Part shown: piece after piece, positions 1 through 64,000 of the stretch
Layout: every line of letters starts with the position of its first letter
How positions within the stretch are numbered: the stretch's first letter is position 1
NCBI GenBank assembly: GCA_015063085.1
Contig: SUTD01000001.1
Location: 124,001-188,000, forward strand
DNA length: 64,000 nucleotides
Reading direction: 5' to 3'
Source: Methanocorpusculum parvum
Lineage (GTDB): Archaea > Halobacteriota > Methanomicrobia > Methanomicrobiales > Methanocorpusculaceae
Position numbers and translations under genes: made by a program
Notes under the pieces: generated by a model
What the model was told of the DNA's origin: nothing
What the model saw: only the letters and a program-made list of their open reading frames with translations
The model's database searches: none

Positions 1-900
1 AATCATGCCCCGTGTCAGCCCGTTTCTAAACCGATCCTCAGCGTCAACTCTCACCTCGCGGGAAAGAGAGCCGTGATGCACATCAATATCCTCACGGGAA
101 ACAAGTGCGTTTCCGATAGCCTCAGCAACGCTTCTCGTGTTCGTGAAAACCAGTGTCGAGGTGTGGGAGTCGATACATTTTTCGATGAGTTTTACCTGCT
201 CGCCAAATCCTTCGCCGGCAAAGCGTACCGAGAGGTCGAGGGTTTTTGCAACAGGCACGGCAACAACCTGACAGGGACGGTTTCCGCAGAGGAACTGCCC
301 CACAAGTTCAGGGTTTCCGACTGTTGCAGAGATGCCGATTCTCTGAAAATCACCCGCGAGCTCAACAATCCGCTCCAGAGCAACGGAGAGCTGGCACCCG
401 CGTTTGGATGCCGCAAGCTCATGGATTTCATCTACGATAACGTATCTGACTCCGGCAAGGTGTTTTCGAAGCACCTTTCCCATGAACATCGCCTGAATAC
501 TTTCCGGCGTTGTAATCAGCAGATCGGGAGGACTTGCTGCCTGCTTTCTCCGGTCATTCTGCGTGGTGTCCCCATGCCGGACAGAGATTTTTATTCCAAG
601 CTCTTTTCCCCACCATTCAAGGCGGTTCATCATGTCTCGGTTCAAAGACCGAAGCGGAGTGATGTATAGGGCAGTAAAGCCATCGGGATGTGCTTTACTG
701 AGCATATTATGAAAAACCGGAAGCAGAGCACTTTCGGTTTTTCCGCTTCCGGTCGGTGCGATAACGATTGCGTTTCCGCCTTTAATGAGCGTGGGGATTG
801 CCCGGAGCTGAATCTCAGAGAAATCATCGAAGCCGCGTTTTTCCAAAACGGCCTGCAGTTTCGGATGCAGGGTTTTTCTCAGTTCATCTACTGCGTTCAT
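1..900 (-). CDS. Lhr-like DEAD/DEAH-box ATP-dependent helicase, N-terminal part (runs off the window)
   Basis: Superfamily 2 helicase, presumably acting in DNA repair or recombination. Three hundred codons are open from the ATG at 898-900 to base 1, so the C-terminal part lies outside. Seen in the translation: Walker A APTGSGKT at about residues 48-55, motif II DEIH at about 157-160, a SAT motif III (GISATVG), and the beginning of the second RecA-like domain (TLVFTNTRS). The first 40 residues carry a Q-motif-like FSEIQLRAIP. The start overlaps the stop of the phosphoesterase upstream by 4 bases (ATGA), so the two are probably translated together; archaeal Lhr helicases often sit beside such phosphoesterases. 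Assignment to Lhr rather than another large SF2 helicase rests on the N-terminal half only. Confidence 0.85.
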   Translation of the reverse strand, partial: MNAVDELRKTLHPKLQAVLEKRGFDDFSEIQLRAIPTLIKGGNAIVIAPTGSGKTESALLPVFHNMLSKAHPDGFTALYITPLRSLNRDMMNRLEWWGKELGIKISVRHGDTTQNDRRKQAASPPDLLITTPESIQAMFMGKVLRKHLAGVRYVIVDEIHELAASKRGCQLSVALERIVELAGDFQRIGISATVGNPELVGQFLCGNRPCQVVAVPVAKTLDLSVRFAGEGFGEQVKLIEKCIDSHTSTLVFTNTRSVAEAIGNALVSREDIDVHHGSLSREVRVDAEDRFRNGLTRGMI

Positions 901-1655
901 CTTCCCTCCAGCGGATCAGGGCGAAGCCCGGTAAACGGGGCAACATATGTCCCGTCGCGCAGGAAGACTTCTCCTGTCTCCGGACGAATAGCTTTGGCGA
1001 TTGGGGATATCCGGTTTCCCGGAATCAGCCGGACATCCATCCCTCCGGCGAGTTCATAAAATGCAGGCATGAGCAGAACGCGGGTTGGCGTCTTTGGAGG
1101 ATTGTCTGTCCATGCTGCAGTATCCACTTCTGCAAGCAGGTATCCCGGAGTCCCGCGAAGGGCACACCCAACGTCATCATAGATATTTACCACCGGATGA
1201 TGGTGGCCGCAAATAATCAGATGGCCAAGCAGCGCAGAATCCGGAATCATATGTCCATGGAAATATCCGGTTCCGTCAATGACTGCCCCTGCTGCAGGCA
1301 GGAGTTCTCCTTTCTGCAGGTAATGTTCAAGGCCGGTGTCATGGTTTCCGGGAGCTAAACGGAATTCAGTCTCGCGGCGGATGGCTTTGAGAATCTGCGG
1401 CATCTCTGCTTTTTCCTGCCGGGTTACATAGGGAATCATGTGTTTTAAATCCCCTAAAACCACCAGATAATCCGGATCGCTTTCTTCGATAATCTCCATC
1501 AGCCGGGTAAGACGCAGAGCACTGCGGCTTTCGAAGTGGAGACCTTTTCGATGAAGGTCAGCCTCAACCCCGAAATGGGGATCCGCAATTGCGAGAACTT
1601 TCTCCCGCCTTTCTATAGCGACCGCAGGCCCTGATGCATAAAATTCCGGTTCCAT
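897..1655 (-). CDS. Archaeal SbcD-related metallophosphoesterase
   Basis: Calcineurin-like phosphoesterase of 252 aa with all metal-binding blocks visible: DPH (about 25-27), GDLKH (68-72), GNHD (103-106), HGH (133-135) and GHHH (150-153). These bind two metal ions and support phosphodiester or phosphomonoester hydrolysis; the natural substrate of this archaeal subfamily is not known to me. It overlaps the Lhr-like helicase by 4 bases downstream and follows the RPA-associated gene by one base, so a three-gene replication/repair operon is likely. The ATG at 1653-1655 follows directly on the previous stop, consistent with coupled translation. Confidence 0.85.
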   Translation of the reverse strand: MEPEFYASGPAVAIERREKVLAIADPHFGVEADLHRKGLHFESRSALRLTRLMEIIEESDPDYLVVLGDLKHMIPYVTRQEKAEMPQILKAIRRETEFRLAPGNHDTGLEHYLQKGELLPAAGAVIDGTGYFHGHMIPDSALLGHLIICGHHHPVVNIYDDVGCALRGTPGYLLAEVDTAAWTDNPPKTPTRVLLMPAFYELAGGMDVRLIPGNRISPIAKAIRPETGEVFLRDGTYVAPFTGLRPDPLEGR

Positions 1656-1656
1656 G

Positions 1657-2358
1657 TCAGGCGAGTTTGATGATATCCGGCTTTGGGGCGTAGCACTCTC
1701 CTTCTTCCATTAAACGGGAGATGGTATCTTTTGCCTGCTTTTCCGTCATGCCCCGTTCCTGTAAAGCATTGAGAACTTTGTCCCGCGGGGCACTCTTTCC
1801 TTCGTAGAGCGATTCAATAAGGGACAGTACCGCCTCGTCTGAGACTTCCGGTTTCTTTTCGGCGGGCTTTGCAGCAGAGACTGCATTGATGAGGAGAGTG
1901 CGAAACTCTTCGGTATTTTCTGCAGGAAGCCGTGCCAGACGTTCTGCGGTCTCTTTGGCGGTTTCTAAAATCCAGCTGTTTCTGGCATCACGGCTGACCT
2001 GCTGAATTATTGATGCAGAGATTTCTGCGGTATCAGATACTCCGGACTGTCTGGTCCGGATGGTGCCGAAAACATAGACAAACGAGGGGACATCCAGTTC
2101 CTCTGCTTTTTCATAGAGGCTTTCGGCTCTTGGATCAATATTTACCACACAGATTCCGGTCGGATCACTCATGCGAAGAGAGACGATTTTATCTCCTGCG
2201 GCAATCGTCTCGATAACCGTTCCAATATATGCCGTCTCTTTTGAAAAGATGCCAAATGGCGTTCTGCAGCGTCCGTTTGCCCCGTAGACTGGCGAGGCAT
2301 GTGCCATTTCCCAGGCAAAGAGGTGTGATGCAGGGGTAAACGGGGCAGACGCATTCAT
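1657..2358 (-). CDS. RPA-family (COG3390-type) single-strand DNA-binding associated protein
   Basis: A 233-aa protein with an N-terminal OB-fold-like half (about residues 35-120: YIGTVIETI, DKIVSLRMSDPTG, VYVFGTIR) and an alpha-helical C-terminal half with a winged-helix look (about 165-225, ending in CYAPKPDIIKLA). This is the arrangement of archaeal RPA-associated proteins, thought to work with RPA41-type ssDNA-binding proteins. It is first in a likely operon with a phosphoesterase and an Lhr-type helicase, which supports a role in DNA maintenance. No RPA large subunit is in the window. The family call is from remembered sequence patterns; the OB fold itself is inferred. Confidence 0.7.
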   Translation of the reverse strand: MNASAPFTPASHLFAWEMAHASPVYGANGRCRTPFGIFSKETAYIGTVIETIAAGDKIVSLRMSDPTGICVVNIDPRAESLYEKAEELDVPSFVYVFGTIRTRQSGVSDTAEISASIIQQVSRDARNSWILETAKETAERLARLPAENTEEFRTLLINAVSAAKPAEKKPEVSDEAVLSLIESLYEGKSAPRDKVLNALQERGMTEKQAKDTISRLMEEGECYAPKPDIIKLA

Positions 2359-2460
2359 ATGTAATGTATTGGTTAGAGAATGGTATGAAGGTACTGGTTA
2401 GAAGAAACTCCCGGTCAATAGAAAAACCTAATATCTGCCGTCTGCAATATTATACTGCAC

Positions 2461-2533
2461 GGGGCCGTAGGGTAGCCTGGCATCCTAGGAGACTGGGGGT
2501 CTTCTGACTCGCGTTCAAATCGCGGCGGCCCCA
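2461..2533 (+). tRNA. tRNA-Pro, anticodon GGG
   Basis: A full cloverleaf folds. The acceptor stem GGGGCCG (2461-2467) pairs with CGGCCCC (2526-2532), and A2533 is the discriminator. The anticodon stem GGAGA/TCTTC holds the loop CTGGGGG, giving anticodon GGG after the conserved T33. The T arm is TCGCG-TTCAAAT-CGCGG. CCA is not encoded beyond the discriminator plus two bases. An A/T-rich stretch just upstream (about 2440-2455) is a plausible promoter. Confidence 0.95.
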
Positions 2534-2557
2534 TAACTACGTTTTTGGAGAGAGATT

Positions 2558-3430
2558 ATGAAATTAGCACCGGAATGCCGCAGTTGTCTTTTAACCAAAG
2601 TCCGCAGTCAGGCTGCGTCAGTACTTTCTGATGCTGAGCAGATTGACCGTCTGGTTGAGCAGTGTGCAGAAATTTTTGATGCAGGGGCAAAAGAACTTGC
2701 TGGAGCTGCGATTGCTGCCGGTGAGATTCACCGGTTCTGTTATGCACAGGTAAACAACAAAGACCTCTATGCGGAAATTAAAGTCCGCGACAATGAACGG
2801 GCAAAAGCAGTTGCTGAAGAAGTACAGCCAATGCTGCATACTCTGCATGATACGCTGATAGCCTCGGTTCTGGGAAACGCGATGGATTACGGAGTTACCG
2901 GGCACAATGTTGCAGAGGATTTTGGCCGGTACTTTTGCGAGGTGTTCTCGCACGGTCTGGCAATTGATGATTCTAAAAAGTTCCTGCCGCTTGCAGACCG
3001 GGTGGTCTTTTTTACTGATAACTGCGGAGAGGTTATCTTTGATATGCTCTTCATACAGGAGCTGAAAAAAGCAGGCTCCCATGTGACAGTAGTTGTCAAA
3101 GACGGTCCGATGCTCAATGATGTAACACTCAAAGAGGCAAAGGAAATCGGGCTCTTTTCAGCAGCAGACGCTGTCTATACCGGAGGCGGGGGAGCACTTC
3201 TCGGAACCCATCCGCATGCCTTCCCTCCCGAGGTTTCTTCTGCAGTATCGCAGGCAACGCTGCTAATCGCCAAAGGCCTGGCAAATTACGAGAGCATGAC
3301 TGAGTATGAATTTGCCAAACCGATTGCCTATCTGATGATGATTAAGTGCGATGCAGTCGGGCGTGATTTGTCTGAATACAGCGGACGTACGGTGAAAAAA
3401 GGCGATCTGGTTGCGTATCTTCGCGAGTAA
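2558..3430 (+). CDS. DUF89 family protein (ARMT1-like damage-control phosphatase)
   Basis: A 290-aa protein of the archaeal DUF89 group. Visible family signatures are the N-terminal CxxC (ECRSCL, residues 7-10), the metal-site block FTDNCGEVIFD near residue 150 and VKDGPMLNDV near 180. Members are metal-dependent phosphatases that remove damaged or surplus phosphometabolites; the substrate here is unknown. It follows the tRNA gene by 24 bases on the same strand and is preceded by a GAGAGA-type Shine-Dalgarno, so the ATG at 2558 is well supported. It converges with fdhD, the two stops being 5 bases apart. Confidence 0.85.
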   Translation: MKLAPECRSCLLTKVRSQAASVLSDAEQIDRLVEQCAEIFDAGAKELAGAAIAAGEIHRFCYAQVNNKDLYAEIKVRDNERAKAVAEEVQPMLHTLHDTLIASVLGNAMDYGVTGHNVAEDFGRYFCEVFSHGLAIDDSKKFLPLADRVVFFTDNCGEVIFDMLFIQELKKAGSHVTVVVKDGPMLNDVTLKEAKEIGLFSAADAVYTGGGGALLGTHPHAFPPEVSSAVSQATLLIAKGLANYESMTEYEFAKPIAYLMMIKCDAVGRDLSEYSGRTVKKGDLVAYLRE

Positions 3431-3435
3431 AAGCG

Positions 3436-4167
3436 TTATAATCCGGAGATTCGCTCCGGATGTGCATAGACGGTAAACCGTCTGTCCCGCGTAAAGCAGA
3501 TTAACGTCACTCCGCTTTTCTCTGCCGCTGCAATTCCGGCAGAGGTTGATGCCGCACGGGAGACAATAATCGGAATTCCGGCATTTGCTGCTTTGGAGAC
3601 CATCCCAAACGGCTGCCGGCCTGTGCATCCGATAACACATTCTGCCGGATTTAATCCGTTTAAGATCATATAGCCGATTGCCTTGTCAACAGTATTGTGG
3701 CGGCCGATATCAGAGAACACGGCTGCCTGCCGGTGGTTGTGATAGAGAACGGTACAGTGCAGACCTCCGGTCTCTCCCCAGGCGTCTCCGTTTAATGCCT
3801 CGCGGATGGCAAAAATCTCATCCGGAGCGATTCGGGCATCTTCTGCAGTGACAAAACCGGCTTTTCCTGTGTCACAGCCGCCGGCTGATTCCAGAGAGCA
3901 GTGGACGGTTTCCACTTCCTCAGCATCTACAAAGACATCCACTCCTTCAACGGAGACCGTTAAAATCCGCTTTGCAATTCCTGCTGCGATAAAAAATCCG
4001 GCTCCAAGCTCGGTCAGGGAATCGTTTGTTGCAACAAGGGTCAGATAGAGTTTGCCGTTTAAGTAGAGATTGATTTTATCCTCAACCACAACCGGTTCGA
4101 CAATCTCCTCAACTTCCCCTCCTTTGTAACGGACAGCGGGAATTTTTACAATAGCTCCATTATTCAT
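3436..4167 (-). CDS. fdhD: FdhD formate dehydrogenase sulfurtransferase
   Basis: FdhD family (243 aa), which delivers sulfur to the molybdenum/tungsten bis-MGD cofactor and is needed for active formate dehydrogenase and related enzymes such as formylmethanofuran dehydrogenase. Recognisable blocks are EIVEPVVVEDKINLYLNGK at the N terminus, the central FSDIGRHNTVDKAIG and the C-terminal GIPIIVSRAASTSAGI. The sulfur-carrying loop reads SAGGCDTGKAGF, with one cysteine where the E. coli protein has a CxxC pair; this may be the archaeal norm, but it is worth noting. The start overlaps the end of cbiZ by 8 bases, making it the last gene of the btuC-btuD-cbiZ operon. Confidence 0.9.
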   Translation of the reverse strand: MNNGAIVKIPAVRYKGGEVEEIVEPVVVEDKINLYLNGKLYLTLVATNDSLTELGAGFFIAAGIAKRILTVSVEGVDVFVDAEEVETVHCSLESAGGCDTGKAGFVTAEDARIAPDEIFAIREALNGDAWGETGGLHCTVLYHNHRQAAVFSDIGRHNTVDKAIGYMILNGLNPAECVIGCTGRQPFGMVSKAANAGIPIIVSRAASTSAGIAAAEKSGVTLICFTRDRRFTVYAHPERISGL

Positions 4168-5035
4168 AGTTTCTTACCTCAGAGAAATCTGCATCCGGGT
4201 GTTCTTTTAAGTATCCGGCACGCTTTGGTTCATGCAGAAGCCGGCAGTCAGAGCATGCCCAGATTTTTGTTCCAAGCGATGTGCTGTCAATCCATTCGCC
4301 CAGTGTTTCATCTCCGCACGGGTAAAACGGACAGTAGCAGAAATCGCAGGACTGACCTTCGAAGTGGCAGGGATAGTACGGGCAGTCTTCTTTTATCCAT
4401 TCAAACCATCCCTCTTCTCCGTAACGGCTGTAGATAAAATATGACGGGCGTCTTCTGATTACGGTCTCTTCATGACGTTTTACCGCTTCCATTACCCCCT
4501 GAAGAACTGCTGCATAGATGCGCTTACCCGGTTCTGTACAGGTTCCAGCATACGTATGAACCGCCTCTCCCTCACAGGCAGCGATGACTGCATCCGAGGT
4601 CGTTCCCGTAAAATCCCTGCCCAGGAGACGGAGAGCATGCGCTTTTGCCTCAGTTGCAGTGATGATGGTTTCTAAGAGCGCTGCATCAGACATTCCCTCT
4701 TTGGAGACAACGATAATATTGATGGTATGCGGCTTTGTCGGATCGGGATTCGGATTGGTGACTCCGGCTGTGACAAACACCGTGATGTAGTCATACTGCA
4801 GAACACAGAGATTCTGCATCCAGACAGCAGTCAGCAGACCGAATGCATCACATCCATATCCGCGTTTTGTCAGTAACTCCTGAATATATGCACGAGGGTC
4901 TTCGTGATCGAAGTTTTCCGAAACGGTATGATTCAGGAGGGTTGATACCGCACGAATTCCTCCGTCAACGCCGGTACTGACGGCTTTGAATTTTCCTCTG
5001 ACATAGAGGGTATTTTTTGTATAATAGTAGCGCAT
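4160..5035 (-). CDS. cbiZ: Adenosylcobinamide amidohydrolase CbiZ with a C-terminal cysteine-rich domain
   Basis: CbiZ hydrolyses the amide bond of adenosylcobinamide to give adenosylcobyric acid, letting archaea salvage incomplete corrinoids. The N-terminal 210 residues match this family (FKAVSTGVDGGIRAVSTLLN, GLLTAVWMQNLCV, VTAGVTNPN, TTSDAVI). The last 80 residues form a separate cysteine-rich module with CPYYPC, CDFCYCPFYPC and CSDC clusters that looks like a metal-binding domain. The gene lies between the corrinoid-type ABC transporter genes and fdhD, the expected context for scavenging. The start at 5035 lies 39 bases after the ABC ATPase stop. Confidence 0.88.
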   Translation of the reverse strand: MRYYYTKNTLYVRGKFKAVSTGVDGGIRAVSTLLNHTVSENFDHEDPRAYIQELLTKRGYGCDAFGLLTAVWMQNLCVLQYDYITVFVTAGVTNPNPDPTKPHTINIIVVSKEGMSDAALLETIITATEAKAHALRLLGRDFTGTTSDAVIAACEGEAVHTYAGTCTEPGKRIYAAVLQGVMEAVKRHEETVIRRRPSYFIYSRYGEEGWFEWIKEDCPYYPCHFEGQSCDFCYCPFYPCGDETLGEWIDSTSLGTKIWACSDCRLLHEPKRAGYLKEHPDADFSEVRNYE

Positions 5036-5073
5036 CTCTCTCCTATGATGATAGGTGTCCTGAGTAAAGAAAC

Positions 5074-6303
5074 CTACCGTTCAAGCGGCAGGAGTTTTTT
5101 CAGCAGACTCATGCTGTCTGCGGTACAGACTCCGCCTTCTGCAAGAATCTGTTTCCGTGCCTCTTTGGCAGCCCCTCCGGTATAATCGTCAAACTCACCA
5201 ACAATATACACCGGAACTCCGCAGCCGACAAGTGCAGTCAGATTCGAGAGATTGCCAAAGCCGACAGGCATGGCAGTCACCACAACCGCATCGGAAGCCT
5301 GCACCATCTCTTTTAACCGGACAGCGGACTGTTCACTGACTTCAGCAAACGGAGGCTCCAGGATTGTCTCGATTCCCAGAACCGATGCTGCTGCCGCGTC
5401 CGAGTCATTTGCAGAAAGAACACCGGCAGTGACGGTAAATCCGTGTAAGGAAAGAGTATACAAAATCTCTGCCCCGCTTCCTCCGCCGGAGATGACATGG
5501 ACATGTTTGCTTCCCGGAGCATGCGGGATGCCGTACTCGGGAATCAGATAGGGTTTACCGGTTACCGGATGCGCAGAGACAAACATCCGAACAGAAAAGA
5601 CCTGATAAATCTGCTCAGGCGTTAAGACTTCTGCCGGGGTGCCGACGGAAAGAATCCGGCCTTTTTCCATTAAGACAATCCGGTCGCAGAAGTAGGATGC
5701 CAGGTTTAAGTCATGCAGAACACCAATTACAGTAATCTTTGGAGTCAGGCTTCGAATGAGCTGGAGAATTTCAATCTGATGACAGACATCCAGGTGGTTT
5801 GTCGGTTCATCAAGAAGCAGAATCTTTGGCTGCTGAGCAAGAGTTTTGGCAATCAAAACCCGCTGGCGTTCTCCTCCGGAAAGTTCCGTTACCAGCCGGT
5901 CTTTGAACTGGAGAACATTAGTAAACCGCATCGCTTCCTCTGCGATTGCATAATCCTCTGCTTTCAGCGGCGTCAGCCGTCCGATATGCGGATGCCTTCC
6001 CATTAACACGATATCCTTTACCGTGAACTCAAAACCCGTCTCGGTCTCCTGACTTACACAGCCGACCGTTTTTGCAAACGATTTCGCATCATATGCGGCA
6101 ACTGATTTTCCGTCAATATAGACAACGCCGTCTTCCGGCTTCAGAACCTTGGAAAGAGACCGGAGAAATGTCGTCTTTCCACAGCCGTTCGGCCCGAGGA
6201 TTCCGATAAATCCTCCCTGCTCGATGGCAAGAGAGACGGATTTCAGAACAGTATGTTCTCCGTAACCGACGGTGATGTCTTTTGCTTCTGCGGCAAAGTT
6301 CAT
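5074..6303 (-). CDS. btuD: ABC transporter ATPase, corrinoid/iron-chelate type, with a C-terminal extension
   Basis: The first 260 residues are a BtuD/FhuC-type ATPase: Walker A GPNGCGKTT (about 37-45), signature LSGGERQRV (141-149), Walker B LLLDEPTNHLD (163-172) and the H-loop GVLHDLN. The remaining 150 residues (from HVHVISGGGSGAEILY) form a Rossmann-like extension not needed for ATP hydrolysis. It couples ATP to uptake by the permease next door. Its ATG overlaps the permease stop by 4 bases, and cbiZ follows, which argues for corrinoids rather than siderophores as cargo. The substrate is inferred from context only. Confidence 0.85.
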   Translation of the reverse strand: MNFAAEAKDITVGYGEHTVLKSVSLAIEQGGFIGILGPNGCGKTTFLRSLSKVLKPEDGVVYIDGKSVAAYDAKSFAKTVGCVSQETETGFEFTVKDIVLMGRHPHIGRLTPLKAEDYAIAEEAMRFTNVLQFKDRLVTELSGGERQRVLIAKTLAQQPKILLLDEPTNHLDVCHQIEILQLIRSLTPKITVIGVLHDLNLASYFCDRIVLMEKGRILSVGTPAEVLTPEQIYQVFSVRMFVSAHPVTGKPYLIPEYGIPHAPGSKHVHVISGGGSGAEILYTLSLHGFTVTAGVLSANDSDAAAASVLGIETILEPPFAEVSEQSAVRLKEMVQASDAVVVTAMPVGFGNLSNLTALVGCGVPVYIVGEFDDYTGGAAKEARKQILAEGGVCTADSMSLLKKLLPLER

Positions 6304-7247
6304 ACGCGTGTCCTCCGACGCAGCAGGTAGATGAAGAACGGAGCCCCGATAAAGGAAGTAACAATACCTACCGGAATTTCCGTTGGAAGTGTTCTTGCAA
6401 AGGTGTCTGCTGCAAGAAGCAGAATGGCACCTGCTGTCATTGATGCAGGAAGCAGAATCCGGTGGTCGGGGCCGGTTATCAGGCGGACGATGTGCGGGAC
6501 AATTAATCCGACAAAACCAATACAGCCGGCAATTGATACTGCAATTGCGGTAATGAAAGTAGAGACTAACAGTAAAATCCGTTTGGTCTTTTCTGTTGAA
6601 ACTCCTAAGTGGACTGCTTCTTCTTCACCTAAGGTCATGACATTCATATCGCGGGCAAAGATGAAGAGTACCAGTGCTGCTGCGAGAATCAAAAGACCAA
6701 GCCGCACGTCATCCCAATATACATTCCAGAGCCCGCCCATGGTGAAGAACATAATCTGCTGAATGCTGTTTCCGGAAATATAGGTGATAAAGGAAAGCAT
6801 CGCAGACAGCAGAAATGATACCGCAATTCCGGTTAAGAGCAGAGTTTCAACAGCCACTCTGCCGTTTCTCTTTGATGCAAAGTAGACAACGATTATTGAG
6901 AGAACTGCTCCGGCAAAGGCTAAAACCGGCATGAACATGCCGCCTAAGAAGACAATCGAGACAGCAGCCCCCAGTGCCCCGCCGGAACTGGTTCCTAAAA
7001 GATAGGGATCTGCCATGGGGTTTCGGAAAAGTCCCTGCATAGCGCATCCTGCAGCCGCAAGCCCTGCCCCTACCAGAACCGCTGCAATAATTCGCGGGAG
7101 ACGAACTTCGAAAAGCAGTTTCTGAATCATTTCGCTTTCGAAGGTGAATAAGGAAAATCCGGAAACGCCGATGCAGAGAGAAAGAAACATGGCAGCAACC
7201 AGAATTACCAGAAGAACGGGAAGTAAGAGGAGGGGGCGACGCATCAT
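6300..7247 (-). CDS. btuC: FecCD/BtuC-family ABC transporter permease
   Basis: A 315-aa polytopic membrane protein with about nine or ten hydrophobic segments and the FecCD signatures VRLPRIIAAVLVGAGLAAAG, NPMADPYLLGTSSGGALGA and CIGFVGLIVPHIVRLI. It forms the channel for a periplasmic-binding-protein-dependent importer. It is the first gene of the operon btuC-btuD-cbiZ-fdhD. No binding protein is encoded here; the only candidate in the window is the BtuF-like protein at 36876-38222. The 149 bases upstream hold A/T-rich promoter-like sequence and no gene I can support. Confidence 0.88.
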   Translation of the reverse strand: MMRRPLLLLPVLLVILVAAMFLSLCIGVSGFSLFTFESEMIQKLLFEVRLPRIIAAVLVGAGLAAAGCAMQGLFRNPMADPYLLGTSSGGALGAAVSIVFLGGMFMPVLAFAGAVLSIIVVYFASKRNGRVAVETLLLTGIAVSFLLSAMLSFITYISGNSIQQIMFFTMGGLWNVYWDDVRLGLLILAAALVLFIFARDMNVMTLGEEEAVHLGVSTEKTKRILLLVSTFITAIAVSIAGCIGFVGLIVPHIVRLITGPDHRILLPASMTAGAILLLAADTFARTLPTEIPVGIVTSFIGAPFFIYLLRRRTRV

Positions 7248-7396
7248 TATTTGTACTAATAGATTTGTGTTATGACAAATTAAATGTGATGGGTGCAGGC
7301 ATCCAGGCTGTCTGCCGGTTTGGAGAGAGGATGGATACTATGAGAATATCCAATCCGGTATCAGACGGGATGCCCCGTCACAAAAAACGGGATATC

Positions 7397-7852
7397 TTAC
7401 GGCACATGCCGGAGTTTTGCAAGTTTCAGATTCTTAATCCCTTTAGGACAGGTCTCCGAGTATGATCCAAGAACTTCCAGGACTACGTATTTTTCCCCTT
7501 CAATAACTCCATCCGGGTGACAGAACGCATAGCCTTTACAGAACCGCTCATCGCAGACCGGAGTGTACACAATCCGCGTCCGGCGGGTTGCCTGACTTGT
7601 TGGAATTACAACAGTAATCTCTGCATCAGAAACCTCAACCGCTTCAGCCCCGCCTTCATGCAGGGGACATTCATGATGCGTCTTTCTGGTAGATACCACT
7701 TTGTATCGTCTTCCGGCACGCAGCTTTGCATTATGACAGACACGGGAAACTTTGCATCCCTCGCAGAGTTCAGTTGGCCCGGCATAGACAAACTCTGCCC
7801 CTTCTTTTGCAAGAACCGAGCCGACAATAGTGATAATACGTTCTTCCTCCAT
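7397..7852 (-). CDS. UPF0179 family protein
   Basis: A 151-aa conserved archaeal protein of unknown role. Cysteines are arranged in pairs or near pairs (CEGCKVSRVC near residues 29-38, CPLHEG near 62, CDERFCKGYAFC near 100-111, and a final CPKG), suggesting a metal or Fe-S site. I recognise it as the UPF0179 family from this pattern. It begins directly after the stop of the G1P dehydrogenase (abutting genes), so the two are co-transcribed. Confidence 0.8.
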   Translation of the reverse strand: MEEERIITIVGSVLAKEGAEFVYAGPTELCEGCKVSRVCHNAKLRAGRRYKVVSTRKTHHECPLHEGGAEAVEVSDAEITVVIPTSQATRRTRIVYTPVCDERFCKGYAFCHPDGVIEGEKYVVLEVLGSYSETCPKGIKNLKLAKLRHVP

Positions 7853-8941
7853 TTACTCCTCCTCGTACAGTGCCAGAACCGCTTCACGAGCCTGGTCTTC
7901 GGTAATCGAGTCAAAGATTGTGTAACGCTCACGGCGAATCTCTTTTGCCCGAACGAGTGCTTCAATGACCACTTCGTTTGAGAGACCAAGGTCTGCAGGC
8001 GTTGTCGGGGCTCCAATCATCCGCAGTGAATCGCGGATACGTTTCCAGTCACCTCCGTGCACATACATCGAAAGAATCGTGCCAAGTCCGCATGCTTCAC
8101 CATGAAGAACTCTGCCCGGAACAAGTTTTTCGAGCATGTGGGCGAATTTGTGTTCTCCGCCTGATGCCGGACGGGAGCTTCCGGCAATACTCATTGCAAC
8201 ACCGGAAGCGAAGAGTGCCTTCATCACAATCCAGGCAGCACGCTCATCATACTCTTTGATGACATCCGCATTTTCGACCATGAGCTCTGCCGCAATCATG
8301 GAAAGTGCTGTCGCATACTCGCTTCCCCGCTCTCCGGTCTCACGAATCGACATGTCCCAGTCAAGGATTGCCGTATAGTTTGCAATGGTATCCGCATATC
8401 CGGCAGCCGTTAAGCGATGCGGGGCTGAAGCCAGAAGCTCGGTGTCTGCAACGATTGCCAGAGGCGGATGGGCTGCAACACTAACGCTTCCATCCTCTGT
8501 GTGAATCGATGCGCGTGATGAGGCAATTCCATCATGCGAGGCTGCTGTTGGCACACTGATGAACTGAATATCAATATTGTATGAAACGATTTTTGCGATG
8601 TCAATAACTCTTCCGCCGCCAACTCCGATTAATAATACAGCCTTCTTTTCCTGCGCATAATTGGCAACCCTTGTGACCTCTTCGTAGGTAATCTCTCCTA
8701 CAATTAATGAATCTACCGCAAAATGCGCCTCTTTTAAGAGTTCGACAACCCTTTGTCCAACACTGCCCATCGTGTTTTTACCAGACAGTACAAGGAGCGG
8801 GCCTTTCATTCCGAGATCGGATACAACAAGCGGAAGCTGCTTTAATGCATCATGCCCGGCAATGACATCGCGCGGCAGCTGAATCCAGCGCGACTTGTCA
8901 AAGGTTTTATCTTTTAATATCCTATTATCATTTACACTCAT
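7853..8941 (-). CDS. egsA: sn-glycerol-1-phosphate dehydrogenase
   Basis: NAD(P)-dependent reduction of dihydroxyacetone phosphate to sn-glycerol-1-phosphate, which sets the stereochemistry of archaeal membrane lipids. The 362-aa protein shows the nucleotide-binding loop GVGGGRVIDIAK, the SVPTAASHDGIASSRASI block, and the zinc-ligand regions EHKFAHML and LHGEACGLG typical of the family (iron-containing alcohol dehydrogenase superfamily). It is divergent from the DUF63 gene, whose start is only 14 bases away; both are probably leaderless. Confidence 0.95.
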   Translation of the reverse strand: MSVNDNRILKDKTFDKSRWIQLPRDVIAGHDALKQLPLVVSDLGMKGPLLVLSGKNTMGSVGQRVVELLKEAHFAVDSLIVGEITYEEVTRVANYAQEKKAVLLIGVGGGRVIDIAKIVSYNIDIQFISVPTAASHDGIASSRASIHTEDGSVSVAAHPPLAIVADTELLASAPHRLTAAGYADTIANYTAILDWDMSIRETGERGSEYATALSMIAAELMVENADVIKEYDERAAWIVMKALFASGVAMSIAGSSRPASGGEHKFAHMLEKLVPGRVLHGEACGLGTILSMYVHGGDWKRIRDSLRMIGAPTTPADLGLSNEVVIEALVRAKEIRRERYTIFDSITEDQAREAVLALYEEE

Positions 8942-8954
8942 AGAAGGCCCTGAT

Positions 8955-9800
8955 ATGTTTGAAGAAATATACTCCTGGATTGTAAGTCTGGAAGCTTCTA
9001 ACTATACAGTAGTTCAGACTATCTTATATGCTTTATTAGTGCTCCTCGGTCTGTATTTACTTTACCGATGGATTCGCAAGGTCAATATTGAAATTTCAAC
9101 CCCGCTGATGCTTTCGTCTCTGACCTATGTACTCTTTGGAGGGCTGCTGCGTGTGGTAGAAGATACAGGAACTATTCCGGATCCCTGGTGGATTTTGTTC
9201 ATCACGCCTCAGGTTTATATCCTGACACTGGTCTTTGGAATGATTGCGCTGTTTATCTCGTATCTCCTCCAGAAAAAGAAGGTTGTTATCTCATACATTC
9301 CGGTCTTTGCAGGGATTGGAACAGCTGCATCGGTTCTGACCTTTGCGTATCTTACCTGGTTTGGCATTACAAATGCGGGCGCAACGTTTGATTTCTTAAT
9401 CATCCTGATTGTTGTCGGAATTGCCGCGGCAGCAACAGCCGCTCTCTGGGCAGTTCTTAGGTATCTCTGCCGCTGGAATTATGTGTCCCACCCGATGTAT
9501 CTGACATTAATCGGAAGTCACTTCCTCGACTCATCGGCAACCGGCTATGCACTTGACCTGCATCCGATTCACTACATCGAGCAGCACGTTGCAGGAAACG
9601 GAATCATTGAACTGACCGGTACTGCATACAGCATGTTCCTTCTAAAGCTCGTGGTTCTTGTGCCTTCAATCTGGGTTCTTGAGAAGTTCAAGAAGGAAGA
9701 AGGTATGGAAACTCTCTGGTATCTGATTATCTTCGCGATGATTGTTGTGGGACTTGGACCTGGTATCCGCGATTTACTGCGGATGGTTCTCTGGATTTGA
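8955..9800 (+). CDS. DUF63 family integral membrane protein
   Basis: About 281 aa, with seven or so hydrophobic segments and only short loops. The reading frame is open 60 bases further upstream, but that stretch overlaps the start of egsA; the ATG at 8955 (MFEEIYSWIV) is the natural start and follows an AAGGCCC-containing spacer. The segment GSHFLDSSATGYALDLHPIHYIEQHV is typical of the archaeal DUF63 family. Function unknown. It is divergently transcribed from G1P dehydrogenase. Confidence 0.8.
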   Translation: MFEEIYSWIVSLEASNYTVVQTILYALLVLLGLYLLYRWIRKVNIEISTPLMLSSLTYVLFGGLLRVVEDTGTIPDPWWILFITPQVYILTLVFGMIALFISYLLQKKKVVISYIPVFAGIGTAASVLTFAYLTWFGITNAGATFDFLIILIVVGIAAAATAALWAVLRYLCRWNYVSHPMYLTLIGSHFLDSSATGYALDLHPIHYIEQHVAGNGIIELTGTAYSMFLLKLVVLVPSIWVLEKFKKEEGMETLWYLIIFAMIVVGLGPGIRDLLRMVLWI

Positions 9801-9892
9801 GAACATCCAACATACTTTTTTCTATTTTTTTATTAAGACACACTCACACTAAGTCAATAGCCCTATAATCTTTTAGCGCATACCATATCCTC

Positions 9893-10687
9893 ATGTCTAT
9901 ATCATTTACCAAGCTTCACGGAAACGGAAATGATTTCGCGTTAATTGATGAGATGGCAGGAGTTGTCATCCCGGACGATATGAAGGCAGGATTTGCCGCT
10001 GCATACTGTGACAGACGCTTTGGAATCGGGGCAGACGGTATTCTTTTCATAGGACCTTCCAACGAGGCAGATGTGAAGATGTCCCTTTTCCAGCCGGACG
10101 GAAGCGAGGCTGAGATGTGCGGAAACGGTATCCGCTGTCTTGCAAAATATGCCGCAGATAAAAAATATGCAAAGACCAAGGCATTCAAGATTGAAACTCT
10201 CGCAGGTGTCCTTCCGGTCAGAGGAAACTATGACAACGACGGAGACTTCATGGCAACCATCAACATGGGTTCTCCGGTCTTCGAAGGCTCAATCGAAATT
10301 GACGGAATGACTGTACACTCCGTAAACACCGGAGTTCCGCACGCAGTCATCTTTGTTGATGATGTCGATGCAGTAGACATCGATGCAGTCGCTCCAAAGA
10401 TCAGACACCATGAGCACTACAAAAACGGAACCAACGTCAACTTCGTTCAGGTAACCGGAGAGTCTGACATCAAAATCAGAACCTTTGAACGCGGTGTGGA
10501 AGGAGAAACGCTCTCCTGCGGAACCGGCTCTACTGCCTGTGCTTTAATCGCAGAAAATGAAGGAAAGGTCATTGGAGAGGTAATCCACGTAGAAACCGCA
10601 GGCGGACCGCTTGATATCACCATCGCAGAACTCCCGCTGATGACAGGACCTGCCGAGACCGTATACGAAGGAACGATTAACTTCTAA
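9893..10687 (+). CDS. dapF: Diaminopimelate epimerase
   Basis: Interconverts LL- and meso-diaminopimelate in lysine synthesis. The 264-aa sequence has the N-terminal FTKLHGNGNDFALID and both catalytic-cysteine blocks, MCGNGIRCLA (about residue 75) and LSCGTGSTACA (about 205). A promoter-like A/T stretch precedes the ATG (TCAATAGCCCTATAATC, about 9853-9870), leaving a short leader. No other lysine gene is nearby. Confidence 0.95.
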   Translation: MSISFTKLHGNGNDFALIDEMAGVVIPDDMKAGFAAAYCDRRFGIGADGILFIGPSNEADVKMSLFQPDGSEAEMCGNGIRCLAKYAADKKYAKTKAFKIETLAGVLPVRGNYDNDGDFMATINMGSPVFEGSIEIDGMTVHSVNTGVPHAVIFVDDVDAVDIDAVAPKIRHHEHYKNGTNVNFVQVTGESDIKIRTFERGVEGETLSCGTGSTACALIAENEGKVIGEVIHVETAGGPLDITIAELPLMTGPAETVYEGTINF

Positions 10688-10951
10688 TCTCTTGACCGGC
10701 ATACGATTCGCAGATTACCGGCAGTCTGCAAATCAGCATAACCGCCGAATCACCCCACACTTTTTTCACAAAAATCTGAGAACTGTTCATCTCTCCGCAC
10801 ATTTGTCCGCAAAATATCAGCGTTAAACACCCATCCTCAACCATAAAACATAGGGTATTTATACTAATCATACATGATAAATAATGTACAATTAATCACT
10901 CTGACAAATACGTCAGAGGATTATCCAACATAAAATAAGGAGTATCGAAAA

Positions 10952-13012
10952 GTGTCCTCTAAACCTACCAGAATGTTATCTGAGGCAGACGGCTATGCCC
11001 TTCTGCGTCAGTATGACGTACCAGCCCCGGCTTTTGAAATTGTGCAGTCCGCAGACGATGCAGCAAAAGCCGCCGCATCGATAGGTTATCCTGTTGTTAT
11101 GAAGATTGTCTCCCCGCAGATTATCCACAAAAGTGATGCAGGAGGAGTTATCGTAGGCGTCAAGGATGACGCAGCAGCAAAGGAAGCTTTTGATAAAATC
11201 GTTGCAAACGCAAAGAACTACGATGCATCAGCTGAAATCAAAGGCGTCATCGTTGAAGAGATGGCAAAGCCCGGACTTGAACTTATCGTCGGCGGAAAAA
11301 TTGATCCGGCCTTTGGACGTGTCTTAACGTTTGGTCTTGGCGGAACCATGGTTGAGTTCCACAAAGATGTCGGAATCCGTCTTCTTCCGGCATCCGATGA
11401 TGAACTCATCTCATTAATCCGTGAGATTAAAGGCTACACCTTAATCAAAGGATACAGAGGAGATGCACCAAAGGATGAAGAGTTCCTCTTACAGGTCTTA
11501 AAGAACGCATGCCGCTTCTTCGAAGACAACGAGAATGTTGTTGAGTTCGATATCAACCCGCTGAGACTCTACGAGAAAGGCGGATGTGCTGTTGACGCAC
11601 GTGTTATCGTTCAGGATGAACCCGTTGTCCTTCCTCCTCACTACGACCCGGAAAAGATTGTCCCGCTTGACTACTACAAGCCAAGAAGCGTTGCAGTCAT
11701 TGGAGCATCCGATGACAAGACCAAGATGGGATATGCAGCATTCCACAACCTTCTCCAGTTCCCGGGAGAGGTTTACCCGGTCAACAACAAGCGTGCTGAG
11801 ATTCAGGGCGTCAAGTGTTACCCTTCTGTCGGAGATATTCCGGGACCGGTTGACATGGTCGTCATCACTGTTCCGGCACAGTTAGTTCCGGGAATCATGG
11901 ACGAGTGCGGTAAGAAGGGTGTCAAGATGGCTGTCGTCATCACTGCCGGATTCAAGGAGATGAACGAGGAAGGCAGAGCTCTTGAAGAGCGCATGGTCGC
12001 AATCGCCCGCTCATACGGTGTCAGAATCGTTGGTCCAAACTGTCTTGGTCTGATTCTCCCGCCGTACAAGTTAGACACAACCTATGTCGCAACCTCTCCG
12101 CTTCCGGGAGACATCGCATTCATCTCCCAGTCCGGAGCTATTGCAAACGCAGTTGTCGGAATCTCACTCTCTGAAGGTTCCGAGATGGGTTACTCCGAAG
12201 TTGTGTCTGTCGGTAACCAGTGCGACCTTGACTTCCTTGACTACATGAGCTACGCAGCCCGCGACCCGCACACCAAATCCATCATCCTCTACATCGAGGA
12301 GATCAAAAACGGTGTTGCCTTCATGGAGATGGCAAAAGAGGTCACCAAGCTTAAGCCGATTGTCGCCATCAAGGCAGGTTCTTCCAAGAGAGGACAGGCA
12401 GCAGCAGCATCACACACCGGTTCCTTATCCGGAGCATACGAAGTCTACATGGAAGCATTCAGAAAATGCGGTGTTGTTCCGGCAAAGACCCTTGAGGGTG
12501 CTTTCCAGATTGCAAAGATCCTTGGAGGCTTAAAGAAGCCGCTGACCGGCAAGCGTGCTGTTGTCATCACCAACGCAGGCGGTTTCGCGGTTCTTTCCAA
12601 CGACTATGCAGAAACCTGGGGAATTGACATCTGCGACCTTCCAAAGGAAGTCATTGATGAGATGGATACCTTCCTGCCGCCGTTCTGGAACAAGAACAAC
12701 CCGATTGACTTACTCGGCGATGCAGACGAAGCACGCTTCCGCGGAGTCTACGATGTTCTCTGCAAGAACCCGGACCTCTGGGATATCGCAATCCTTGTCA
12801 ACTTCCCGAACAAAGTTCTCTCTCCAGAACAGGTCAGCCAGGTTATCATCGACTACCAGAAGAAGACCGACAACCTCCTTGTCGGATGTTTCGTCGGCGG
12901 AGACAGCTTAAAGCCGGGAGTTGACCTCTTAAACGAGCACAATATTCCGGTGTTCGAAGAACTCGAATTCACCTACCGCGTCTTAGGTCACCTGACCTGG
13001 ACCGCAAAATAA
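10952..13012 (+). CDS. acd: Acetate/acyl-CoA ligase (ADP-forming), fused beta-alpha type
   Basis: A 686-aa NDP-forming acyl-CoA synthetase that converts acyl-CoA, ADP and phosphate to acid, CoA and ATP, or the reverse. The order is ATP-grasp beta domain first (about 1-225: KAAASIGYPVVMKI, HKSDAGGV, GLGGTMVE), then the alpha part with CoA binding (VAVIGASDD near 245, GPNCLGL) and the ligase domain with the phospho-histidine region AAASHTGSLSGAYE. The start is GTG at 10952, preceded by an AAGGAG Shine-Dalgarno about 10 bases upstream. A T-run at 13013-13021 right after the stop looks like an archaeal U-tract terminator. Codon use is strongly biased, as in highly expressed genes. Upstream, 10688-10951 holds only promoter-like A/T-rich sequence. 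Confidence 0.92.
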   Translation: MSSKPTRMLSEADGYALLRQYDVPAPAFEIVQSADDAAKAAASIGYPVVMKIVSPQIIHKSDAGGVIVGVKDDAAAKEAFDKIVANAKNYDASAEIKGVIVEEMAKPGLELIVGGKIDPAFGRVLTFGLGGTMVEFHKDVGIRLLPASDDELISLIREIKGYTLIKGYRGDAPKDEEFLLQVLKNACRFFEDNENVVEFDINPLRLYEKGGCAVDARVIVQDEPVVLPPHYDPEKIVPLDYYKPRSVAVIGASDDKTKMGYAAFHNLLQFPGEVYPVNNKRAEIQGVKCYPSVGDIPGPVDMVVITVPAQLVPGIMDECGKKGVKMAVVITAGFKEMNEEGRALEERMVAIARSYGVRIVGPNCLGLILPPYKLDTTYVATSPLPGDIAFISQSGAIANAVVGISLSEGSEMGYSEVVSVGNQCDLDFLDYMSYAARDPHTKSIILYIEEIKNGVAFMEMAKEVTKLKPIVAIKAGSSKRGQAAAASHTGSLSGAYEVYMEAFRKCGVVPAKTLEGAFQIAKILGGLKKPLTGKRAVVITNAGGFAVLSNDYAETWGIDICDLPKEVIDEMDTFLPPFWNKNNPIDLLGDADEARFRGVYDVLCKNPDLWDIAILVNFPNKVLSPEQVSQVIIDYQKKTDNLLVGCFVGGDSLKPGVDLLNEHNIPVFEELEFTYRVLGHLTWTAK

Positions 13013-13021
13013 CTTTTTTTT

Positions 13022-13468
13022 ATGCTGCTGAATGATATTTCCGAGTTTTACGAGAGAATCGGATATACATTCCAGAATGAAGATTACCTCATCCATGCTC
13101 TGACACGCACGGCGTTTGCCCGCGAAAACAATATTCCGCTTGATTATACGATGGATTATCTTGCGGTGTTAGGCGATGCGGTTATCGAGATTTTGGTAAT
13201 CTCAGACATCATTGCATCGGGAGAAACCGTCAAAGGAGAGATTACCCGGCAGAAGGTTGACCGGGTGAATATGTCTGTTCTTCGTTCCCTTGGAGAAAAG
13301 ATTGAGCTCGCAGATCTGGTTCTCTGGGGCAAAGGCGAGATTTCGATGCACATCTGGACCAGCGGACGGGTTCTTGCAGAGTGCATTGAAGCTCTCATGG
13401 GTGCAGTCTATATGGACGGCGGAATGGATGCGGCAAAAGCAGTTTTTAAAACTGTTGGCGGCCTGTAA
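13022..13468 (+). CDS. Ribonuclease III-domain protein (no dsRNA-binding domain)
   Basis: A 148-aa protein that is essentially one RNase III catalytic domain. The signature helix reads MDYLAVLGDAVIE, matching the family's ERLEFLGDAVL motif with its Asp kept and the first Glu replaced by Met-Asp. The C-terminal acidic helix is CIEALMGAVYMDGG, matching ExLIGAIYLDGG. No dsRBD follows. It could be a mini-III-like RNase acting on rRNA or a structural relative. It starts 9 bases after acd, at the end of a T-run. Confidence 0.78.
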   Translation: MLLNDISEFYERIGYTFQNEDYLIHALTRTAFARENNIPLDYTMDYLAVLGDAVIEILVISDIIASGETVKGEITRQKVDRVNMSVLRSLGEKIELADLVLWGKGEISMHIWTSGRVLAECIEALMGAVYMDGGMDAAKAVFKTVGGL

Positions 13469-13494
13469 TCATCAAAAAAAAAGAGATTGGGGAA

Positions 13495-13731
13495 TTATTT
13501 TTTCACTTTCAAGAATTTCCCGTCTCCGGCATATTTTGCAAATGAGCCGTCTTCCATCTGGTAAATTCTGCCGATGGTAAAGTCCGGCTGCGGTTCTGTT
13601 TCCGGTTCCGGCACTGCCGGGACAGCTTTGGCTTCCTTGTTCTTTTTCAGCAGTATTTCCAAGAATCCTGTTATGATAATGACAGCGAAACAAACAGCGA
13701 CAAGAATTATGCACAGTGTCAGAGCATCCAT
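13495..13731 (-). CDS. Small single-span membrane protein
   Basis: A 78-aa protein with an N-terminal hydrophobic helix (residues 5-27, LCIILVAVCFAVIIITGFLE), a basic patch KKNK, a proline/glutamate linker and a short C-terminal domain (IGRIYQMEDGSFAKYAGDGKF). The function is not recognised. It lies 7 bases downstream of the asparagine-synthase-like gene on the same strand and is therefore part of that operon; the short C-terminal domain should face the cytoplasm. Confidence 0.6.
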   Translation of the reverse strand: MDALTLCIILVAVCFAVIIITGFLEILLKKNKEAKAVPAVPEPETEPQPDFTIGRIYQMEDGSFAKYAGDGKFLKVKK

Positions 13732-13738
13732 ACCTAAT

Positions 13739-14716
13739 TTATTCCTCCTCAGACACGATAATCTTCTCTATCAGTTCTGCGGTATTTCTGCATCCTTCCT
13801 GCTTTGCTATGCGGGAAAGCATCTTCGAGACACCGCTTCCATACTGCATGGCTTTCTTTGGTTTCCAGGCGAACTCTTCCGGGATGTATTTTTCAGCAAC
13901 TTTTCTCAGGGCAACTTTTCTCAGTTCTCCGGAGACGAGATCTTCTGCTTTGAGTGCTTTCGCACAGCGGACAACCCGTTCATCCATGTAGGGAAGCGAG
14001 TACCAGACACCGAAGTGAGAAGCAGCAGCAGAATCCCGAACCCGCTGGCGTGAGAGGTCTTTGAAATCCGCATCCAAATCTTCCCGCAGCGTTTTGGTTC
14101 TTCCGTATCGTGCATACCCGGCAAAGAGTTCATCAGCCGCCTGGCCGGTTATGATACGCTCTGCTCCGCATTGTTTTGCAAGCCGGCAGATGAAGTATCC
14201 GGTAACCGCGAGTTCTAAATCCATCGGGTTCTTCTGCGGAAGGAAACGGAGGACTTCCGGGAGGGCTGCCCCTACATCATCGAGGGTGATAGGAGAAAGC
14301 GTCAGTTGTATGCCCAGTGCGTCTGCAGCTTTCTCTGCGGCATCTGCATCGTGCGAGCCTTCCACTCCGACGGCAATCGCCGGAAGATTGGCGAGGGCGG
14401 CAACGAGCGTTGAGTCAACGCCTCCAGACAGGGTGACGACAGCATTTTCGGTACAGCGAATGCGGACTGCTTCGCAAATCGCATCTTCAAGGGAGAGATG
14501 AGGAACTGCCGGAGTGACAGGGTATGTGACTCCTGCAGACGTTACCACTCCTGCCGGATGCGCCGACGGCATGATGCCGTAACAGTCCCGTGCGGTAAGT
14601 GTCTTGGTTTCTAAAACAAACTCTCCGCCGCAGACCGCAGCTTCGTCTGCAGTAAGCATCTCTGCTTCTGCGGCTGAAAGAATTCTGCTGTCTTTTTCTA
14701 TCCATCCAAGCAGCAT
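13739..14716 (-). CDS. Asparagine-synthase-like ATP-pyrophosphatase protein
   Basis: A 325-aa protein with the PP-loop SGGVDSTLVAALA (about residues 98-110) and later blocks RIITGQAADELFAGYARY, SLPYMDERVV and RKVALRKVAEKYIPEEFAWKPKKAMQYGSGV, typical of the synthetase domain of AsnB-type enzymes. The N terminus is only about 75 residues and has no catalytic Cys2 glutaminase domain, so it would need ammonia or another amine donor, or have a different product. It overlaps the 66-aa gene upstream by one base (TGATG). It is the middle gene of a three-gene operon with a striking upstream operator array. Confidence 0.8.
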   Translation of the reverse strand: MLLGWIEKDSRILSAAEAEMLTADEAAVCGGEFVLETKTLTARDCYGIMPSAHPAGVVTSAGVTYPVTPAVPHLSLEDAICEAVRIRCTENAVVTLSGGVDSTLVAALANLPAIAVGVEGSHDADAAEKAADALGIQLTLSPITLDDVGAALPEVLRFLPQKNPMDLELAVTGYFICRLAKQCGAERIITGQAADELFAGYARYGRTKTLREDLDADFKDLSRQRVRDSAAASHFGVWYSLPYMDERVVRCAKALKAEDLVSGELRKVALRKVAEKYIPEEFAWKPKKAMQYGSGVSKMLSRIAKQEGCRNTAELIEKIIVSEEE

Positions 14717-14916
14717 CAGAATCCTCTCTCTAAATCAGAGAGACAGTCGTTTACTGCGTTTCTGATGAGTTTGTCCAAGGCTTTCATGTCAAATGCCTGC
14801 CCGCTTCGCTCTTCAAGTTTTGCCTGCATGAGAAGGATTGCAGTGCTTAGATCAGGAGAATACTGTGCGGCAACGGTTAACGCTTCTTCACTTACCCGGA
14901 CAACTTTTGAAGCCAT
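14716..14916 (-). CDS. 66-aa conserved-looking small protein heading the asparagine-synthase-like operon
   Basis: Unrecognised 66-aa protein, mostly helical by eye (SKVVRVSEEALTVAAQ, LSTAILLMQAKLEE, MKALDKLIRNAVNDCL). The reading frame is open further upstream, but the ATG at 14914-14916 is preferred because an archaeal TATA box lies 22-34 bases above it, which would make the mRNA almost leaderless. Its stop overlaps the next gene's start. The N-terminal VVRVSEEAL resembles ribbon-helix-helix starts, so a DNA-binding role is possible but not shown. Confidence 0.65.
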   Translation of the reverse strand: MASKVVRVSEEALTVAAQYSPDLSTAILLMQAKLEERSGQAFDMKALDKLIRNAVNDCLSDLERGF

Positions 14917-14937
14917 ATAAGAAAAATAGGTGATGAT

Positions 14938-15027
14938 GATATTTATAAGTAACAGATTGTAACATTGCATCACCGACCTGTTACAAATTGTAACAGATGC
15001 GTTGAAGGGCTGTTACAATTTGTTACT
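14938..15027 (-). promoter_or_regulatory. TATA box plus three phased palindromic operator boxes
   Basis: Reading the minus strand, a TATA box (CTTATAAATAT, 14940-14950) sits just above the 66-aa gene. Behind it are three copies of one 17-bp palindrome. The middle copy is perfect: TGTTACAAATTGTAACA at 14979-14995. The flanking copies are imperfect (14948-14964 and 15011-15027). Centres are 31 and 32 bp apart, about three helical turns, so bound dimers would line up on one face of the DNA. The first box touches the BRE/TATA region. The regulator is unknown. Confidence 0.75.
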
Positions 15028-15187
15028 CATTGAGTGGGTTCTCTTCCGGGCAGCACATTCACCGTACTGCAGAACAGAGCCCCTGCTTATCAGACCGTGG
15101 AAAAAAACACTCACGAAGTTTCGCTTCAAGCCTACCTGATGAAAGCCTCTTTTGAATTAATTTACGGTGGATTAGAATTCCTTGTCC

Positions 15188-15453
15188 TTACTCGAGAAAC
15201 ACGAATCCGCACGAATCAAAACGAATCGTGACCTCTAAAGGCGGCAGTTTTGTTCCGCTTATCGCGGAACTGCCGCACGGTCACTAGTGTCCTCGCAGTC
15301 GGCTCGGGCGAAGAGTAGAAGAAATAGGAAAAAACGCCCGAGCCGACTGCGAGGGCGTCAGCGTGCCGCGGCTTCCGGCGATAAGCCGGAAAAGAAGCCG
15401 TGTATAGGCACGCGATTCGTTTTGATTCGCGTGGATTCGTGTTTCTCGAGTAA
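15188..15453. mobile_element. 266-bp inverted-repeat element without a gene (non-autonomous relative of the 55.6-kb element)
   Basis: Two arms of about 124 bp (15188-15311 and 15330-15453) are inverted copies beginning TTACTCGAGAAACACGAATCC and ending with the reverse complement. About 18 bp separate them. Each arm contains a nested hairpin with a TTATC loop; the stem sequences differ between arms (CCGC/GCGG against CCGGC/GCCGG) while pairing is kept. The termini and order of motifs match the 127-bp repeats that flank the GxxExxY gene at 55.6-56.3 kb, so this looks like its MITE-like derivative. The rest of 14917-15530 holds the operator array and no gene I can support. Confidence 0.8.
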
Positions 15454-15530
15454 GGCAAAAGTATCTTAATGAATTATTAGGTAAGGGGGGGGCTTTCATG
15501 TAAAAAATGATTGGTGCAGCGAATCAGCAC

Positions 15531-16451
15531 TTACCAAAATCCAACCGTAAACCAGTCCCATGAACCGGATACCGCACAGCAGATGATAAACCCGGCAATT
15601 GCACATCCGTTAATAAGAGGCAGTCCCGGCTGCGGTTTTCCAGACCGCAGAGGAATTGCCAGAAGAATCATGCCAAGCACAGCGCCAGCCGCTGCCCCGA
15701 GTGCCGGAAGCGTTACACCAAAGACAGACAAACCCGCGCAAAACACCTGTGCGGATACCGCCAGAATGCCCGGGAAAATCACATCTCCCAGACCAAGCAT
15801 ATATGCCCCCCGCTCCTCCTTCTTATCCTGAACTGCAAGTCCGTCACGGGCGTACGAATACTTCAGCTTCTTTGGAACCAGGAACATAATCGGCATCTTC
15901 TGCTGCATCACCCCGTCTGCTAAAGTCAGCATATGTTTTGTTTTGTGCACTGCCACATAATCATAAACAACCAGCAGAATAAGGAGAATTACTACCAGAA
16001 GCGGAGACAGCGAAATACCAAAGACAGCCGCACATCCCGCCGAAGTAATAAGACCGACAGCGTCAATTACAAACCACTCCGGATAGAACTTCAACAGCAG
16101 AATGCCGCCGATACCAATACCAACACCGACAATATGTGCCGATACCACCGGGATGAACGGATAAAGGAGAGCGAAGGCTACATAATAAATCACCATCGCC
16201 AACGAGACTGCAATTACCGCGCTGATAACAATACGAATCTTTTTCCGGATAAGAATCAGCAGAATCGCGGTAATGACAAGCATCAGAAAGAGGAAGTAAA
16301 TCACATTTACAATAGACTCCGGATCTTCAAATGCGAAAAGACCTGCATTCTGCATTGGATTGATTAAAAGCAGAGCAAAAACATTTGCCGCAGCCATCAG
16401 AAGAATCATACCGGCATATGCCGGACTTACGGGAAATTTCCTCTCCTTCAT
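15531..16451 (-). CDS. Presenilin-type intramembrane aspartyl protease
   Basis: A 306-aa protein with about nine transmembrane segments and all three hallmarks of the presenilin/signal-peptide-peptidase family: the YD motif (LVVYDYVAVH, Asp at about 163), GxGD (GLGDVIF, Asp at about 222) and PAL (LPALG, about 248-250). The two aspartates cut substrates within the membrane. Archaeal presenilin homologues in Methanomicrobiales are a well known group (the crystallised homologue is from Methanoculleus). The start is the ATG at 16451; the 132 bases to the divergent gene hold both promoters. Confidence 0.9.
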   Translation of the reverse strand: MKERKFPVSPAYAGMILLMAAANVFALLLINPMQNAGLFAFEDPESIVNVIYFLFLMLVITAILLILIRKKIRIVISAVIAVSLAMVIYYVAFALLYPFIPVVSAHIVGVGIGIGGILLLKFYPEWFVIDAVGLITSAGCAAVFGISLSPLLVVILLILLVVYDYVAVHKTKHMLTLADGVMQQKMPIMFLVPKKLKYSYARDGLAVQDKKEERGAYMLGLGDVIFPGILAVSAQVFCAGLSVFGVTLPALGAAAGAVLGMILLAIPLRSGKPQPGLPLINGCAIAGFIICCAVSGSWDWFTVGFW

Positions 16452-16583
16452 ACAGTTGATGTAATATTTGTCTTCACCGAAGTTAAATCATACACATCGC
16501 CCATAGCTTCGCTCCAAAACACACTGACAAAAGACCGGATACAAGGCGTTAAACTTAATAATCATTGTCACCCAGATTAACTC

Positions 16584-16898
16584 ATGAATATTCGAGACAT
16601 TCTCCCGGAGATTTTATTAATCGTCTTAATGGCCATCTCGGGAATCGTTGTCGTCAGCCGCTTATGGCAGGATGCATTAATCGCAGTTGGCATTCTCGTC
16701 CTGATTTTATGTTTCGGCGGACTGCTGCTTCAGTTAATTATCCGTGTCAGAAGACTCGAAGAAGAGTCCGTTCACCGCGAAAAGATGATGCGTGCTGCCT
16801 TAGAAGACTTAGGACGCCAGCTTGTTGCAAAGCAGGACAAGACCTCCCAGACCGTTGTTGAGGCGGTCAGCAGTCTGAAATCCAGGATGTACCGCTAA
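16584..16898 (+). CDS. Two-span membrane protein with a coiled-coil tail
   Basis: A 104-aa protein with hydrophobic segments at about residues 8-25 and 30-52, then a charged helical tail with heptad character ([26 protein letters not shown]). The function is not recognised. Its TAA stop shares a base with the ATG of FEN-1 (TAATG), so translation is coupled and a role tied to replication or repair is conceivable but unproven. Confidence 0.65.
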
Positions 16899-17899
16899 TG
16901 GGAGTTGCTCTTCGGGCGCTTCTTGACGGCTGTATCGAGAGCCCAGGCTGGGACAATATCGGAGGCGTTGCAGCAATAGATGCCTACAACGCCCTCTATC
17001 AGTTTTTATCCGGAATTCGTCAGGCGGACGGAGCTCCGCTGATGGATGACGAGGGAAGGATTACCTCACACTTAAGCGGACTGCTGTTTAGAACAGCAAA
17101 CCTTGTGGAGAAGAATATCACTCCGGTCTATGTTTTCGATGGAAAACCTCCTGAGTTTAAGATGGAGACGCTGGAAAAACGCCGGCAGGTTCGCGAAAAT
17201 GCGGCAGCCGAGTATGAACGTGCGGTAAAGGAAGGCGACCGGGACGCAGCGAGAAAGTATGCCATGGCATCCTCGAAAGTGGACGCATATGTAAAAGACT
17301 CGGCAAAAGAACTGCTCACCGCTCTTGGCATCTCCTGGATTCAGGCTCCGTCCGAAGGAGAAGCCCAGTCTGCGTTTATGACGCAGAGAGGAGATGTTAC
17401 CTACGCAGTATCGCAGGATTATGACTCCCTGCTCTTCGGCTGTGAAACACTGGTTCGAAATGTTACGGTATCGGGAAAACGGCGGATTCGGGGAAAGGTT
17501 ATCTCAGTCTATCCGGAACGGCTCATGCTCGCCGACACCCTCGCAAAACTCGGTCTCACCCGCAAAGAGTTGGTCCAGGCAGCTCTCCTGATAGGAACAG
17601 ACTATAATTCCGGCGTCCCCGGTGTCGGTCCGAAGACCGCGCTGAAAATCGTCCGAGCCGGAAATTTCTCTGAGAGAATTGAGGAATCGGAAAATGCCGC
17701 ACCAATAGAAGAGCTGGTAAACTACTTCCTCAACCCTGAGGTCACAACCGGGTATGAAATCACTCACCGCTCAGCCGACCGCGATGCAGTGATGGAGATT
17801 CTCTGCGAAAAACATGGATTCACCCGCGAACGAGTGGATGCCGGATTAGAACGCCTTGGAGCGAAAAAAGGTCAGGCCACGCTTGATGCGTGGTTCTGA
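16898..17899 (+). CDS. fen: Flap endonuclease 1
   Basis: A 333-aa structure-specific nuclease that removes 5' flaps during Okazaki-fragment maturation and repair. Visible: N-terminal Asp block [26 protein letters not shown], the acidic core [11 protein letters not shown] and [11 protein letters not shown], and the helix-hairpin-helix [20 protein letters not shown]. The last eight residues QATLDAWF are a clear PCNA-interacting (PIP) box. Normal length for the family. Coupled to the preceding small membrane-protein gene. Confidence 0.95.
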
Positions 17900-17931
17900 A
17901 CACAGATTTTCGTGGTGAGGATTTCTCACAA

Positions 17932-19293
17932 TTAGCCGAACAGTACACTCTTGGCTTCGGTATATTCGTACACGAAGTCCATACCGTTTTCTCTGCCGAA
18001 TCCGGATTCGCTGACTCCGCCAAACGGCATCTCCGGCGGAAGAATCAGATGCTTATTTACCCAGACAACGCCTGCTTTTAACTCATCTGCATATTTGTGA
18101 GCGACAGCTAAGCGGTCTGTCCAGACCGATGAACCAAGACCGTATTTGGTGCTGTTGGCAATACTTACTGCTTCATCATCGGTTCTGAAAGGAATTACCG
18201 ACATCACCGGGCCGAAGATTTCCTCGGATACGGCATCCGCTACGACATCGCGTAAGAGAGTCGGGCGGTAGAAACAGCCGGCTCCATCGATGCGTTCTCC
18301 TCCGGTAACCAGCGTTCCTTCCTCATGGGTGACAATCCTGTCAACCGCATCGGAAACAGACCGAAGCTGGTCGGCATTGTTCAGCGGCCCCATCGTGTTT
18401 CCCAAAAGGCCGTCTCCAACAGAGATGCGTTCGATTAACTCCCTGGCTGCAGATACAAAGATGTCCTCGCAGTCCTCATGAACTAAAATCCGTTTGGCAG
18501 ATGTACAGACCTGCCCGCAGTTATAGAACCGGTGGCGGACAGCAGCTGCGGCCGCACGTTTGACATCCGCAGACTTTGTGACAATAAAGGCATCATTTCC
18601 GCCGAGCTCTAAATGAACCCGCTTCAGATTTCGTCCGGCAGACGAACCAACCTCCCGGCCGGCAGCAGTAGAACCCGTAAAGGAAACATGACGGACAAGC
18701 GGTTCTTCGATTAGGGCACGGCCGGTTTCATCTCCGTTTCCGGTGATGATCTGCAGGATATCCTCCGGGATTCCTGCCTCATGCAAAGCGTGTCCCAACG
18801 CCTGAACGGTAAGCGGGGCAGTGACCGAAGGTTTTACCAGAACCGGATTTCCGCAGGCAAGAGCAGCGCCCGCTTTCCACGCGAAGATGATAGCCGGCAT
18901 GTTCCAGGGAATAATGGCAGCACAAATACCGACCGGCTTTCGAATCACATTCAGGTATCCATAGTTTGGCAGGTTCAGTGCATCCCCTCTGATACTGCCG
19001 CAGACGGATGCGTAGTATTCGAAGACATGAGCCGCTCCCTGAATTTCGTTTTTTGCTTCGGCAAGCGGCTTTCCCTGCTCACGCGTCAGAAGTGATGCCA
19101 GGGCATCCTGACGGGCGCGAATCAGAGCAGCCGCATTTACGAGTCGTACTGCTCTGACGGAAGCGGCGGTATTTTCAAAGGCTTTTGCAGCTTCTGCGGC
19201 ACGTTCTGCTGCGGCTGATATATCTGAGGCGGAGAATACGGGAAGAGAAGAGATGTGTTCTCCGGTTGCAGGGTTTCGGACATCGAACATCAT
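17932..19293 (-). CDS. NAD(P)-dependent aldehyde dehydrogenase
   Basis: A 453-aa member of the aldehyde dehydrogenase superfamily. The catalytic cysteine is in FYNCGQVCTSAKR, the general-base glutamate in LELGGNDAF, and the Rossmann-type binding segment includes FTGSTAAGREVG and PWNMPAIIFAWKAG. The aldehyde substrate cannot be read from the sequence; succinate-semialdehyde or lactaldehyde types are closest in overall style. It converges with fen and is followed upstream by ogt at a 26-base gap on the same strand. Confidence 0.88.
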   Translation of the reverse strand: MMFDVRNPATGEHISSLPVFSASDISAAAERAAEAAKAFENTAASVRAVRLVNAAALIRARQDALASLLTREQGKPLAEAKNEIQGAAHVFEYYASVCGSIRGDALNLPNYGYLNVIRKPVGICAAIIPWNMPAIIFAWKAGAALACGNPVLVKPSVTAPLTVQALGHALHEAGIPEDILQIITGNGDETGRALIEEPLVRHVSFTGSTAAGREVGSSAGRNLKRVHLELGGNDAFIVTKSADVKRAAAAAVRHRFYNCGQVCTSAKRILVHEDCEDIFVSAARELIERISVGDGLLGNTMGPLNNADQLRSVSDAVDRIVTHEEGTLVTGGERIDGAGCFYRPTLLRDVVADAVSEEIFGPVMSVIPFRTDDEAVSIANSTKYGLGSSVWTDRLAVAHKYADELKAGVVWVNKHLILPPEMPFGGVSESGFGRENGMDFVYEYTEAKSVLFG

Positions 19294-19319
19294 GATTTGT
19301 TATAGGACGGGTTGGTATT

Positions 19320-19772
19320 TCAATATGAGGTTGGAGATAATTTCTTCGAAACCTTCTTTTCCATCGCAAGCAGTCCCTTCTTAATTTCAATGTCCGGAGA
19401 GAATCCGCCAAGCCCGTCTGTTCCAACAACTCTGTGGCACGGCACAATAAGCGGAGTCGGATTTCTGGACATTGCATTTCCAACAACGCGTGCATGGGTG
19501 CCTGCGGCCTCTGCAATTTCCCCGTATGTCCGCGTCTCCCCGTAGGGAATCAGTGATACCGCACGGTAAATCTCCGCATAAACCGAATCGCCCGCAAGAG
19601 CCGCGGATGTCAGCGGGGAAAAGTCCGTACCTTTTCCAGAAAGAAACTTCGTAAACGGTACCGGAACAGAACCGGCATTTGCTGTCCGCACAAACCGGAC
19701 GCGGAAAACGGTTGTCCCGTCCCAGTCAACCAAAACCTTCCAGAGCTGAAACGAACAGGAACCCGACTGCAT
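19320..19772 (-). CDS. ogt: Methylated-DNA--protein-cysteine methyltransferase
   Basis: A suicide repair protein (150 aa) that moves the methyl group from O6-methylguanine to its own cysteine. The active-site motif LIVPCHRVVG is intact, as is the helix-turn-helix region YGEIAEAAGTHARVVGNAMSRNP. It directly follows the XPD-like helicase gene (stop and start are adjacent bases), giving a DNA-repair gene pair. Confidence 0.93.
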   Translation of the reverse strand: MQSGSCSFQLWKVLVDWDGTTVFRVRFVRTANAGSVPVPFTKFLSGKGTDFSPLTSAALAGDSVYAEIYRAVSLIPYGETRTYGEIAEAAGTHARVVGNAMSRNPTPLIVPCHRVVGTDGLGGFSPDIEIKKGLLAMEKKVSKKLSPTSY

Positions 19773-21785
19773 TTATGCATCCCACGAAGAAAGCAAGGCT
19801 TTCACTTCTGCTGCCGTACAGCGTTTCATTTCCTGCTGCATCCAGGGAGACACACCGGCAAAGATTTCCGGACTGAAGAACCGCTGATCGCCCAGAATCA
19901 AAACCCCGCGGTCAGTCTCTGTCCGAAGAACACGACCCAAGGCCTGCATCGATTTGTTAATAGCCGGAAGCGTATATGCAATAAACTCCCCCTGCTCACC
20001 AAACTTGCGTTTGAAATAGCTGTTCACCATACGCCTGACAGGCGTAAACGGAGCGAGCGGAAGGCCGATAACCATCGCAGCAGTCATCTGATCACCGCGA
20101 TAGTCAAGCCCTTCGCTCCACTTTCCTCCGCATACCGCAAACATAATCCCGGACTTCCTCTTAGACGGGAGACTGACAAACTCTTTCAGTGCCTCGGTTG
20201 CCTCGGCAGACTCACGCGGTTCAATAAAGACAACCTTGTTTCTGATGCGGGATGCACAGGCGTTGGCAAACTGCGTCTGAAGCTGATAGGACGGGAAGTA
20301 CACCGCAACATTTCCCGGCAGTCTGGAAAATGCCATGATGTACTCCTCGATAGCCTTCGTATTCTCCGCATTCTGACGTTTGGAAAAGGCCGTCGTGATA
20401 TCGGAAGCGCCAAGAACCATACGGTTCTCCTTCGGGAACGAGTTCGCAAGAGAAATCGTCTCCACCGGCATATCACCGAAATAATATCTGCGGTAGGCAT
20501 CAACCGGAGACAACGTTCCGCTGATGAGAACCGTTGCCGCATGCTTGGATGCTAACTCCTGCAGCCGGTCTGCCGGATCGATGTTTCTGACCTCAAGCGT
20601 GATTGTCTCCGCATCCTTCGTGTACACGGTCAGAAACGCAGAATTGGTCGAGGAACGGTACAGACGGATTAAGAACTCGCAGAGCTTCTCGATTGCCGTT
20701 TCCCGGAAGTCGCCTTTTTCGATGCTCATGGTGTGCAGAGCTTCTTTTATGGCGATGACGTCCTCCATCATATCGTCCGGTTTGGTGTAGAGCGAACCGC
20801 GGATAATAATCCGGTTGAAAATCTCCGGATCGAACCAGTCTTCAACCTCGGTAGACCGCCGAAGACCATCCATGAACTGCGCAATACGCGGAAGAATATG
20901 GAAAATCGCCTCGCTTCCCCGAACCCGCTCCCGAAGCCCGGCAAGCTCAGAGGCGGCTGCTTCAATGTCGGACTCGCGAATCCGGATACTCTCGATGGTC
21001 TGTACCACATCGCCTAAGTTATGGGCTTCATCCAGGAGCAGAATGACATTCTTCTCCTCGCATCCGAGATTTACATAGAGCTGTTCGCGGATTTCATCAT
21101 TGAACAGGTGGTAATAATTACAGATGAGAACATCCGCCCCTTTGGCCGCCGAGAGCATTAAGTCATACGGACAGCAGCGTCCGGCAAAGGAATGCAGGTC
21201 TGCAGGAGTTACCACTTTTTTCTGTGCAGTCTCGGATTTTTTGCGGAGATCCGGAGACGGAACCATGCGGCGTCCTCCTTCTTCGGAGGGGACAAACACA
21301 CGGCTGTTGACAAAGTAGGGACAGATAAGCGGATGGTCTTTGTCCTGCCGGGCAATCTGATCGCGGATAACCTTATCCTGAGACGGGTCATACGAACCGC
21401 GCTCTGCTCTCTGCTGCATCAGCGATGTGGTAAAGGCTTTGACGCCTTCACATCTGCGGTACACATCCCCGTATCCGCCGAGAGGGCACATATTTCCCTT
21501 GCCGATCAGGTACGTGAACTTTAAGTCCCGCTGTTTTTTGAGACGAATCATATCAAGCTCGCGGATGAAAATCTGCAGCTGGGAGATGGTTCGAACAGCA
21601 ATGATAATTTTTTTGCCGGCTGATTTTGCAAGGAGCGCTGAGACAACACTGGATTTTCCGCTTCCGGTTGGTGCATCTATGAGAAGGACGCTGTTATCTG
21701 CAGCAGCACGGGCGGCAGCTGCAAGCATCTCCTGCTGATTTTTCCGATAACCCTGATAGGGGAAGTAATCTGATATATCCGGCAT
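19773..21785 (-). CDS. XPD/Rad3-like iron-sulfur DNA helicase
   Basis: A 670-aa SF2 helicase. Walker A is APTGSGKSS, motif II is DEAH (LLLDEAHNLGDVV), and the four Fe-S cluster cysteines occur in GNMCPLG, YRRCEGV, LICPYF and GRCCPYD. C-terminal motifs include VCGGKWSEGLDYRG and QALGRVLRTETDRG. It unwinds DNA 5' to 3' in repair. The frame is open 15 codons further, but the ATG at 21783-21785 (MPDISDYFPYQGYRKNQ) matches the usual XPD start. It is followed at once by ogt. Confidence 0.9.
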   Translation of the reverse strand: MPDISDYFPYQGYRKNQQEMLAAAARAAADNSVLLIDAPTGSGKSSVVSALLAKSAGKKIIIAVRTISQLQIFIRELDMIRLKKQRDLKFTYLIGKGNMCPLGGYGDVYRRCEGVKAFTTSLMQQRAERGSYDPSQDKVIRDQIARQDKDHPLICPYFVNSRVFVPSEEGGRRMVPSPDLRKKSETAQKKVVTPADLHSFAGRCCPYDLMLSAAKGADVLICNYYHLFNDEIREQLYVNLGCEEKNVILLLDEAHNLGDVVQTIESIRIRESDIEAAASELAGLRERVRGSEAIFHILPRIAQFMDGLRRSTEVEDWFDPEIFNRIIIRGSLYTKPDDMMEDVIAIKEALHTMSIEKGDFRETAIEKLCEFLIRLYRSSTNSAFLTVYTKDAETITLEVRNIDPADRLQELASKHAATVLISGTLSPVDAYRRYYFGDMPVETISLANSFPKENRMVLGASDITTAFSKRQNAENTKAIEEYIMAFSRLPGNVAVYFPSYQLQTQFANACASRIRNKVVFIEPRESAEATEALKEFVSLPSKRKSGIMFAVCGGKWSEGLDYRGDQMTAAMVIGLPLAPFTPVRRMVNSYFKRKFGEQGEFIAYTLPAINKSMQALGRVLRTETDRGVLILGDQRFFSPEIFAGVSPWMQQEMKRCTAAEVKALLSSWDA

Positions 21786-21891
21786 ACGCTGTATTAGTAT
21801 TAGTCTCTGCGGAGATATTAATCCCATCACACAAATCAGCGAAAAGAAGCAAACATGTTAACAATACCAAGAACCAACATATATACAGCAT

Positions 21892-22335
21892 ATGATCACC
21901 ATCCGGAATTTTACTGACAGCGATTACCAGGTTCTTTGTGAGCTTGACGCTCCGATGTTTTCCGGCATGGGAGGGCCGATTCTCTTCCGCCACATACAGG
22001 AGCTTTTCGGCGAACTGTTCTTCGTTGCTGAGTTTGAAGGGAAAATTATCGGATATGTGTTAGGCGGAGTGCATCTCGAAGACGCAAAAAAAGGAAAACT
22101 CATCCGCATCGGAGTATCCCACGGATACCAGAGAAAAGAATGCGGAACAAAACTGACTGAGGCACTTTTTGCACAGATGAAAAAGCGCGGAGTAAAATCC
22201 GTTCACGTAACCGTATCCGAGGAGAATCTGCCGGCACTGTCGTTCTATACAAAAATCGGGTTTACGAAAACCGAAGAGCGGGAGAACTACTTCTACCCGG
22301 ACATCCCGCGTCTGGTTCTCGAAAAAGTATTATAA
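21892..22335 (+). CDS. GNAT-family N-acetyltransferase
   Basis: A 147-aa acetyltransferase of the RimI style. The acetyl-CoA loop reads RIGVSHGYQRKECGTKL, with the Q/R-x-x-G-x-G/A pattern relaxed to RKECG. The C terminus ALSFYTKIGFTKTEERENYFYP is typical of RimI relatives. The substrate is not predictable. It is divergent from the XPD gene, with TATA-like sequences in the 106-base gap (CATATATACAG just above the ATG). Confidence 0.85.
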   Translation: MITIRNFTDSDYQVLCELDAPMFSGMGGPILFRHIQELFGELFFVAEFEGKIIGYVLGGVHLEDAKKGKLIRIGVSHGYQRKECGTKLTEALFAQMKKRGVKSVHVTVSEENLPALSFYTKIGFTKTEERENYFYPDIPRLVLEKVL

Positions 22336-22401
22336 TCAGATTTTTTCAAAAAAACTATTTTGGGAGCAGAACTCCCGGTAAATAATTGAATAAAAGAAGG
22401 A

Positions 22402-23961
22402 TTACTCCTTCTTCTCATCCTTTGGGAACATGAAAAATCCGGTGTAGGTCTTCTCTAATGCCTCTTCCGAGTTCTTCTTGGTGAGCAGACTTACCACAAC
22501 CATCGCGATGATTGCGATGACAAACGAGTAAATCGAGAAGTGCATCGGAAGTGCCGGACCGAGCTTGAAGTAACTGTAGCATCCAAATCCGAGTGCTGCA
22601 ATGATACCGCATGCCATCGAAGCAATAGCTCCAGCGGCGGTTGCTCTCTTCCAGTAGAGACCGGCAAGCAGCGGGACAGCGAATGCGGAAAGCATCATTC
22701 CGATACCAAGCCAGATTAAGAATGCAAGCATCTCCGGCGGGTTGATTGCGAGGATAAGCGAGATTGCTGCGGCTAAGAAGACACAGATCTGACTGATTCT
22801 GACAACCTGTCTCTCGGTTGCCTTTGGCCTAAGCATCGTCTTGAAGATGTTCCAGGAGAAGTCAGTACCGATTGTCAGCATTAACCGGTCGGTGGTGGAC
22901 ATAACTGCCGCTAAGACAATCACCGCAAAGAGTGCGGTAATCAGAATGGTCGGACTTGCCGCCTGGATACCGTAGAGCAGAGCAGCACTCGGATTTGCCA
23001 TCACAGCAGCAGACGCCTCAGCCCCAAGAGCCCCGGTTTCTGCCAGAGCACGGACGGCAAAGCCGCTGATTTTAACCAGCATCATGATTACCACATAGAT
23101 ACCGAATGCAACAAGCGGAGACCACTTGAAGTAGGAAGCCTTCTTTGCTGCAAACACGTTGGATAAGACGTGCGGAGCACAGGCAAGACCTACCATCAGC
23201 ATAATACCAAACGATACTAAGTATTCAGGAGTACAGTATGCGTATGCTGCATAGTTTGTCTCGAACCACGGCATAACGAGGTTCGGGTCGATGGATGCCA
23301 GGACATCATTAATCGCAGTCATACCGCCTGCGTAGCTGATAATGAACGGGGCAACAAGCAGAACACCGAAGATTAAAATCAGTCCCTGCACAAGACCAGT
23401 CCAGGAAACCGCGTAGAGACCGCCGATAACTGTGTACACAGTAATAATAACACCAGCGATTAACAGAGCCTGCCAGTGTTCCAGACCGAATGCCCACATC
23501 AGAACAACGCTGATTGCCGTGTACTGACCGACTAAGTAAATCAGAGAGACGATAATACTTGCAAATGCAGATAATGCGCGAAGTTCACGGTTGTTTTCAT
23601 ATCTCAGGGCAAAATAGTCAGCAACGGTCATACATCCTTCTTTTCTTCCAATTTTGTTCAGTTTTGAACCGAAGAAGATGATACAGAAAGATGCTGCAAG
23701 CGGCACAAAAATCTGTTCCCAGATTCCCGGCCATCCTGACTTAAAGCCGAACTCGCTTGTTCCAATCAGCGTCATTCCGCTGCAGATGGAACAGACGATA
23801 AGAAGCGTAAAGAGCCAGAACCCAAGGTTTCTTCCCGCTAAGATGTAGTCCTCGGAGTTCTTGATTTTCTTTGAAGCCCATACTCCGATACCTAAGAGTA
23901 CAACAAAGTACACAATCATTAAGACCAGAGTAATCAGGGTAGTTCCTTCTCCAAGCGCCAT
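22402..23961 (-). CDS. Sodium:solute symporter (SSS family)
   Basis: A 519-aa protein with about 13 transmembrane segments. Family signatures include EDYILAGRNLGFWLFTLLIVCSICSG, the sodium-site region GQYTAISVVLMWAFG, and GGLYAVSWTGLVQGLILI. The closest style is the pantothenate/proline/acetate permease group, but the solute is not determined. The ATG overlaps the stop of a 37-aa partner gene, and a lysine/glutamate tail (DEKKE) ends the protein. Confidence 0.88.
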   Translation of the reverse strand: MALGEGTTLITLVLMIVYFVVLLGIGVWASKKIKNSEDYILAGRNLGFWLFTLLIVCSICSGMTLIGTSEFGFKSGWPGIWEQIFVPLAASFCIIFFGSKLNKIGRKEGCMTVADYFALRYENNRELRALSAFASIIVSLIYLVGQYTAISVVLMWAFGLEHWQALLIAGVIITVYTVIGGLYAVSWTGLVQGLILIFGVLLVAPFIISYAGGMTAINDVLASIDPNLVMPWFETNYAAYAYCTPEYLVSFGIMLMVGLACAPHVLSNVFAAKKASYFKWSPLVAFGIYVVIMMLVKISGFAVRALAETGALGAEASAAVMANPSAALLYGIQAASPTILITALFAVIVLAAVMSTTDRLMLTIGTDFSWNIFKTMLRPKATERQVVRISQICVFLAAAISLILAINPPEMLAFLIWLGIGMMLSAFAVPLLAGLYWKRATAAGAIASMACGIIAALGFGCYSYFKLGPALPMHFSIYSFVIAIIAMVVVSLLTKKNSEEALEKTYTGFFMFPKDEKKE

Positions 23962-24074
23962 TAGTTATCCTCCACCTTCGGGTATATGATACCCCACAGT
24001 ATCAGGAGAACTAGTACCAGAATAATGGTTCCGCCAACGGCAAAGACCGTCAGCTCAGGTAATCCCAATATCAT
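23961..24074 (-). CDS. 37-aa symporter small accessory membrane protein
   Basis: A tiny gene found by reading the minus strand upstream of the symporter: ATG at 24072-24074, TAA at 23961-23963. The product begins MILGLPELTVFAVGGT and is nearly all one transmembrane helix followed by YPKVEDN. Its stop shares a base with the symporter ATG (TAATG), so the two are made together. Small one-helix partners of this kind precede several SSS transporters. A TATA-like ATGTTATATG lies about 20 bases above the start. Confidence 0.75.
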   Translation of the reverse strand: MILGLPELTVFAVGGTIILVLVLLILWGIIYPKVEDN

Positions 24075-24165
24075 ACATACATATGACACGTGTTGACATA
24101 TAACATGAACGGTTCGAATGGGGAAAAAGTCTCAGGAACAGGTCTGAAAAAAAGAAGATGCGGGG

Positions 24166-24939
24166 TTAAATACGGATGTATTTTCCAACGCGCAGGATTC
24201 CCTTTGCATTTCTGTGTGCAAGGTCTCCTTCGAACTCGGTTAATGTGTGTCCCTCAACAGAGACCGTTCCCTTCTCACGGAAGGTTGCAAGGAAGTCGGT
24301 AACAGTTCCAAAGATATCGGCAACGCCTGCAAACATATCTCCGCACGGCATTAATGCATCTCCTTCAATGATTAAGTGTCCGCCTTTCATGTTGGCTCCT
24401 GCATGGATTCCGGCATTTCCTTTAACGCGGACGGTACCGCCAAAGAGACACTCGGCACAGTAATCTCCGACGTTTCCTTCAACAAGGATTTCTCCGCCCC
24501 GCATTCCTTTTCTGCCGCCGCGGTATCCGGAACCGCAGTAGTTTGCGGCATTTCCGTGACAGACAATTTTTCCGCCGAGCATCTCGCGGCCGAGCCAGTC
24601 GCCTGCATGTCCCATGATTTCAATCTCGCCTCCGGTCATGAAATCTCCGCAGTGCATACCGATATCACCTTCGACGATGATTTTTCCAGCCGTCATGTAC
24701 TCGCCGACACGTTTTACCCGGCTGCAGTCTCCAACCAGGATGATTTCGGTTGTCGCAGGTCCTGCGGCTTCTCCGTCGACTCTGATGTCGAAGACGTCAG
24801 TAATCTTCTTCTTCTCGTTTCCAACGAAAATGGAGAGGTCAATGGTCTTTGACATCGTCTCCGGACAGATTGCTTCTGCTTCGATTGGAAGACGGCAGTC
24901 TGCCATCTCTTCTCTCATGATAAGAGTAATTCGTCTCAT
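24166..24939 (-). CDS. fwdC: Formylmethanofuran dehydrogenase subunit C
   Basis: A 257-aa subunit of the enzyme that reduces CO2 and methanofuran to formylmethanofuran, the first step of methanogenesis. It is built of repeated beta-helix turns with GD/GG-type motifs (VEGDIGMHCGDFMTGG, IMGHAGDWLGREMLGG, VEGNVGDYCAECLFGG, VKGNAGIHAGANMKGG), as in FwdC and the C-terminal domain of glutamate synthase. It overlaps fwdA by 4 bases (ATGA) and is the last gene of the eha-fwd run. Whether it is the tungsten or molybdenum isoform cannot be told from this subunit. Confidence 0.93.
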   Translation of the reverse strand: MRRITLIMREEMADCRLPIEAEAICPETMSKTIDLSIFVGNEKKKITDVFDIRVDGEAAGPATTEIILVGDCSRVKRVGEYMTAGKIIVEGDIGMHCGDFMTGGEIEIMGHAGDWLGREMLGGKIVCHGNAANYCGSGYRGGRKGMRGGEILVEGNVGDYCAECLFGGTVRVKGNAGIHAGANMKGGHLIIEGDALMPCGDMFAGVADIFGTVTDFLATFREKGTVSVEGHTLTEFEGDLAHRNAKGILRVGKYIRI

Positions 24940-26639
24940 AATGCAGTCTCCGTTTCAATCTTCATACTGCGTTTGATGTAGTACTTCTCGTCAACCGGAT
25001 AGTTCTCCATTCTGACTGTGTAGTACTTCTCAAAGACACTGATAAGCTCCGGATCGTTGCTCATCTCATATGCTGCAGGAACCTTTGGTGAGCACCAGAA
25101 GGTTCTGTTTAAGTCGTCTGCGAGGATTACATCATCGCGGGAGACAAGAACTCCGCCTTTCATGGTGAATCTGGTCTGGGCAAATCCGCGGATGATTTCT
25201 GCGTACTGCTTGGACGGGTCAATCTTATCCGGTTTGATTGGATAGACTGCGATATCTGCGTCCGCTCCAACGCCTAAGTGACCTTTTCCAAACTGGTCAA
25301 GACCTAAGGCTCTTGCCTGTCCTGCACGGGTCATGACTGCAATCTCCTCGAATCCGAGTTCGCGGTCGAGAGCAGCTAAGCAGGTACGCTTGCCGGTACT
25401 CTTGTGAACGGTTGCAAACTCTTTGTCGCGGTACTCTTTGCTCATGAGAAGTCCGATGATTTCCGGATACTTTACAAACGGAGCACCGTTTGGATTGTCG
25501 GTTGTAAGCAGACACTGCCAGGGGTTTTCAACGAGTAACGCAAGCTCTAAACCAATCGCCCACATGATACTGTTGACGAGGTTCTTTCTGCGGTACATTA
25601 CCGGAATGACACCGGACGCTGTTTCCATCTCGACATCATGGTTACTCCACTTGTCCTGGTGGAGACGGTAGAGGTTGAACTCCATCGGACCGTCTGCGGT
25701 CATGGTGGTGGTTCTTCCAAACATAACCTGTCCCATGTCGATGGTAATCTGCGGACGGCGGTTTACCATGTTCGAGACAGGTTCACTCTTGGAACAGAAG
25801 TCAGACCATCCGGAACCTCCGTACGAGTGGAACTGTACGTGGGTTAAGTATGCTGTCTGGCGTTTCTCGTTTAAGTCCGGGACAAGCCCCATCGTTCCGA
25901 TGGTACAGGTGTAGTTTCCGGGCTTTCCTAAGTTGTTGCAGTGGAGGTGAATCGAGTGCGGCAGTCCAAGCATCTCGTTTGCCTCAATCATGCCGGTGAT
26001 AAACTCAGCAGGAGAGAGGTCGAAGGTTGGAATCGGTTTTCTGATACACTCAACGTTTTTACCCCAGCTCCACATCTCAGCGCCTAACGGATTGGTGAGT
26101 TTGACCCCATATCCTTTGACCGCATTCAGTCTCCAGGCAATAAGTCCTGCGGCACGCTTTACGTCTCCGTTGGCGATTGCCCGCATGACTTCCCAGTCAC
26201 CGTCAAAGAGCGTTAAGACCAGACCGTCCTGAAGCGGGGTGTGTCTGAACTCTTCGTGCGTGTGACGTGCCTCTAACGGGGCCATGGCACCTTCGGTTAA
26301 GGTGGTGTATCCCATGTGGGCATAGCGGTAACTGTTTCCGTAGGTGGTCGGGATACTGTATCCGGATACCGCACGCATACCGTTGTTTCTCGGGGCACGG
26401 CCTGCACGCATGTCTTCTGGGCTCATGTAGCGGCCGAAGTTTACCTTGGTTCCGCAGATGTGGGTGTGTGAGTCAATTCCTCCGGGGAGAGTGAGACATC
26501 CGCCTGCATCGATTACCTCGGCGTTTGCAGACGGCTCTTCTGCGATTTTTCCGTCAACAACATAGATATCGCGGATCTCTCCGGCAACATTGTTTGCCGG
26601 GTCATATACACAGGCATTTTTGATGATATAGTCAGTCAT
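24936..26639 (-). CDS. fwdA: Formylmethanofuran dehydrogenase subunit A
   Basis: Amidohydrolase-fold subunit (567 aa) that condenses formate with methanofuran at a binuclear zinc site. Metal-site and family blocks are LPGGIDSHTHICG, SIHLHCNNLGKPGNYTC, FHSYGGSGWSDFCSK and LLTTDNPNGAPF. An upstream ATG exists 27 codons earlier in frame, but the ATG at 26637-26639 (MTDYIIKNACVYDPANN) fits the family and overlaps the ferredoxin gene's stop by 4 bases. Subunits B and D, which carry the Mo/W site, are not in the window. Confidence 0.93.
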   Translation of the reverse strand: MTDYIIKNACVYDPANNVAGEIRDIYVVDGKIAEEPSANAEVIDAGGCLTLPGGIDSHTHICGTKVNFGRYMSPEDMRAGRAPRNNGMRAVSGYSIPTTYGNSYRYAHMGYTTLTEGAMAPLEARHTHEEFRHTPLQDGLVLTLFDGDWEVMRAIANGDVKRAAGLIAWRLNAVKGYGVKLTNPLGAEMWSWGKNVECIRKPIPTFDLSPAEFITGMIEANEMLGLPHSIHLHCNNLGKPGNYTCTIGTMGLVPDLNEKRQTAYLTHVQFHSYGGSGWSDFCSKSEPVSNMVNRRPQITIDMGQVMFGRTTTMTADGPMEFNLYRLHQDKWSNHDVEMETASGVIPVMYRRKNLVNSIMWAIGLELALLVENPWQCLLTTDNPNGAPFVKYPEIIGLLMSKEYRDKEFATVHKSTGKRTCLAALDRELGFEEIAVMTRAGQARALGLDQFGKGHLGVGADADIAVYPIKPDKIDPSKQYAEIIRGFAQTRFTMKGGVLVSRDDVILADDLNRTFWCSPKVPAAYEMSNDPELISVFEKYYTVRMENYPVDEKYYIKRSMKIETETAL

Positions 26640-27235
26640 TTGTATGCCTCCTGTACTGCCTGAACAGTTCTGACAACGTGGATGGACTGGTTTGGACAGG
26701 TGTCCATGCAGACCTTGCATCCTTTGCAGAGGTCATTGTGGAGAACTTTGTTCTTTCCGCGCTCAACACGCATTAAGACATCATCAGACATGGCTGTTCC
26801 GCCGGCTCCGATGTGCGGGTCGATTTCGCGGTTTGCAGGGCATGCAGTACTGCAGTTTCCGCATCCCATACACGTCTCTTCATCAACGATTACTGTGTAC
26901 TCGTGGATGAACTCAAGTCCTTCGAGACGTTTCTTGTCAAGGATGTTTCCGGATGTTAAGACCTCTTCCGGACATGCTTCGACACAGTATCCGCAGCGGA
27001 CGCAGTGTCCGTAGGTGATGTACGGAACCCATTTGCCGTTTTCTGAAATGACATCGATTGCTCCCTGACAGGGGCAGATCATTTTGCAGGAGAGACAGTT
27101 GGTACATTCTTTTCCGGTAATCTGCGGGAAGTCGCGGAAGTACGGCGGGTTGTTCAGCGGGGCAGTCTTTGCGAAGAAGAACGTCTTAAGCCACGACGGG
27201 CGTAAGAACTCTTTGAGGTAGGATAACACAGACAT
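26636..27235 (-). CDS. Ferredoxin subunit with four [4Fe-4S] motifs (EhaP-like)
   Basis: A 199-aa iron-sulfur protein with four CxxCxxCxxxCP clusters: CTNCLSCKMICP, CVRCGYCVEACP, CMGCGNCSTACP and CKGCKVCMDTCP. It lies between the hydrogenase large subunit and fwdA and overlaps fwdA, so it is the natural electron carrier between Eha and formylmethanofuran dehydrogenase. In Methanothermobacter the corresponding position is taken by polyferredoxins EhaP and EhaQ; this one is shorter, so the name is tentative. Confidence 0.85.
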   Translation of the reverse strand: MSVLSYLKEFLRPSWLKTFFFAKTAPLNNPPYFRDFPQITGKECTNCLSCKMICPCQGAIDVISENGKWVPYITYGHCVRCGYCVEACPEEVLTSGNILDKKRLEGLEFIHEYTVIVDEETCMGCGNCSTACPANREIDPHIGAGGTAMSDDVLMRVERGKNKVLHNDLCKGCKVCMDTCPNQSIHVVRTVQAVQEAYK

Positions 27236-27238
27236 TGC

Positions 27239-28324
27239 TCAGCGCTCCGCACAGGCGATACACGGGTCGGCACTAATGAAGACGGATGTTACATCTGCGG
27301 CAGATGCCAGGTTCTTCATCATTACGTGTGCTGCTGTTTCAACGTTCATAATCGACGGAGTCTGGATAGCAACGGAAATCACTTCTCCGTTCTCGTCGAC
27401 TGCGATATCATAGGTTAAGTCTCCGCGCGGTGCTTCGATGGTGTGTTTCACATGGCCTGCGGTTACTTTTCCTCCGAGACGAACCGGTCCTGCTTCAAGT
27501 TTTGCGATTGCATTTCTGATAATCGAAGAGGACTGGAAGAGCTCATCGAACCTGAGCATGATGCGTGCGAAGTTGTCTCCTTCGGGGCGGGTAATCATGT
27601 GCCAGCCAAGCTCGGTGTAGATTGGTTCATTCGCTCTTGCATCGCACTCCATGCCGGATGCTCTGGCAGTTGGGCCCACCACACCGGATGCCTTTGCATC
27701 CTCGACAGAGAGGATGCCGATTCCCTTCGAACGAAGGGCGATGAGTTTTCCGGTCTCAAACATCTTCACGTAGCGTTTAAGCTCGGTATCAATTTTGTCA
27801 AGAGCAGAGAGGATGTCAGAGAGTACTGCATCCGGGACGTCTTCGCGGACACCGCCCGGGACGACATATGCAGACATGATACGGGTTCCGGTCATCTTCT
27901 CGATTGCATCCATTGCCGTCTCACGGAGATTTAACAGATACATGGCCAAAGTTTCGTGCTCGATGGTGTAACAGTACGAGTAGTTTGCCAGAAGATGGCT
28001 CTGCATTCTGTCAAGCTCGTTTAAGATGACGCGAAGAAGCTGTGCTCTTCTTGGGACTTTGATTCCGCTGATTGCTTCAAGAGCTCCGACGATTGCTGTG
28101 TTGTGGACAACAGAGCAGATACCGCAGACTCTTTCTGCCAGAAACATGGTTTCCTGCCAGGGGCGGCCAACCATAATCTTCTCGATTCCCTTCTTGACGT
28201 ATCCAAGCTCAACCTCGGTTCTCAGAACTCTCTCACCTGCGGTTTCGCATTTGATGCGAAGCGGTTCTTTAAAGCATGGGTGAACCGGTCCTACCGGAAG
28301 AGAGACGTCAACGACTTTTTTCAT
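27239..28324 (-). CDS. ehaO: Eha energy-converting hydrogenase, large subunit
   Basis: The [NiFe]-site subunit (361 aa). Both nickel-ligand pairs are present: [11 protein letters not shown] near residue 70 and the C-terminal [10 protein letters not shown]. The protein stops four residues after the last cysteine, so no maturation extension is present. [17 protein letters not shown] and the NuoD-like HHxxExx-free style fit group 4 membrane hydrogenases. It oxidises or produces H2 in concert with ion movement to drive ferredoxin reduction. The start overlaps the small-subunit stop by 4 bases. Confidence 0.92.
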
Positions 28325-28782
28325 TTCTTCGCCTCCTTTTCCTCATGGTTTTTGAAGAGAATATCAGCCGCAGAGAGAATCGCGTTGATAATCTCAGTCG
28401 GTCTTGGCGGACAGCCGGGGACTGCTGCTGCGACCGGGATGTATTTGCTTACCGGCGGGTCGATGACACAGCCCGGACGGTTGAAGACACATCCGGAAAT
28501 CGGACAGTTGCCAATGGTAACCACTGCCTTCGGTTCCGGAACTTTGTCGAAGAGGTCAGGAAGTTTGTCAATCCACTGCGGAGACATGCCGCCGGTGACT
28601 AAAATCACATCAGCCTCACGCGGGTTGTTGTGAACGTAAATTCCGTACTGCTCAAGATCGTACCGCGGGGATAAGCATGCAAGAATCTCGATATCGCAGC
28701 CGTTACAGGAACCGGTATTTACGTAACATACATGAATGGAACGTTTGCGGACACTGTTTTTGATACTCTGCAGAAGACTCAT
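28321..28782 (-). CDS. ehaN: Eha energy-converting hydrogenase, small subunit
   Basis: A 153-aa protein with the proximal [4Fe-4S] cluster ligands of group 4 hydrogenases and NuoB relatives: [35 protein letters not shown] and NRPGC. It hands electrons between the NiFe site and the ferredoxin subunit. Overlapping starts and stops link it to the genes on both sides. Confidence 0.92.
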
Positions 28783-29129
28783 TGGAGAACCTCCAGAATT
28801 GCTTTTTTCACAGACTCAACAGACTCTCCTGCTTCAACACGGGAGAGGAAAGCTTTTCCTTCCTCATCAGAGAGAAGGCCTAAAGCGGTTGTCAGGTGCG
28901 GGATGGATAATGCATCGGCATTTCCGTTTGCCGCAGCATCTGCGGCCTCCAGTCTCGGGCCGATGTTTTCTAATGTCATCATGTCACATCCGGCAATCAG
29001 AATCTTTCTCATCTGCTGACGGGAAAGACCAAGCCGGCCTGCAAGGGAGAGGACAGCCGCATCCTGACGGGTTCCTTTGAGGACAAGGAGTTTCATCGAG
29101 CGAAGGTCGCGTTCATAGACTAATTCCAT
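28779..29129 (-). CDS. EhaM-like (DUF1959) subunit
   Basis: A soluble 116-aa helical protein immediately before the hydrogenase small subunit. In the M. thermautotrophicus order this position is held by EhaM (DUF1959), a protein of unknown function peculiar to Eha. The segment [32 protein letters not shown] fits my memory of that family. It overlaps the flanking genes (1 and 4 bases). Confidence 0.7.
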
Positions 29130-29386
29130 TAGAATGCACCTCCGATGAAGAAGAATACCAGACCGTAGACAACAAACAGCAGAACCATTGCCCAGAGGAC
29201 GATAATCTCGCCAAGGTGTACGGTGTGTTCGTTTTCCCAGATGAAGACCGTTGCAAGAAGTCCGAGAAGCACTGCTCCAACGGCTGCTGCCGGGAGAATT
29301 GCCGGATGCATGGCACCTTCAACAACCATCAAAGCGATATAGAATACTGCTCCGATGAGAACAGCTTTAAAGATCGGGTTCTTCAT
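29129..29386 (-). CDS. Eha membrane subunit (EhaK/EhaL position)
   Basis: An 85-aa protein with three hydrophobic segments (FKAVLIGAVFYIALMVV, ILPAAAVGAVLLGLLATVFIW, IIVLWAMVLLFVVYGLVFFF). The frame is open far upstream, but that region is ehaJ coding sequence; the ATG at 29384-29386 overlaps the ehaJ stop as ATGA. From its place in the operon it corresponds to EhaK or EhaL. Confidence 0.7.
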   Translation of the reverse strand: MKNPIFKAVLIGAVFYIALMVVEGAMHPAILPAAAVGAVLLGLLATVFIWENEHTVHLGEIIVLWAMVLLFVVYGLVFFFIGGAF

Positions 29387-30258
29387 AATCCCATCACCAC
29401 CCATACAATTACTGCATAGATACAGACAACAACCGTCCAGATAGTCTGGATGGTAACTGTCTGATAGGGAGTCAGCATCGGTGTTGTCGCACAGACAAAC
29501 GAGATGATGACCATTAAGACAATCATTGCGATTACAAACAGCCACCAGGGAAGAGCTCCAAAGAAGAGCATGATGAAGACTGAGAGAAGCACAACGGTCT
29601 TTAATGCGTTTGCGATGTTTAAGACAGCTCTCCATCCTCCGAAGTGTTCTGTCCAGTATCCGGAGACAAGCTCTTTTGCCTCAATTACCGAGAACGGTCC
29701 GTAGTGTGCCTTCGAGAGGATAATCAGGAAGAGAGACACTGCAGCCGGCAGGGCAATCCAGAAGAGCGGGCCGTTTACCGCTTCCCATGCGGAAATTCCG
29801 GATAAGGAAAGTGTCCCGGTGAAAAGGTAGATCACAACAACGGTAACTAACAGCGGAAGCTCTGCTGCTGCGGACATAACGGAACGGATTGCTCCAAACT
29901 TGGTGTACGGAGAACCGGACGAAAGACCGGTTCCGTGCTCAACAATTTTGTGGAGCATGTAGCATGCGAAGATGATAAGAAGGCTTCCGCCTGTCCATAC
30001 CGTAAAGAGTGCGCCAATCCAGATTGCAAGGGACAGACAGATTACGGCAACGTAGACGGTCTGACTTGCTGTTCTTGGAATCCAGGTCTGCTTGAAGGCA
30101 AATTTGAGCGTGTGTAAAATCTCCTGCCATACAGGCGGCCCTGGTCTTTTCTGGATTCTTGCGATGACTTTTCTGTGCAGTCCGTGAAGCAGGAGACCAA
30201 AGATTACCGCAGCTATGAGAAGCGGGATAAAGGCCAGATTAAGCATAACAGTCATCAT
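29383..30258 (-). CDS. ehaJ: Eha membrane subunit J (NuoH/HycD-like)
   Basis: A 291-aa protein with about eight transmembrane segments that belongs to the complex I subunit 1 (NuoH)/formate hydrogenlyase subunit 4 family. Typical blocks are RIQKRPGPPVWQEI, the ALPAAVSLFLIILSKAHYGPFSVIEAKELVSGY region with its conserved glutamates, and a long cytosolic loop. It anchors the hydrogenase module and helps form the ion path. Confidence 0.88.
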   Translation of the reverse strand: MMTVMLNLAFIPLLIAAVIFGLLLHGLHRKVIARIQKRPGPPVWQEILHTLKFAFKQTWIPRTASQTVYVAVICLSLAIWIGALFTVWTGGSLLIIFACYMLHKIVEHGTGLSSGSPYTKFGAIRSVMSAAAELPLLVTVVVIYLFTGTLSLSGISAWEAVNGPLFWIALPAAVSLFLIILSKAHYGPFSVIEAKELVSGYWTEHFGGWRAVLNIANALKTVVLLSVFIMLFFGALPWWLFVIAMIVLMVIISFVCATTPMLTPYQTVTIQTIWTVVVCIYAVIVWVVMGL

Positions 30259-30260
30259 GA

Positions 30261-30443
30261 TCAGTACCCCACAAAGGGAATGTCTCCCTCTTTTCTTCCG
30301 GCAGATACGCCAAGCATAAGTAAGACAAGAGCTGCCGGGAATCCAATTACAGTCAGCACTAACGCATATCCTGAGAGGACAAGGCCGAGAATCCCTGCTG
30401 CGAAGGCAAGCAGGGCCAGTAAGTAATATCCTGTTTTACTCAT
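30261..30443 (-). CDS. ehaI: Eha membrane subunit I (DUF2104-like)
   Basis: A 60-aa protein of two transmembrane helices (YYLLALLAFAAGILGLVLSG, VLTVIGFPAALVLLMLGV) ending GDIPFVGY. Size, position between ehaH and ehaJ and the conserved-looking C terminus fit EhaI. Two bases separate it from each neighbour. Confidence 0.75.
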   Translation of the reverse strand: MSKTGYYLLALLAFAAGILGLVLSGYALVLTVIGFPAALVLLMLGVSAGRKEGDIPFVGY

Positions 30444-30445
30444 GA

Positions 30446-31087
30446 TTACACCGTCAGAAGAATTTCAACAACACGCAGGAAGAGCAGCAGGGAACTGACG
30501 TGAATCATTAAGATGTACGGAGCTCCAGGGGCTCTGGTGATTTCTGCTTTTCCGATATAGAACGGAGCCATACCTTCTCCTAAAACTCCAAGGAGTAAGA
30601 GGAGTTTGGCAATTAACGGAACCGCTCCGGCTCCTGCCAACTCCCAGATGGATAATGTTCCGGTTGCGGCAGCGGCGATGGCAGCCCCTGCAAAGAGCGG
30701 GACTGTTCCCATCATGACAACCAGACCGTAGGAGAATGCTGAATCTAAGACATGCCGGTTCTTTACGCCTGCAACGATTCCGATGTTTAAGATACCAATC
30801 AGAGCGGCAAACAGGGTAAAGTTGAAGAGATCTCCGGAGATGATTGCACCAACAGTGGCAACTCCGCAGGCAATCGCCATGAAACGCTGGAATTTCATGG
30901 TGTCTTTCGGAATCTCTTTTAACGTGTATCCGTCTGTACCAAAGACGATATCAACCGGCTTTTCCGGCAGGGAAACAATGGCTAAGACTACGAACAGGGC
31001 GGCCACTGCGAAAAGCAGAACCGTGTACCCTGAGAGGTAGTGAACCATATCTCCGAACGGAATCTGAACAAGAATACTCTCCATCAT
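30446..31087 (-). CDS. ehaH: Eha membrane subunit H (antiporter-like)
   Basis: A 213-aa protein with about six transmembrane helices and a Mrp/NuoL-like feel (AIACGVATVGAIISGDLFNFTLFAALIGILNIGIVAG, IAKLLLLLGVLGEGMAPFYIG). It corresponds by order and length to EhaH and probably contributes to ion translocation. It overlaps ehaG by 4 bases. Confidence 0.8.
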   Translation of the reverse strand: MMESILVQIPFGDMVHYLSGYTVLLFAVAALFVVLAIVSLPEKPVDIVFGTDGYTLKEIPKDTMKFQRFMAIACGVATVGAIISGDLFNFTLFAALIGILNIGIVAGVKNRHVLDSAFSYGLVVMMGTVPLFAGAAIAAAATGTLSIWELAGAGAVPLIAKLLLLLGVLGEGMAPFYIGKAEITRAPGAPYILMIHVSSLLLFLRVVEILLTV

Positions 31088-31692
31088 TCTTCATCACCTC
31101 TCATTGTTCCAACGAGTGCCATCTTTGCCATGACCTTAATCATGATACCGACGGCAGCCATCATGACAGCCAGGAACCACTGGTTTGGGAAGACCATGAA
31201 GACCAGGAATGCAATAACCCATAATCCCCATGCGTAAACACTGGCGTTTTCGATGACTGCGAAGCGTTCGCGGACATTCTTTCCGAGGAAGAAGAGCATC
31301 ATTCCAAGACCTGCAATCAGACCGCCGGTAAATCCTGTACAGAAGATACCGTATGCGACAAGGATTGCTCCAAGGATTGGCGGGGCTGTTTTCAGTACTT
31401 CGATGTCGAGGGTTCTTGCCGGTTTCTGGTTCTGAAGACCTTCTTTTGCAAGCCAGAGCTCGGATACGGCAAGAATCTCTGCGATTCCGACAACCAGTCC
31501 CGGAAGAATTAATGCTTCGGCTAAATCTGTTGCAAGAAGTGCAATTACGACAAGTCCCGTAATCTCGATTAAGTCAACGAGAATCAGCTTGTGTACATCC
31601 TCTTTTTCGCGGAACATCGCAAAGAATGCGATGATAATCGCGGCAAAGGCAACAGCTAAGCCTATCGGATAGAGGGAGGGTACGTCAATCAT
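31084..31692 (-). CDS. ehaG: Eha membrane subunit G (DUF2105-like)
   Basis: About 202 aa with six hydrophobic stretches. The ATG at 31690-31692 (MIDVPSLYPIGLAVAF) is chosen over the longer frame because it overlaps the ehaF stop as ATGA and because the upstream residues are ehaF sequence read out of frame. It includes LVDLIEITGLVVIALLATDLAEALILPGL, a pattern I associate with EhaG. It is a membrane arm subunit. Confidence 0.8.
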   Translation of the reverse strand: MIDVPSLYPIGLAVAFAAIIIAFFAMFREKEDVHKLILVDLIEITGLVVIALLATDLAEALILPGLVVGIAEILAVSELWLAKEGLQNQKPARTLDIEVLKTAPPILGAILVAYGIFCTGFTGGLIAGLGMMLFFLGKNVRERFAVIENASVYAWGLWVIAFLVFMVFPNQWFLAVMMAAVGIMIKVMAKMALVGTMRGDEE

Positions 31693-32147
31693 GTTCTCGA
31701 CCTCCGGTAGAGGAAGGATGCGATTGCAAAGGCACAAAGCAGAATGCTTGCCTCAACGATGGTATCAAATCCTCTTGTATAGTAGAGAATCTCATCAAGG
31801 ACACCTCCGGGGTGGGCAGCGATTGTTGTTCCAAGGTATAAGGTATTGTCTGCCATCCACTGTGATGCCGGGGTTAAGTATGCAGTAACCCATCCAAGAG
31901 CCGGAGCGTTTTTAGGATACTGGGCGACAAGATTTGCCGGTTCTTCGAACGGGACGCCTCCTCTGTCATACGGAGAAAGCGGGCTTGTCATATCCACACT
32001 CTTCGGGTAGAGCTGATCTGCATCATAGGTGATTACCGGAACCATGCAAAGACCGATTATCGCGACAAGGCAGACTGCTAATGCATAGACCTTTGGCAGG
32101 TTGTCGGTTTCAGCGAAGTATCCGGCAAGTCTCTGGATGATGTTCAC
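31689..32147 (-). CDS. ehaF: Eha membrane subunit F (DUF2106-like, MbhE-like)
   Basis: A 152-aa protein with a transmembrane helix at about 20-40, a long extracytoplasmic segment (YDADQLYPKSVDMTSPLSPY) and C-terminal helices with RGFDTIVEASILLCAFAIASFLYRR, which resembles the MnhB/MbhE type end of Mrp-like subunits. It matches EhaF by order and size. Confidence 0.8.
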   Translation of the reverse strand: MNIIQRLAGYFAETDNLPKVYALAVCLVAIIGLCMVPVITYDADQLYPKSVDMTSPLSPYDRGGVPFEEPANLVAQYPKNAPALGWVTAYLTPASQWMADNTLYLGTTIAAHPGGVLDEILYYTRGFDTIVEASILLCAFAIASFLYRRSRT

Positions 32148-32386
32148 TGCACATCCCTCCCTTCTTTCTTTTCGATTAAGCGGACGAAGATGAATGTGGA
32201 GACCACGTTTACCGCAACGAAGGTGACAAGAGCTAAGACTTCGCTGAAGGACAGCATGATAAGTACCAGTCCGAACTCGGCAACTTCGATATTGATGAGC
32301 CGTGTGATGTATCGTCTGTCACGCGGGAATGCGGTAAATAATCCGCCTGCGATTAAGAGGATGCATCCTAAGATGAACTCAATCAT
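32144..32386 (-). CDS. ehaE: Eha membrane subunit E (DUF2107-like)
   Basis: An 80-aa protein with three helices (ILGCILLIAGGLFTAFP, VAEFGLVLIMLSFSEVLALV, NVVSTFIFVRLI), of the MnhC/NuoK-like kind. The ATG at 32384-32386 (MIEFILG) is chosen over a longer frame that is ehaD sequence out of register; it overlaps the ehaD end by 8 bases. Ends EKKEGRDVQ. Confidence 0.78.
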   Translation of the reverse strand: MIEFILGCILLIAGGLFTAFPRDRRYITRLINIEVAEFGLVLIMLSFSEVLALVTFVAVNVVSTFIFVRLIEKKEGRDVQ

Positions 32387-32618
32387 TTGCTGCCTCCTTC
32401 TTTTTTCCAAGCAGGAAGAGGATGAAGAGTGTTCCAACCGGCATCAGAAGAGATACCGCGATTGCTGCATCCAGGAATCCGTCTTTTACGAAGAGCATGA
32501 CAGCTCCGGCTGTTAATACGCCAAGCATGATGAGTTTGTTGAACGCTGATTTGGAGATGAGAGCTGCGATTCCTCCGGCAAGGATTAAGAATGCGGCCAT
32601 GAGGGTTAAGATATCCAT
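32379..32618 (-). CDS. ehaD: Eha membrane subunit D (DUF2108-like)
   Basis: A 79-aa protein with three hydrophobic segments (LMAAFLILAGGIAALIS, KLIMLGVLTAGAVMLFV, AAIAVSLLMPVGTLFILFLLG), like a small MrpF/MbhB-type subunit. Its ATG shares bases with the ehaC stop (ATTA context, TAATG), so translation is coupled. Confidence 0.78.
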   Translation of the reverse strand: MDILTLMAAFLILAGGIAALISKSAFNKLIMLGVLTAGAVMLFVKDGFLDAAIAVSLLMPVGTLFILFLLGKKKEAAND

Positions 32619-32857
32619 TATTCCTCACCTCCGACAGCAAGAGTGCTTGCGATGGCGTTTGATTCGAGCGTTGCCCCGACAAAGTATGCAACGGCAGCCC
32701 CGATTGTTATCGGATGCGGGAGAAGAAGTACGATTGCTCCGGCTGCTGCAAAACCAAGGACGTTTAAGTAGGCAAGTTTCTTGAACGTACTCTTTTCGAA
32801 GATGATGCGGATTACCGCGTAAACGGCTGCAAGAGCACAAATTGCTTCAACAATCAT
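32618..32857 (-). CDS. ehaC: Eha membrane subunit C (DUF2109-like)
   Basis: A 79-aa protein of three helices (VEAICALAAVYAVIRIIFE, LAYLNVLGFAAAGAIVLLLP, IGAAVAYFVGATLESNAIAS). The ATG at 32855-32857 is preferred; it overlaps the ehaB stop by 4 bases, whereas the longer open frame reads through ehaB. The GATLESNAIAST end is typical of EhaC as I recall it. Confidence 0.78.
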   Translation of the reverse strand: MIVEAICALAAVYAVIRIIFEKSTFKKLAYLNVLGFAAAGAIVLLLPHPITIGAAVAYFVGATLESNAIASTLAVGGEE

Positions 32858-33342
32858 GTTCTCTTCCCCCAGAGTTTTCCAATAATTTTCGAAGAGATCT
32901 TTAAGGACAGTCCTTCGACAATCAGGATTGCAAGTACGATTCCGGCGATGAATGTTTCCGGGGCGAATCCAAGAAATGTTGTACATGCCCAGATAACAGC
33001 TGTCGCAGCGAGGGCTCCGGTGAGTCCTGCAAATCCTTTGTCAGCACAGATTCTGGCACCGATAAAGACAAGGACTGCTGCGACGACCGCGCCGATTACT
33101 CCGTAAATAAAGAATCCGCATGCGGCAAGAAGCGTTCCGGCTGAGGCGTCCGGAGATGTCACGATGTTGCCTATCATGTACCCTCCGTGTCTGCTGCCGC
33201 CGGATGCTTCGATATCATTTGCGATTGCTTCCGCCCCGCTGACGCCTCCTTTTTTCGGAAGCTTCCAGATTATGTCGATTACTACAAAGAGAACCAGACA
33301 TATGACGGTTGCGGCTGCAATATATGGCAGTTGTTCCAGCAT
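32854..33342 (-). CDS. ehaB: Eha membrane subunit B
   Basis: A 162-aa protein with four hydrophobic segments and a glycine-rich central loop (GGVSGAEAIANDIEASGGSRHGGYMIGN). It is the first gene of the eha run. In M. thermautotrophicus a short ehaA precedes ehaB; here no open frame fits it between this start and the tRNA-thiolase gene, so ehaA seems missing or elsewhere. The ATG is at 33340-33342. Confidence 0.75.
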   Translation of the reverse strand: MLEQLPYIAAATVICLVLFVVIDIIWKLPKKGGVSGAEAIANDIEASGGSRHGGYMIGNIVTSPDASAGTLLAACGFFIYGVIGAVVAAVLVFIGARICADKGFAGLTGALAATAVIWACTTFLGFAPETFIAGIVLAILIVEGLSLKISSKIIGKLWGKRT

Positions 33343-33418
33343 AGATTTAATCTCACGAGATTAGCTAAAAGATTCAGCTAGTGATGTTAAGGTTTGTCAG
33401 GAAAGGTTATTAATTGTA

Positions 33419-33454
33419 CTCTCTTGTGGTTTCCCACTGGGTGGAAAAAGAGAG
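33419..33454. other. Inverted repeat between the tRNA-thiolase gene and the eha operon
   Basis: CTCTCTT (33419-33425) pairs with AAGAGAG (33448-33454), and an inner arm CCAC/GTGG extends the stem with one bulge. It lies in the 138-base gap upstream of ehaB and downstream of the minus-strand gene at 33481. It may terminate the upstream transcript or be an operator for the eha promoter; an A/T-rich TTAATAA (about 33408-33414) between it and ehaB is the likeliest TATA region. Confidence 0.45.
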
Positions 33455-33480
33455 TTTGCGCAGATAAAAGGAAGTGATAG

Positions 33481-34374
33481 TTACTGCAGCCGTTCAAGCT
33501 GCTGACATGCCGCACAGAGCCGGTTTGCCGTAGGCTCTCCGCATCTCTCGCAGCGTCCAAGAATCTTCATGCCGCCGTCTGCCTTCGGCATCTTTGACAA
33601 AAGCTCCTCCTGGCCGTCTGCGATTTTCAGAAGTGTTCCGGGACGCTCATACTCAAGCTTCCCGAGAAACGCCCGCACATCCTTTCGAAGCGCATACCGC
33701 GTATACGGGCATTCCGGAAGCGGAACTAACAGATTATTGCAAAGACCGTACGCCACCGTTGCCCGTTCCGTTGAACGGCACAGCGGCTTGATTCTTTTGA
33801 TGAACAAATCAGCGGAGTTCGAATTAAACGAAGCCGTTGCCCGCGTCACATCACCTCTGAGATAGTTCATCACAACAGACTGGGATTCGTCATCTAAACA
33901 ATGCCCGGTCGCAATCGAATCCGCAGAAATTTCGCGGGCTGCAGCATTCAGCGCACGTCTGCGAAGCGTCCCGCAGACCGAACAGGCAGCCTGCGGAGAA
34001 TCGGCAAGCAGCTCGTCTAACGTCTTCCCGCAGATATCCGTGAAGGAGACAATTTTGTGTTCAACACCGAGGCGGGACGCCGTATCTTTTGCCGCAAGAA
34101 TCGTATCATCACGGTATCCCCCGATTCCCTCATCAACCGTTACCGCAACAAGTTCGCAGTCAAGATTCAAACGGCAGAGAGCTGCAAGAAGTACCGTACT
34201 GTCCTTTCCGCCGGAAAATCCCACACAAATCCGGTCGCCCGGACTCACCATCGAATAGCGGGATATTGCATCCGCTACCCCGTCCTCATACCATTTTGAA
34301 AAATGCTGAGCACAAAGCGGACCGGATGCAGTCCGGAATACCGCACGGTTTCCGCAAAGATAACAGTCCGCCAT
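33481..34374 (-). CDS. tRNA 2-thiolation ATP-pyrophosphatase (TtuA/NcsA family)
   Basis: A 297-aa enzyme that adenylates tRNA uridine and exchanges oxygen for sulfur. An N-terminal zinc site (CYLC...CAQH, residues 4-23), the PP-loop CVGFSGGKDSTVLL (about 50-63), the Fe-S or catalytic block ACSVCGTLRRRAL, ATGHCLDDESQSVVMN, and a C-terminal CERCGEP...CAACQ zinc site are all visible, as in the TtuA/Ctu1 group. The next gene upstream encodes a ubiquitin-like sulfur carrier ending in GG, its expected partner; the two genes abut. Confidence 0.9.
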   Translation of the reverse strand: MADCYLCGNRAVFRTASGPLCAQHFSKWYEDGVADAISRYSMVSPGDRICVGFSGGKDSTVLLAALCRLNLDCELVAVTVDEGIGGYRDDTILAAKDTASRLGVEHKIVSFTDICGKTLDELLADSPQAACSVCGTLRRRALNAAAREISADSIATGHCLDDESQSVVMNYLRGDVTRATASFNSNSADLFIKRIKPLCRSTERATVAYGLCNNLLVPLPECPYTRYALRKDVRAFLGKLEYERPGTLLKIADGQEELLSKMPKADGGMKILGRCERCGEPTANRLCAACQQLERLQ

Positions 34375-34566
34375 TTACCCTCCGTGAACAATTGAAGTGA
34401 GTTTCAGTTCTGTTCCCTCATCACAGAACTCATCGTCTAAAAGGAGTTCACCGTCTGCAGTTGCCAGAACCTCATACGGATTAAAGCCTAAACGGGAGAG
34501 AATCTCCAAAACCGTACCTGCCTCTGTCTCAGCCAGAGTTCCATCGGGAAGAATCACTGTTGTCAT
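34375..34566 (-). CDS. Ubiquitin-like sulfur carrier protein (ThiS/MoaD/TtuB type)
   Basis: A 63-aa beta-grasp protein ending VHGG, the di-glycine tail that is adenylated and thiocarboxylated. LPDGTLAETEAGTVLEILSRLGFNP fits the fold. Adjacent to the tRNA thiolase gene with no gap, it is very probably that enzyme's sulfur donor. It overlaps the flippase-like gene by 4 bases. Confidence 0.85.
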   Translation of the reverse strand: MTTVILPDGTLAETEAGTVLEILSRLGFNPYEVLATADGELLLDDEFCDEGTELKLTSIVHGG

Positions 34567-35597
34567 ACTTTTACCTCGCGGTCTTTTGCCTCGCGGCGGA
34601 GAATAATCAGCGTCGATATGAATCCGGATGCCAGATTGAAGTAATAGATAATCAGTCTCCAGAGAAGCACAAACACGCCTAAGAGATTTGCCGGCACAAT
34701 AAGCGAGAAGAATCCGGCCATGGAAACCTCGGCAACCCCGGCTCCTCCCGGTGTGATTGGAACCATCAGTATGACAGTAATCAGAATCATGAACAGGAAC
34801 GACAGGGCAAAGTACGGTTCAAGGCCAAGTGCCATTAAGAGAACGGAGACCAGAACGAACTCGTTTACCCAGAGCAGCGCGGTAAAAAACAGCCCGATAA
34901 AAGTACCGTAGCGTGATTTGCCCATGAAATATCCAAGACTCTCATAGAACTGATTAACCGAGTTCAAAAGCTTCGCAGATACTGCCTCCCGTTTTTCAGA
35001 ATCCTTCTTTCGAAGGAAGAAGTGTGCTGCACGGGAAACAACAGCTTTGCCTAAGACCGGCTTTCTGGCAAAGACAACAAAGATGACAAGCACTGCAAAG
35101 AACACCGCAGACGAGAAGTAGGAAAGCGTCATCATGTAGTCCGGAATCTCGATGCCGAAGGTGGTTATATTCAGCAGTACCAGACTCACCATAGCTCCGA
35201 TTAAGAGGACAACCGCATCGAATACCCGTTCCATGATAACAACGGCTGTTGCATCTGCGACTGGGACTTTTGCTTTGACCAGCTCATAGATGCGGACCGG
35301 CTCTCCGCCAACCTGCGACGGGGTGACCGAGGCTAAGAACTGGTTGGAGCAGACCAGATTAAAGGAATGCAGAAACGGCACATGATAGCCCAAGGATTTA
35401 CTCATAAGCTGAATCCGCAGTGCCCAGAATCCAATGGATACAATGTGCATGAAAAGGGCTAAGAGAATCAGCCAGAGGTTTGCTGACTGCAAAGCCTGCA
35501 GGGTTTGCCTGTCTATCGTAAATGCCAGGAATAAGAAGAGAACAGTAAAGCTGATTCCAAGGGAAATCAGCAGAAGACGTTTTTGTGTTTTATCCAT
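34563..35597 (-). CDS. Flippase-like / LPG-synthase transmembrane-domain family protein
   Basis: A 344-aa membrane protein of about eight helices of the UPF0104/AglD-like family. Signatures: SVTPSQVGGEPVRIYELVKAKV near residue 95 and PITPGGAGVAEVSMAGFFSL near 290. Members are suspected lipid or lipid-linked sugar handlers. The divergent neighbour is a glycosyltransferase, which supports an envelope-glycan role. Coupled to the sulfur carrier gene only by overlap. Confidence 0.82.
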   Translation of the reverse strand: MDKTQKRLLLISLGISFTVLFLFLAFTIDRQTLQALQSANLWLILLALFMHIVSIGFWALRIQLMSKSLGYHVPFLHSFNLVCSNQFLASVTPSQVGGEPVRIYELVKAKVPVADATAVVIMERVFDAVVLLIGAMVSLVLLNITTFGIEIPDYMMTLSYFSSAVFFAVLVIFVVFARKPVLGKAVVSRAAHFFLRKKDSEKREAVSAKLLNSVNQFYESLGYFMGKSRYGTFIGLFFTALLWVNEFVLVSVLLMALGLEPYFALSFLFMILITVILMVPITPGGAGVAEVSMAGFFSLIVPANLLGVFVLLWRLIIYYFNLASGFISTLIILRREAKDREVKV

Positions 35598-35679
35598 CCG
35601 CTCTAGTTACTATTTGGTTTTAAACGATATATTCTTTACAGAAAAGCACTTAAAAGAAGAAGCCCATAGATGAATAAGT

Positions 35680-36792
35680 ATGAATGTCCTGTTTGTAGTA
35701 TGCGGAGAGGGACTTGGCCATGCGTCGCGTTCAGTGAAGCTGGCAAATTATATAAAAGAACAGGGGGTAAACTGTTCATTTGCGACATACGGCAAGGCAT
35801 ACTCATTTATTCAGGACAGGACGGACTGTCCCGTGTATGAACTATCACGCGAGGTGATGCTTGGGGGTACCGGCGGATATTTCAGCATTGGAAAGACGAT
35901 TGCCGGCATCCCGGTATCGCTGGTAAAGTCATTTCTGACCGCCTGGAAAATTTTGCGGCGGGAAGATATCGATGTTGTGGTTTGCGATACGATGTTTGCG
36001 GCAGGCGCTGCTGCAAAGATTTTGCAGATTCCGGTACTCTTTATGACCAATCAGAATTACTTCGGATCTCTTACCAATCCGAATGCCTGGTACTGGAAGA
36101 TTTTCGGGAAGGTTATCCGGACGTATCTTTCCTTTGTGCCGAAGAAGGTTCTGGTGCCGGATTTTGCGCCTCCAAATACCATATCCGAATACAACTTCAG
36201 ATTGACGGAGAAGAACCGGGAGCAGTATGTCTTCATCGGCCCGATTTTAGATCCGGCCATTCATGAAGTGACGCCGACACGGGAGACGGTCTTTGCAAGT
36301 TTCGGCGGCGAGTCGTTTAATATGCCGCTGTATTGGATGCTCAAGGAAATTTCGGAAATAAACCCCCGCGTTACTGTGCAGGTGTGCTCCCCGTCTGAAG
36401 GTCTGCCCGAGGAAGGAGCGAATTTCAAAATTGCCGGCTATGTGAAAAACACGTTCCCCTATATAGCACGGGCAAAGGCGGCAATTATTCACGGAGGGTT
36501 ATCCACGCTCCATGAAGCGGTGTATTTAGGAAAACCGGTTCTGTTAATCGTTGACCCGAATCACCCGGAGGAGGGAAACAACGGCAGGAAGGTCGAAGAG
36601 CTTGGCTGCGGAATAATGATTCGCAAGGATTCGGTGACAAAGGAATCGCTGCATGAGGCAATCTGTTCCTGTATGGAGATGGAGGCAGCAGATATGCGCG
36701 GACTGTATGAAAAAGAGGATGGAAGAGTGGGATTCAGCCGGGTTTTGGAAGAGGTTGTTTCTGCAAACAGCAGGCGAACACGCAAGCCGTAA
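35680..36792 (+). CDS. GT1/MurG-like glycosyltransferase
   Basis: A 370-aa GT-B-fold enzyme. The N-terminal block VVCGEGLGHASRSVKLANY and the C-terminal donor-sugar block AAIIHGGLSTLHEAVYLGKPVLLIVDP with PEEGNNGRKVEELGCG match the UDP-glycosyltransferase/MGT style (COG1819). It probably decorates a lipid or surface glycan. Divergent from the flippase-like gene with 82 bases between. Ends in a basic tail RRTRKP. Confidence 0.83.
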   Translation: MNVLFVVCGEGLGHASRSVKLANYIKEQGVNCSFATYGKAYSFIQDRTDCPVYELSREVMLGGTGGYFSIGKTIAGIPVSLVKSFLTAWKILRREDIDVVVCDTMFAAGAAAKILQIPVLFMTNQNYFGSLTNPNAWYWKIFGKVIRTYLSFVPKKVLVPDFAPPNTISEYNFRLTEKNREQYVFIGPILDPAIHEVTPTRETVFASFGGESFNMPLYWMLKEISEINPRVTVQVCSPSEGLPEEGANFKIAGYVKNTFPYIARAKAAIIHGGLSTLHEAVYLGKPVLLIVDPNHPEEGNNGRKVEELGCGIMIRKDSVTKESLHEAICSCMEMEAADMRGLYEKEDGRVGFSRVLEEVVSANSRRTRKP

Positions 36793-36837
36793 AAGGCATG
36801 CAGAAAGACGGGCAAAAGAGGGTAAGTATTTGAGACA

Positions 36838-36860
36838 TGCATCCGTTTTTCGCGGATGCA
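36838..36860. terminator. Hairpin between convergent genes
   Basis: GCATCCG (36839-36845) and CGGATGC (36853-36859) form a 7-bp stem with a T-rich loop, between the stops of the glycosyltransferase (36792) and the binding protein (36876). It could serve both directions; a T-run follows on the plus side at about 36870. Confidence 0.5.
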
Positions 36861-36875
36861 GACCCAGGTTTTTCC

Positions 36876-38222
36876 TTACTCTTTCCTGGTGAACAGGAAA
36901 GCTGCTGCCAGTCCGAAGAGGACAGCGGCTCCAAATCCGGGAGTTTGTACTGACGTCTGGCTGTCGTCATACTCGCCGAAGATTTCCGGATGAGTAATCA
37001 TTACCAGCGTTTCCAATGCTTCAACAACTCTTGGTCCTCCGCGGTCGAAGATGTCTGCATCCATGACATAGACATCATGATTTTTGACTGCGGTGATGTC
37101 GGCAAGACGCGGGTCTTTGAAGAATGCCTGTTTTAACGTGTTTTCTCCAGGGGAACCCATGTCTGCTCCCGGATCAGTTAAGATGATGTCCGGGGATGCG
37201 GTAATCAGTTTTTCGATGGTAACCGTTCCCCATCCTTCCACATCAGAGAAGGCATTGACGCTGCCGGCAAGTGTCATGAGTTCGTCCTGGAAGGTTTTTG
37301 AACCGGATACCCAGTACGGGTCAACACTCATGGCGTGCATGATTGTCGGGACAGTTTCAACCCCTTCGAGTTTGTCGGTGATTTCTTTGATGCCGGATTT
37401 GATTTCCGCGGTTAATGCGTCCGCTTCGGTGTCTGCTCCAAGGGTTTTTCCAACAATGCCGATTGCGTTGTAGATTCCGTCAATGCTTTCCGGGTTGATT
37501 AAGATGACGGTGTATCCGAGGGTTTTTAAGTGTTCGATGTTGTCGTATCCGTTGTTCTGGTTTGCGTAGATGATGTCCGGATTTAAGGCGACGATTTTTT
37601 CGATGTTGATGGTTGAGTAGCCGCCGATTTTGGTGACGGATTTGGATTCCTCCGGGTAGTTGCAGTAGTCGGTGTTGCCGATTACGCTGTTTCCAAAGCC
37701 GAGTGCGAAGAGGATTTCGGTGTTGGTCGGTGCAAGGGAGACGATGGTCTCCGGTTTTTCGGTGACGGTAACTGTGAATCCGCCGTCATCAACGATGGTG
37801 ACCGGGAAGGCGGATTTTTCTGTGATGATGTCTGCAACGGTAATCTTTGCGGTGTACTTGGTTTCAATCGGTTTCCAGTCTTTGTCGAACAGCCGGTATT
37901 CGAGTGTGATGACAGCTCCTTTGACAACCGGGTCTGCAACGCTGTAGACTTTGGTGTCTGCATTGTTTTCATAGTACGTCATCCAGAATTCGATTTCGGT
38001 GTTTTCGATTCCGTTGATGTCAGCAATGGTTCCCCATGGTGAAATGGAGTAGGTAAATCCATTGGCTTTTGCGACTGCTTTGTAAACGTCTTCGACTGTG
38101 GCTGTTCCGTCTTCGGTAATGACGGTGACTGAGCCTTCATAGATGGATTCTGCGGCCGATGCAGCTCCTGCTAAGAAGAGCAGGGCGATTAATGCTGCTG
38201 TGATGATGTGTTTGAATTTCAT
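36876..38222 (-). CDS. BtuF/FecB-type substrate-binding protein with a PGF-CTERM tail
   Basis: A 448-aa exported protein. Signal peptide at residues 1-23 (ALIALLFLAGAASAAE); a first domain at about 25-130 that resembles DUF4430-like beta-grasp cobalamin-binding modules; then a corrinoid/iron-chelate binding domain (PETIVSLAPTNTEILFALGFGNSVIGNTDYCNYPEE, IVALNPDIIYANQ, DRGGPRVVEALETL). It ends QTPGFGAAVLFGLAAAFLFTRKE, a PGF-CTERM sorting signal for archaeosortase and lipid anchoring. It is probably the missing binding protein of the btuCD operon at 5-7 kb, yet it overlaps the last pilin gene by 4 bases. Confidence 0.85.
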   Translation of the reverse strand: MKFKHIITAALIALLFLAGAASAAESIYEGSVTVITEDGTATVEDVYKAVAKANGFTYSISPWGTIADINGIENTEIEFWMTYYENNADTKVYSVADPVVKGAVITLEYRLFDKDWKPIETKYTAKITVADIITEKSAFPVTIVDDGGFTVTVTEKPETIVSLAPTNTEILFALGFGNSVIGNTDYCNYPEESKSVTKIGGYSTINIEKIVALNPDIIYANQNNGYDNIEHLKTLGYTVILINPESIDGIYNAIGIVGKTLGADTEADALTAEIKSGIKEITDKLEGVETVPTIMHAMSVDPYWVSGSKTFQDELMTLAGSVNAFSDVEGWGTVTIEKLITASPDIILTDPGADMGSPGENTLKQAFFKDPRLADITAVKNHDVYVMDADIFDRGGPRVVEALETLVMITHPEIFGEYDDSQTSVQTPGFGAAVLFGLAAAFLFTRKE

Positions 38223-38644
38223 ACTTTAATTTCTCCTGAGCTAAATGGTCTGTCGGTTTTGTCGTAGAACCGATAGGTCAGATGGTCTCCTGTCGATACG
38301 AAGTCATCGAAGTCGAGTGTGAACCGGTCTCCGAGGAAGATGGTGTTTGTCCCGGATACGAGAGGTATCATCTCAGTTCCTGCAAAGGATGCTGTTTTTG
38401 TGCTGTCTTCTCTAACTCCAAGGACTACTCTGATGTCTGATAAGGCGAATGGTTCTCCGGAGATGAGTTCAAAGATGACCTCACCTCCGGACACGCCAAC
38501 AGCCGTTATCTCTGCTTTAAGGGGCGTTTCTGTGTCGCCAACGGCACTGGCTGCAACGAGGGCAACTACTGCTGCCAGGACGACTGTTATTGTAAGCAGT
38601 ATCATGACGCCTACAACTTCGGATACTGCGTCTTCGTTTTTCAT
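38219..38644 (-). CDS. Archaeal type IV pilin-like protein
   Basis: A 141-aa protein with a class III signal: MKNEDAVSEVVGVMILL followed by a hydrophobic helix (LTITVVLAAVVALVAASAVG). Prepilin peptidase would cut before the helix. The mature part is short and beta-rich by eye. Last of four pilins in the secretion operon, linked by 4-base overlaps to both neighbours. Confidence 0.85.
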   Translation of the reverse strand: MKNEDAVSEVVGVMILLTITVVLAAVVALVAASAVGDTETPLKAEITAVGVSGGEVIFELISGEPFALSDIRVVLGVREDSTKTASFAGTEMIPLVSGTNTIFLGDRFTLDFDDFVSTGDHLTYRFYDKTDRPFSSGEIKV

Positions 38645-39111
38645 GCTGCCTCCAGAAGGATTGCTGCCTGATAGATGACGTTGGATGACGGCAGGTGATA
38701 GATGCCGATTTCAACCGGGGTGGAGAGGGAAGCGGCAGAATTTACATCACTGATGCCAAGCAGGCTTTTGGTTTTGTCTGCGGTAAGCAGGATGCTTTCT
38801 CCGGCATTCCATGCGGTGTCATCTCCGATGATGTCTTTGATGATGAGCTGTTCTCCGCTTGAAGAGGCGGAGGCTACATAGGCAGTCACTTTGATGTCTT
38901 TCGGGTTTAGGGCATCTCCGCCGTTGTGCGATAAGCGAAGGACGGTGTCACTGCCGTTTTTGACAAACTCAGACGAGAGGTCAACCGATGGGGTTGCGGG
39001 TTTGTCATCTGCCATTCCTCCTGCAAAAGCCATGAGAACGGCTGCGATGATAATCGTAATTGAAAGCATCAGCATGACGCCGATGACGGGAGATACTGCA
39101 TCGTCTTTCAT
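38641..39111 (-). CDS. Archaeal type IV pilin-like protein
   Basis: A 156-aa pilin with the canonical start MKDDAVSPVIGVMLMLSITIIIAAVLMAF. The mature domain contains ATPSVDLSSEFVKNGSDTVLRLSHNGGDAL, the G-G-D pattern seen in archaeal DUF1628-type pilins. It overlaps the pilin genes on each side by 4 bases. Confidence 0.88.
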   Translation of the reverse strand: MKDDAVSPVIGVMLMLSITIIIAAVLMAFAGGMADDKPATPSVDLSSEFVKNGSDTVLRLSHNGGDALNPKDIKVTAYVASASSSGEQLIIKDIIGDDTAWNAGESILLTADKTKSLLGISDVNSAASLSTPVEIGIYHLPSSNVIYQAAILLEAA

Positions 39112-39848
39112 TCTACACTCACCTCGATGTTGAGCAGGCGGGCGTTGGTGTATGTTCTGGTTGTATCATCAAGATTCACGGTCATTGTACCAGATATTAT
39201 ATCACCAAGCGTTGCATTCAGTCTGAGTTTTACCGCAGAAGTTCCAGTGATTTCCGACTTTTTCTCAACAACACTGAAGTTTGGAATGATTACATTTTCT
39301 GTTGGTGATTCAGGATACCATTTTGCCAGAATTTCTTTTTCTCTATCCTCACCGTCTTCAACATCATAAAGTGTCAGCATGGCAGGGGTTTTCTTTTCGT
39401 CTTTGGTAATCCAGACAACACCGTTTTTGTATAAATAGCCCTGCTTTTCCCACGCGGTAAAGGACGGTGTATAACGGACTTCGATGCCGTTTAGCACAGT
39501 TTCCGCACCTTCATCTATCTGATACTTTCCTATCTCTTTTGTCTCTATCTCAATCGTCCCGCTCGATTTTGTCGGCGACAGCGGCACATCCCCGCCGCCA
39601 AGCTCTAAAACCTCCGTGTAGACAGCAGGCTTTCCAAGGGCTATTACATTGTCGATGTCAGATGCAAATCTCTCAAAGGCAAGCTTCACCTCTCCGCTGT
39701 GCGTGATTTCGTCCTGCTGCTTCAGTCCCGGGACATATGTTGCCGTATAGACAGCAAGGCAGGTTGCAAGAATTGCTAAGATGAGCATTAATGCGATTAC
39801 CGGAGAGACTGCATCATCCTTTTTACTCAGGTCTTTTTTCCCGTTCAT
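39108..39848 (-). CDS. Archaeal pilin-like protein, large
   Basis: A 246-aa protein with a longer leader, KKDLSKKDDAVSPVIALMLILAILATCLAVYTATYVPG. The mature domain is large for a pilin and includes LGGGDVPLSPTKSSGTIEIE, a pattern shared with archaeal DUF7289-like pilins. It may be a minor or tip pilin. Overlaps at both ends. Confidence 0.8.
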   Translation of the reverse strand: MNGKKDLSKKDDAVSPVIALMLILAILATCLAVYTATYVPGLKQQDEITHSGEVKLAFERFASDIDNVIALGKPAVYTEVLELGGGDVPLSPTKSSGTIEIETKEIGKYQIDEGAETVLNGIEVRYTPSFTAWEKQGYLYKNGVVWITKDEKKTPAMLTLYDVEDGEDREKEILAKWYPESPTENVIIPNFSVVEKKSEITGTSAVKLRLNATLGDIISGTMTVNLDDTTRTYTNARLLNIEVSVE

Positions 39849-40300
39849 GGTTTCAGCACTCCGTCAAAAGCATACAGCACACTGTCCGAAGATGTCAGAC
39901 GGATGCTGACTTCGCCTGTTGGAATTGGATCAGGCAGTTTTACGGTATAGCATCCGCCAAGGTCGAAAACAGCCTTTGGCTGTCCTTCCCAATCTACAAG
40001 GGGTTTTGTCTCAATCGGTTGAAGAATGTCTTTTGTACTGTCTTTAGTCATCGTCACCGTCAAATCATCTCCTGCAATCCAGTCTCCTCCCTTATGCCAG
40101 AAGGAAAGCGTGTTATCATCGTTCACCGACATCGACACATCCGCAACCGACTGCCTATCGCCCGGAAGCAGGTCAAAAGCGGACGCTGCAAACAGCGACA
40201 CCAAAATGATGACCAGAGCCATCAGCAAAATCTCGCCGACGACAGACGTTGCCGCATCGTCCCGCTTGTTTACATCATATTTCCTGTTTATTTCGTTCAT
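39845..40300 (-). CDS. Archaeal pilin-like protein
   Basis: A 151-aa protein starting NEINRKYDVNKRDDAATSVVGEILLMALVIILVSLF; the SPV box is replaced by TSV. The mature part includes SFWHKGGDWIAGDDLTV, the HxGGD feature of DUF1628 pilins. It directly follows the TadC-like membrane gene, being the first of four clustered pilins. Confidence 0.8.
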   Translation of the reverse strand: MNEINRKYDVNKRDDAATSVVGEILLMALVIILVSLFAASAFDLLPGDRQSVADVSMSVNDDNTLSFWHKGGDWIAGDDLTVTMTKDSTKDILQPIETKPLVDWEGQPKAVFDLGGCYTVKLPDPIPTGEVSIRLTSSDSVLYAFDGVLKP

Positions 40301-40302
40301 GG

Positions 40303-42104
40303 TTAGATTAAGAAAGTAAAGGTCACAATCACTGCCGCAAGCATAATGATTGAGTGTTTCAGACCGCAGAGAATACTGTTTCCGGAAAGCTGTCCTGCCA
40401 TGATCCCGGAAAAGCCTCCAAGAATCATGCCGATATGATACATATCCCCTTTGTTCTGTGAAAGGTCAAACGTCACACCCATTCCTTCAAAACTTGCAAT
40501 GAATGCCACATTCATCTGATACGCACAGAAAAGATAGATACCAAACGACAGGTAAATGATTGCAAGATACACAAATGACGTGTTGAACCGCTTGCTTTTC
40601 ATCTTGAGATAATGCTCTAAATCAGCGATTGCAATCGTTAAGATTTCACGGATGTAGTCTGTTACTTCGCTGGCTTTTACCAGAAGCGAGATGGCACGCT
40701 TAACGCTGACCAGACCGATTCTCTCCTCCATGCGGACGAGTGCATTTGAGAGATGTGCCCCGTGTTCTAACTCGCGTGCGACAACTCTGACCTCGGACGA
40801 AAGGATTCCGGTTTTAGAGCTGGAAATCATCGCAATCGAGCTCTGCAGTGTCATACCGATATCTCGCATGTCCGCAATTTCGCGTAAGAACTCCGGCATC
40901 TGCTTTTCGACATTGTTTACATAGTGTCTGCGGATTTCATAGGCTGCCGTCAAAGGAATCATGGCAGCAATTATGAGAATGCAGACGAATGCTTCTAAGG
41001 TGTACTCCGGAAAAATACTCTCTATCGTGCCGTTTAACCAGAAGATGGTAACAATCAGTCCGAAGATACCGCTGAATACCGCAGGCACTGTGTAGTCCGA
41101 GATGAAGAATTTAATCGGATGCCGGATGATGTTTAAGAGACGGAGAATCTTCTTTCTGGCATTGACCTGCTTTAAGAACTCGGCATCCGGGCTTGTCTCT
41201 GTGTTTTCCGCAAGCAGGTCAGAGCCGAACTCGTTGTCGCGAATCTCACGTCTGGAGATGCCGAGGTTGTCCGGGGGAAGCAGGATATACAGGATTGCAA
41301 TAAGGGCGATTGCACCAAGAGGGAGGCCGATGTATAAGAGCGGCATCATGTTTCCGATGCTGTTGGAACCGGACAGGTTTTGTGCTACCAGCATGATGAT
41401 AATTGCAATCGGACCTGCAACGAAAGCCGTTACGTAAATCTCGGCAATCATTTCCATGAACTGCAGAAGGGAATCCATCTGCTGACGTGCAAGTTCACGG
41501 TAGCTTTCGGATTTGGCGTTGAAGAAGTTGGTTAAGTTTCCTCCGCTTTTGTAAACCAGGGCAAGATCGTTTAAGAGTTCGCGGAAGTTTTCGGACGGCG
41601 TTACTTTGATGGTGTTCTCGATTGCAGTCAGTAAATCTTCACCGAAGAGTTCGACGTCTCGGACAATGAGACCGCACTCCTTTGAGACCTCGCCGTAGAG
41701 GTCTGCTGCGTCATACACATTTCTAAAGATTGTGTAGAGGGTAACCGTAGACGAGAGTGCCTGCATGTAGGTGATTGCATACGGCAGATCCTGTTCGATT
41801 TTGTTCTTTCTGCCGGAGGCTTCCAAGGCCGGGTAGTAGTAGAAGCAGAGAAACATTCCAACAGGGACGAGGACAACGGCCGCACAGATAATCAGCCATA
41901 AGGTCAGTTCCGGGATGAAGTGAAAGGAGACATCAAAGACAGCGATGCACAGCCCGATTAAGACGATGAGAAGACCTGATAAGACGGATACCAGGATGGT
42001 TATCATCATGTAGACGTCGACTGGTATCGTCATGTGGGCTGAGCGGATGCTCTGCTCGAGTTTTTCGTTGAAGAAGATTTTGTCGAGGAATGTTTCCGGA
42101 TGTC

Positions 42105-42108
<4 letters not shown>
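40303..42108 (-). CDS. Type II/IV secretion system membrane platform protein (TadC/ArlJ-like)
   Basis: A 601-aa polytopic protein with duplicated T2SF domains. The N-terminal half has transmembrane helices near 35-60 and 70-95, then the domain DLPYAITYMQALSSTVTLYTIFRNVYD; the second half repeats it as EMPEFLREIADMRDIGMTLQSSIAMISSSKTG. It is the inner-membrane platform on which the ATPase polymerises pilins. Overlaps the ATPase stop by 4 bases. Confidence 0.9.
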
Positions 42109-43837
<1,729 letters not shown>

Positions 43838-43838
<1 letters not shown>

Positions 43839-45418
43839 CAGATGCCTCCCTTGTAGGTTACTTCGTCTAAGTCATGGGAACACTGAACGGTGATTTCGAC
43901 TTCTGCATTTCTGACGTAGAGACCGACAGCATATTTGCCCGGCGGGTAGACCGGGGATGTCTGGATGCTGTCTGCGGCATTTGTGCCCTGCCAGCCGAAG
44001 GTGTCTAAGAGGACAGGCTCTTTTCCGGAGATGTCATAGACAGCGATTTCGACTGCTGAGTACGGGGTGAGACCTGTTACATCGACGATAATCGGATCTT
44101 CCTCGGGTTCTCCGAGAGTTGCACCTGGAAGTAATGGCGGAAAAGATGGGGATCCTTCTTCCTCTTCGTCTTCATCTACGCTTGGTGTACCAAGGGTTTC
44201 TTTTCCGACAAGTCCGTCAACGGTCGGCTTTACCGTGTAGGAAAGCCGCCAGAGAGAGCCCGGGAGAATTCCGTCTTCGGATGCTTTTGCGGTCGGGGTT
44301 GGTTTGACGTTTAAGGTGTGCTCATAGAACTTCCATGAGGCAGAGGATTTCCATGAGATTTTGGTGTCATACCATTTTCCGGCATAGAACTCAGACATCT
44401 CTTTCTTCCAGGTGTTCCATGTGGTGTCTGGTTCATAGGTGATTTCGGGGATGTGGAAGAGTTCTGCAAGCGGCAGGCTGTCGTCTGCTTTTTCTGCGAA
44501 GGCTTTTCCTTTCCAGAAGTTTGGAGCGGTGATGATGTCCGGTTCGTCTACGAAGTAGGCGACACTCGGGAAGCCGAGTTTTGCTGTGTCTGCAACCCAG
44601 ATGACTTCGAGAGTTTTGTTGACAGAGTTTTTGGATACTGTATAGACCGGTCCGTTTTTGCTGCTGTCTCCGGGGATACCGACGGCTGCCGCGGACGGCA
44701 CATACGTTCCGCCGAAGTTGTTTGCCGGATAGCTGAGGACGGCAGCAGAGTATCCCATTTTGTCGATGACGGCTGCTGCTAAGATTGAGAGGTCTTTTGA
44801 GTCTCCGGTCTGTTCTGCTAATGTGACTGTTGGTGTTCTCGAGTATGATGCAGCATGTCCCGAGGTTTTGTCTGCCGCGTAGCTGATTGATGTTGTAAAT
44901 GCGGCAACGAAGTCCATCATCTCTCTATCAGAGAGCCCTTTTTGTTTTGCGAGGTTTCGAAGATTGGAGGCAAGAATGCTGACTGTTCCTTCTTCATCGT
45001 CTATGATGTAGCCCGCCAAATCATAGCCGCCAAGCGGGTTGTTGGAGTTTATGTAGGCTTTTTTGGATATGAACAGTTCGGTCTGGAATTTTTCCCCGTT
45101 GTATGTCCATGAGTAGACTTTCTGTCCCCACGGGCCTTCTTCCTCTTCGGTTCCGGGTTCATCCGGGGCAAGTCCCGGGATTACGGCTCCAAGGAGACCG
45201 GGAATAAACCCCGGGGCGAACTGCTGAGATAAGAGGACACCAACCATTATGAGGATGAGTACAACTACGATTCCGACAATTACTGCGAGGATGGTAACCA
45301 TGCGTCTGGTGCTTTTCTGTTCCAGCTTTCCTTTCGGCAGGTTTCCTCCATCATGCGGGGTATTGTCCGGTGTTTCCTCAGATTTTTTCCCCTTCCAGTT
45401 CGGGCGAATGGATACCAT
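43838..45418 (-). CDS. Membrane-anchored transglutaminase-fold protein, catalytic residues lost
   Basis: A 526-aa protein: cytoplasmic basic stretch, one transmembrane helix (about 40-62), then a domain homologous to the transglutaminase-like protein at 50296-51021 (both share YSWTY-x-G near the start and KxGYxxxVxxxP later). Where that paralogue has GDCED and PGHAAVG, this one reads GDSKD and PSAAAVG, so the catalytic Cys and His are absent. C-terminal Ig-like region (about 400-520). It likely plays a structural or binding role outside the membrane in the pilus operon. Confidence 0.75.
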
Positions 45419-47515
45419 TTACTCCCTCCGAAGGATAAATGCTAATCCTAATGCAAGCGGGGCAAGGATGAATCCCGGAGATTTGGGGGCAACCGGCTCG
45501 GTCGGGTCTTCGTATCTGTCGATTGGCGGCAGCGGGTCGAGTGTCTCGTGCGGTTCTGCGGTTGGATCGGAAGGGACGTTGAGTGTGGAACTGTCTTCCA
45601 CGGTTCCTTCTCCGCCTACGGTGAAGGTGATGGATTCTGCAAATCCGGTGTCGATGTTGGTAACGGTTGCCTGATATGTTCCGGCAAACCAGGTTGCGGT
45701 GTCGATTTCGGCGAACTCAAAGGTTCTTTCTCCTTCGTACGGGATGATGTTTTCCGGAACTACGCGGTCGACAATCTGGAGCTGCATTGCGGTGTTTTCT
45801 TCGGGGATGTCGAAGTTGAGCCGGTCAATTCTGAGGGACAGATGGTCTTCCACTTCGGTTCCATCTACTGCCATTCCATCTCCTGCGTAATTGGTGGTCC
45901 CTTTGATTTTGAGTTTGTCACCGATTTCGAGGTTAGCAACCTGATCAATGGTAATCTTCGGGGCTTGGATGTTGATTGAGGAGATTGCGTAGTAATCGTC
46001 ACAGAGAGGATTGTCGATGAGTTGTTTAAGGACTTCAGCACAGTTATCACTTGGTCTACCGGAGAGGGATGAGGATTCGCCGAAACAGGTGTTGAGTGAG
46101 GTGAAATCAGTGTTTTCATAGTCCGGCCAGACATCAAATTGACCGTTCTTTCCCGGGTGCTGATAGACAAGATAGTAGTTTCCAGCGGCCATATCTCTGG
46201 AGAAGTACCGATCATAGACAAAACCCCAGACTCCCTGCGGGGCGTCTTCTCCAATTTTCTGGTCTTTGGTGTAAACGGAGAAACCTTCCTCGATTCCTGT
46301 TTTCAGGAAATTTTGTCCGATGATGTACCAGCGGACTTCCTTTGGACTGCCGCGGGCTGACCAGTAGGAGTACAGAATGTCTCCCTGTGCGAAGGTTCCG
46401 CCGTTTTCTTCAGCGAATTTGACGTGGATACTTCTGTCACTTAAGTAGAGTTCAGTACTTCCCGGGGTGATACCTGTATCTAAGGCAGTAAGATGTCCTT
46501 TCGGCTGGGTTACCACATAGATGGTGTAAGTTCCCGGTTCAAACTCTCCGGTGTTTTCCCAGAGATATTCCCACTCTCCAGTTTCCTGGTTAAAATCCCT
46601 TGGTTTGACCTGAGTAAATGTCTCCACATCTTCGTCAACGACTGCTTCTTTGTCATCAAGGCTTACACCGTTTGCGTTTAAATTGCGTCCGGTGATATAG
46701 AGGTAGACTGCTTCAATTTTCGGATCGGCATATTTGATGTTTTCAATAGTTCCTTCGAGTTTCAGTTTATCTCCACTTGCAAAATATCCGGCTTTTGCAT
46801 CATCCGAAAGCTCTACTGTGATCTTTACCTTCTGCCTTTTCGCATTGACAGAAATAGAAATATGCCTGCTTTCACGTTTTTCATCATCATCTGGAATAAA
46901 TGATTTGGTACAATCTGCGGTAATATCATAAATCGCGGCTTCAGTTGGCGTGAATGTAATATCTACATATGGTTTCCGCTTATCACGAGGCATAGTTATC
47001 TCATCCTCATCCTCGTAATAAAGCAGTTCTCCATTGACATAAACTTTGTATGATTCTCCAGGATTTCCTGTCAGACGGATGGTCATTTCAGTATTAACCA
47101 GTGGTTCGCCCCGAGTAGCTAAAGAGAAAGAAGAATCTGCAGGTAAGACAAAACAAGAGGCAGGAGGATGTATAAATGTGTATCCTGCTGTTTGAGTATA
47201 ATTTCCCGCGAAATATTCGACACCATTGACATCACTTTGTACCGCCGGATCATCCTTTTTGAAAGACACTAAGTTGTTCTCAATATCAATCATACATCTA
47301 ATGTTTGGTGCGTTATTATCATTCGCTTGAGCTATGTATGTAGCACCAAGAGCTGAAAAGGAACTAAAGTCTAAATTTTCTTCACCAATCCGAACATAAT
47401 ACCCTTTTTGAATCTCTGCTCCGTCTGCGGCACCTGCGGCTGATACGGCCGGAGAGACAATTCCTGCCGCGAAAAGTGCGGCGATTACGAGTAATACAAA
47501 TGTTGTTTTACGCAT
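45419..47515 (-). CDS. S-layer-type surface glycoprotein with PGF-CTERM
   Basis: A 698-aa exported protein. Signal peptide 1-26 (FVLLVIAALFAAGIVSPAVSA), a long all-beta body with repeated DUF3821-like domains (IGEENLDFSSFSALG at the N terminus; LSDRSIHVKFAEENGGTFAQGD in the centre), a threonine/proline-rich stalk and a final PKSPGFILAPLALGLAFILRRE, a PGF-CTERM archaeosortase signal. Several NxS/T sites could be glycosylated. It heads the secretion operon. The 5' half (46.7-47.5 kb) is visibly richer in A/T at third positions than the 3' end. Confidence 0.85.
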   Translation of the reverse strand: MRKTTFVLLVIAALFAAGIVSPAVSAAGAADGAEIQKGYYVRIGEENLDFSSFSALGATYIAQANDNNAPNIRCMIDIENNLVSFKKDDPAVQSDVNGVEYFAGNYTQTAGYTFIHPPASCFVLPADSSFSLATRGEPLVNTEMTIRLTGNPGESYKVYVNGELLYYEDEDEITMPRDKRKPYVDITFTPTEAAIYDITADCTKSFIPDDDEKRESRHISISVNAKRQKVKITVELSDDAKAGYFASGDKLKLEGTIENIKYADPKIEAVYLYITGRNLNANGVSLDDKEAVVDEDVETFTQVKPRDFNQETGEWEYLWENTGEFEPGTYTIYVVTQPKGHLTALDTGITPGSTELYLSDRSIHVKFAEENGGTFAQGDILYSYWSARGSPKEVRWYIIGQNFLKTGIEEGFSVYTKDQKIGEDAPQGVWGFVYDRYFSRDMAAGNYYLVYQHPGKNGQFDVWPDYENTDFTSLNTCFGESSSLSGRPSDNCAEVLKQLIDNPLCDDYYAISSINIQAPKITIDQVANLEIGDKLKIKGTTNYAGDGMAVDGTEVEDHLSLRIDRLNFDIPEENTAMQLQIVDRVVPENIIPYEGERTFEFAEIDTATWFAGTYQATVTNIDTGFAESITFTVGGEGTVEDSSTLNVPSDPTAEPHETLDPLPPIDRYEDPTEPVAPKSPGFILAPLALGLAFILRRE

Positions 47516-47550
47516 GATGATATATTTCCTAATCTAAACTGACTTCTAAG

Positions 47551-47580
47551 AAAAAAAATGGTGATGACACCATTTTTCTA
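47551..47580 (-). terminator. Intrinsic-type terminator after the two-pilin operon
   Basis: On the minus strand a perfect 10-bp stem (AAAAATGGTG at 47554-47563 with CACCATTTTT at 47568-47577, loop ATGA) is followed by a run of eight T residues. It lies 4-33 bases after the stop of the pilin gene at 47584, and before the S-layer-type gene start at 47515. Confidence 0.75.
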
Positions 47581-47583
47581 AAT

Positions 47584-48081
47584 TTATGGGGCGAAAGTAA
47601 TGTCTGTTTCACAAATAATTCCGCCATCTGTTGTAATGAGCTGGAAGTGTGCATTTGTCGGGAGCTGAATCGACTGTTGCAGCAAACCAAACTGATTAGT
47701 AGAAGTAATGATGATGGTCTCCCCTACATTCCAATACCCATCGTTTTCACTAACTTCATAGTTATCACTACCCTTCGACAAATCAAAATAACTCATAATT
47801 CCATTTCGAACCATTACGAGTTTTATCTCATCGAGATCGAGGGTATCACCAGACATGTGTTTTACCGACAGCTCCATCCAGTCATATCCCTCATCCTCAT
47901 TTCTGAAATCCATTTTGTAATCATTAATTTTAATCATGGCAGTGGGAGTCGTATCCACATTTGATACTACCCCTGTTGCAAATGCAGTAACGACAGCCGC
48001 GATAACAACAGTGATTACCAGCATCAGCATAATACCAATTACCGGAGAAACGGCGTCTTCAGTATTCTCAGTAATTCTCAT
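47584..48081 (-). CDS. Archaeal type IV pilin
   Basis: A 165-aa pilin: MRITENTEDAVSPVIGIMLMLVITVVIAAVVTAFATGV, then TTPTAMIKINDYKMDFRNEDEGYDWMELSVKHMSGDTLDLDEIKLVM, with the HxSGDxLD pattern of this family. Codon use is A/T-richer than in neighbouring operons. Overlaps the upstream pilin by 4 bases. Confidence 0.88.
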   Translation of the reverse strand: MRITENTEDAVSPVIGIMLMLVITVVIAAVVTAFATGVVSNVDTTPTAMIKINDYKMDFRNEDEGYDWMELSVKHMSGDTLDLDEIKLVMVRNGIMSYFDLSKGSDNYEVSENDGYWNVGETIIITSTNQFGLLQQSIQLPTNAHFQLITTDGGIICETDITFAP

Positions 48082-48683
48082 TTTACAATCACCACCTCAT
48101 CATACAACATATACTTGCCATGGGTAATTGAAATAGAGATTTCCGTTCCTTTTTCAATAGTATCATAATATGGACCAAAGATTTCTTCAAAATATGTATA
48201 ATCTTCAATCGGTGTTGGCTCACCAGTCATCATTGCTCCCCATTCCACATTTGTTGCGAAAGATTCTCCTGCTTTGAAGGTAGCAATACCAAACTCGTTC
48301 TCGCCAGTTCCAGTCGTACTCCACATATTATCATTATTACGTAAGAGGAGATTTGGAAGGTGACCTGATGCAGTATATGTATGGGTTTCATCATCATTTC
48401 CGCGCCATGTAGAAACGATACTCATTTTTGAAGTGTCGAGTTTTCCATCGCCTGCCAGATAGAGAATCTGGAATGACGGGTGAGAATAGAACATACCTCC
48501 ATCATTTGAGTTAATATTCTCATAAACGGCAACGTCTAATACAGCAATAGGTGCTGTTTCGATATCTGCTGTGGTATCACTTGCAAATGTCATGACAACA
48601 GCAGCGATAATAATCGTCACCACCAGCATCAGCATAACACCAATAACCGGCGAGACTGCGTCTTCCTTGTTAGATTTTTTCAT
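48078..48683 (-). CDS. Archaeal type IV pilin
   Basis: About 201 aa from the ATG at 48681-48683, giving MKKSNKEDAVSPVIGVMLMLVVTIIIAAVVMTF; an ATG three codons earlier (48692) and a GTG at 48701 are also possible. The short basic leader matches the pilins at 57.2 and 58.2 kb, which favours the inner ATG. The mature domain has the ILYLAGDGKLDTSKM block. First gene of a two-pilin operon with a long structured leader. Confidence 0.85.
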   Translation of the reverse strand: MKKSNKEDAVSPVIGVMLMLVVTIIIAAVVMTFASDTTADIETAPIAVLDVAVYENINSNDGGMFYSHPSFQILYLAGDGKLDTSKMSIVSTWRGNDDETHTYTASGHLPNLLLRNNDNMWSTTGTGENEFGIATFKAGESFATNVEWGAMMTGEPTPIEDYTYFEEIFGPYYDTIEKGTEISISITHGKYMLYDEVVIVK

Positions 48684-48701
48684 AATTGCCATACGAATCA
48701 C

Positions 48702-48826
48702 TTTGTACTAACTAATTCCCGAGCCCCAGGAACTGCTTACGTTAAGCTCAACCTGCGAATCGGATAGCAACCCCGAAAGGGAGTACGCTTCCGAATGTTG
48801 CTTAGAACAGTGTCTGTTTCAGAATG
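48702..48826 (-). promoter_or_regulatory. Promoter and structured leader of the two-pilin operon
   Basis: On the minus strand a TATA box (TTATATATA, about 48826-48836) should start RNA near 48800. The leader carries GCAAC (48797-48801), then nine bases, CGTACTCC (48780-48787), then eight bases and GTTGC (48767-48771). A second pairing, TTCGGA with TCCGA downstream, would cross the GCAAC/GTTGC stem, so the two are a pseudoknot or alternatives. Further hairpins are GCTTA-ACG-TAAGC and TTCC...GGAA. The first motif recurs in the leader at 56.66 kb. Confidence 0.6.
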
Positions 48827-48836
48827 TATATATAAC

Positions 48837-49143
48837 AAGTATCTTTGTCAAAATTTACTTGATGAAAATAAAATACACTTGATTTACAAAAAGGATTAAA
48901 AGAAATAATGCGGATAAATCGCAGGTTTTAGAAACGAAGCGCGGATTTAGGGCAGATAGTTTTAATCCTATACGTAAATGTTTGCAAAATAAAATTGATG
49001 AAAGAAAAATAAAAATTGTAAAAACGCGCATTGAAGGAGAGGATTAGTGTGAGAGAGATGAAGAGCGTTATCAACCGCAGAGATAAATTGGTCAACAAAC
49101 TGCTGAGTAATTACAGAGAATAAAGAAAACAGAAAACTCACCT
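48837..49143. other. A/T-rich stretch without a supportable gene
   Basis: About 300 bases of low-complexity A/T-rich sequence between the pilin promoter and the first 187-bp repeat. A minus-strand open frame crosses it from the repeat (beginning MRITKRGVVRIGYPNTK), but most of it has no protein character. I see no RNA gene either. Confidence 0.5.
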
Positions 49144-49330
49144 CAAAACGAGGTGTCTTAGTGTTCGGGTAACCAATCCGAACAACACCACGCTTTGTAA
49201 TTCTCACTAAAAGAATAATCTAAGAATACAGCGTTAGCTGATGTATATAGATACAACCTTAAAGAATAAAAAATCTTGCAGAACTGTAAAACAAAAAGAT
49301 TAACTGAGAAAAACGGCAGGGTAATTTAGA
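49144..49330. repeat. 187-bp direct repeat, copy 1, with a conserved hairpin
   Basis: Nearly identical to 50065-50252. It begins CAAAACG-A/C-GGTGTC and ends near GTAATTTAG. It contains a two-tier stem: GGTGT (49152-49156) with ACACC (49185-49189), and TGTTCGG (49162-49168) with CCGAACA (49178-49184). On the minus strand a TATA-like TCTATATACAT lies at about 49242-49251, so a small RNA running down through the hairpin is possible. The direct repeats bracket the diverged peptide/RNA locus at 49.4-49.7 kb. Confidence 0.85.
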
Positions 49331-49439
49331 CATCAATCCAGAAACAAAACCCGCATCAACATATGGATTTATATCCAGAGAAAGTGAATCATAAGATGCC
49401 GGCCTCACCAGCCGAGTAAGATAAAAAGGAGGTGATAAT

Positions 49440-49529
49440 ATCACCCAGTTTATCATAGCAGCATTCACAGTTGCTGTTCTCATATCCAGAGAACTCAGGT
49501 TATGGTATCAGCTACTGATGAGAAAATAG
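49440..49529 (+). pseudogene. Hydrophobic-peptide gene with ATC in place of its start codon
   Basis: Thirty codons to the TAG at 49527-49529. Aligned without gaps to the peptides at 59129 and 60085, the ATC at 49440 falls exactly on their initiator Met, and SRELRLW matches their SREIREW/SREIRGW at residues 16-22. A very strong Shine-Dalgarno (AGGAGGTGAT, 49428-49436) lies just upstream but is half buried in the palindrome GGTGAT-AAT-ATCACC. Either an ATG mutated to ATC, or a non-standard start is used. An upstream hairpin CGGC-CTCACCA-GCCG (49400-49414) lies in the leader. Confidence 0.6.
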
Positions 49530-49610
49530 TGGGAGGTCAAACCCCCATTATTTTATACTCCTTCACCCGAGGGAAATTCCTATATACTTACACAACATAA
49601 GTATAACTTG

Positions 49611-49690
49611 CAAGATAAACTGGGTGGTATCCGGTTGAACAGGATGGTTACCTGTTCGAAGAAACCGGTTTCACCTTCTTGTTTCTTTTC
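49611..49690 (+). ncRNA. Putative antisense RNA of the 49.4-kb peptide locus
   Basis: A TATA box (TATATACT, 49581-49588) predicts a start near 49611. The first bases include GATAAACTGGGTG (49614-49626), perfectly complementary to CACCCAGTTTATC (49442-49454), the first codons of the peptide frame upstream. A two-tier hairpin follows: CCGGTT/AACCGG (49631-49636 with 49663-49668) enclosing GAACAGG/CCTGTTC with loop ATGGTTA. A T-rich end (49677-49689) could terminate it. Same layout as the RNAs at 59.3, 60.3 and 60.6 kb, in shortened form. Confidence 0.55.
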
Positions 49691-49899
49691 CAGAATCTAA
49701 TTATTGCATAGATACCTCATCTCGGTCTTCACTCTGTATTCCTTTTTCAATTATCAAAACAATTAACCCGCACCACTTACAATCTACATGAGAATTTCTA
49801 ACAACCTCTATTTTGAAGAAAAGGAGAATCGGCCTCACTTGATTTTGAAAAAAATCTCACCTCTTATCTGCCCTGCTTCACCACAACCCAGAAACCAGA

Positions 49900-50007
49900 C
49901 TATCTCCTTCCTGTATGTTTCAGAATCTGCTTCTTTCTCAGAGAATCAAAAAGACTCCTTGCCTGTTTCAACGACAAACCAAGCTCATCAGCAGCTAACG
50001 GAATCAT
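49900..50007 (-). CDS. Small winged-helix-like ORF or gene fragment
   Basis: A 35-codon frame from the ATG at 50005-50007 (or a GTG seven codons earlier) reading MIPLAADELGLSLKQARSLF and DSLRKKQILKHTGRR. This has the look of a helix-turn-helix recognition unit (LAADELGLSLKQARSLFDSL). It may be a remnant of a larger regulator or a real small protein. No partner gene is evident. Confidence 0.35.
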   Translation of the reverse strand: MIPLAADELGLSLKQARSLFDSLRKKQILKHTGRR

Positions 50008-50064
50008 AATAGATGGAGTGGCAGACACAAAATAACAGAGAATGAAAAACCGTAAAACTTACCC

Positions 50065-50252
50065 CAAAACGCGGTGTCTTAGTGTTCGGGTAACCAATCC
50101 GAACAACACCACGCTTTGTAATTCTCACTAAAAGAATAATCTAAGAATACAGCGTAAGCTGATGTATATAGATACAACCTTAAAGAATAAAAAAATCTTG
50201 CAGAATTGTAAAACAAAAAGATTAACTGAGAAAAACGGCAGGATAATTTAGG
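50065..50252. repeat. 188-bp direct repeat, copy 2
   Basis: Second copy of the repeat at 49144-49330, differing at a handful of bases and one extra A in an A-run. The two-tier hairpin (50073-50110) is unchanged. The unit ends 43 bases before the stop of the transglutaminase-like gene, so it also marks the 3' end of that transcript. Confidence 0.85.
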
Positions 50253-50295
50253 CATGCATCCGGCAGTCAAACCCTGCGGATGCATAGCCGGCAAT

Positions 50296-51021
50296 TCAAA
50301 CAAAAACCGGAACTATCTTCGCATCAGCAGACTGGTAATCATCAGGAATCTGACCAATCTGCCATCCCTCACCTGTGGTCTCAAGATAGTAATACCTCTT
50401 TCCTTCATACATATAGTAAGTACCGCGGGTATTTTCACTTCCAAGCACACCAACGGCTGCATGTCCGGGCAAATCAACAATAACAACCCCGTATCCCATC
50501 TCCCGAAGCAGTGCCGCCATAAAAATTGCCGTGTCTTCACAGTCGCCTCCGTAATCCACCAGCGTCTCTAAGGGATACCGCGGATACTCATCATGACCTG
50601 ATGTTACATCATCAGATGTGTAGGGAAGCGACTGAACAAAGGCAACCGCATTCATAATAATATCATAATCACTGTGTCCTGCGGCTTTTCCATCTTTAAC
50701 GAACAAATCAGCAAGACCTGACAGATACTGCCTGCCGGACTTATCATTCGTATACTGAGCCCAGTTTCGACTGCGATGATCAAGGTTCCGGCATTTTACA
50801 TAGGTCTTCTTTGGAATAGAGACCGAATACGACCAGTCATCTCCCCCGTACGTCCAGGAATAACTGCGGATATAATATTCATTGGGATTTGCTGAACCTG
50901 TATCAGACTCATCATTTCCAAAAATGCCGCCAATAATGCTTCCCACAATTCCGCTTTGTACAAGGATAAATATCAGAGAAACTGCGAGTACAATTTTCAC
51001 CACAGTACGGATAAGAGACAT
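50296..51021 (-). CDS. Transglutaminase-like cysteine protease, membrane anchored
   Basis: A 241-aa protein: one N-terminal transmembrane helix (about 7-30), then an extracytoplasmic transglutaminase-like domain with the catalytic Cys in VDYGGDCEDTAIFMAALL and the His in LPGHAAVGVLG. A likely Asp/Glu partner follows (YYLETTGEGWQIG). Homologous to the dead paralogue in the pilus operon. It may cut or cross-link surface proteins. Stand-alone gene with its own leaderless-type promoter. Confidence 0.85.
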   Translation of the reverse strand: MSLIRTVVKIVLAVSLIFILVQSGIVGSIIGGIFGNDESDTGSANPNEYYIRSYSWTYGGDDWSYSVSIPKKTYVKCRNLDHRSRNWAQYTNDKSGRQYLSGLADLFVKDGKAAGHSDYDIIMNAVAFVQSLPYTSDDVTSGHDEYPRYPLETLVDYGGDCEDTAIFMAALLREMGYGVVIVDLPGHAAVGVLGSENTRGTYYMYEGKRYYYLETTGEGWQIGQIPDDYQSADAKIVPVFV

Positions 51022-51040
51022 GCTGAAAAAAGATAGGGGT

Positions 51041-51057
51041 AGTGATATATTTATAAG
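51041..51057 (-). promoter_or_regulatory. TATA box of the transglutaminase-like gene
   Basis: Minus-strand ACTTATAAATATATCACT; its centre is about 29 bases above the ATG at 51021, so the mRNA would be leaderless or nearly so. This supports the chosen start. Confidence 0.65.
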
Positions 51058-51102
51058 TATTAATCCTCAGGAAAAATCATAGATGGATTTTAGATGATTT
51101 CT

Positions 51103-52338
51103 CTAGCATCCATATTTTTCACGGATATCCCGCTTATGTTTCTCTTTTACTTCGTCTGACACTTTTGTGAGTGGTTCAAGACAGGCATAAATTGTACCAA
51201 TGTCATCAGCGCTCAAACGAACAGATGAATGATAAATCTGATTCATGAGTTTTCTTTCTAAATTCTGATACTTTGAGATAAAACAATGAGAATCATCTTC
51301 CGGTACTTTTTTTAAACATGCCTCACGACCAAGAACAACACATGAGTAAAAACAACTCCTCTGCATCTTTAGATAATCAGATAATGCATTGATATGTCCG
51401 GCATTTTGCCGAATCGGGTTTGGCGGATTATGTTTCTCACCGCCCGGATAGAATACAGCCCAGGTGTTATTACCGACAGAGCCATAAATATTTCCCGCGT
51501 GATTTTTGCATTCGAAAACATAAATTCCTGCATCATGAATCATAATGAGATCAATTTCAGTAGTGGAACCATCCGGCCTCTGAACATAGACATTCCGCAA
51601 TTCCCGATGATATCCGGGAATATTTCCCGGTGAAGATATAAATGAAAATACTGCATCTTCAAGTTCTTTTCCTTTTCTCTCGTTTTCAGTTAAGACTTCA
51701 TCAGTAGAATGTTCTGTATCTGAAGTAGATGGAATGTCGAGTAACTTGGCAGGATGTATCTTTATCTCTGTATCCTGTGGAGATTGTTCAGTAGCAGGAG
51801 GAGAAAGAGTAGAATGTAACTTTACAGAGTCAGTTTTTGTTTCTGTTTTCTGTGGAAAATGTCTTGTGACTGAAATATACGGAGTATCGAGTAACTTGGC
51901 CGGGTGTATCTTTGTTTCCCGTGTCTCAGAGAACAGTGTCCCATCTTTGAACTGTTTGAAAATCTTTCTTAGATAATCCGGATTATCAACTCGTCCAAAC
52001 CGATAACTTTGCGAATTTGTGTGCAGGGTGAGTATAGAATTTCCACCAGTCTTTGTCCGAGTCAATGAAACACCGGTAAAATCCTCGCTCAAAATTGTCA
52101 CAGTTGAAAATAAATAATGGATAACAATCTTTGAACGTGATACATGAATCCAATGTTTATCCCAGTGGATTACCTGATAAATAAAATATGAACCCACTAT
52201 TGGAACCAGAATAAATCCAATTCCAAATGGAAGTGTGAAAAGACTCAGTACAAAGAATAGAATCGATGATTCAAGAGGTATTTTACCCGGATTAATTATA
52301 TGATAGGATTTCCCCTGAGACATAAACAAGCCCATCAT
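51103..52338 (-). CDS. NERD-domain (nuclease-related) membrane protein
   Basis: A 411-aa protein. Two hydrophobic helices near residues 24-55 are followed by a PH-like segment, a repetitive linker (KIHPAKLLDTP and KIHPAKLLDIP, about 45 residues apart) and a NERD domain at about 215-340 with GYHRELRNVYV, TEIDLIMIHDAGIYVFECKNHAG and the Q-x-x-x-H block RQNAGHINAL. The E/D-x-D...E-x-K core is that of restriction-endonuclease-fold enzymes. Cellular role unknown; DNA processing or defence are possible. Confidence 0.82.
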   Translation of the reverse strand: MMGLFMSQGKSYHIINPGKIPLESSILFFVLSLFTLPFGIGFILVPIVGSYFIYQVIHWDKHWIHVSRSKIVIHYLFSTVTILSEDFTGVSLTRTKTGGNSILTLHTNSQSYRFGRVDNPDYLRKIFKQFKDGTLFSETRETKIHPAKLLDTPYISVTRHFPQKTETKTDSVKLHSTLSPPATEQSPQDTEIKIHPAKLLDIPSTSDTEHSTDEVLTENERKGKELEDAVFSFISSPGNIPGYHRELRNVYVQRPDGSTTEIDLIMIHDAGIYVFECKNHAGNIYGSVGNNTWAVFYPGGEKHNPPNPIRQNAGHINALSDYLKMQRSCFYSCVVLGREACLKKVPEDDSHCFISKYQNLERKLMNQIYHSSVRLSADDIGTIYACLEPLTKVSDEVKEKHKRDIREKYGC

Positions 52339-52392
52339 TTAATCCCAGACTTTCTTATAGATATTGAGCCTTGGAATAAATCCAAAAAAAAA

Positions 52393-52596
52393 TCACCGGA
52401 GGGAAAGCCTCCGGCGTGCCTCCTTTGACGCAACAAAATCCCCCCGGCAAAGCCCGTACTTCTTCATCGCCTTCGACACCGTCTGCCTTGAGCAGCCAAC
52501 TCTTCTTGCAATCCGTGTTGCCGAACCCTCATCCTCTATCAGACGGGACAACTCCTCGCGGCTTCGAAGCCCTTCCATCCAGTACCAGTGATTCAT
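52393..52596 (-). CDS. Small helix-turn-helix protein
   Basis: A 67-aa protein with a clear HTH: SATRIARRVGCSRQTVSKAMKKYGL (about residues 25-49), of the Fis/resolvase-like kind. The C terminus is basic. Last gene of a five-gene operon; it overlaps the gene upstream by 4 bases. Confidence 0.7.
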   Translation of the reverse strand: MNHWYWMEGLRSREELSRLIEDEGSATRIARRVGCSRQTVSKAMKKYGLCRGDFVASKEARRRLSLR

Positions 52597-53066
52597 CGAT
52601 CAACCACCGCAAAGCGTACAAACTCCTCAAAATCCTCAACATACAAAGCAGCCGCCGAATCCGGCAGAAGAGATCTCACATCCGTTACCGTCACAACCTC
52701 ATACCGCGAAATCTCATCACCCAAAACGTCCGCCACCAAATCATAGAGCGTGCGTCTCCCAAGCGTCTTTTCCGCAAACGCCTGCTTCACATGAACAGCC
52801 GCAGAAAACACATCAGGACGCTCTGCCTTCAGGAGAGGCACATTCACCCGCGAAAAAGGCCTTGTCAGCTCCTTTAACTCATACTCATCCGATGTCAGAC
52901 CTTCGGTTCTGATTCTCTGCGTCAAAGACGATTCTATGCGGCGGTATCGCTTCGAAAGAACACCGCACGCATCAGCTGCTTCCCCCATCCACTTCGCACG
53001 TGCGAAAACCTCATCGGAAACCGGATAGGCGGCAAGAACTGCCGCCTCAAACGCATCCGCGTTCAT
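52593..53066 (-). CDS. Unrecognised 157-aa protein of the RHH/HNH operon
   Basis: No family recognised. By eye it is mainly helical with several basic residues (RAKWMGEAADACGVLSKRYRRIESSL) and no membrane segment or signal peptide. Overlaps of 4 bases on both sides tie it to the HNH protein and the small HTH protein, suggesting a function in the same DNA-related module. Confidence 0.6.
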   Translation of the reverse strand: MNADAFEAAVLAAYPVSDEVFARAKWMGEAADACGVLSKRYRRIESSLTQRIRTEGLTSDEYELKELTRPFSRVNVPLLKAERPDVFSAAVHVKQAFAEKTLGRRTLYDLVADVLGDEISRYEVVTVTDVRSLLPDSAAALYVEDFEEFVRFAVVDR

Positions 53067-53623
53067 GTATTCCTCCAGGCAAGATACCCGCCTTTTGCAG
53101 GACTTTTCAGATGCAGACGCGGTTTAATCTCTGTTCCCGGATACAGCTCCCGTACATACCGCTCGTTTGCAACGATATTTCGAATCATCCGCGGACTGTA
53201 CTGATACTTCTTCGCAAGCTCAGCCGTAGTCGCCCCTGCTTCACGTTCCGCACGGATAGCCTCGGCTCTTGCAAACTTCTCCGGACGGTTTCTGTGATTC
53301 TCGGAAACCGTCACAAGCCGCAGATTGCAAAGCCTGTTGTCCTGCCTGTTGTGGTTGATGTGGTCAACCTCCATATCAGGATTGCAGGGAATTCCGTGCC
53401 GCATCACCCAGAGAGCGCGGTGAACCATTATCGAATGACGGGAAAAACCGCTGTCGAGATCCAACATCTGATAACCATCATGACTAATACGAGGCGTCAG
53501 ATACCCGTCAATTGCGGTCGAGTAGATCTTTCCCTCCGCAAAGTTTGGAATCCAGTCGCCCCGCATCTGTTTGCAGATGACAAAGTAGTCATTGCGTCTG
53601 ATATACGGGCTGTACTTAGTCAT
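53063..53623 (-). CDS. HNH endonuclease with a C-terminal helix-turn-helix
   Basis: About 186 aa from the ATG at 53621-53623; the open frame continues upstream but overlaps the previous gene. HNH core: HRALWVMRHGIPCNPDMEVDHINHNRQDNRLCNLRLVTVSENHRNR (HNH_3 type), followed by an HTH (TTAELAKKYQYSPRMIRNIVANERYV). This architecture is common in homing or phage-type endonucleases. Middle gene of the five-gene operon, overlapping its neighbours. Confidence 0.85.
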   Translation of the reverse strand: MTKYSPYIRRNDYFVICKQMRGDWIPNFAEGKIYSTAIDGYLTPRISHDGYQMLDLDSGFSRHSIMVHRALWVMRHGIPCNPDMEVDHINHNRQDNRLCNLRLVTVSENHRNRPEKFARAEAIRAEREAGATTAELAKKYQYSPRMIRNIVANERYVRELYPGTEIKPRLHLKSPAKGGYLAWRNT

Positions 53624-53867
53624 AGGCCTCTCCTGCAAAACGGATGTATGCGTCAACAATCTCCTGGCGGGTAAGATACAGACCGGTTCTTTCCTCGAAT
53701 TCGACCTGAATGAGCCTTGCAGGCTCGATGAGTAACGATTCCGGGAGGTTTCCGGAAACCAGCCCTTCGAGGTCGGCAAAGAGACCGAAAAGTTCCTCGT
53801 ATGCCTCGGAGTTTACGAGTTCGTCTGCAATTCTGTATTCGTTTTCTGGTGTTTTTGTGTATTTCAT
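53616..53867 (-). CDS. Small acidic protein of the RHH/HNH operon
   Basis: An 83-aa acidic protein from the ATG at 53865-53867 (MKYTKTPENEYRIADELVNS). No family recognised. It contains TRQEIVDAYIRFAGEAYD at the C terminus. It overlaps the RHH gene by 4 bases and the HNH gene by 8, so it is translated together with them. Confidence 0.65.
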   Translation of the reverse strand: MKYTKTPENEYRIADELVNSEAYEELFGLFADLEGLVSGNLPESLLIEPARLIQVEFEERTGLYLTRQEIVDAYIRFAGEAYD

Positions 53868-54334
53868 ACGTATGCCTCGTTTTCTTTTTCTGCTAATTCT
53901 TCTGCGAATGCTTTTGTGGTCTGCTCGATTCTGTAGCTGATAATCTCTCCTTTTTTGACAGCAGCGTAGATTTTCATCCACTCTTTGATGTCTGCATCCT
54001 GCGGGACTGCTCTGCATTTCTTATACATCCAGGCTTTGATGTCTTCGGCGAGTACTCGGTATGTGTAGTCTGCTCCGTGCATTGCGATTACAGGGAATGC
54101 GTATTCGTCGATTACTTCAAAGAATGCATCCCGGATTTCGGATAGTCTGCTCTCTGCGGTCAGGATTGCGTTTAGTTCAACGGTATCTTTTCTGAATGGT
54201 TTTGAGTGAATCAGGCATCGAAGAAGAGCTGTTACCAGTTCGGTCCTGCTTGCGTATCCGATTTTTTCTGCGATTCTGTCGACGAGTTTCATTTCATCGT
54301 CGGTTACTGTTGTGTGAAGTCTAAGTCTGTTCAT
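53864..54334 (-). CDS. Ribbon-helix-helix-like DNA-binding protein
   Basis: About 156 aa from the ATG at 54332-54334. The N terminus NRLRLHTTVTDDEMKLVDRIAEKIGYASRTELVTALLR looks like a beta-strand followed by two helices, the RHH layout; the rest is a helical domain. First gene of the five-gene operon and probably its regulator. The upstream A/T-rich tract around 54480-54520 is the likely promoter zone. Confidence 0.7.
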   Translation of the reverse strand: MNRLRLHTTVTDDEMKLVDRIAEKIGYASRTELVTALLRCLIHSKPFRKDTVELNAILTAESRLSEIRDAFFEVIDEYAFPVIAMHGADYTYRVLAEDIKAWMYKKCRAVPQDADIKEWMKIYAAVKKGEIISYRIEQTTKAFAEELAEKENEAYV

Positions 54335-54363
54335 GGTTTTTCCTTGTATTTTGTGATGTCCGC

Positions 54364-54631
54364 GGGCCATGGGACATGGGCCACGGGCCATCTGCAGGAC
54401 AGAAAAGTATGCGCTTGTCTGGATGTTTTTCTCACACGGTTTCTATCGCGCTTGTTTTCTGCCTTGTTTTCATTAACATTCTTGATATATTTAATACAAA
54501 TTAATTACAAAAATAAACAACAAGGAATTTTTCATCATGCGGCAGGCGTGCTCCTTTGAAGGAGTACGGCTTGGATGATTCTGTTATCCTTTCATTTTCC
54601 AGAAACTGGTATGGCCCATGTCCCATGGCCC
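54364..54631. repeat. Perfect 20-bp inverted repeat flanking the RHH operon promoter region
   Basis: GGGCCATGGGACATGGGCCA at 54364-54383 is repeated as an exact reverse complement at 54612-54631; partial extra copies of GGCCCATG extend both arms. The 228 bases between have no gene and hold A/T-rich promoter-like sequence. It could be the ends of a small element or a protein-binding pair. The following 54632-54836 has no gene I can support. Confidence 0.75.
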
Positions 54632-54836
54632 ATGGCCCGCTTGAGGAATGTTGATATTTTTGCAAATCCAAAAGAGTAGTGTCTGTTTGTTACCTTGCTT
54701 GGCGGCTGTAATGGGCAGACTTGTCTTTTGGTTTTTGTTTTCTGGTTTTTGTTTTCCTCCTGTGCTCAGCGTTGTTAAATTTACTTTCACCTTGCACACT
54801 AATCTATTGGCTCTCTGGTGATATAATGCATCTTGT

Positions 54837-54908
54837 GTTAGTAAATTTGACAACACAGATATCTTTATATGATAAGTATATATTCAATGTTGACATAGAT
54901 TTACTAAC
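54837..54908 (+). promoter_or_regulatory. Promoter with paired operator half-sites ahead of the 81-aa RHH-type gene
   Basis: GTTAGTAAAT (54837-54846) and its reverse complement ATTTACTAAC (54899-54908) flank a TATA box (CTTTATATG, about 54862-54870). Adjacent GACAAC/GTTGAC segments extend the symmetry. The right arm ends just before the ATG at 54911, so a bound repressor would cover the transcription start. Autoregulation by the downstream protein is the simplest reading. Confidence 0.6.
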
Positions 54909-54910
54909 AA

Positions 54911-55156
54911 ATGGTTGCTGTGAAGAGTAAGAAGATGCAGCTCGGCGTCAGGGTGAGCCGTGAGCTTTATGAGAAGGTAAAGGCGATGACGGAGGGTGAG
55001 AGTCCGGCGTTTGAGTCTATCAGTGATTATCTGACGTTTGTGATTACGGCAGATCTTGCCCGCCGTGAGTCGGGTATGTCTGTGACTGCTCAGGAGATGA
55101 TTGCTCTCCTGGATGATCCCGCGGTTTCTGCACGGTTAAAAGAGGTTTTGCGGTAA
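54911..55156 (+). CDS. Small ribbon-helix-helix-like regulator
   Basis: An 81-aa protein. KKMQLGVRVSRELYEKVKAMTEG followed by ISDYLTFVITADLARRE has the strand-helix-helix spacing of RHH (VapB/CopG-like) proteins. No toxin gene follows on the same strand; the next gene is convergent. The upstream inverted repeat is a likely operator. Confidence 0.65.
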   Translation: MVAVKSKKMQLGVRVSRELYEKVKAMTEGESPAFESISDYLTFVITADLARRESGMSVTAQEMIALLDDPAVSARLKEVLR

Positions 55157-55164
55157 AACGGGTT

Positions 55165-55383
55165 TTAGTGGGTTTCCACTGTTTCCCGTATATGTTCAAT
55201 GAACATTTCCGAGAGGAGGATTTGTTTCATCTCCTCGATTTTGTGGTTGAGGGGTACATCTTTTCCCACGCGTGCCTTGGATTCCTGCCTCGACGGGCTC
55301 TCCTTAGCTAAATCGTTCTGCGGCGTACTATGATTTCGACGAGCCGCGAGGGTTTCGACGTACCGCAGAGTTTTGGATTTCAT
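55165..55383 (-). CDS. Small basic protein, unrecognised
   Basis: A 72-aa frame from the ATG at 55381-55383 (MKSKTLRYVETLAARRN). A TATA box (TATTTATATACT on the minus strand, about 55413-55424) sits about 35 bases above, favouring this start over the longer frame. A perfect 10-bp inverted repeat (55324-55333 with 55380-55389) spans the start codon. No family recognised; the C-terminal part is helical (KIEEMKQILLSEMFIEHIRETV). Confidence 0.45.
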   Translation of the reverse strand: MKSKTLRYVETLAARRNHSTPQNDLAKESPSRQESKARVGKDVPLNHKIEEMKQILLSEMFIEHIRETVETH

Positions 55384-55527
55384 AGTACGTCGATGATAGG
55401 TTTGCGGTTTGAGTATATAAATACCATACCGCGCGGTACGAAAGTGCCCATTTTCGCGAAAGTGCCTCGAACGAAGTGAGAGGCACTGAGTGAGAATGGG
55501 CATGAAGCAGGTATGAAGGAGCACTAC

Positions 55528-55574
55528 TTTTGCATTTTTGTTTTTGGAGAGGGAAGTTTACTGTTGGCTCTTGG
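55528..55574. repeat. 47-bp sequence on the left border of the GxxExxY element, repeated at 60739-60785
   Basis: Identical by eye to 60739-60785 (TTTTGCATTTTTG...GGCTCTTGG). It ends two bases before the left terminal repeat of the 748-bp element. Its second copy is joined directly to the last bases of the right terminal repeat, see the entry there. Upstream, 55440-55510 carries a short imperfect inverted repeat (GTGCCCATT with AATGGGCAT). Confidence 0.8.
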
Positions 55575-55576
55575 TG

Positions 55577-56324
55577 TTACTCGTGGAACACGAATCCACG
55601 CGAATCGACACGAATCGCGACCTCTAAAGGCGGCAGTTTAGTTCCGCTTATCGCGGAACTGCCGCACGGTCGCTGACGCCCTCGCAGTCGGCTCGGGCGA
55701 AAATGTTCGAGAGGTGAGATATTCTCATATAATTGTATGAGAAATATACACTCATGAGCGATGGGTTGCTTTTCAAAGAAGAGGTCTATGCTGTTGTTGG
55801 CTGTGCAATGACAGTGTACAATGAATTGAAAGCAGGATATCTGGAAGCAGTATATCAGGAAGCTATGGAAATAGTAATGCGGAAAGAGGGAATTGAATTT
55901 GAATCACAAAAACCCGTAGTAATCTATTTCCAGGGAGAGCCGCTCAAAAAAAGCTATTATGCAGACCTTATCGCAGATGGAAAAGTTCTCATTGAACTAA
56001 AAGCCAAGAAAAGATTGGAGAGAGAAGACGAAGCACAGCTTCTAAACTACCTGCGAGGAACACAAATGAAAGTAGGTCTTCTCATCAACTTTGGAAACAC
56101 AAGAAAACTTGAATGGAGAAGATATCTCTTAACTGACACATATAATCTGATTCAGGAAGAACAAAACGAATCAAACGAAGAAGATTTATTCTAAACCTTT
56201 TCGCACGAGCCGACTGCGAGTGCGTCAGCGACCGTGCGGCAGTTCCGCGATAAGCGGAACTAAACTGCCGCCTTTAGAGGTCGCGATTCGTGTCGATTCG
56301 TGTGGATTCGTGTTCCATGAGTAA
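55577..56324. mobile_element. 748-bp element: GxxExxY gene enclosed by 127-bp inverted repeats
   Basis: Left arm 55577-55703 and right arm 56198-56324 are inverted copies of equal length with about four mismatches. They start TTACTCRTGGAACACGAATCC and end at GCGAAAA next to the gene. Each arm carries direct sub-repeats (ACACGAATC, ACGCGAATC) and a nested hairpin (CGGCAGTT...AACTGCCG with a TTATC loop). No transposase is present. A gene-free relative lies at 15188-15453 and a probable deletion remnant at 60739-60802. Confidence 0.8.
55754..56194 (+). CDS. GxxExxY protein (PD-(D/E)XK-type fold)
   Basis: About 146 aa. The name-giving motif occurs as YNELKAGYLEAVYQEAMEIVM (GYLEAVY), followed by the nuclease-fold core YYADLIADGKVLIELKAKKRLEREDEAQLLNYLRGT, where D, E and K of the PD-(D/E)XK signature can be placed (D...IELKA). 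The ATG at 55754 is preferred to a TTG at 55733 because a CATATAATT TATA-like box lies 25-30 bases upstream. A/T-rich codon use unlike the neighbours suggests transfer. Wholly enclosed by long inverted repeats. Confidence 0.85.
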   Translation: MSDGLLFKEEVYAVVGCAMTVYNELKAGYLEAVYQEAMEIVMRKEGIEFESQKPVVIYFQGEPLKKSYYADLIADGKVLIELKAKKRLEREDEAQLLNYLRGTQMKVGLLINFGNTRKLEWRRYLLTDTYNLIQEEQNESNEEDLF

Positions 56325-56663
56325 GGACAAAAGTCAAAAGACCATAAACTGCAGATATAGTATTCAGAGTTATGCAGACTGTTTTCATATATTTATCAAC
56401 AACTGAAAAATCATGGAGAGAAGGTTTGTATTTTTGCGCGTTTCACTGATTCATGATTGTCTCCCGCTCTGATTTTTTGCGATTGATTTATTCTGCGGAT
56501 TATTTTATCAGAGATTGCAGCAGGTCTGTTTTCTGATTCCGCGTGTTTTTCTTTGGAGGTTTGTTTTAATCCTCTCAGTAAATCAATCTGACTTGTATTA
56601 ACACCCGTATACTTACTAAAGTTAGATAGATTTAAGTGTTTTTTTTTTTAGATAGATTTATCA

Positions 56664-56739
56664 GCAACTGAGAAGTCCGTACTCCAGCTTTTTTGTTGCC
56701 GCAAAGCTGAGGCATACAACCCTTGGCTTTGGGTTGTAT
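56664..56739 (+). promoter_or_regulatory. Structured leader of the three-pilin operon
   Basis: GCAAC (56664-56668), nine bases, CGTACTCC (56678-56685), nine bases, GTTGC (56695-56699): the same motif and spacing as in the leader at 48.77-48.80 kb. A second hairpin ATACAACCC/GGGTTGTAT (56714-56739) precedes the Shine-Dalgarno TTAGGAGAT (56741-56749). Upstream, 56325-56663 is A/T rich with a 13-base T-run (about 56638-56650) bounded by direct repeats of TAGATAGATTTA; no gene is seen there. Confidence 0.6.
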
Positions 56740-56755
56740 GTTTAGGAGATTCTTC

Positions 56756-57208
56756 ATGAATGCTGATATTATGTTAAAGAAGAAAGAAGATGCAGTCTCG
56801 CCGGTCATTGGTGTCATGCTGATGCTGGTTGTCACAATCGTTATCGCGGCTGTCGTTGCAGCTTTTGCCGGAGGAATCGCCACAGATACCGAGCCGACGC
56901 CGTCTGTGGTGCTGAGTGCTGATGTTTATGCAACTGGTCCAAAAGTTACTCTTCAGTCGCTTTCCGGTGACAGATTAGAAGTCTCGAAGCTTGATGTGAA
57001 AGTGTACAGCGAAGACGGAGCACTGATTGCCAAAGAGAACGCCATCACTGGAAATGACGGAAACTACTTCAATCCAGGAACGATTCTTACCGTGACACTG
57101 ACTGTTCAGGATGGTAAGGAGATTAAAGCAGGAGACAACGTTCAGATTGTTGTCACTTCAAACGAGAAACACACCGTCTTCAACAAAGAAGTAATCGTCA
57201 AGGCATAA
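56756..57208 (+). CDS. Archaeal type IV pilin
   Basis: A 150-aa pilin from the ATG at 56756, which follows an AGGAGA Shine-Dalgarno by about 8 bases: MNADIMLKKKEDAVSPVIGV then MLMLVVTIVIAAVVAAFAGG. The mature part has VTLQSLSGDRLEVSKLDVKVYSEDG, the SGD feature of the family. First of three pilins on the plus strand. An in-frame ATG 11 codons upstream is less likely. Confidence 0.88.
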   Translation: MNADIMLKKKEDAVSPVIGVMLMLVVTIVIAAVVAAFAGGIATDTEPTPSVVLSADVYATGPKVTLQSLSGDRLEVSKLDVKVYSEDGALIAKENAITGNDGNYFNPGTILTVTLTVQDGKEIKAGDNVQIVVTSNEKHTVFNKEVIVKA

Positions 57209-57227
57209 AGCTGAGGGATTCTAAGAA

Positions 57228-58193
57228 ATGATTCAGAAAAAATCTGATGACGCCGTCTCCCCGGTTATAGGCATCATGCTTCTGGTGGTGGTTACTGTAG
57301 TTATCGCTGCAGTAATTACCGCATTTGCTACCGGCATGGTTGGAAGTACCGAGCCTGTACCCGTTGCGGCGTTGGATGTGGAAATTTACTCCAACCAGGA
57401 AAACATGTATGGTTTGTCCGGACCTGAGTTATTTATCTCTCATATTTCCGGGGATGCAGTTGATACTGATGATATTGAACTTCGCTTCTCATGGACGCAC
57501 AAAACTCGTGAAGGAGAAGAATGTTCACATTCCAGTACTTTCACCGCAGAAGGGTTTAAGAACTCTGGAACAAGTCTTGAGAATAGAAACCAACCACTGT
57601 ATGTGAAATCCACGATGTTAGTAGACCCTGAGAGAGATGAATATGGCTCAAATGGTATTAATCACTACTTCGGCGATGTCATCTTAACCCCTGGATTGAG
57701 ACTCTCGGCATCATCTGAGTTCCTTAACTTAAACGTAGAACGTCACACCCAAAGTCGTTTCATGGATGTGGTTTTTGACAATTACAAAATAACTACCAAA
57801 GTAACAAAGGCATATGGATATAGAGCAGAGAGTTGGTGGGAGAATCAAGTAAATAACGTTCAGGTAATGGCTCATGCCTCATCTGAAACATTACAGGAAC
57901 AGTTCCCCGGTGATGCCTGCTTTACCGGACAGGGGACATGTATGTACAAGATATATTATGACTATGTTGCTCAGGGATACTGTGGAATATGTAAGCATCC
58001 CATTAGTCTTTGTAATGAAGAAAATGACCCATATCATGAATGTAAATGTGTTACAGAAGACCCATGGGATGGCGTACCTGTATATACAGGGGGAATTATG
58101 TCCCATCTGACACCGGGAACTGCTGTTGATGTGATGATTATCCACATTCCAAGCAACAAAGCAATCTACGATAAGACGGTGATTGTACAATGA
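57228..58193 (+). CDS. Large archaeal pilin with a cysteine-rich C-terminal insert
   Basis: A 321-aa protein with the usual leader MIQKKSDDAVSPVIGIMLLVVVTVVIAAVITAF and pilin block FISHISGDAVDTDDIELRF. Unlike its neighbours it continues with about 90 residues containing CFTGQGTC, YCGICKHPISLC and YHECKC, eight cysteines and two histidines that look like a zinc-binding or disulfide-bonded knob, before rejoining the pilin-like end TAVDVMIIHIPSNKAIYDKTVIVQ. Probably a minor or tip pilin. Overlaps the next gene by 4 bases. Confidence 0.82.
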   Translation: MIQKKSDDAVSPVIGIMLLVVVTVVIAAVITAFATGMVGSTEPVPVAALDVEIYSNQENMYGLSGPELFISHISGDAVDTDDIELRFSWTHKTREGEECSHSSTFTAEGFKNSGTSLENRNQPLYVKSTMLVDPERDEYGSNGINHYFGDVILTPGLRLSASSEFLNLNVERHTQSRFMDVVFDNYKITTKVTKAYGYRAESWWENQVNNVQVMAHASSETLQEQFPGDACFTGQGTCMYKIYYDYVAQGYCGICKHPISLCNEENDPYHECKCVTEDPWDGVPVYTGGIMSHLTPGTAVDVMIIHIPSNKAIYDKTVIVQ

Positions 58194-58711
58194 AGCAGCA
58201 TAAAAGAAAAGAAGATGCAGTATCACCTGTGATTGGTGTCATGCTGATGCTTGTTGTAACTCTTGTAATCGCTGCAGTCGTAACCGCGTTTGCGACAGGA
58301 ATGGCAGGAGATTCAACCGCTACCACCCCTATGGCTTTGTTTGAAGCCGGAAATCAGCAAGTTGTTTCAGGTTCTGTAGGAGATAGACAGACATATCTCT
58401 TACAGACTTTTGACCTTGTACACAAAGGCGGAGATGAAATAGAACTGGAAAATATCAAGGTAGTTATTGACCCCAAGGGAGGAATGGCATCATACGGAAT
58501 TATGGTGGTAAAGACAAAATCTGACCTAACTGTCCCCGGAAAAACCGGTGATGACGTAGTACTTTCAACGGGCGACAGAATCAGGATTAAACTCAATACT
58601 GGTTCTGACCATGAAAAGAGTGAAACTGGATCTCTCGTTAAGTGGACTCTCTCTGACACCAGAACAAACGGTGTCATCGCCAAGGGTGAGTTTGTCGTCC
58701 CGAAGGCATAA
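58190..58711 (+). CDS. Archaeal type IV pilin
   Basis: A 173-aa pilin: MKQHKRKEDAVSPVIGVMLM, hydrophobic helix to about residue 38, then TFDLVHKGGDEIELENIKVVID, the HxGGDxI box. Third and last of the plus-strand pilin operon. It ends FVVPKA followed by TAA and a terminator-like hairpin. Confidence 0.88.
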   Translation: MKQHKRKEDAVSPVIGVMLMLVVTLVIAAVVTAFATGMAGDSTATTPMALFEAGNQQVVSGSVGDRQTYLLQTFDLVHKGGDEIELENIKVVIDPKGGMASYGIMVVKTKSDLTVPGKTGDDVVLSTGDRIRIKLNTGSDHEKSETGSLVKWTLSDTRTNGVIAKGEFVVPKA

Positions 58712-58713
58712 AG

Positions 58714-58744
58714 GAGTTTGAACCCTTTTAGAGGTTCACTCCTC
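58714..58744 (+). terminator. Hairpin after the three-pilin operon
   Basis: GGAG-TTTGAACC pairs with GGTTCA-CTCC around the loop CTTTTAGA, beginning three bases after the pilin stop. There is no long T-run, so it may be a transcript-end stabiliser. A little further (58787-58808) lies AATCACTTTGTACTAACTAA, a sequence also found at 48697-48716 beside the other pilin operon. Confidence 0.5.
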
Positions 58745-58840
58745 ACCAATTTCATCCGCAGGGAAAATGCCCTCGGTTTGAGAAAATCACTTTGTACTAA
58801 CTAACTATCCCCAAAGCCCCGGGGGCTTGGAAAGCCCAGG

Positions 58841-58894
58841 CCGCCTGCTTTTCACTGCCGCATCTTGCGGGATGGATGCAGTGGGGGCAGGCGG
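58841..58894. other. Long hairpin in the gene-poor island
   Basis: CCGCCTGC (58841-58848) pairs with GCAGGCGG (58887-58894), enclosing CACTGC/GCAGTG and a terminal CCGCA/TGCGG. It sits just before the first 112-bp repeat. It is strand-symmetric in appearance, so I cannot say which strand, if any, is transcribed. Confidence 0.5.
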
Positions 58895-58903
58895 GGCATC
58901 ACT

Positions 58904-59015
58904 TTTGCCTGCGGATAGATGCGGGCGACTTTTTTTAGGATATTTACACACAAGGAGGCAGGATAACTCCACCGCGAGCCGCTCCGCGCCGGAGTCGCGG
59001 CTCCGCACCCCGGAT
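58904..59015. repeat. 112-bp repeat, copy 1 (structured)
   Basis: Matches 59600-59711. The shared part runs from TTTGCCTGCGGATAGATGCG through AGGAGGCAGGATAACTCC to CCGCACCCCGGATT. The 3' half forms GAGCCG-CTCCG-CGC-CGGAG-TCG-CGGCTC (58976-59003). Differences from copy 2 in the outer stem are compensatory. It lies about 45 bases upstream of the peptide/RNA unit at 59.06 kb. Confidence 0.75.
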
Positions 59016-59128
59016 TTTAGAAAAAGGATTTGGGATTTTGTATGATTAATTCGGTTTTGTGTTATGCTCAAATAGATTCACGTTCAATATAGATACTGGT
59101 CAGTCCGCAAAACTGGCCATTGTAGAAA

Positions 59129-59287
59129 ATGATTGAAAATATCTGTATCATAATAACAGCTTTCGCAGCTGTATCCCGTGAGATACGGGAGTGGATAAAA
59201 CTAAGAACACGAGAAAAGGAGGATGAATCTCATCCTCCTTTTCTCACTCTTCAGTTTTCCCCCTATGGGACAACAATTTATACTTGA
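59129..59287 (+). CDS. 52-aa hydrophobic-peptide gene, candidate type I toxin (copy 1)
   Basis: Peptide MIENICIIITAFAAVSREIR followed by EWIKLRTREKEDE: a short hydrophobic segment (residues 5-15) and a charged tail, the layout of type I toxin peptides. It shares about 70% of its first 40 residues with the 60085 peptide; the C-terminal ends differ in frame. A TATA box (CAATATAGATA, about 59085-59095) predicts a start near 59117, so the leader would be just the 12 bases before the ATG. That leader plus ATG (59117-59131) is perfectly complementary to the RNA encoded downstream. The coding region itself contains a 16-bp perfect hairpin (GAGAAAAGGAGGATGA and its complement). Confidence 0.6.
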   Translation: MIENICIIITAFAAVSREIREWIKLRTREKEDESHPPFLTLQFSPYGTTIYT

Positions 59288-59305
59288 TGTGACAATATAT
59301 TATTC

Positions 59306-59434
59306 AGAGTTAAACTGCCTCAGCAGCACTCTATGTTCTTAGTGTCGTTTCGGCATTTTCTACAATGGACATGCACCTGCGGAGTTTGCAACCGCTTTAC
59401 AGGGGTGCATGTCTAAATTATCTAAACTGTTTTC
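59306..59434 (+). ncRNA. Structured small RNA, candidate antitoxin of the 59129 peptide
   Basis: Promoter TTTATACT (59278-59285), overlapping the peptide stop, predicts a start at 59306-59308. Hairpin 1: AGAGT/ACTCT with CTGC/GCAG (59306-59332). Hairpin 2: TGTC/GGCA (59343-59355). Single-stranded linker holding CATTTTCTACAATGG (59354-59368), the 15-base perfect complement of the peptide leader and ATG. Hairpin 3: GACATGCACC/GGTGCATGTC with inner GCGG-AGTTTGCAA-CCGC (59368-59413). A T-run at 59430-59433 ends it. All three hairpins recur in the RNAs at 60.26 and 60.56 kb. Confidence 0.7.
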
Positions 59435-59473
59435 TCCATCTTTCTGTACGCTGTCGATGCCTTGGCTCGAAGA

Positions 59474-59605
59474 AAAGACAAAGCAGTCTCAGAAACATAA
59501 ACCAAATACGCCCAAAGAATCCTGCCGCCGGACATGACATAGAGCCGAAGAAAGAAAGGGCGGATAGAAAATATACGGACAAAGCAGGCAGGGCACGCGT
59601 TTGCC
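59474..59605. repeat. About 130-bp repeat, copy 1 (AAAGCAGTCTC type)
   Basis: Matches 59851-59983; the first 60 bases (GCAGTCTCAGAAACATAAAC through CCTGCCGCCGGACAT) are near-identical, the rest diverges with a common end GGCAGGGCACGCGTTTGCC. It runs into the second 112-bp repeat. The minus strand reads MSGGRILWAYLVYVSETA in both copies, but I see no gene around it. Confidence 0.7.
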
Positions 59606-59711
59606 TGCGGATAGATGCGGGCGACTTTTTTTAGGATATTTACACACAAGGAGGCAGGATAACTCCACCGCGGGCGGCTCCGCGTCGGAGTCGCCGCCCC
59701 GCACCCCGGAT
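59600..59711. repeat. 112-bp repeat, copy 2 (structured)
   Basis: Second copy of 58904-59015. Its hairpin reads GGGCGG-CTCCG-CGT-CGGAG-TCG-CCGCCC (59672-59699). Against copy 1, both changed pairs in the outer stem (A-T to G-C and C-G to G-C) are changed on both sides, so pairing is kept. Between here and 59850 I see only short palindromes and no gene. Confidence 0.75.
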
Positions 59712-59850
59712 TCAAAGAAAGAGGTTTCGAGAATTCATAGGAAGCAAGCAAAGCAACGCCAAAGCGGCTGCGGCAGCAGGTCGCCGAAGGCGACAGCGAC
59801 GCGTTGCGCGACCGAAGGGAGCGTCTGTGTAGTCTGCGTTCATTCCAAAT

Positions 59851-59983
59851 AAAGACAAAAGCAGTCTCAGAAACATAAACCAAATACGCCCAAAGAATCC
59901 TGCCGCCGGACATCACGAAGAGCCGAAGCGGGAAGGGACAGATAGACGAAATGGGGACAAGGAAGGCAGGGCACGCGTTTGCC
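59851..59983. repeat. About 130-bp repeat, copy 2 (AAAGCAGTCTC type)
   Basis: Second copy of 59474-59605; it ends in GGCAGGGCACGCGTTTGCC and is followed after 30 bases by the second complete peptide/RNA unit. The pairing of this repeat and the 112-bp repeat with the units suggests that larger blocks were duplicated and then eroded. Confidence 0.65.
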
Positions 59984-60084
59984 GCAACGCTTTTTTTACT
60001 ATTTTTGGACTGGTGTTATGCTCAAATAGATTCACGTTCAATATAGATATGGTCAGTCCGCAAAACTGGCTAGTAGTATTAAAA

Positions 60085-60246
60085 ATGATTGAGACAATCT
60101 GTCTAATCATAACAGCATTTTCCGCTGTTTCCCGCGAAATTCGCGGATGGATTGAAGTGAGAACAAGAGAAAAGGATGATGAAAAACATCCTCCTTTTCT
60201 CACTCTTCTTTCCCGTTGGGACAACATTTTATACTTGACAAGATAA
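60085..60246 (+). CDS. 53-aa hydrophobic-peptide gene, candidate type I toxin (copy 2)
   Basis: Peptide MIETICLIITAFSAVSREIR then GWIEVRTREKDDE, paralogue of the 59129 product. The upstream region is conserved from TGTTATGCTC (60014) through a TATA box (CAATATAGATA, about 60039-60049), which predicts a start near 60072. The 13-base leader differs from copy 1: AGTAGTATTAA (60072-60082) replaces CCATTGTAGAAA, and it is perfectly complementary to the linker of the RNA just downstream (60307-60317), not to that of copy 1. A palindrome TGGTCAGT-CCGCAAA-ACTGGCTA (60050-60072) lies between TATA and start. Confidence 0.6.
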   Translation: MIETICLIITAFSAVSREIRGWIEVRTREKDDEKHPPFLTLLSRWDNILYLTR

Positions 60247-60256
60247 TATATTACTT

Positions 60257-60387
60257 AGAGTTTAACTGCCGCCGCAGTCGCTCTACGTTCTCAATGCTAT
60301 CCAGCATTAATACTACTTGACATGCATCTGCGGACTTTGCAACCGCTTTACAGAGGTGCATGTCTAAACCTTATTCAAACTGTTTTC
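60257..60387 (+). ncRNA. Structured small RNA, candidate antitoxin of the 60085 peptide
   Basis: Promoter TTTATACT (60228-60235) predicts a start at about 60258. Hairpin 1: AGAG/CTCT with CTGC/GCAG (60257-60284). Hairpin 2: ATGC/GCAT (60294-60307). Linker with TTAATACTACT (60307-60317), complementary to the leader of the peptide gene at 60072-60082. Hairpin 3: GACATGCATC/GGTGCATGTC with inner GCGG-ACTTTGCAA-CCGC (60319-60364), one pair becoming G-U. T-run at 60382-60386. Confidence 0.7.
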
Positions 60388-60560
60388 TCAAAATTCAATC
60401 CATGAATTTGAAAAAGATATTTGTTCCTGCTAAGGCTCGAAGAGCCGCATGCAGGTAAGGGTCGCAAGCCAAAGGCTTGCTCATGACTCGAGCAAGCTCT
60501 CGTCCGTCGCGGGAATACGGGCGAGTAACATATTATACTTGATAAGACAATATATTATTC

Positions 60561-60743
60561 AGAGTTTAACTGCATCGCAAGTCTCTTCGAGCCTTGCTCA
60601 AAGCTCGAGCCTTCGACTCTCGCCCGCCGCAGTCACTCTATTCTGAGTGCCGTCTCTGGCATATTCCACAAACAGACATACACCTGCGGAGTTTGCAACC
60701 GCTTTAAATAGGGTGTATGTCTAAAATCATTCAAACTGTTTTG
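60561..60743 (+). ncRNA. Structured small RNA, orphan third copy
   Basis: Same promoter (ATTATACTTGATAAGACAAT, from 60533) and the same three hairpins: hairpin 1 with a 55-base expansion of its loop (60561-60639), hairpin 2 TGCC/GGCA (60648-60661), hairpin 3 GACATACACC/GGTGTATGTC (60675-60684 with 60712-60721). Relative to the other copies the sixth pair of hairpin 3 changed from G-C to A-U on both sides. The linker ATATTCCACAAACA has no complementary peptide leader nearby. 60391-60520 holds short palindromes only. Confidence 0.65.
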
Positions 60744-60802
60744 CATTTTTGTTTTTGGAGAGGGAAGTTTACTGTTGGCTCTTGGCATGAGTAAGGACAA
60801 AA
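60739..60802. repeat. Probable deletion scar of the 127-bp-repeat element
   Basis: 60739-60785 equals the left border sequence 55528-55574; it is followed directly by CATGAGTAAGGACAAAA (60786-60802), which equals the extreme right end and border of the element (56316-56332). So left border and the last nine bases of the right repeat are joined with the body missing. It begins at the T-run that ends the orphan RNA. Confidence 0.7.
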
Positions 60803-60931
60803 AGCAAACAACCACATTCTTCGCGCGAATTAACCAGACAAAAAAGCCCTGAAAAAATCCGCCGCAAATCTGAACGCCGGACATTAACGCCGTCCGCCTG
60901 TTTATCCCTCAAAAGAGCCAACCTAAGTAAT

Positions 60932-61001
60932 AGAGAAAGGGAAGCGGAATGCAAAAAGGCCACCCTTTCTCTCTAAAACCAAACCGCCTTTTTTCCATTC
61001 C
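60932..61001 (+). promoter_or_regulatory. Leader with two crossing stems ahead of the 161-aa gene
   Basis: Stem 1: AGAGAAAGGG (60932-60941) with CCCTTTCTCT (60963-60972), 10 bp perfect. Stem 2: GGAATG-C-AAAAAGGC (60946-60960) with GCCTTTTT-TC-CATTCC (60986-61001). The strands interleave, so they form an H-type pseudoknot or are alternatives. The Shine-Dalgarno (CAGGAG, 61013-61018) follows within 12 bases. Regulation of the downstream gene at RNA level is a reasonable inference. Confidence 0.5.
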
Positions 61002-61027
61002 GTCTCCCCTTTCAGGAGAAAATCAAA

Positions 61028-61513
61028 ATGACATCTAACTTTGAGGAGACCTCCGTCTCCAGAAACGCAAAAAGAACCTACGACAAAATCGCAGACCTCG
61101 AAACCTTCGAAGAAACTCTTGCCGCATTTGCCGCAGACCAGACCATGGGACTTACCAAGCGGGAACGCAGCAATGAGACCTACAAAGCAAGAATCGACTA
61201 CTTTGACGCTGACGCAAACGACAAGGGATACCTCACCTTCACCGCAGCAGACAAAGACCAGTTCGAATCCTTCACCCCGTACCTTGCCGGAAACGAAACC
61301 GCAGAAACTGCCGCTGGAATCGGGGCTTCCGCCTCCCGCGACGAAGACGAAGACAACTGGAGTGTCAGATACTCCTGTGCGATTGGAGACGACACCTTCA
61401 ACGTCACCATCACCAGAGAATACATGCTCATCTCCGGATTCGCCAAAGACGAAACCAAAGCAGCACTTGAAGCATGGGCTGATACGCAGACTGCGCTCGG
61501 CGGAACTGCATAA
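61028..61513 (+). CDS. Unrecognised acidic 161-aa protein
   Basis: No family recognised. An acidic, probably cytoplasmic protein with a helical first half (RNAKRTYDKIADLETFEETLAAFAADQ) and a beta-looking second half (WSVRYSCAIGDDTFNVTITREYMLISGF). Codon use is strongly biased as in highly expressed genes of this genome, and a good Shine-Dalgarno (CAGGAG) precedes the ATG by 9 bases, so it is surely expressed. It has a structured leader. Confidence 0.7.
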   Translation: MTSNFEETSVSRNAKRTYDKIADLETFEETLAAFAADQTMGLTKRERSNETYKARIDYFDADANDKGYLTFTAADKDQFESFTPYLAGNETAETAAGIGASASRDEDEDNWSVRYSCAIGDDTFNVTITREYMLISGFAKDETKAALEAWADTQTALGGTA

Positions 61514-61943
61514 CCTTCGCGACAGAATACTGGATTTTCTTTGCGAACCGCTCATCAGAAAAGCACTCTTCTGCCTTCTTTGGGTATGCCTCGTAATCGA
61601 GGAATACCTGATCCGGGCATTGATAGAAGAATAAACTGCCGGAAATTACCGGCAAAATAAGAAAATCAGAGAATACCGCACCCCGGGTGCCGCCGCTGTG
61701 GAAAAACGCGGGTTTTCGGCTATTCTCTCTTTCTGTCTGCAGCAGCACATAACTCTGCAATGGTTTCAGTAAATTTACTTGTTTTGATTACAATTACCTT
61801 CATATACCATCCTGCCTGACCGGCACGCGTGCAGAATCGAAACAAAGCCGGAAAACACCGGCATACACCAATCTATTCTGCAACATTTACCCATATGATG
61901 AATACAGTTAAATTGAAATAACAAAATATAATTTTATCAACAC
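61514..61943. other. Intergenic stretch with hairpins and a possible small frame
   Basis: The frame after the 161-aa gene (shifted by one) stays open to 61634 and reads LRDRILDFLCEPLIRKALFC and LLWVCLVIEEYLIRALIEE, a plausible amphipathic small protein, but it has no standard start codon. TGCCGG/CCGGCA (61637-61654) is a terminator-like hairpin. GAGAATA...TATTCTC (about 61672-61729) closes a larger fold holding GCACC-CCG-GGTGC. The rest is A/T-rich promoter sequence for the next gene. Confidence 0.4.
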
Positions 61944-62429
61944 ATGCCCGCCCTCCGTTCATCCCCCAATCGCAATACCAAACCCCAATCCCCGCTTCCG
62001 GAAAAAATCACCGCCTGCCTTCAGGCAAACCCCGGAGCCCAGCTCTGCAAAATCGTAGAAACAGTCGGCGGATCACGGGGGGCAGTCACCTACCATATAC
62101 GGACACTCGCAGAAAAAGGCATAGTAACCGTCCATAAAGAAGGAGGATACAACCGCTACTACCTCCACACCTTTGCTTACGAAAAAGACAAAGCAGCCCT
62201 TGCAGCAAACCTCGAAAATCCAATCAAAGCAGACATCATCAAAATCCTCCTGGAAACCCCGCGGCTCTCGAGAAAAGAACTCGCAGAAAAAACCGGCATC
62301 AAGGAAAACACCCTCTTCCGGCATATCGCATCCATGGGAAAGTCAGGCATCCTCAAACGGGAACGCGATGGACACTGCTGGCGCTACCGGCTTGCAGAAA
62401 AAATCGTACGGGAACACCGAAACGAATAA
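61944..62429 (+). CDS. Double winged-helix transcriptional regulator
   Basis: A 161-aa protein with two MarR/ArsR-like winged helices: CLQANPGAQLCKIVETVGGSRGAVTYHIRTLAEKGIVTVHKEGGYNRYY (about 25-75) and IKILLETPRLSRKELAEKTGIKENTLFRHIASMGKSGILKRERDGHCWRYRL (about 100-155). This tandem arrangement is common in Methanomicrobiales regulators. A TATA-like AATATAATTTTATC lies about 20 bases upstream. Target genes unknown. Confidence 0.82.
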   Translation: MPALRSSPNRNTKPQSPLPEKITACLQANPGAQLCKIVETVGGSRGAVTYHIRTLAEKGIVTVHKEGGYNRYYLHTFAYEKDKAALAANLENPIKADIIKILLETPRLSRKELAEKTGIKENTLFRHIASMGKSGILKRERDGHCWRYRLAEKIVREHRNE

Positions 62430-62456
62430 AAAAACGGGAAGCCCTGCTGTCAGCAG

Positions 62457-62738
62457 CTACTTCCGGTACATAAATCCAAGAACCGTCGCATAAATAATCG
62501 ACACCGGAAGTGCGGCCGGAAGATACACAATCCCGATACCCCAGATTAAAAGAACCGCAACATCAAGCAGATCGCCAACCTGCCCCTGAACCGAATAGAC
62601 CAGCACCAAAATACCAAACACCACAACCCCTGCAATAAACCAGAACGGCTTTTGCAGACAGTAATAAAACCGCTCATTCCAGGTCATATCTTCAGGAGTT
62701 GCCCCCTCACGTAATCTCGGCACCGGATTAATTCCCAT
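62457..62738 (-). CDS. Small membrane protein with three hydrophobic helices
   Basis: About 93 aa from the ATG at 62736-62738 (MGINPVPRLREGATPEDMTW); a GTG nine codons upstream (62765) would match a TATA box at about 62788-62800 and give a leaderless mRNA. Helices at about 33-50, 57-75 and 77-90, ending FMYRK. No family recognised. Divergent from the PAPS-reductase-family gene. Confidence 0.6.
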   Translation of the reverse strand: MGINPVPRLREGATPEDMTWNERFYYCLQKPFWFIAGVVVFGILVLVYSVQGQVGDLLDVAVLLIWGIGIVYLPAALPVSIIYATVLGFMYRK

Positions 62739-62776
62739 AATACCAATACTATACGCACGCTGCACAAAAGAGGCTT

Positions 62777-64000
62777 ATGCAAAAACACCCAAATATATAC
62801 ACAACTGTGCCGCACGAATACAGACCTCCAAAGTACCGGCAGAAAAAACGAAAGCCGGAACACAAAAAAACCGCACCAAGGGAAAAACCAAAATCCTTAG
62901 GACGCGAAGTCACCAGAAAAGACAGCATCAGAGCAAAGCTCATGAAACAGCTCTACTGGTGTCCTGTCTGCAACATACCGCTTTTAGCAAAAACCTGTGC
63001 CTGCAAAACCGATTCGATTAAAATCGACCTCCAGCAGCCCTACGATGTCCGCCCTGCCTTACAGGCGGATTACGCATTAATCCTCCGCTTAATTCAGGAA
63101 CGCTTCGGAGAGAAAGTCACCCTCCCAAACATCCTTGTCTTAAACAAAGCAGGCGGAATGGACAGAAATGACTTAATCATCGCAAACGGCGTACGGTTTG
63201 CATGGCTCAGCTTTGACCAGTCAAAGCGGCGGTTCTCGCTTGACATCGAAGCAGAGGCTCTTCCCTGGCTGATTGGAAAAGCCGACCGCGGAATCGTCAG
63301 ATTAGAAGACGCTGCAGTCTCTGTTCCCGAAGGACGTCTGGGAGGCAAAAAGATTGCCGTAAAACCGCAGGAAATCGAGGACGGAGTGGTAATTGTCCGC
63401 TACAAATCAAAGTACGGAACCGGAATTCTCAAAGGCGGTTCTCTCAAAATCAAAGAGCTGGGAGCGGTCGAACCGGCAAAACAGCTTCCAAACCCGACAT
63501 GGGATGACGCAGTAGCCAAAAACGCATTCCACCTAAAGAACATGGAGCGTACCGCAGTCCGTGAAATCCGCCAGAATTTAAGCCTCAAACCAACAATCAA
63601 CTGTTCATTCTCCGGCGGAAAGGACAGCACGGCCGTCTGGCACATCGCACAGAAAGCCGGCGTTGAGAAGGCATTCTTCATCGACACCGGACTTGAGTTC
63701 CCGGAGACCATTGAGTTTGTAAAATCCCAGAACGTTGCGTTCATCAGCAAAGCCGGAAACTTCTGGCAGGCTGTTGAAAAAGCAGGCCCGCCTGCCAAAG
63801 ACCACCGCTGGTGCTGTAAACTCTTAAAACTCAATCCGTTAAAGGTTCACTTAAACGAAACCGGCGAATGCTTAACCGTTCAGGGCAACCGCTGGTACGA
63901 GTCATGGAACAGAGCAGAACTCGAAGCAGTAACCCAGAACCCGAACAACCCGTTACAGCTCAACATCTCGCCGATTCGCTCATGGAGAGCACTGGATGTC
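62777..64000 (+). CDS. PAPS-reductase-family protein with N-terminal zinc and PUA-like regions (partial)
   Basis: 408 codons are open to the window end. A lysine-rich N terminus (about 1-50) is followed by a zinc-ribbon (YWCPVCNIPLLAKTCACK), a PUA-like RNA-binding region (GRVRLEDAAVSV-type, about 180-240) and the adenylylating domain with the PP-loop NCSFSGGKDSTAVWHIA, IDTGLEFPET and WCCKLLKLNPL. The composition fits the archaeal group of PAPS-reductase-like proteins fused to PUA and Fe-S domains; the Fe-S part would lie beyond the window. Likely function: sulfur or nucleotide transfer, possibly on RNA. The ATG at 62777 gives the longest frame. Confidence 0.75.
   Translation, partial: MQKHPNIYTTVPHEYRPPKYRQKKRKPEHKKTAPREKPKSLGREVTRKDSIRAKLMKQLYWCPVCNIPLLAKTCACKTDSIKIDLQQPYDVRPALQADYALILRLIQERFGEKVTLPNILVLNKAGGMDRNDLIIANGVRFAWLSFDQSKRRFSLDIEAEALPWLIGKADRGIVRLEDAAVSVPEGRLGGKKIAVKPQEIEDGVVIVRYKSKYGTGILKGGSLKIKELGAVEPAKQLPNPTWDDAVAKNAFHLKNMERTAVREIRQNLSLKPTINCSFSGGKDSTAVWHIAQKAGVEKAFFIDTGLEFPETIEFVKSQNVAFISKAGNFWQAVEKAGPPAKDHRWCCKLLKLNPLKVHLNETGECLTVQGNRWYESWNRAELEAVTQNPNNPLQLNISPIRSWRALDV

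Follow-up and report, generated by a model that had tools for sequence, protein, structure and literature searches.

The window, the whole 64,000-nucleotide stretch of Methanocorpusculum parvum DNA analyzed here, derives from a genome of 1.4 Mb that is 80% complete. Near 49.4 kb it contains a toxin-like peptide gene with a putative AUC start codon, followed by a predicted small RNA (sRNA) gene, in which we assigned the following features.

49368..49374, +: TATA-like box of the toxin mRNA (predicted promoter), TTTATAT; kept as GATTTATATACTT in the 27-locus alignment
49397..49418, +: mRNA leader hairpin, from the fold; loop CUCACCA at 49404-49410, proposed kissing partner of the sRNA loop
49428..49436, +: full Shine-Dalgarno (SD) sequence GGAGGUGAU, kept across the subfamily and written GGAGGTGAT at this locus
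49440..49442, +: putative near-cognate AUC start codon; AUH at the homologous position in 23 loci
49440..49529 (including the stop TAG), +: toxin-like peptide ORF of 29 aa, from translation and pN/pS
49525..49552, +: hairpin overlapping the stop codon, then TTTTA; GTGGGAGGTCAAACCCCCATTATTTTA, with compensating changes in the alignment
49580..49589, +: TATA-like box of the sRNA, CTATATACTT; conserved, and still present in the toxin-deleted relative G007:C5
49614..49630, +: 5' seed of the sRNA, predicted to pair with mRNA 49438-49454: 13 Watson-Crick bases, or 17 bp when G-U is allowed
49631..49668, +: two-tier sRNA hairpin; loop AUGGUUA at 49644-49650
49671..49680, +: sRNA tail, complementary to the SD at 49426-49435 in the cofold and like the 16S 3' end; consensus AUCACCUCCUUUU

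Translation from the ATC at 49440 gives ITQFIIAAFTVAVLISRELRLWYQLLMRK and then a stop, and no in-frame ATG, GTG, or TTG lies upstream, where just KGGDN follows an in-frame stop. The SD GGAGGTGAT is 7 nt from the ATC, counted from GGAGG, and the 16S 3' end GGAUCACCUCCU was identified in genomes of the same genus. The hairpin at 49525-49552 with its TTTTA is likely the mRNA end, and the second transcript, the sRNA, is predicted to start near 49610-49614. Its covariance model, which includes this locus itself, matched 49628-49685 with 63.5 bits, and no Rfam 15 match at gathering score was found in the window.

The two-tier hairpin and the other elements listed in a preliminary description of this locus were all present. 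Among these, the hairpin GGTGAT-AAT-ATCACC exists here but is not conserved in other loci and is therefore taken to be incidental; it was rejected as a general SD-sequestering device, having been seen just here and in a 94% relative in G002. An upstream ORF in the leader (MPASPAE, then a stop) was likewise dropped, as it was not kept in the alignment.

Besides, a direct repeat of ~190 bp occupies window positions 49140-49340 and 50050-50250. The minus strand of each copy has a TATA CTATATAC, a hairpin GTTCGGATTGGTTACCCGAAC, and then a second stem CACCTCGTTTTGAGGTG, and perhaps encodes a different small RNA; the sRNA covariance model gave no score on it, and a similar hairpin, GGATTGGTTACCC, occurs in G000:C21:8875. 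Tandem genes with a type IV pilin-like N terminus (DAVSPVIGVMLMLVVT), at 47.5 to 48.7 and 56.7 to 58.7 kb, flank the peptide/sRNA loci of the window.

The locus family and the predicted pairing of its small RNAs

DNA and peptide searches of 25 genomes of the genus recovered about 25 homologous loci, and a profile search added further ones, including loci in G006 and G009. The family genomes (G000, G002, G007, G018, G010, G023, G009, and G006) are Methanocorpusculum gut MAGs, and many copies are maintained per genome. Outside Methanocorpusculum, nothing convincing was found in 232 genomes of the order, and the class-level search covered the same number. Both the MAG status of the carriers and the narrow distribution, in one genus, count against the interpretation proposed below. 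A viral or mobile-element origin was rejected because neither an IMG/VR relative nor a PHROG match was found. The absence of nucleotide similarity reported previously holds between this locus and the two others of the window, at 59.1 and 60.1 kb, but many nucleotide relatives exist elsewhere.

The loci share a common anatomy: a TATA, ~26 nt, a leader hairpin, GGAGGTGAT, the start, 28 to 30 codons, and a hairpin at the stop codon, followed by a second TATA, ~26 nt, and then the sRNA, consisting of the seed, a two-tier hairpin, and the tail TCACCTCCTTTT. The second promoter and the sRNA are thus conserved among relatives, and the sRNA TATA, ~26 nt upstream of the sRNA, is retained where the toxin has been deleted or displaced.

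At the window locus, a perfect 13-base complement (GATAAACTGGGTG) at 49614-49626 matches 49442-49454. The preliminary description had placed it on codons 1 to 5; its exact span begins at the last base of codon 1 and ends with codon 5. When the 66-nt target was compared with 4,946 other 220-nt stretches of the window, the values averaged 6.4 and peaked at 10; 13 was never reached. With G-U pairs, the seed duplex reaches 17 bp (49438-49454 with 49614-49630). Indeed, throughout the family each sRNA can base-pair through its 5' end with codons 1 to 6 of its own neighbor. The longest perfect run averaged 12.9 in own pairs versus 4.7 in mismatched pairs (0 of 2,000 permutations as good), and the mean duplex energy was -26.3 for own pairs versus -11.9 for other pairs; the own partner was the best for 24 of the 25 loci, with none of 10,000 permutations as good. 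The complementarity rule suggested earlier is therefore correct and general, as permutation-tested across loci, and the pairs are orthogonal. In these loci, a predicted RNA of the kind required of a type I antitoxin is complementary to the toxin mRNA in a locus-specific manner, with permutation controls.

Putative contacts beyond the seed, which like the paralogues and the sRNA-only remnants go beyond the preliminary description, were also observed. In the cofold of this locus, 10 bp between tail and SD and 17 bp between the seed and the start and codons 1 to 5 were predicted, with the sRNA hairpin extruded between them, at an energy of -68.7 kcal/mol versus -48.6 for the two RNAs alone. The sRNA hairpin itself covaries, with double changes in seven of nine consensus pairs. 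The sRNA loop and the leader-hairpin loop, both marked by hand, covary as well: 10 distinct loop pairs gave 5.3 versus 2.9 bp (0 of 20,000), including TAACTA/TAGTTA, TAATGA/TCATTA, TAACGA/TCGTTA, TAACAA/TTGTTA, and TTACCA/TGGTAA, and by reading, G009 has the pair TAACCA/TGGTTA. At the 49.4-kb locus itself, the leader and sRNA loops match over just 4 contiguous bases, which counts against a loop-loop contact there. The sRNA tail, which matches the SD, has the sequence of the 16S 3' end found in same-genus genomes. In the family-wide comparison without wobble pairs, tail-SD complementarity had no locus specificity, and this contact is therefore counted as conservation and not as covariation.

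Loci with an sRNA and no intact toxin were found repeatedly. At the syntenic site in G007, the segment corresponding to window 49.05 to 49.58 kb is gone, including the toxin and its promoter, and the remaining G007:C5 locus keeps the TATA and the sRNA, with 99% identity over 140 nt. In total, about nine such sRNA loci were identified (G007:C5; G002:C17, C14, C49, and C54; G007:C14; G018:C9; and the broken G007:C21 and G000:C14), and G006:C225 is a further candidate. Conversely, no intact toxin without an sRNA was found among the evaluable members of the subfamily, from which G002:C62 and G002:C49:86 were left out since their toxin loci run off contig ends.

The TATA, seed, and hairpin are conserved in the stand-alone antitoxin-like sRNAs (G002:C17, C14, and C49; G007:C14:397; G018:C9:57705; and G006:C225). 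The orphan sRNAs of G002:C49 and G007:C14 have an identical seed, for which no other close target was found in those genomes. The broken copies G000:C14:125218 (L192) and G007:C21:4061 (L153) are a leader joined to the sRNA through an internal deletion and a peptide that has an in-frame stop and lacks an SD. In G002:C14 (L189), a diverged peptide, MDFVIFWTLVIGMFYGEIREWQKLLRKK, is encoded ~540 nt 5' of the sRNA hairpin, with a RelB-like gene following directly, and is possibly the end of a longer frame; it belongs to another subfamily and has no matching sRNA. The toxin and the sRNA of G002:C39 and G018:C3 are split by ~4.7 kb of DNA that includes two transposase-like ORFs, and 18 bp of pairing, two G-U included, is kept. 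For these split loci to be still functional, their sRNA would have to be made from a promoter of its own and act in trans.

These data bear on whether the peptide is a toxin. It could instead be a benign small membrane regulator whose synthesis is tuned by the neighboring sRNA, with the AUH start and the sRNA working alike. The peptide matched no known toxin family above the cutoff in Pfam, NCBIfam, and PADLOC models, which counts against the toxin reading, and the many copies maintained per genome would also suit a regulator. On the other hand, the subfamily has sRNA-only remnants without intact-toxin-only loci, each paralogue has a private sRNA, and the predicted control is tight and threefold, as is typical of toxin genes, and we consider the regulator improbable.

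Reading frame and start codon

As described previously, the peptides of the 59.1- and 60.1-kb loci align without gaps to the frame from the ATC at 49440, the S and the W being residues 16 and 22. In a genome-wide search with the 59.1-kb peptide, the 49440 locus was recovered at an E value of 0.078, a match that is weak alone but confirmed by the family. The family peptides, of ~29 aa, consist of a hydrophobic half followed by S-x-E-[IL]-R-x-W...KK. Across 21 members, the Kyte-Doolittle mean of the N-terminal half is 1.7 to 3.3 and the net charge of the C-terminal part is +2 to +4; with its 29 aa, the peptide of this locus is of the small hydrophobic kind (<60 aa) known from type I systems.

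It is conceivable that the frame is untranslated, the mRNA serving the sRNA as a noncoding partner or decoy and the peptides being similar through shared ancestry, as the lack of a standard start codon might suggest. Against this, S16, E18, R20, and W22 are invariant in 21 of 21 aligned, diverged members, and between-locus pN/pS is 0.48 in the peptide frame versus 1.08 and 1.10 in the other two, implying that the peptide frame alone is coding and under purifying selection. The SD spacing is 7 to 8 nt in nearly all family loci, and homologues in G006 have ATG, GTG, or TTG at the same place. We thus regard an untranslated frame as very improbable.

The homologous start codon is ATC in 10, ATA in 8, and ATT in 5 of 23 loci, and ATA, ATC, or ATT stands behind an identical SD in homologues from at least seven genomes of the genus. 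On a tree built without the start codon, neither the A nor the U changed, and the third base switched among A, C, and U no fewer than 11 times, equaling the count for the first position of codon 2. The diversity was 0.00/0.10/0.70 in codon 1 and 0.67/0.50/0.64 in codon 2. The rough probability of no G at the third base in 11 changes is 0.012, for a set that had been chosen as ATH loci. Four homologue groups, all behind an SD, are exceptions to AUH at normal spacing and count against the rule: G023:C157, with ACG at the start position; the C14/C37/C6 orthologues, with an ATG one codon upstream (ATG-ATA); G007:C6:96790, with ATA at unusual spacing; and three loci of G006, with the NTG codons mentioned above.

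The preliminary description proposed that either ATG had mutated to ATC, disabling the toxin, or AUC initiates. A decaying remnant that has lost its ATG, with an sRNA conserved by recency, would account for ATC in place of ATG and has parallels in the broken copies (G007:C21 and G000:C14:125218), but it is scarcely credible for a locus with an intact, constrained frame, the same SD, and a matching sRNA, whose relatives carry the conserved frame and share ATA, ATC, or ATT in 23 loci without any change at A and U. As judged from these homologues, the ATC at 49440 is not a local mutation, and its conservation supports initiation at AUC.

A related ATG branch (59.1, 60.1, G000:C10, G023:C113, G004:C33, G007:C15, and G002:C54:22020) has an absent or partial SD. 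The family thus has two settings, a full SD with AUH or a weak SD with AUG, and we infer that they may yield similarly low output. The ATG branch (59.1 to 59.4 and 60.1 to 60.4 kb, and G004:C33 at 49.4 kb) seems to be built on the same plan, with a leader-hairpin loop facing an sRNA loop (GACCAAA/TTTGGTC in G004) and an sRNA that can pair with the start region; the 59.1- and 60.1-kb loci seem to add a second, covarying contact in the middle of the ORF (CTAAGAACA/GTGAGAAC).

Near-cognate AUH starts, such as the AUU of bacterial infC, depend strongly on initiation fidelity factors. The starts described here resemble the infC AUU in having AU with a third-base mismatch and differ from it in that an entire archaeal paralogous family keeps AUA, AUC, or AUU. 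Bacterial IF3 reportedly requires Watson-Crick pairs at codon positions 1 and 2 and is laxer at the third (PMC10158994), and archaeal aIF1 is reported to destabilize initiation complexes on non-AUG mRNA (PMC6237735). The invariant AU and the free third base fit decoding by initiator tRNA.

A probable type I-like family in archaea

Taken together, the locus probably belongs to a multicopy archaeal type I-like toxin-antitoxin family that initiates at conserved near-cognate AUH codons and whose sRNA blocks the ribosome site. One transcript would carry the leader hairpin, the full-strength SD, and the AUC start of a 29-aa peptide with a hydrophobic N-terminal half and a cationic C-terminal half, presumably toxic; the nine-base pairing of the SD may be what makes the near-cognate AUC tolerable. 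The downstream promoter would produce the short sRNA, which may find its own mRNA through the loop-loop contact, its 5' end (on codons 1 to 5), and its 3' tail (on the SD). In the predicted complex, the sRNA hairpin is extruded and the entire ribosome-binding site is base-paired, so that translation would be blocked. The weak start codon probably holds leaky toxin synthesis low, and the variable first codons would give each paralogue a private antitoxin. We suggest only tentatively, and with some doubt, that the loci fire when initiation stringency falls (through aIF1 level or activity) or the sRNA is lost, the 16S-mimic tail otherwise keeping the site closed.

By anatomy, this arrangement would work like a bacterial type I system, membership of which requires toxicity of the peptide and its neutralization by the RNA. 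Like tisB/IstR-1, shoB/ohsC, zor/orz, and dinQ/agrB, it combines a small hydrophobic peptide with a nonoverlapping antisense sRNA that has its own promoter, here a predicted one, and short complementarity to the toxin mRNA (PMC4147584). Those loci are divergent and their sRNAs bind far upstream, at a standby site or in a long 5' untranslated region, whereas the sRNA of the present locus is encoded downstream, on the strand of the toxin gene, and would target the SD, the start, and codons 1 to 5; moreover, the promoters are archaeal, the start is near-cognate, and no sequence homology was detected. The Ibs/Sib loci of E. coli form a comparable multicopy repeat family of tiny peptides, there toxic; their antisense RNA covers the ribosome site and recognizes its target through two domains, of which one overlaps the coding region (PMC4147584). 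Sib is, however, encoded on the opposite strand with full overlap, whereas the sRNA described here comes from separate DNA and covaries with its target. In archaea, sRNA162 of Methanosarcina mazei acts on cis- and trans-encoded mRNAs with distinct domains, but the target identified for it codes for a transcription factor plus an unknown protein and not for a family of toxin-like peptides (PMC3510493).

A 2025 paper places all type I systems known until then in three bacterial phyla and adds the cyanobacteria (PMC12390103). The msoT1/msoA1 system of Microcystis is thus, as the present family would be, a recent extension of the type I range, although a bacterial one (PMC12390103). Full-text searches, which covered few subscription papers and whose negative outcome is not proof of absence, found no archaeal type I system in the literature.

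Gene finders restricted to NUG starts would overlook genes of this kind. This family, in which selection seems to favor AUA, AUC, and AUU as start codons, would offer a direct handle on archaeal start-codon fidelity. If our interpretation is true, it would extend type I systems to archaea and provide an archaeal sRNA for which dozens of natural sRNA-target pairs covary.

Follow-up and report, generated by a model that had tools for sequence, protein, structure and literature searches.

A candidate type I-like toxin-antitoxin superfamily in gut Methanocorpusculum, with RNAs that match their own peptide mRNAs at two contacts

Introduction

What is the function of an archaeal locus in which short genes for a hydrophobic peptide stand in tandem, each followed on the same strand by a separate structured RNA? 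The question is raised by a stretch of 64,000 nucleotides from Methanocorpusculum parvum (contig SUTD01000001.1; hereafter the window), whose plus strand carries, at 59.05-60.75 kb, a tandem array of two complete units and one RNA-only copy. The original prediction proposed that each RNA is complementary to the leader of its own peptide gene, and likened the units to the Escherichia coli toxin-antitoxin pairs tisB/istR, shoB/ohsC and zorO/orzO, an analogy that holds at the level of architecture. Our best reading is that each unit is, with good probability, a type I-like toxin-antitoxin module of gut Methanocorpusculum, presumably transcribed and presumably toxic when unrestrained. As in type I systems, a small hydrophobic peptide under coding selection is found together with an RNA complementary to its mRNA, the two co-varying in 44 units.

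Results

Units 1 and 2 of the window belong to a family, here called A, with a fixed order of parts: a TATA-like element, an mRNA 5' hairpin (TGGTCAGT..ACTGGCCA), a leader of 12-16 nt and variable sequence, the ATG, the ORF, a terminator-like hairpin, a TATA-like box, and an RNA of 113 nt made up of hairpin 1, hairpin 2, a single-stranded linker and hairpin 3. In unit 1 (plus strand, like all features below unless stated), the mRNA 5' hairpin lies at 59097-59119, the leader and ATG that form the predicted antisense target at 59117-59131 (CCATTGTAGAAAATG), the 52-aa peptide ORF at 59129-59287 (conserved 39-aa core, 59129-59245), the terminator-like hairpin within the ORF at 59211-59245 (GAGAAAAGGAGGATGA..TCATCCTCCTTTTCTC, conserved in 15 units), the putative promoter of the RNA at 59277-59286 (TATA-like box TTTATACTTG) and the three-hairpin antisense RNA at 59305-59417 (covariance-model match, E = 3.9e-32). 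The counterparts in unit 2 are found at 60050-60070 (5' hairpin), 60072-60087 (leader and ATG, the predicted target), 60085-60246 (ORF, 53 aa; core 60085-60201), 60167-60201 (terminator-like hairpin within the ORF), 60227-60236 (TATA-like box of the putative RNA promoter) and 60256-60368 (antisense RNA, E = 3.1e-29). The box stands about 27 nt upstream of the first hairpin of each RNA, and its likely role as promoter is read from alignment and sequence. Both units had been placed correctly, coordinates and complementarities being exact, and the predicted three-hairpin fold was recovered for both RNAs (z-scores -3.7 and -4.5).

In unit 1 the RNA linker (59354-59368, CATTTTCTACAATGG) is an exact 15-nt complement of the leader and ATG, a length that none of 20,000 dinucleotide-shuffled versions of the RNA attained. 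The linker of unit 2 (TTAATACTACT, 60307-60317) exactly matches 11 nt of its leader (AGTAGTATTAA, 60072-60082), and 12 of 20,000 shuffles gave 11 nt or more. Each RNA fits its own mRNA only, as had been claimed: cross pairings are worth -3.8 and -4.4 kcal/mol, against -16.0 and -11.6 kcal/mol for the cognate ones. The predicted complex of unit 1 reaches -61.4 kcal/mol, compared with -50.0 for the separate RNAs.

Of 25 Methanocorpusculum genomes searched by blastn, 5 contain complete family A units, 15 in all. The genomes compared are mostly metagenome-assembled (MAGs), those of the named relatives coming from the ruminant hindgut (dairy cattle colon, goat cecum and colon, water deer colon), and transcript starts and ends are placed by conserved sequence. 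Co-variation of leader and linker, the check put forward with the original prediction, was positive in all 15 units: the linker opens with an invariant CAT and continues as the complement of its own leader. Cognate duplexes average -13.7 kcal/mol and non-cognate ones -3.2 kcal/mol, with none of 100,000 permutations doing as well, and the only leaders to prefer a foreign RNA are those with a sister copy. A compensated substitution separates G000:C10 (leader CTGCTG.., linker CAGCAG) from G007:C17 (leader CTACTG.., linker CAGTAG). These permutation tests count paralogues as independent; tests on distinct combinations and within genomes agree with them in direction. Co-variation measured with RNAduplex on long segments was blurred by the shared hairpins and was replaced by narrow segments and an ungapped helix score. 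Between RNA hairpin 2 and codons 2-5 no co-variation was detectable.

In peptide profile searches, family A belongs with families B and C to a superfamily whose members are small peptides of one helix bearing the motif S-R-E-I-R-x-W. With a profile derived from family A (A2), more diverged peptides came to light both in the family A genomes and in G004 and G009; a family C profile added G006 and G010. In all, the superfamily occupies 9-10 genomes of the single genus Methanocorpusculum, where one genome may hold as many as about 15 complete copies, and is absent from most of the genus, complete genomes included. Family B (G007:C15:529-639; G004:C33) has its parts in the order of family A and a different RNA; one member shows a 20-nt pairing with one mismatch (GGAATCAAAACTATGTTCAA / TTGAACATAGTCTTGATTCC). 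Family C is abundant, with 27 testable units, and is laid out as a perfect Shine-Dalgarno sequence (GGAGGTGAT) and a peptide of 28-30 aa ending in ..SREIRxWYQLLKKK. Past the stop come a terminator-like hairpin, another TATA-like box and finally the RNA, about 80 nt long. One such unit, overlooked in the original prediction, lies at 49.4 kb of the window (49367-49678). Its leader spans 49367-49442 (TATA-like element 49367-49376, 5' hairpin 49398-49416, Shine-Dalgarno 49428-49436, start ATC 49440-49442), its 29-aa peptide, identified by profile and alignment, 49440-49529 (ITQFIIAAFTVAVLISRELRLWYQLLMRK), and its antisense RNA 49580-49678 (TATA-like box 49580-49589, 5' arm 49613-49630, hairpin 49631-49669, 3' arm TTCACCTTC 49670-49678). 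The 5' arm complements the start and codons 1-5, and the 3' arm the Shine-Dalgarno sequence. Direct repeats at 49152-49352 and 50073-50274 (122 nt at 99% plus 85 nt at 88% identity, 921 bp apart) enclose this unit and are possibly the footprint of a duplication or insertion.

Throughout family C the 5' arm complements its own start codon and codons 1-6 (-24.8 kcal/mol for cognate and -8.3 for foreign pairs; 0/100,000 permutations; 17 units tested), and the 3' arm (TCACCTCC-like) complements the Shine-Dalgarno sequence, here with slight co-variation (11/20,000 permutations). Co-folding puts both arms on one contiguous stretch of mRNA, with the RNA hairpin projecting between them, at -52 to -55 kcal/mol; the hairpin itself has double changes at 8 of its 11 pairs. 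When the 44 units of the three families are taken together, the helix score averages 35.1 with the own partner and 16.7 with foreign ones (0/50,000), cognate helices measure 8-27 nt, and 38 of the 44 RNAs score best with their cognate mRNA, which extends to the superfamily the claim that each RNA suits its own mRNA. Among the 15 units of genome G007, the own partner is best for all 15 mRNAs and for 13 of the RNAs.

A second contact, likewise overlooked before, involves two loops, that of the 5' hairpin in the mRNA and the apical one in the RNA. The 5' hairpin is conserved because its loop complements the RNA loop and changes together with it. In the window, GCAAA at 59107-59111 faces TTTGC at 59385-59389 in unit 1, and the same letters face each other in unit 2 (60060-60064 with 60336-60340). 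Fourteen of the 15 family A units have five Watson-Crick pairs, G000:C10 being the one that breaks the match, and four variants occur: GCAAA/TTTGC, CACAA/TTGTG, CACGA/TCGTG and GCGAA/TTCGC. De-duplication leaves only seven distinct combinations and a weaker result in this family (669/100,000). Family C offers 17 distinct combinations, with a mean run of 5.8 against 3.4 (0/100,000), the loop segments having been picked by hand ahead of the permutation test. Its pairs include TAACTA/TAGTTA, TAACAA/TTGTTA, TAACCA/TGGTTA and TTACCA/TGGTAA, as well as TAACGAA/TTCGTTA, GACCAA/TTGGTC and TAATGAC/GTCATTA; the run is only 4 in four units, that of the window included. Both family B units show, by inspection, 7-8 bp (CGACCAAA/TTTGGTCG; GACCAAA/TTTGGTC).

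The peptide frame is under selection, as the original prediction required. In family A, pN/pS is 0.32 in the peptide frame and 1.1-2.3 in the others; in family C it is 0.46, and the remaining frames of both families give 0.8-2.3. From the motif onward, family C has a pN of 0.157 against a pS of 0.735, and its motif arginines switch between CGN and AGR codons (CGT, CGG, CGA, AGA, AGG). Only one indel, of a single codon (3 nt), occurs within the family A core. That core, the first 39 codons, comprises a hydrophobic helix, SREIRxW and REKDDESHPPFL, with the terminator-like hairpin at codons 28-39. Peptides are as a rule 29-54 aa long, and their N-terminal 15-aa stretch has a mean hydropathy of 2.1-2.5 (TisB, 2.6); family A is near-neutral, families B and C are cationic.

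The ends of the frame are less uniform. Among family A homologues the C-terminal tails and stop positions vary, and no stop precedes the terminator-like hairpin in family A and B ORFs; in about 10 of the 15 family A units the stop is a TGA within the TATA box of the RNA (TTATACTTGA), and in the others the frame continues. An mRNA that ended at the hairpin would be stop-less. With no conserved end to the ORF, and with the frame crossing the hairpin, the 3' end of the family A product is placed only provisionally. In family C the irregularity is at the start: the position 12-13 nt after the first base of GGAGGTG holds ATA, ATC, ATT or, once, ACG, except that the G006 unit has ATG and three near-identical copies have ATG one codon earlier. 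Four aligned units, including that of the window, have no in-frame ATG, GTG or TTG between the start position and the motif. Most family C peptides, if made, would begin at a non-AUG codon.

RNA copies without a peptide make up 6 of the 21 family A loci, and peptides without an RNA 0 of 15. The TATA-like box is retained in three of the six: at G007:C14, at G002:C54 and in the third copy of the window array (60532-60725; box 60532-60541, RNA 60560-60725), which had been overlooked. The linker of the latter (CATATTCCACAAACAG, 60660-60675) is identical to that of a complete unit, G007:C12; no target was found in its own genome, which is about 80% complete. A repeat of about 52 nt is inserted into its hairpin 1; this GC-rich sequence (CTCTTCGAGCC..) also interrupts hairpin 1 of a second peptide-less RNA, L057, and members of the same repeat family are seen around 60432-60516 and elsewhere. 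Families A and C are neighbours at G002:C54, where a peptide-less family A RNA (L054) with its own TATA-like box comes immediately after a family C unit (L146). In family C, two peptides lack an RNA (L149 and L207); both sites are repeat-disrupted, and the L207 peptide has lost the otherwise invariant Trp.

At an hpt-flanking site, with two units in G007, no family A unit was present at the flanks compared in 15 relatives; as 4 of these relatives carry units elsewhere, units evidently come and go. Two dispersed repeat families of 126-128 nt flank the window units (58904-59031/59600-59727, 91%; 59480-59605/59858-59983, 87%), and several units lie at the ends of contigs, as repeats, which break assemblies, would lead one to expect. 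Upstream, at 56723-58711, are three consecutive ORFs resembling archaeal type IV pilins; the two that were checked both match Pilin_N. Outside the genus, matches to the family C profile among 393 genomes of the phylum were weak and were rejected, as were five low-scoring candidates (L154, L155, L156, L158 and L159), which turned out to belong to other frames or to unrelated genes. Viral contigs gave no match to either peptide profile, nor plasmids to the family C peptide. A contig labelled as a Bacteroidaceae MAG from yak cecum (L203, JAGBSZ010000013.1) contains a family C unit that hardly differs from G007:C5 and is probably mis-binned Methanocorpusculum.

Discussion

Taking the architecture, the coding selection and the co-variation of both cognate complementarities as established by sequence comparison, we infer transcription, repression and toxicity along the following lines. 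A short mRNA beginning with the 5' hairpin would encode a one-helix membrane peptide of about 29-50 aa with SREIRxW and a charged tail, and an RNA of about 80-115 nt would arise from a promoter of its own, immediately downstream in the same orientation. The natural reading of the two contacts is a kissing of the RNA apical loop with the mRNA hairpin loop, followed by zipping of the linker or arms onto the start region, which would block ribosome binding; this order is presumed. The region covered would be the leader and AUG in families A and B, and the start codon, codons 1-6 and the Shine-Dalgarno sequence in family C. With paralogues diverged in their recognition letters, each RNA would silence its own mRNA, and loss or outrunning of the RNA might release a membrane-active peptide.

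Repression is to be expected, as the pairing covers the start codon, the Shine-Dalgarno sequence or both, and is much better supported than toxicity. The latter is likely, being suggested by the small one-helix peptides, the logic of one RNA per gene, the many copies with patchy occurrence and the RNA-only family A loci. One could envision instead that the RNA is a true antisense repressor, holding at a low dose a harmless small membrane protein that might, for instance, belong to a membrane complex or modulate one. The co-variation speaks for an architecture of repression rather than for toxicity, and the strong conservation of SREIRxW would suit a specific partner. The two RNA-less family C copies also speak against toxicity, since a toxic gene running free should not be tolerated, though the disruption of both sites and the lost Trp of L207 soften this point. 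However, up to some 15 copies per genome, mostly orthogonal RNAs, patchy distribution in the genus and peptide-less RNAs form the pattern of addiction or toxin loci, and we regard the non-toxic alternative as unlikely.

It is quite improbable that the RNA is simply the 3' end of the peptide mRNA, with leader and linker folding in cis as do the fbi and tac elements of hok mRNA. Complementarity alone does not distinguish cis from trans pairing, and the two segments are close together on the same strand; but a terminator-like hairpin and a conserved TATA-like box intervene in 15/15 family A units, the box keeps its fixed spacing in the three peptide-less copies that retain it, consistent with a promoter, and the RNA has a terminal hairpin of its own. 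Scarcely any credit can be given to the notion that both transcripts are structured RNAs with an incidental ORF: the mRNA is indeed highly structured, nucleotide-level conservation, with a lower synonymous rate, marks the hairpin inside the family A ORF, and family C mostly lacks AUG, but pN/pS is well below 1 in the peptide frame only, in two families, the motif arginines switch codons synonymously, the single family A core indel spares the frame, and family C combines a perfect Shine-Dalgarno sequence with a nearly constant length of 29 codons.

A type I-like toxin-antitoxin module, then, remains our preferred interpretation. Weighing against it, besides the RNA-less family C copies, are the unconserved ORF ends of family A, the broken loop match of G000:C10, the lack of detectable co-variation at RNA hairpin 2 and the confinement to 9-10 genomes of one genus. 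The closest parallels of such a module are E. coli zorO/orzO, tisB/istR-1 and shoB/ohsC, with their hydrophobic peptides of about 29 aa, adjacent and separately transcribed sRNAs and short pairings in the 5' UTR. The zorO/orzO group also shares tandem paralogues with cognate sRNAs, a structured 5' UTR and antitoxin-only copies; orz-only genomes of E. coli exist, and OrzO requires 15 pairs in an unbroken run or 17 discontinuous ones (PMC11264685), comparable to helix lengths in the archaeal units (8-27 nt). These units differ in having putative archaeal TATA-type promoters and the RNA downstream on the same strand, in covering the start codon itself where the E. coli systems use a distant standby/EAP site, and in adding a loop-loop contact and, in family C, non-AUG starts; no sequence similarity was found. 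In hok/Sok and AapA/IsoA the toxin mRNA is structured, and recognition is thought to begin by loop-loop contact. The folding of AapA mRNA has been described (PMC6733600). These systems resemble ours in the structured mRNA and in the loop-loop contact, here only presumed to come first, but their antitoxins are antisense over the toxin gene, which makes complementarity automatic. The archaeal genes do not overlap, and their complementarity must be kept by selection. CreTA, present in archaea and bacteria, also has an RNA-based antitoxin; there, the CreT RNA toxin is repressed transcriptionally by CreA-guided Cascade (PMC8501985, PMC9458426), whereas the present units have a peptide product, pair with mRNA and imply no Cas component; nor was any repeat-spacer arrangement seen.

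No similarity to described families was found above cut-off in Pfam, NCBIfam, PADLOC, PHROG, PDB or Rfam (gathering threshold). A 2025 study that added a cyanobacterial case placed the previously known type I systems in Proteobacteria, Firmicutes and Tenericutes only (PMC12390103), and we found no archaeal case among the open-access papers searched. What appears new is the combination of an archaeal host, a same-strand downstream RNA, two-arm coverage of start codon and Shine-Dalgarno sequence, a co-evolving loop-loop contact and non-AUG starts. There is a fair case, somewhat less firm than that for the modules themselves, that this is the first archaeal superfamily of type I-like toxin-antitoxin systems, using a two-step handshake that can be re-coded to give at least 15 mostly orthogonal pairs per genome, its largest branch combining AUA, AUC and AUU starts with two-armed coverage of Shine-Dalgarno and start. 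If so, more than 40 archaeal peptide-RNA pairs would bring RNA-silenced toxins into a second domain of life. They would also provide an unusually clear evolutionary record of archaeal sRNA-mRNA specificity, in which each pair has two separate contacts and both have changed their letters repeatedly. The conserved non-AUG start of family C makes the choice of start codon in archaea directly testable.

Hairpins resembling hairpin 3 of the RNA (GCATCCG..CGGATGCATGTCT) also follow unrelated genes of the window, at 36808-36859 and 50227-50291, both on the minus strand, and hairpin 3 may have originated in a generic terminator-like element.
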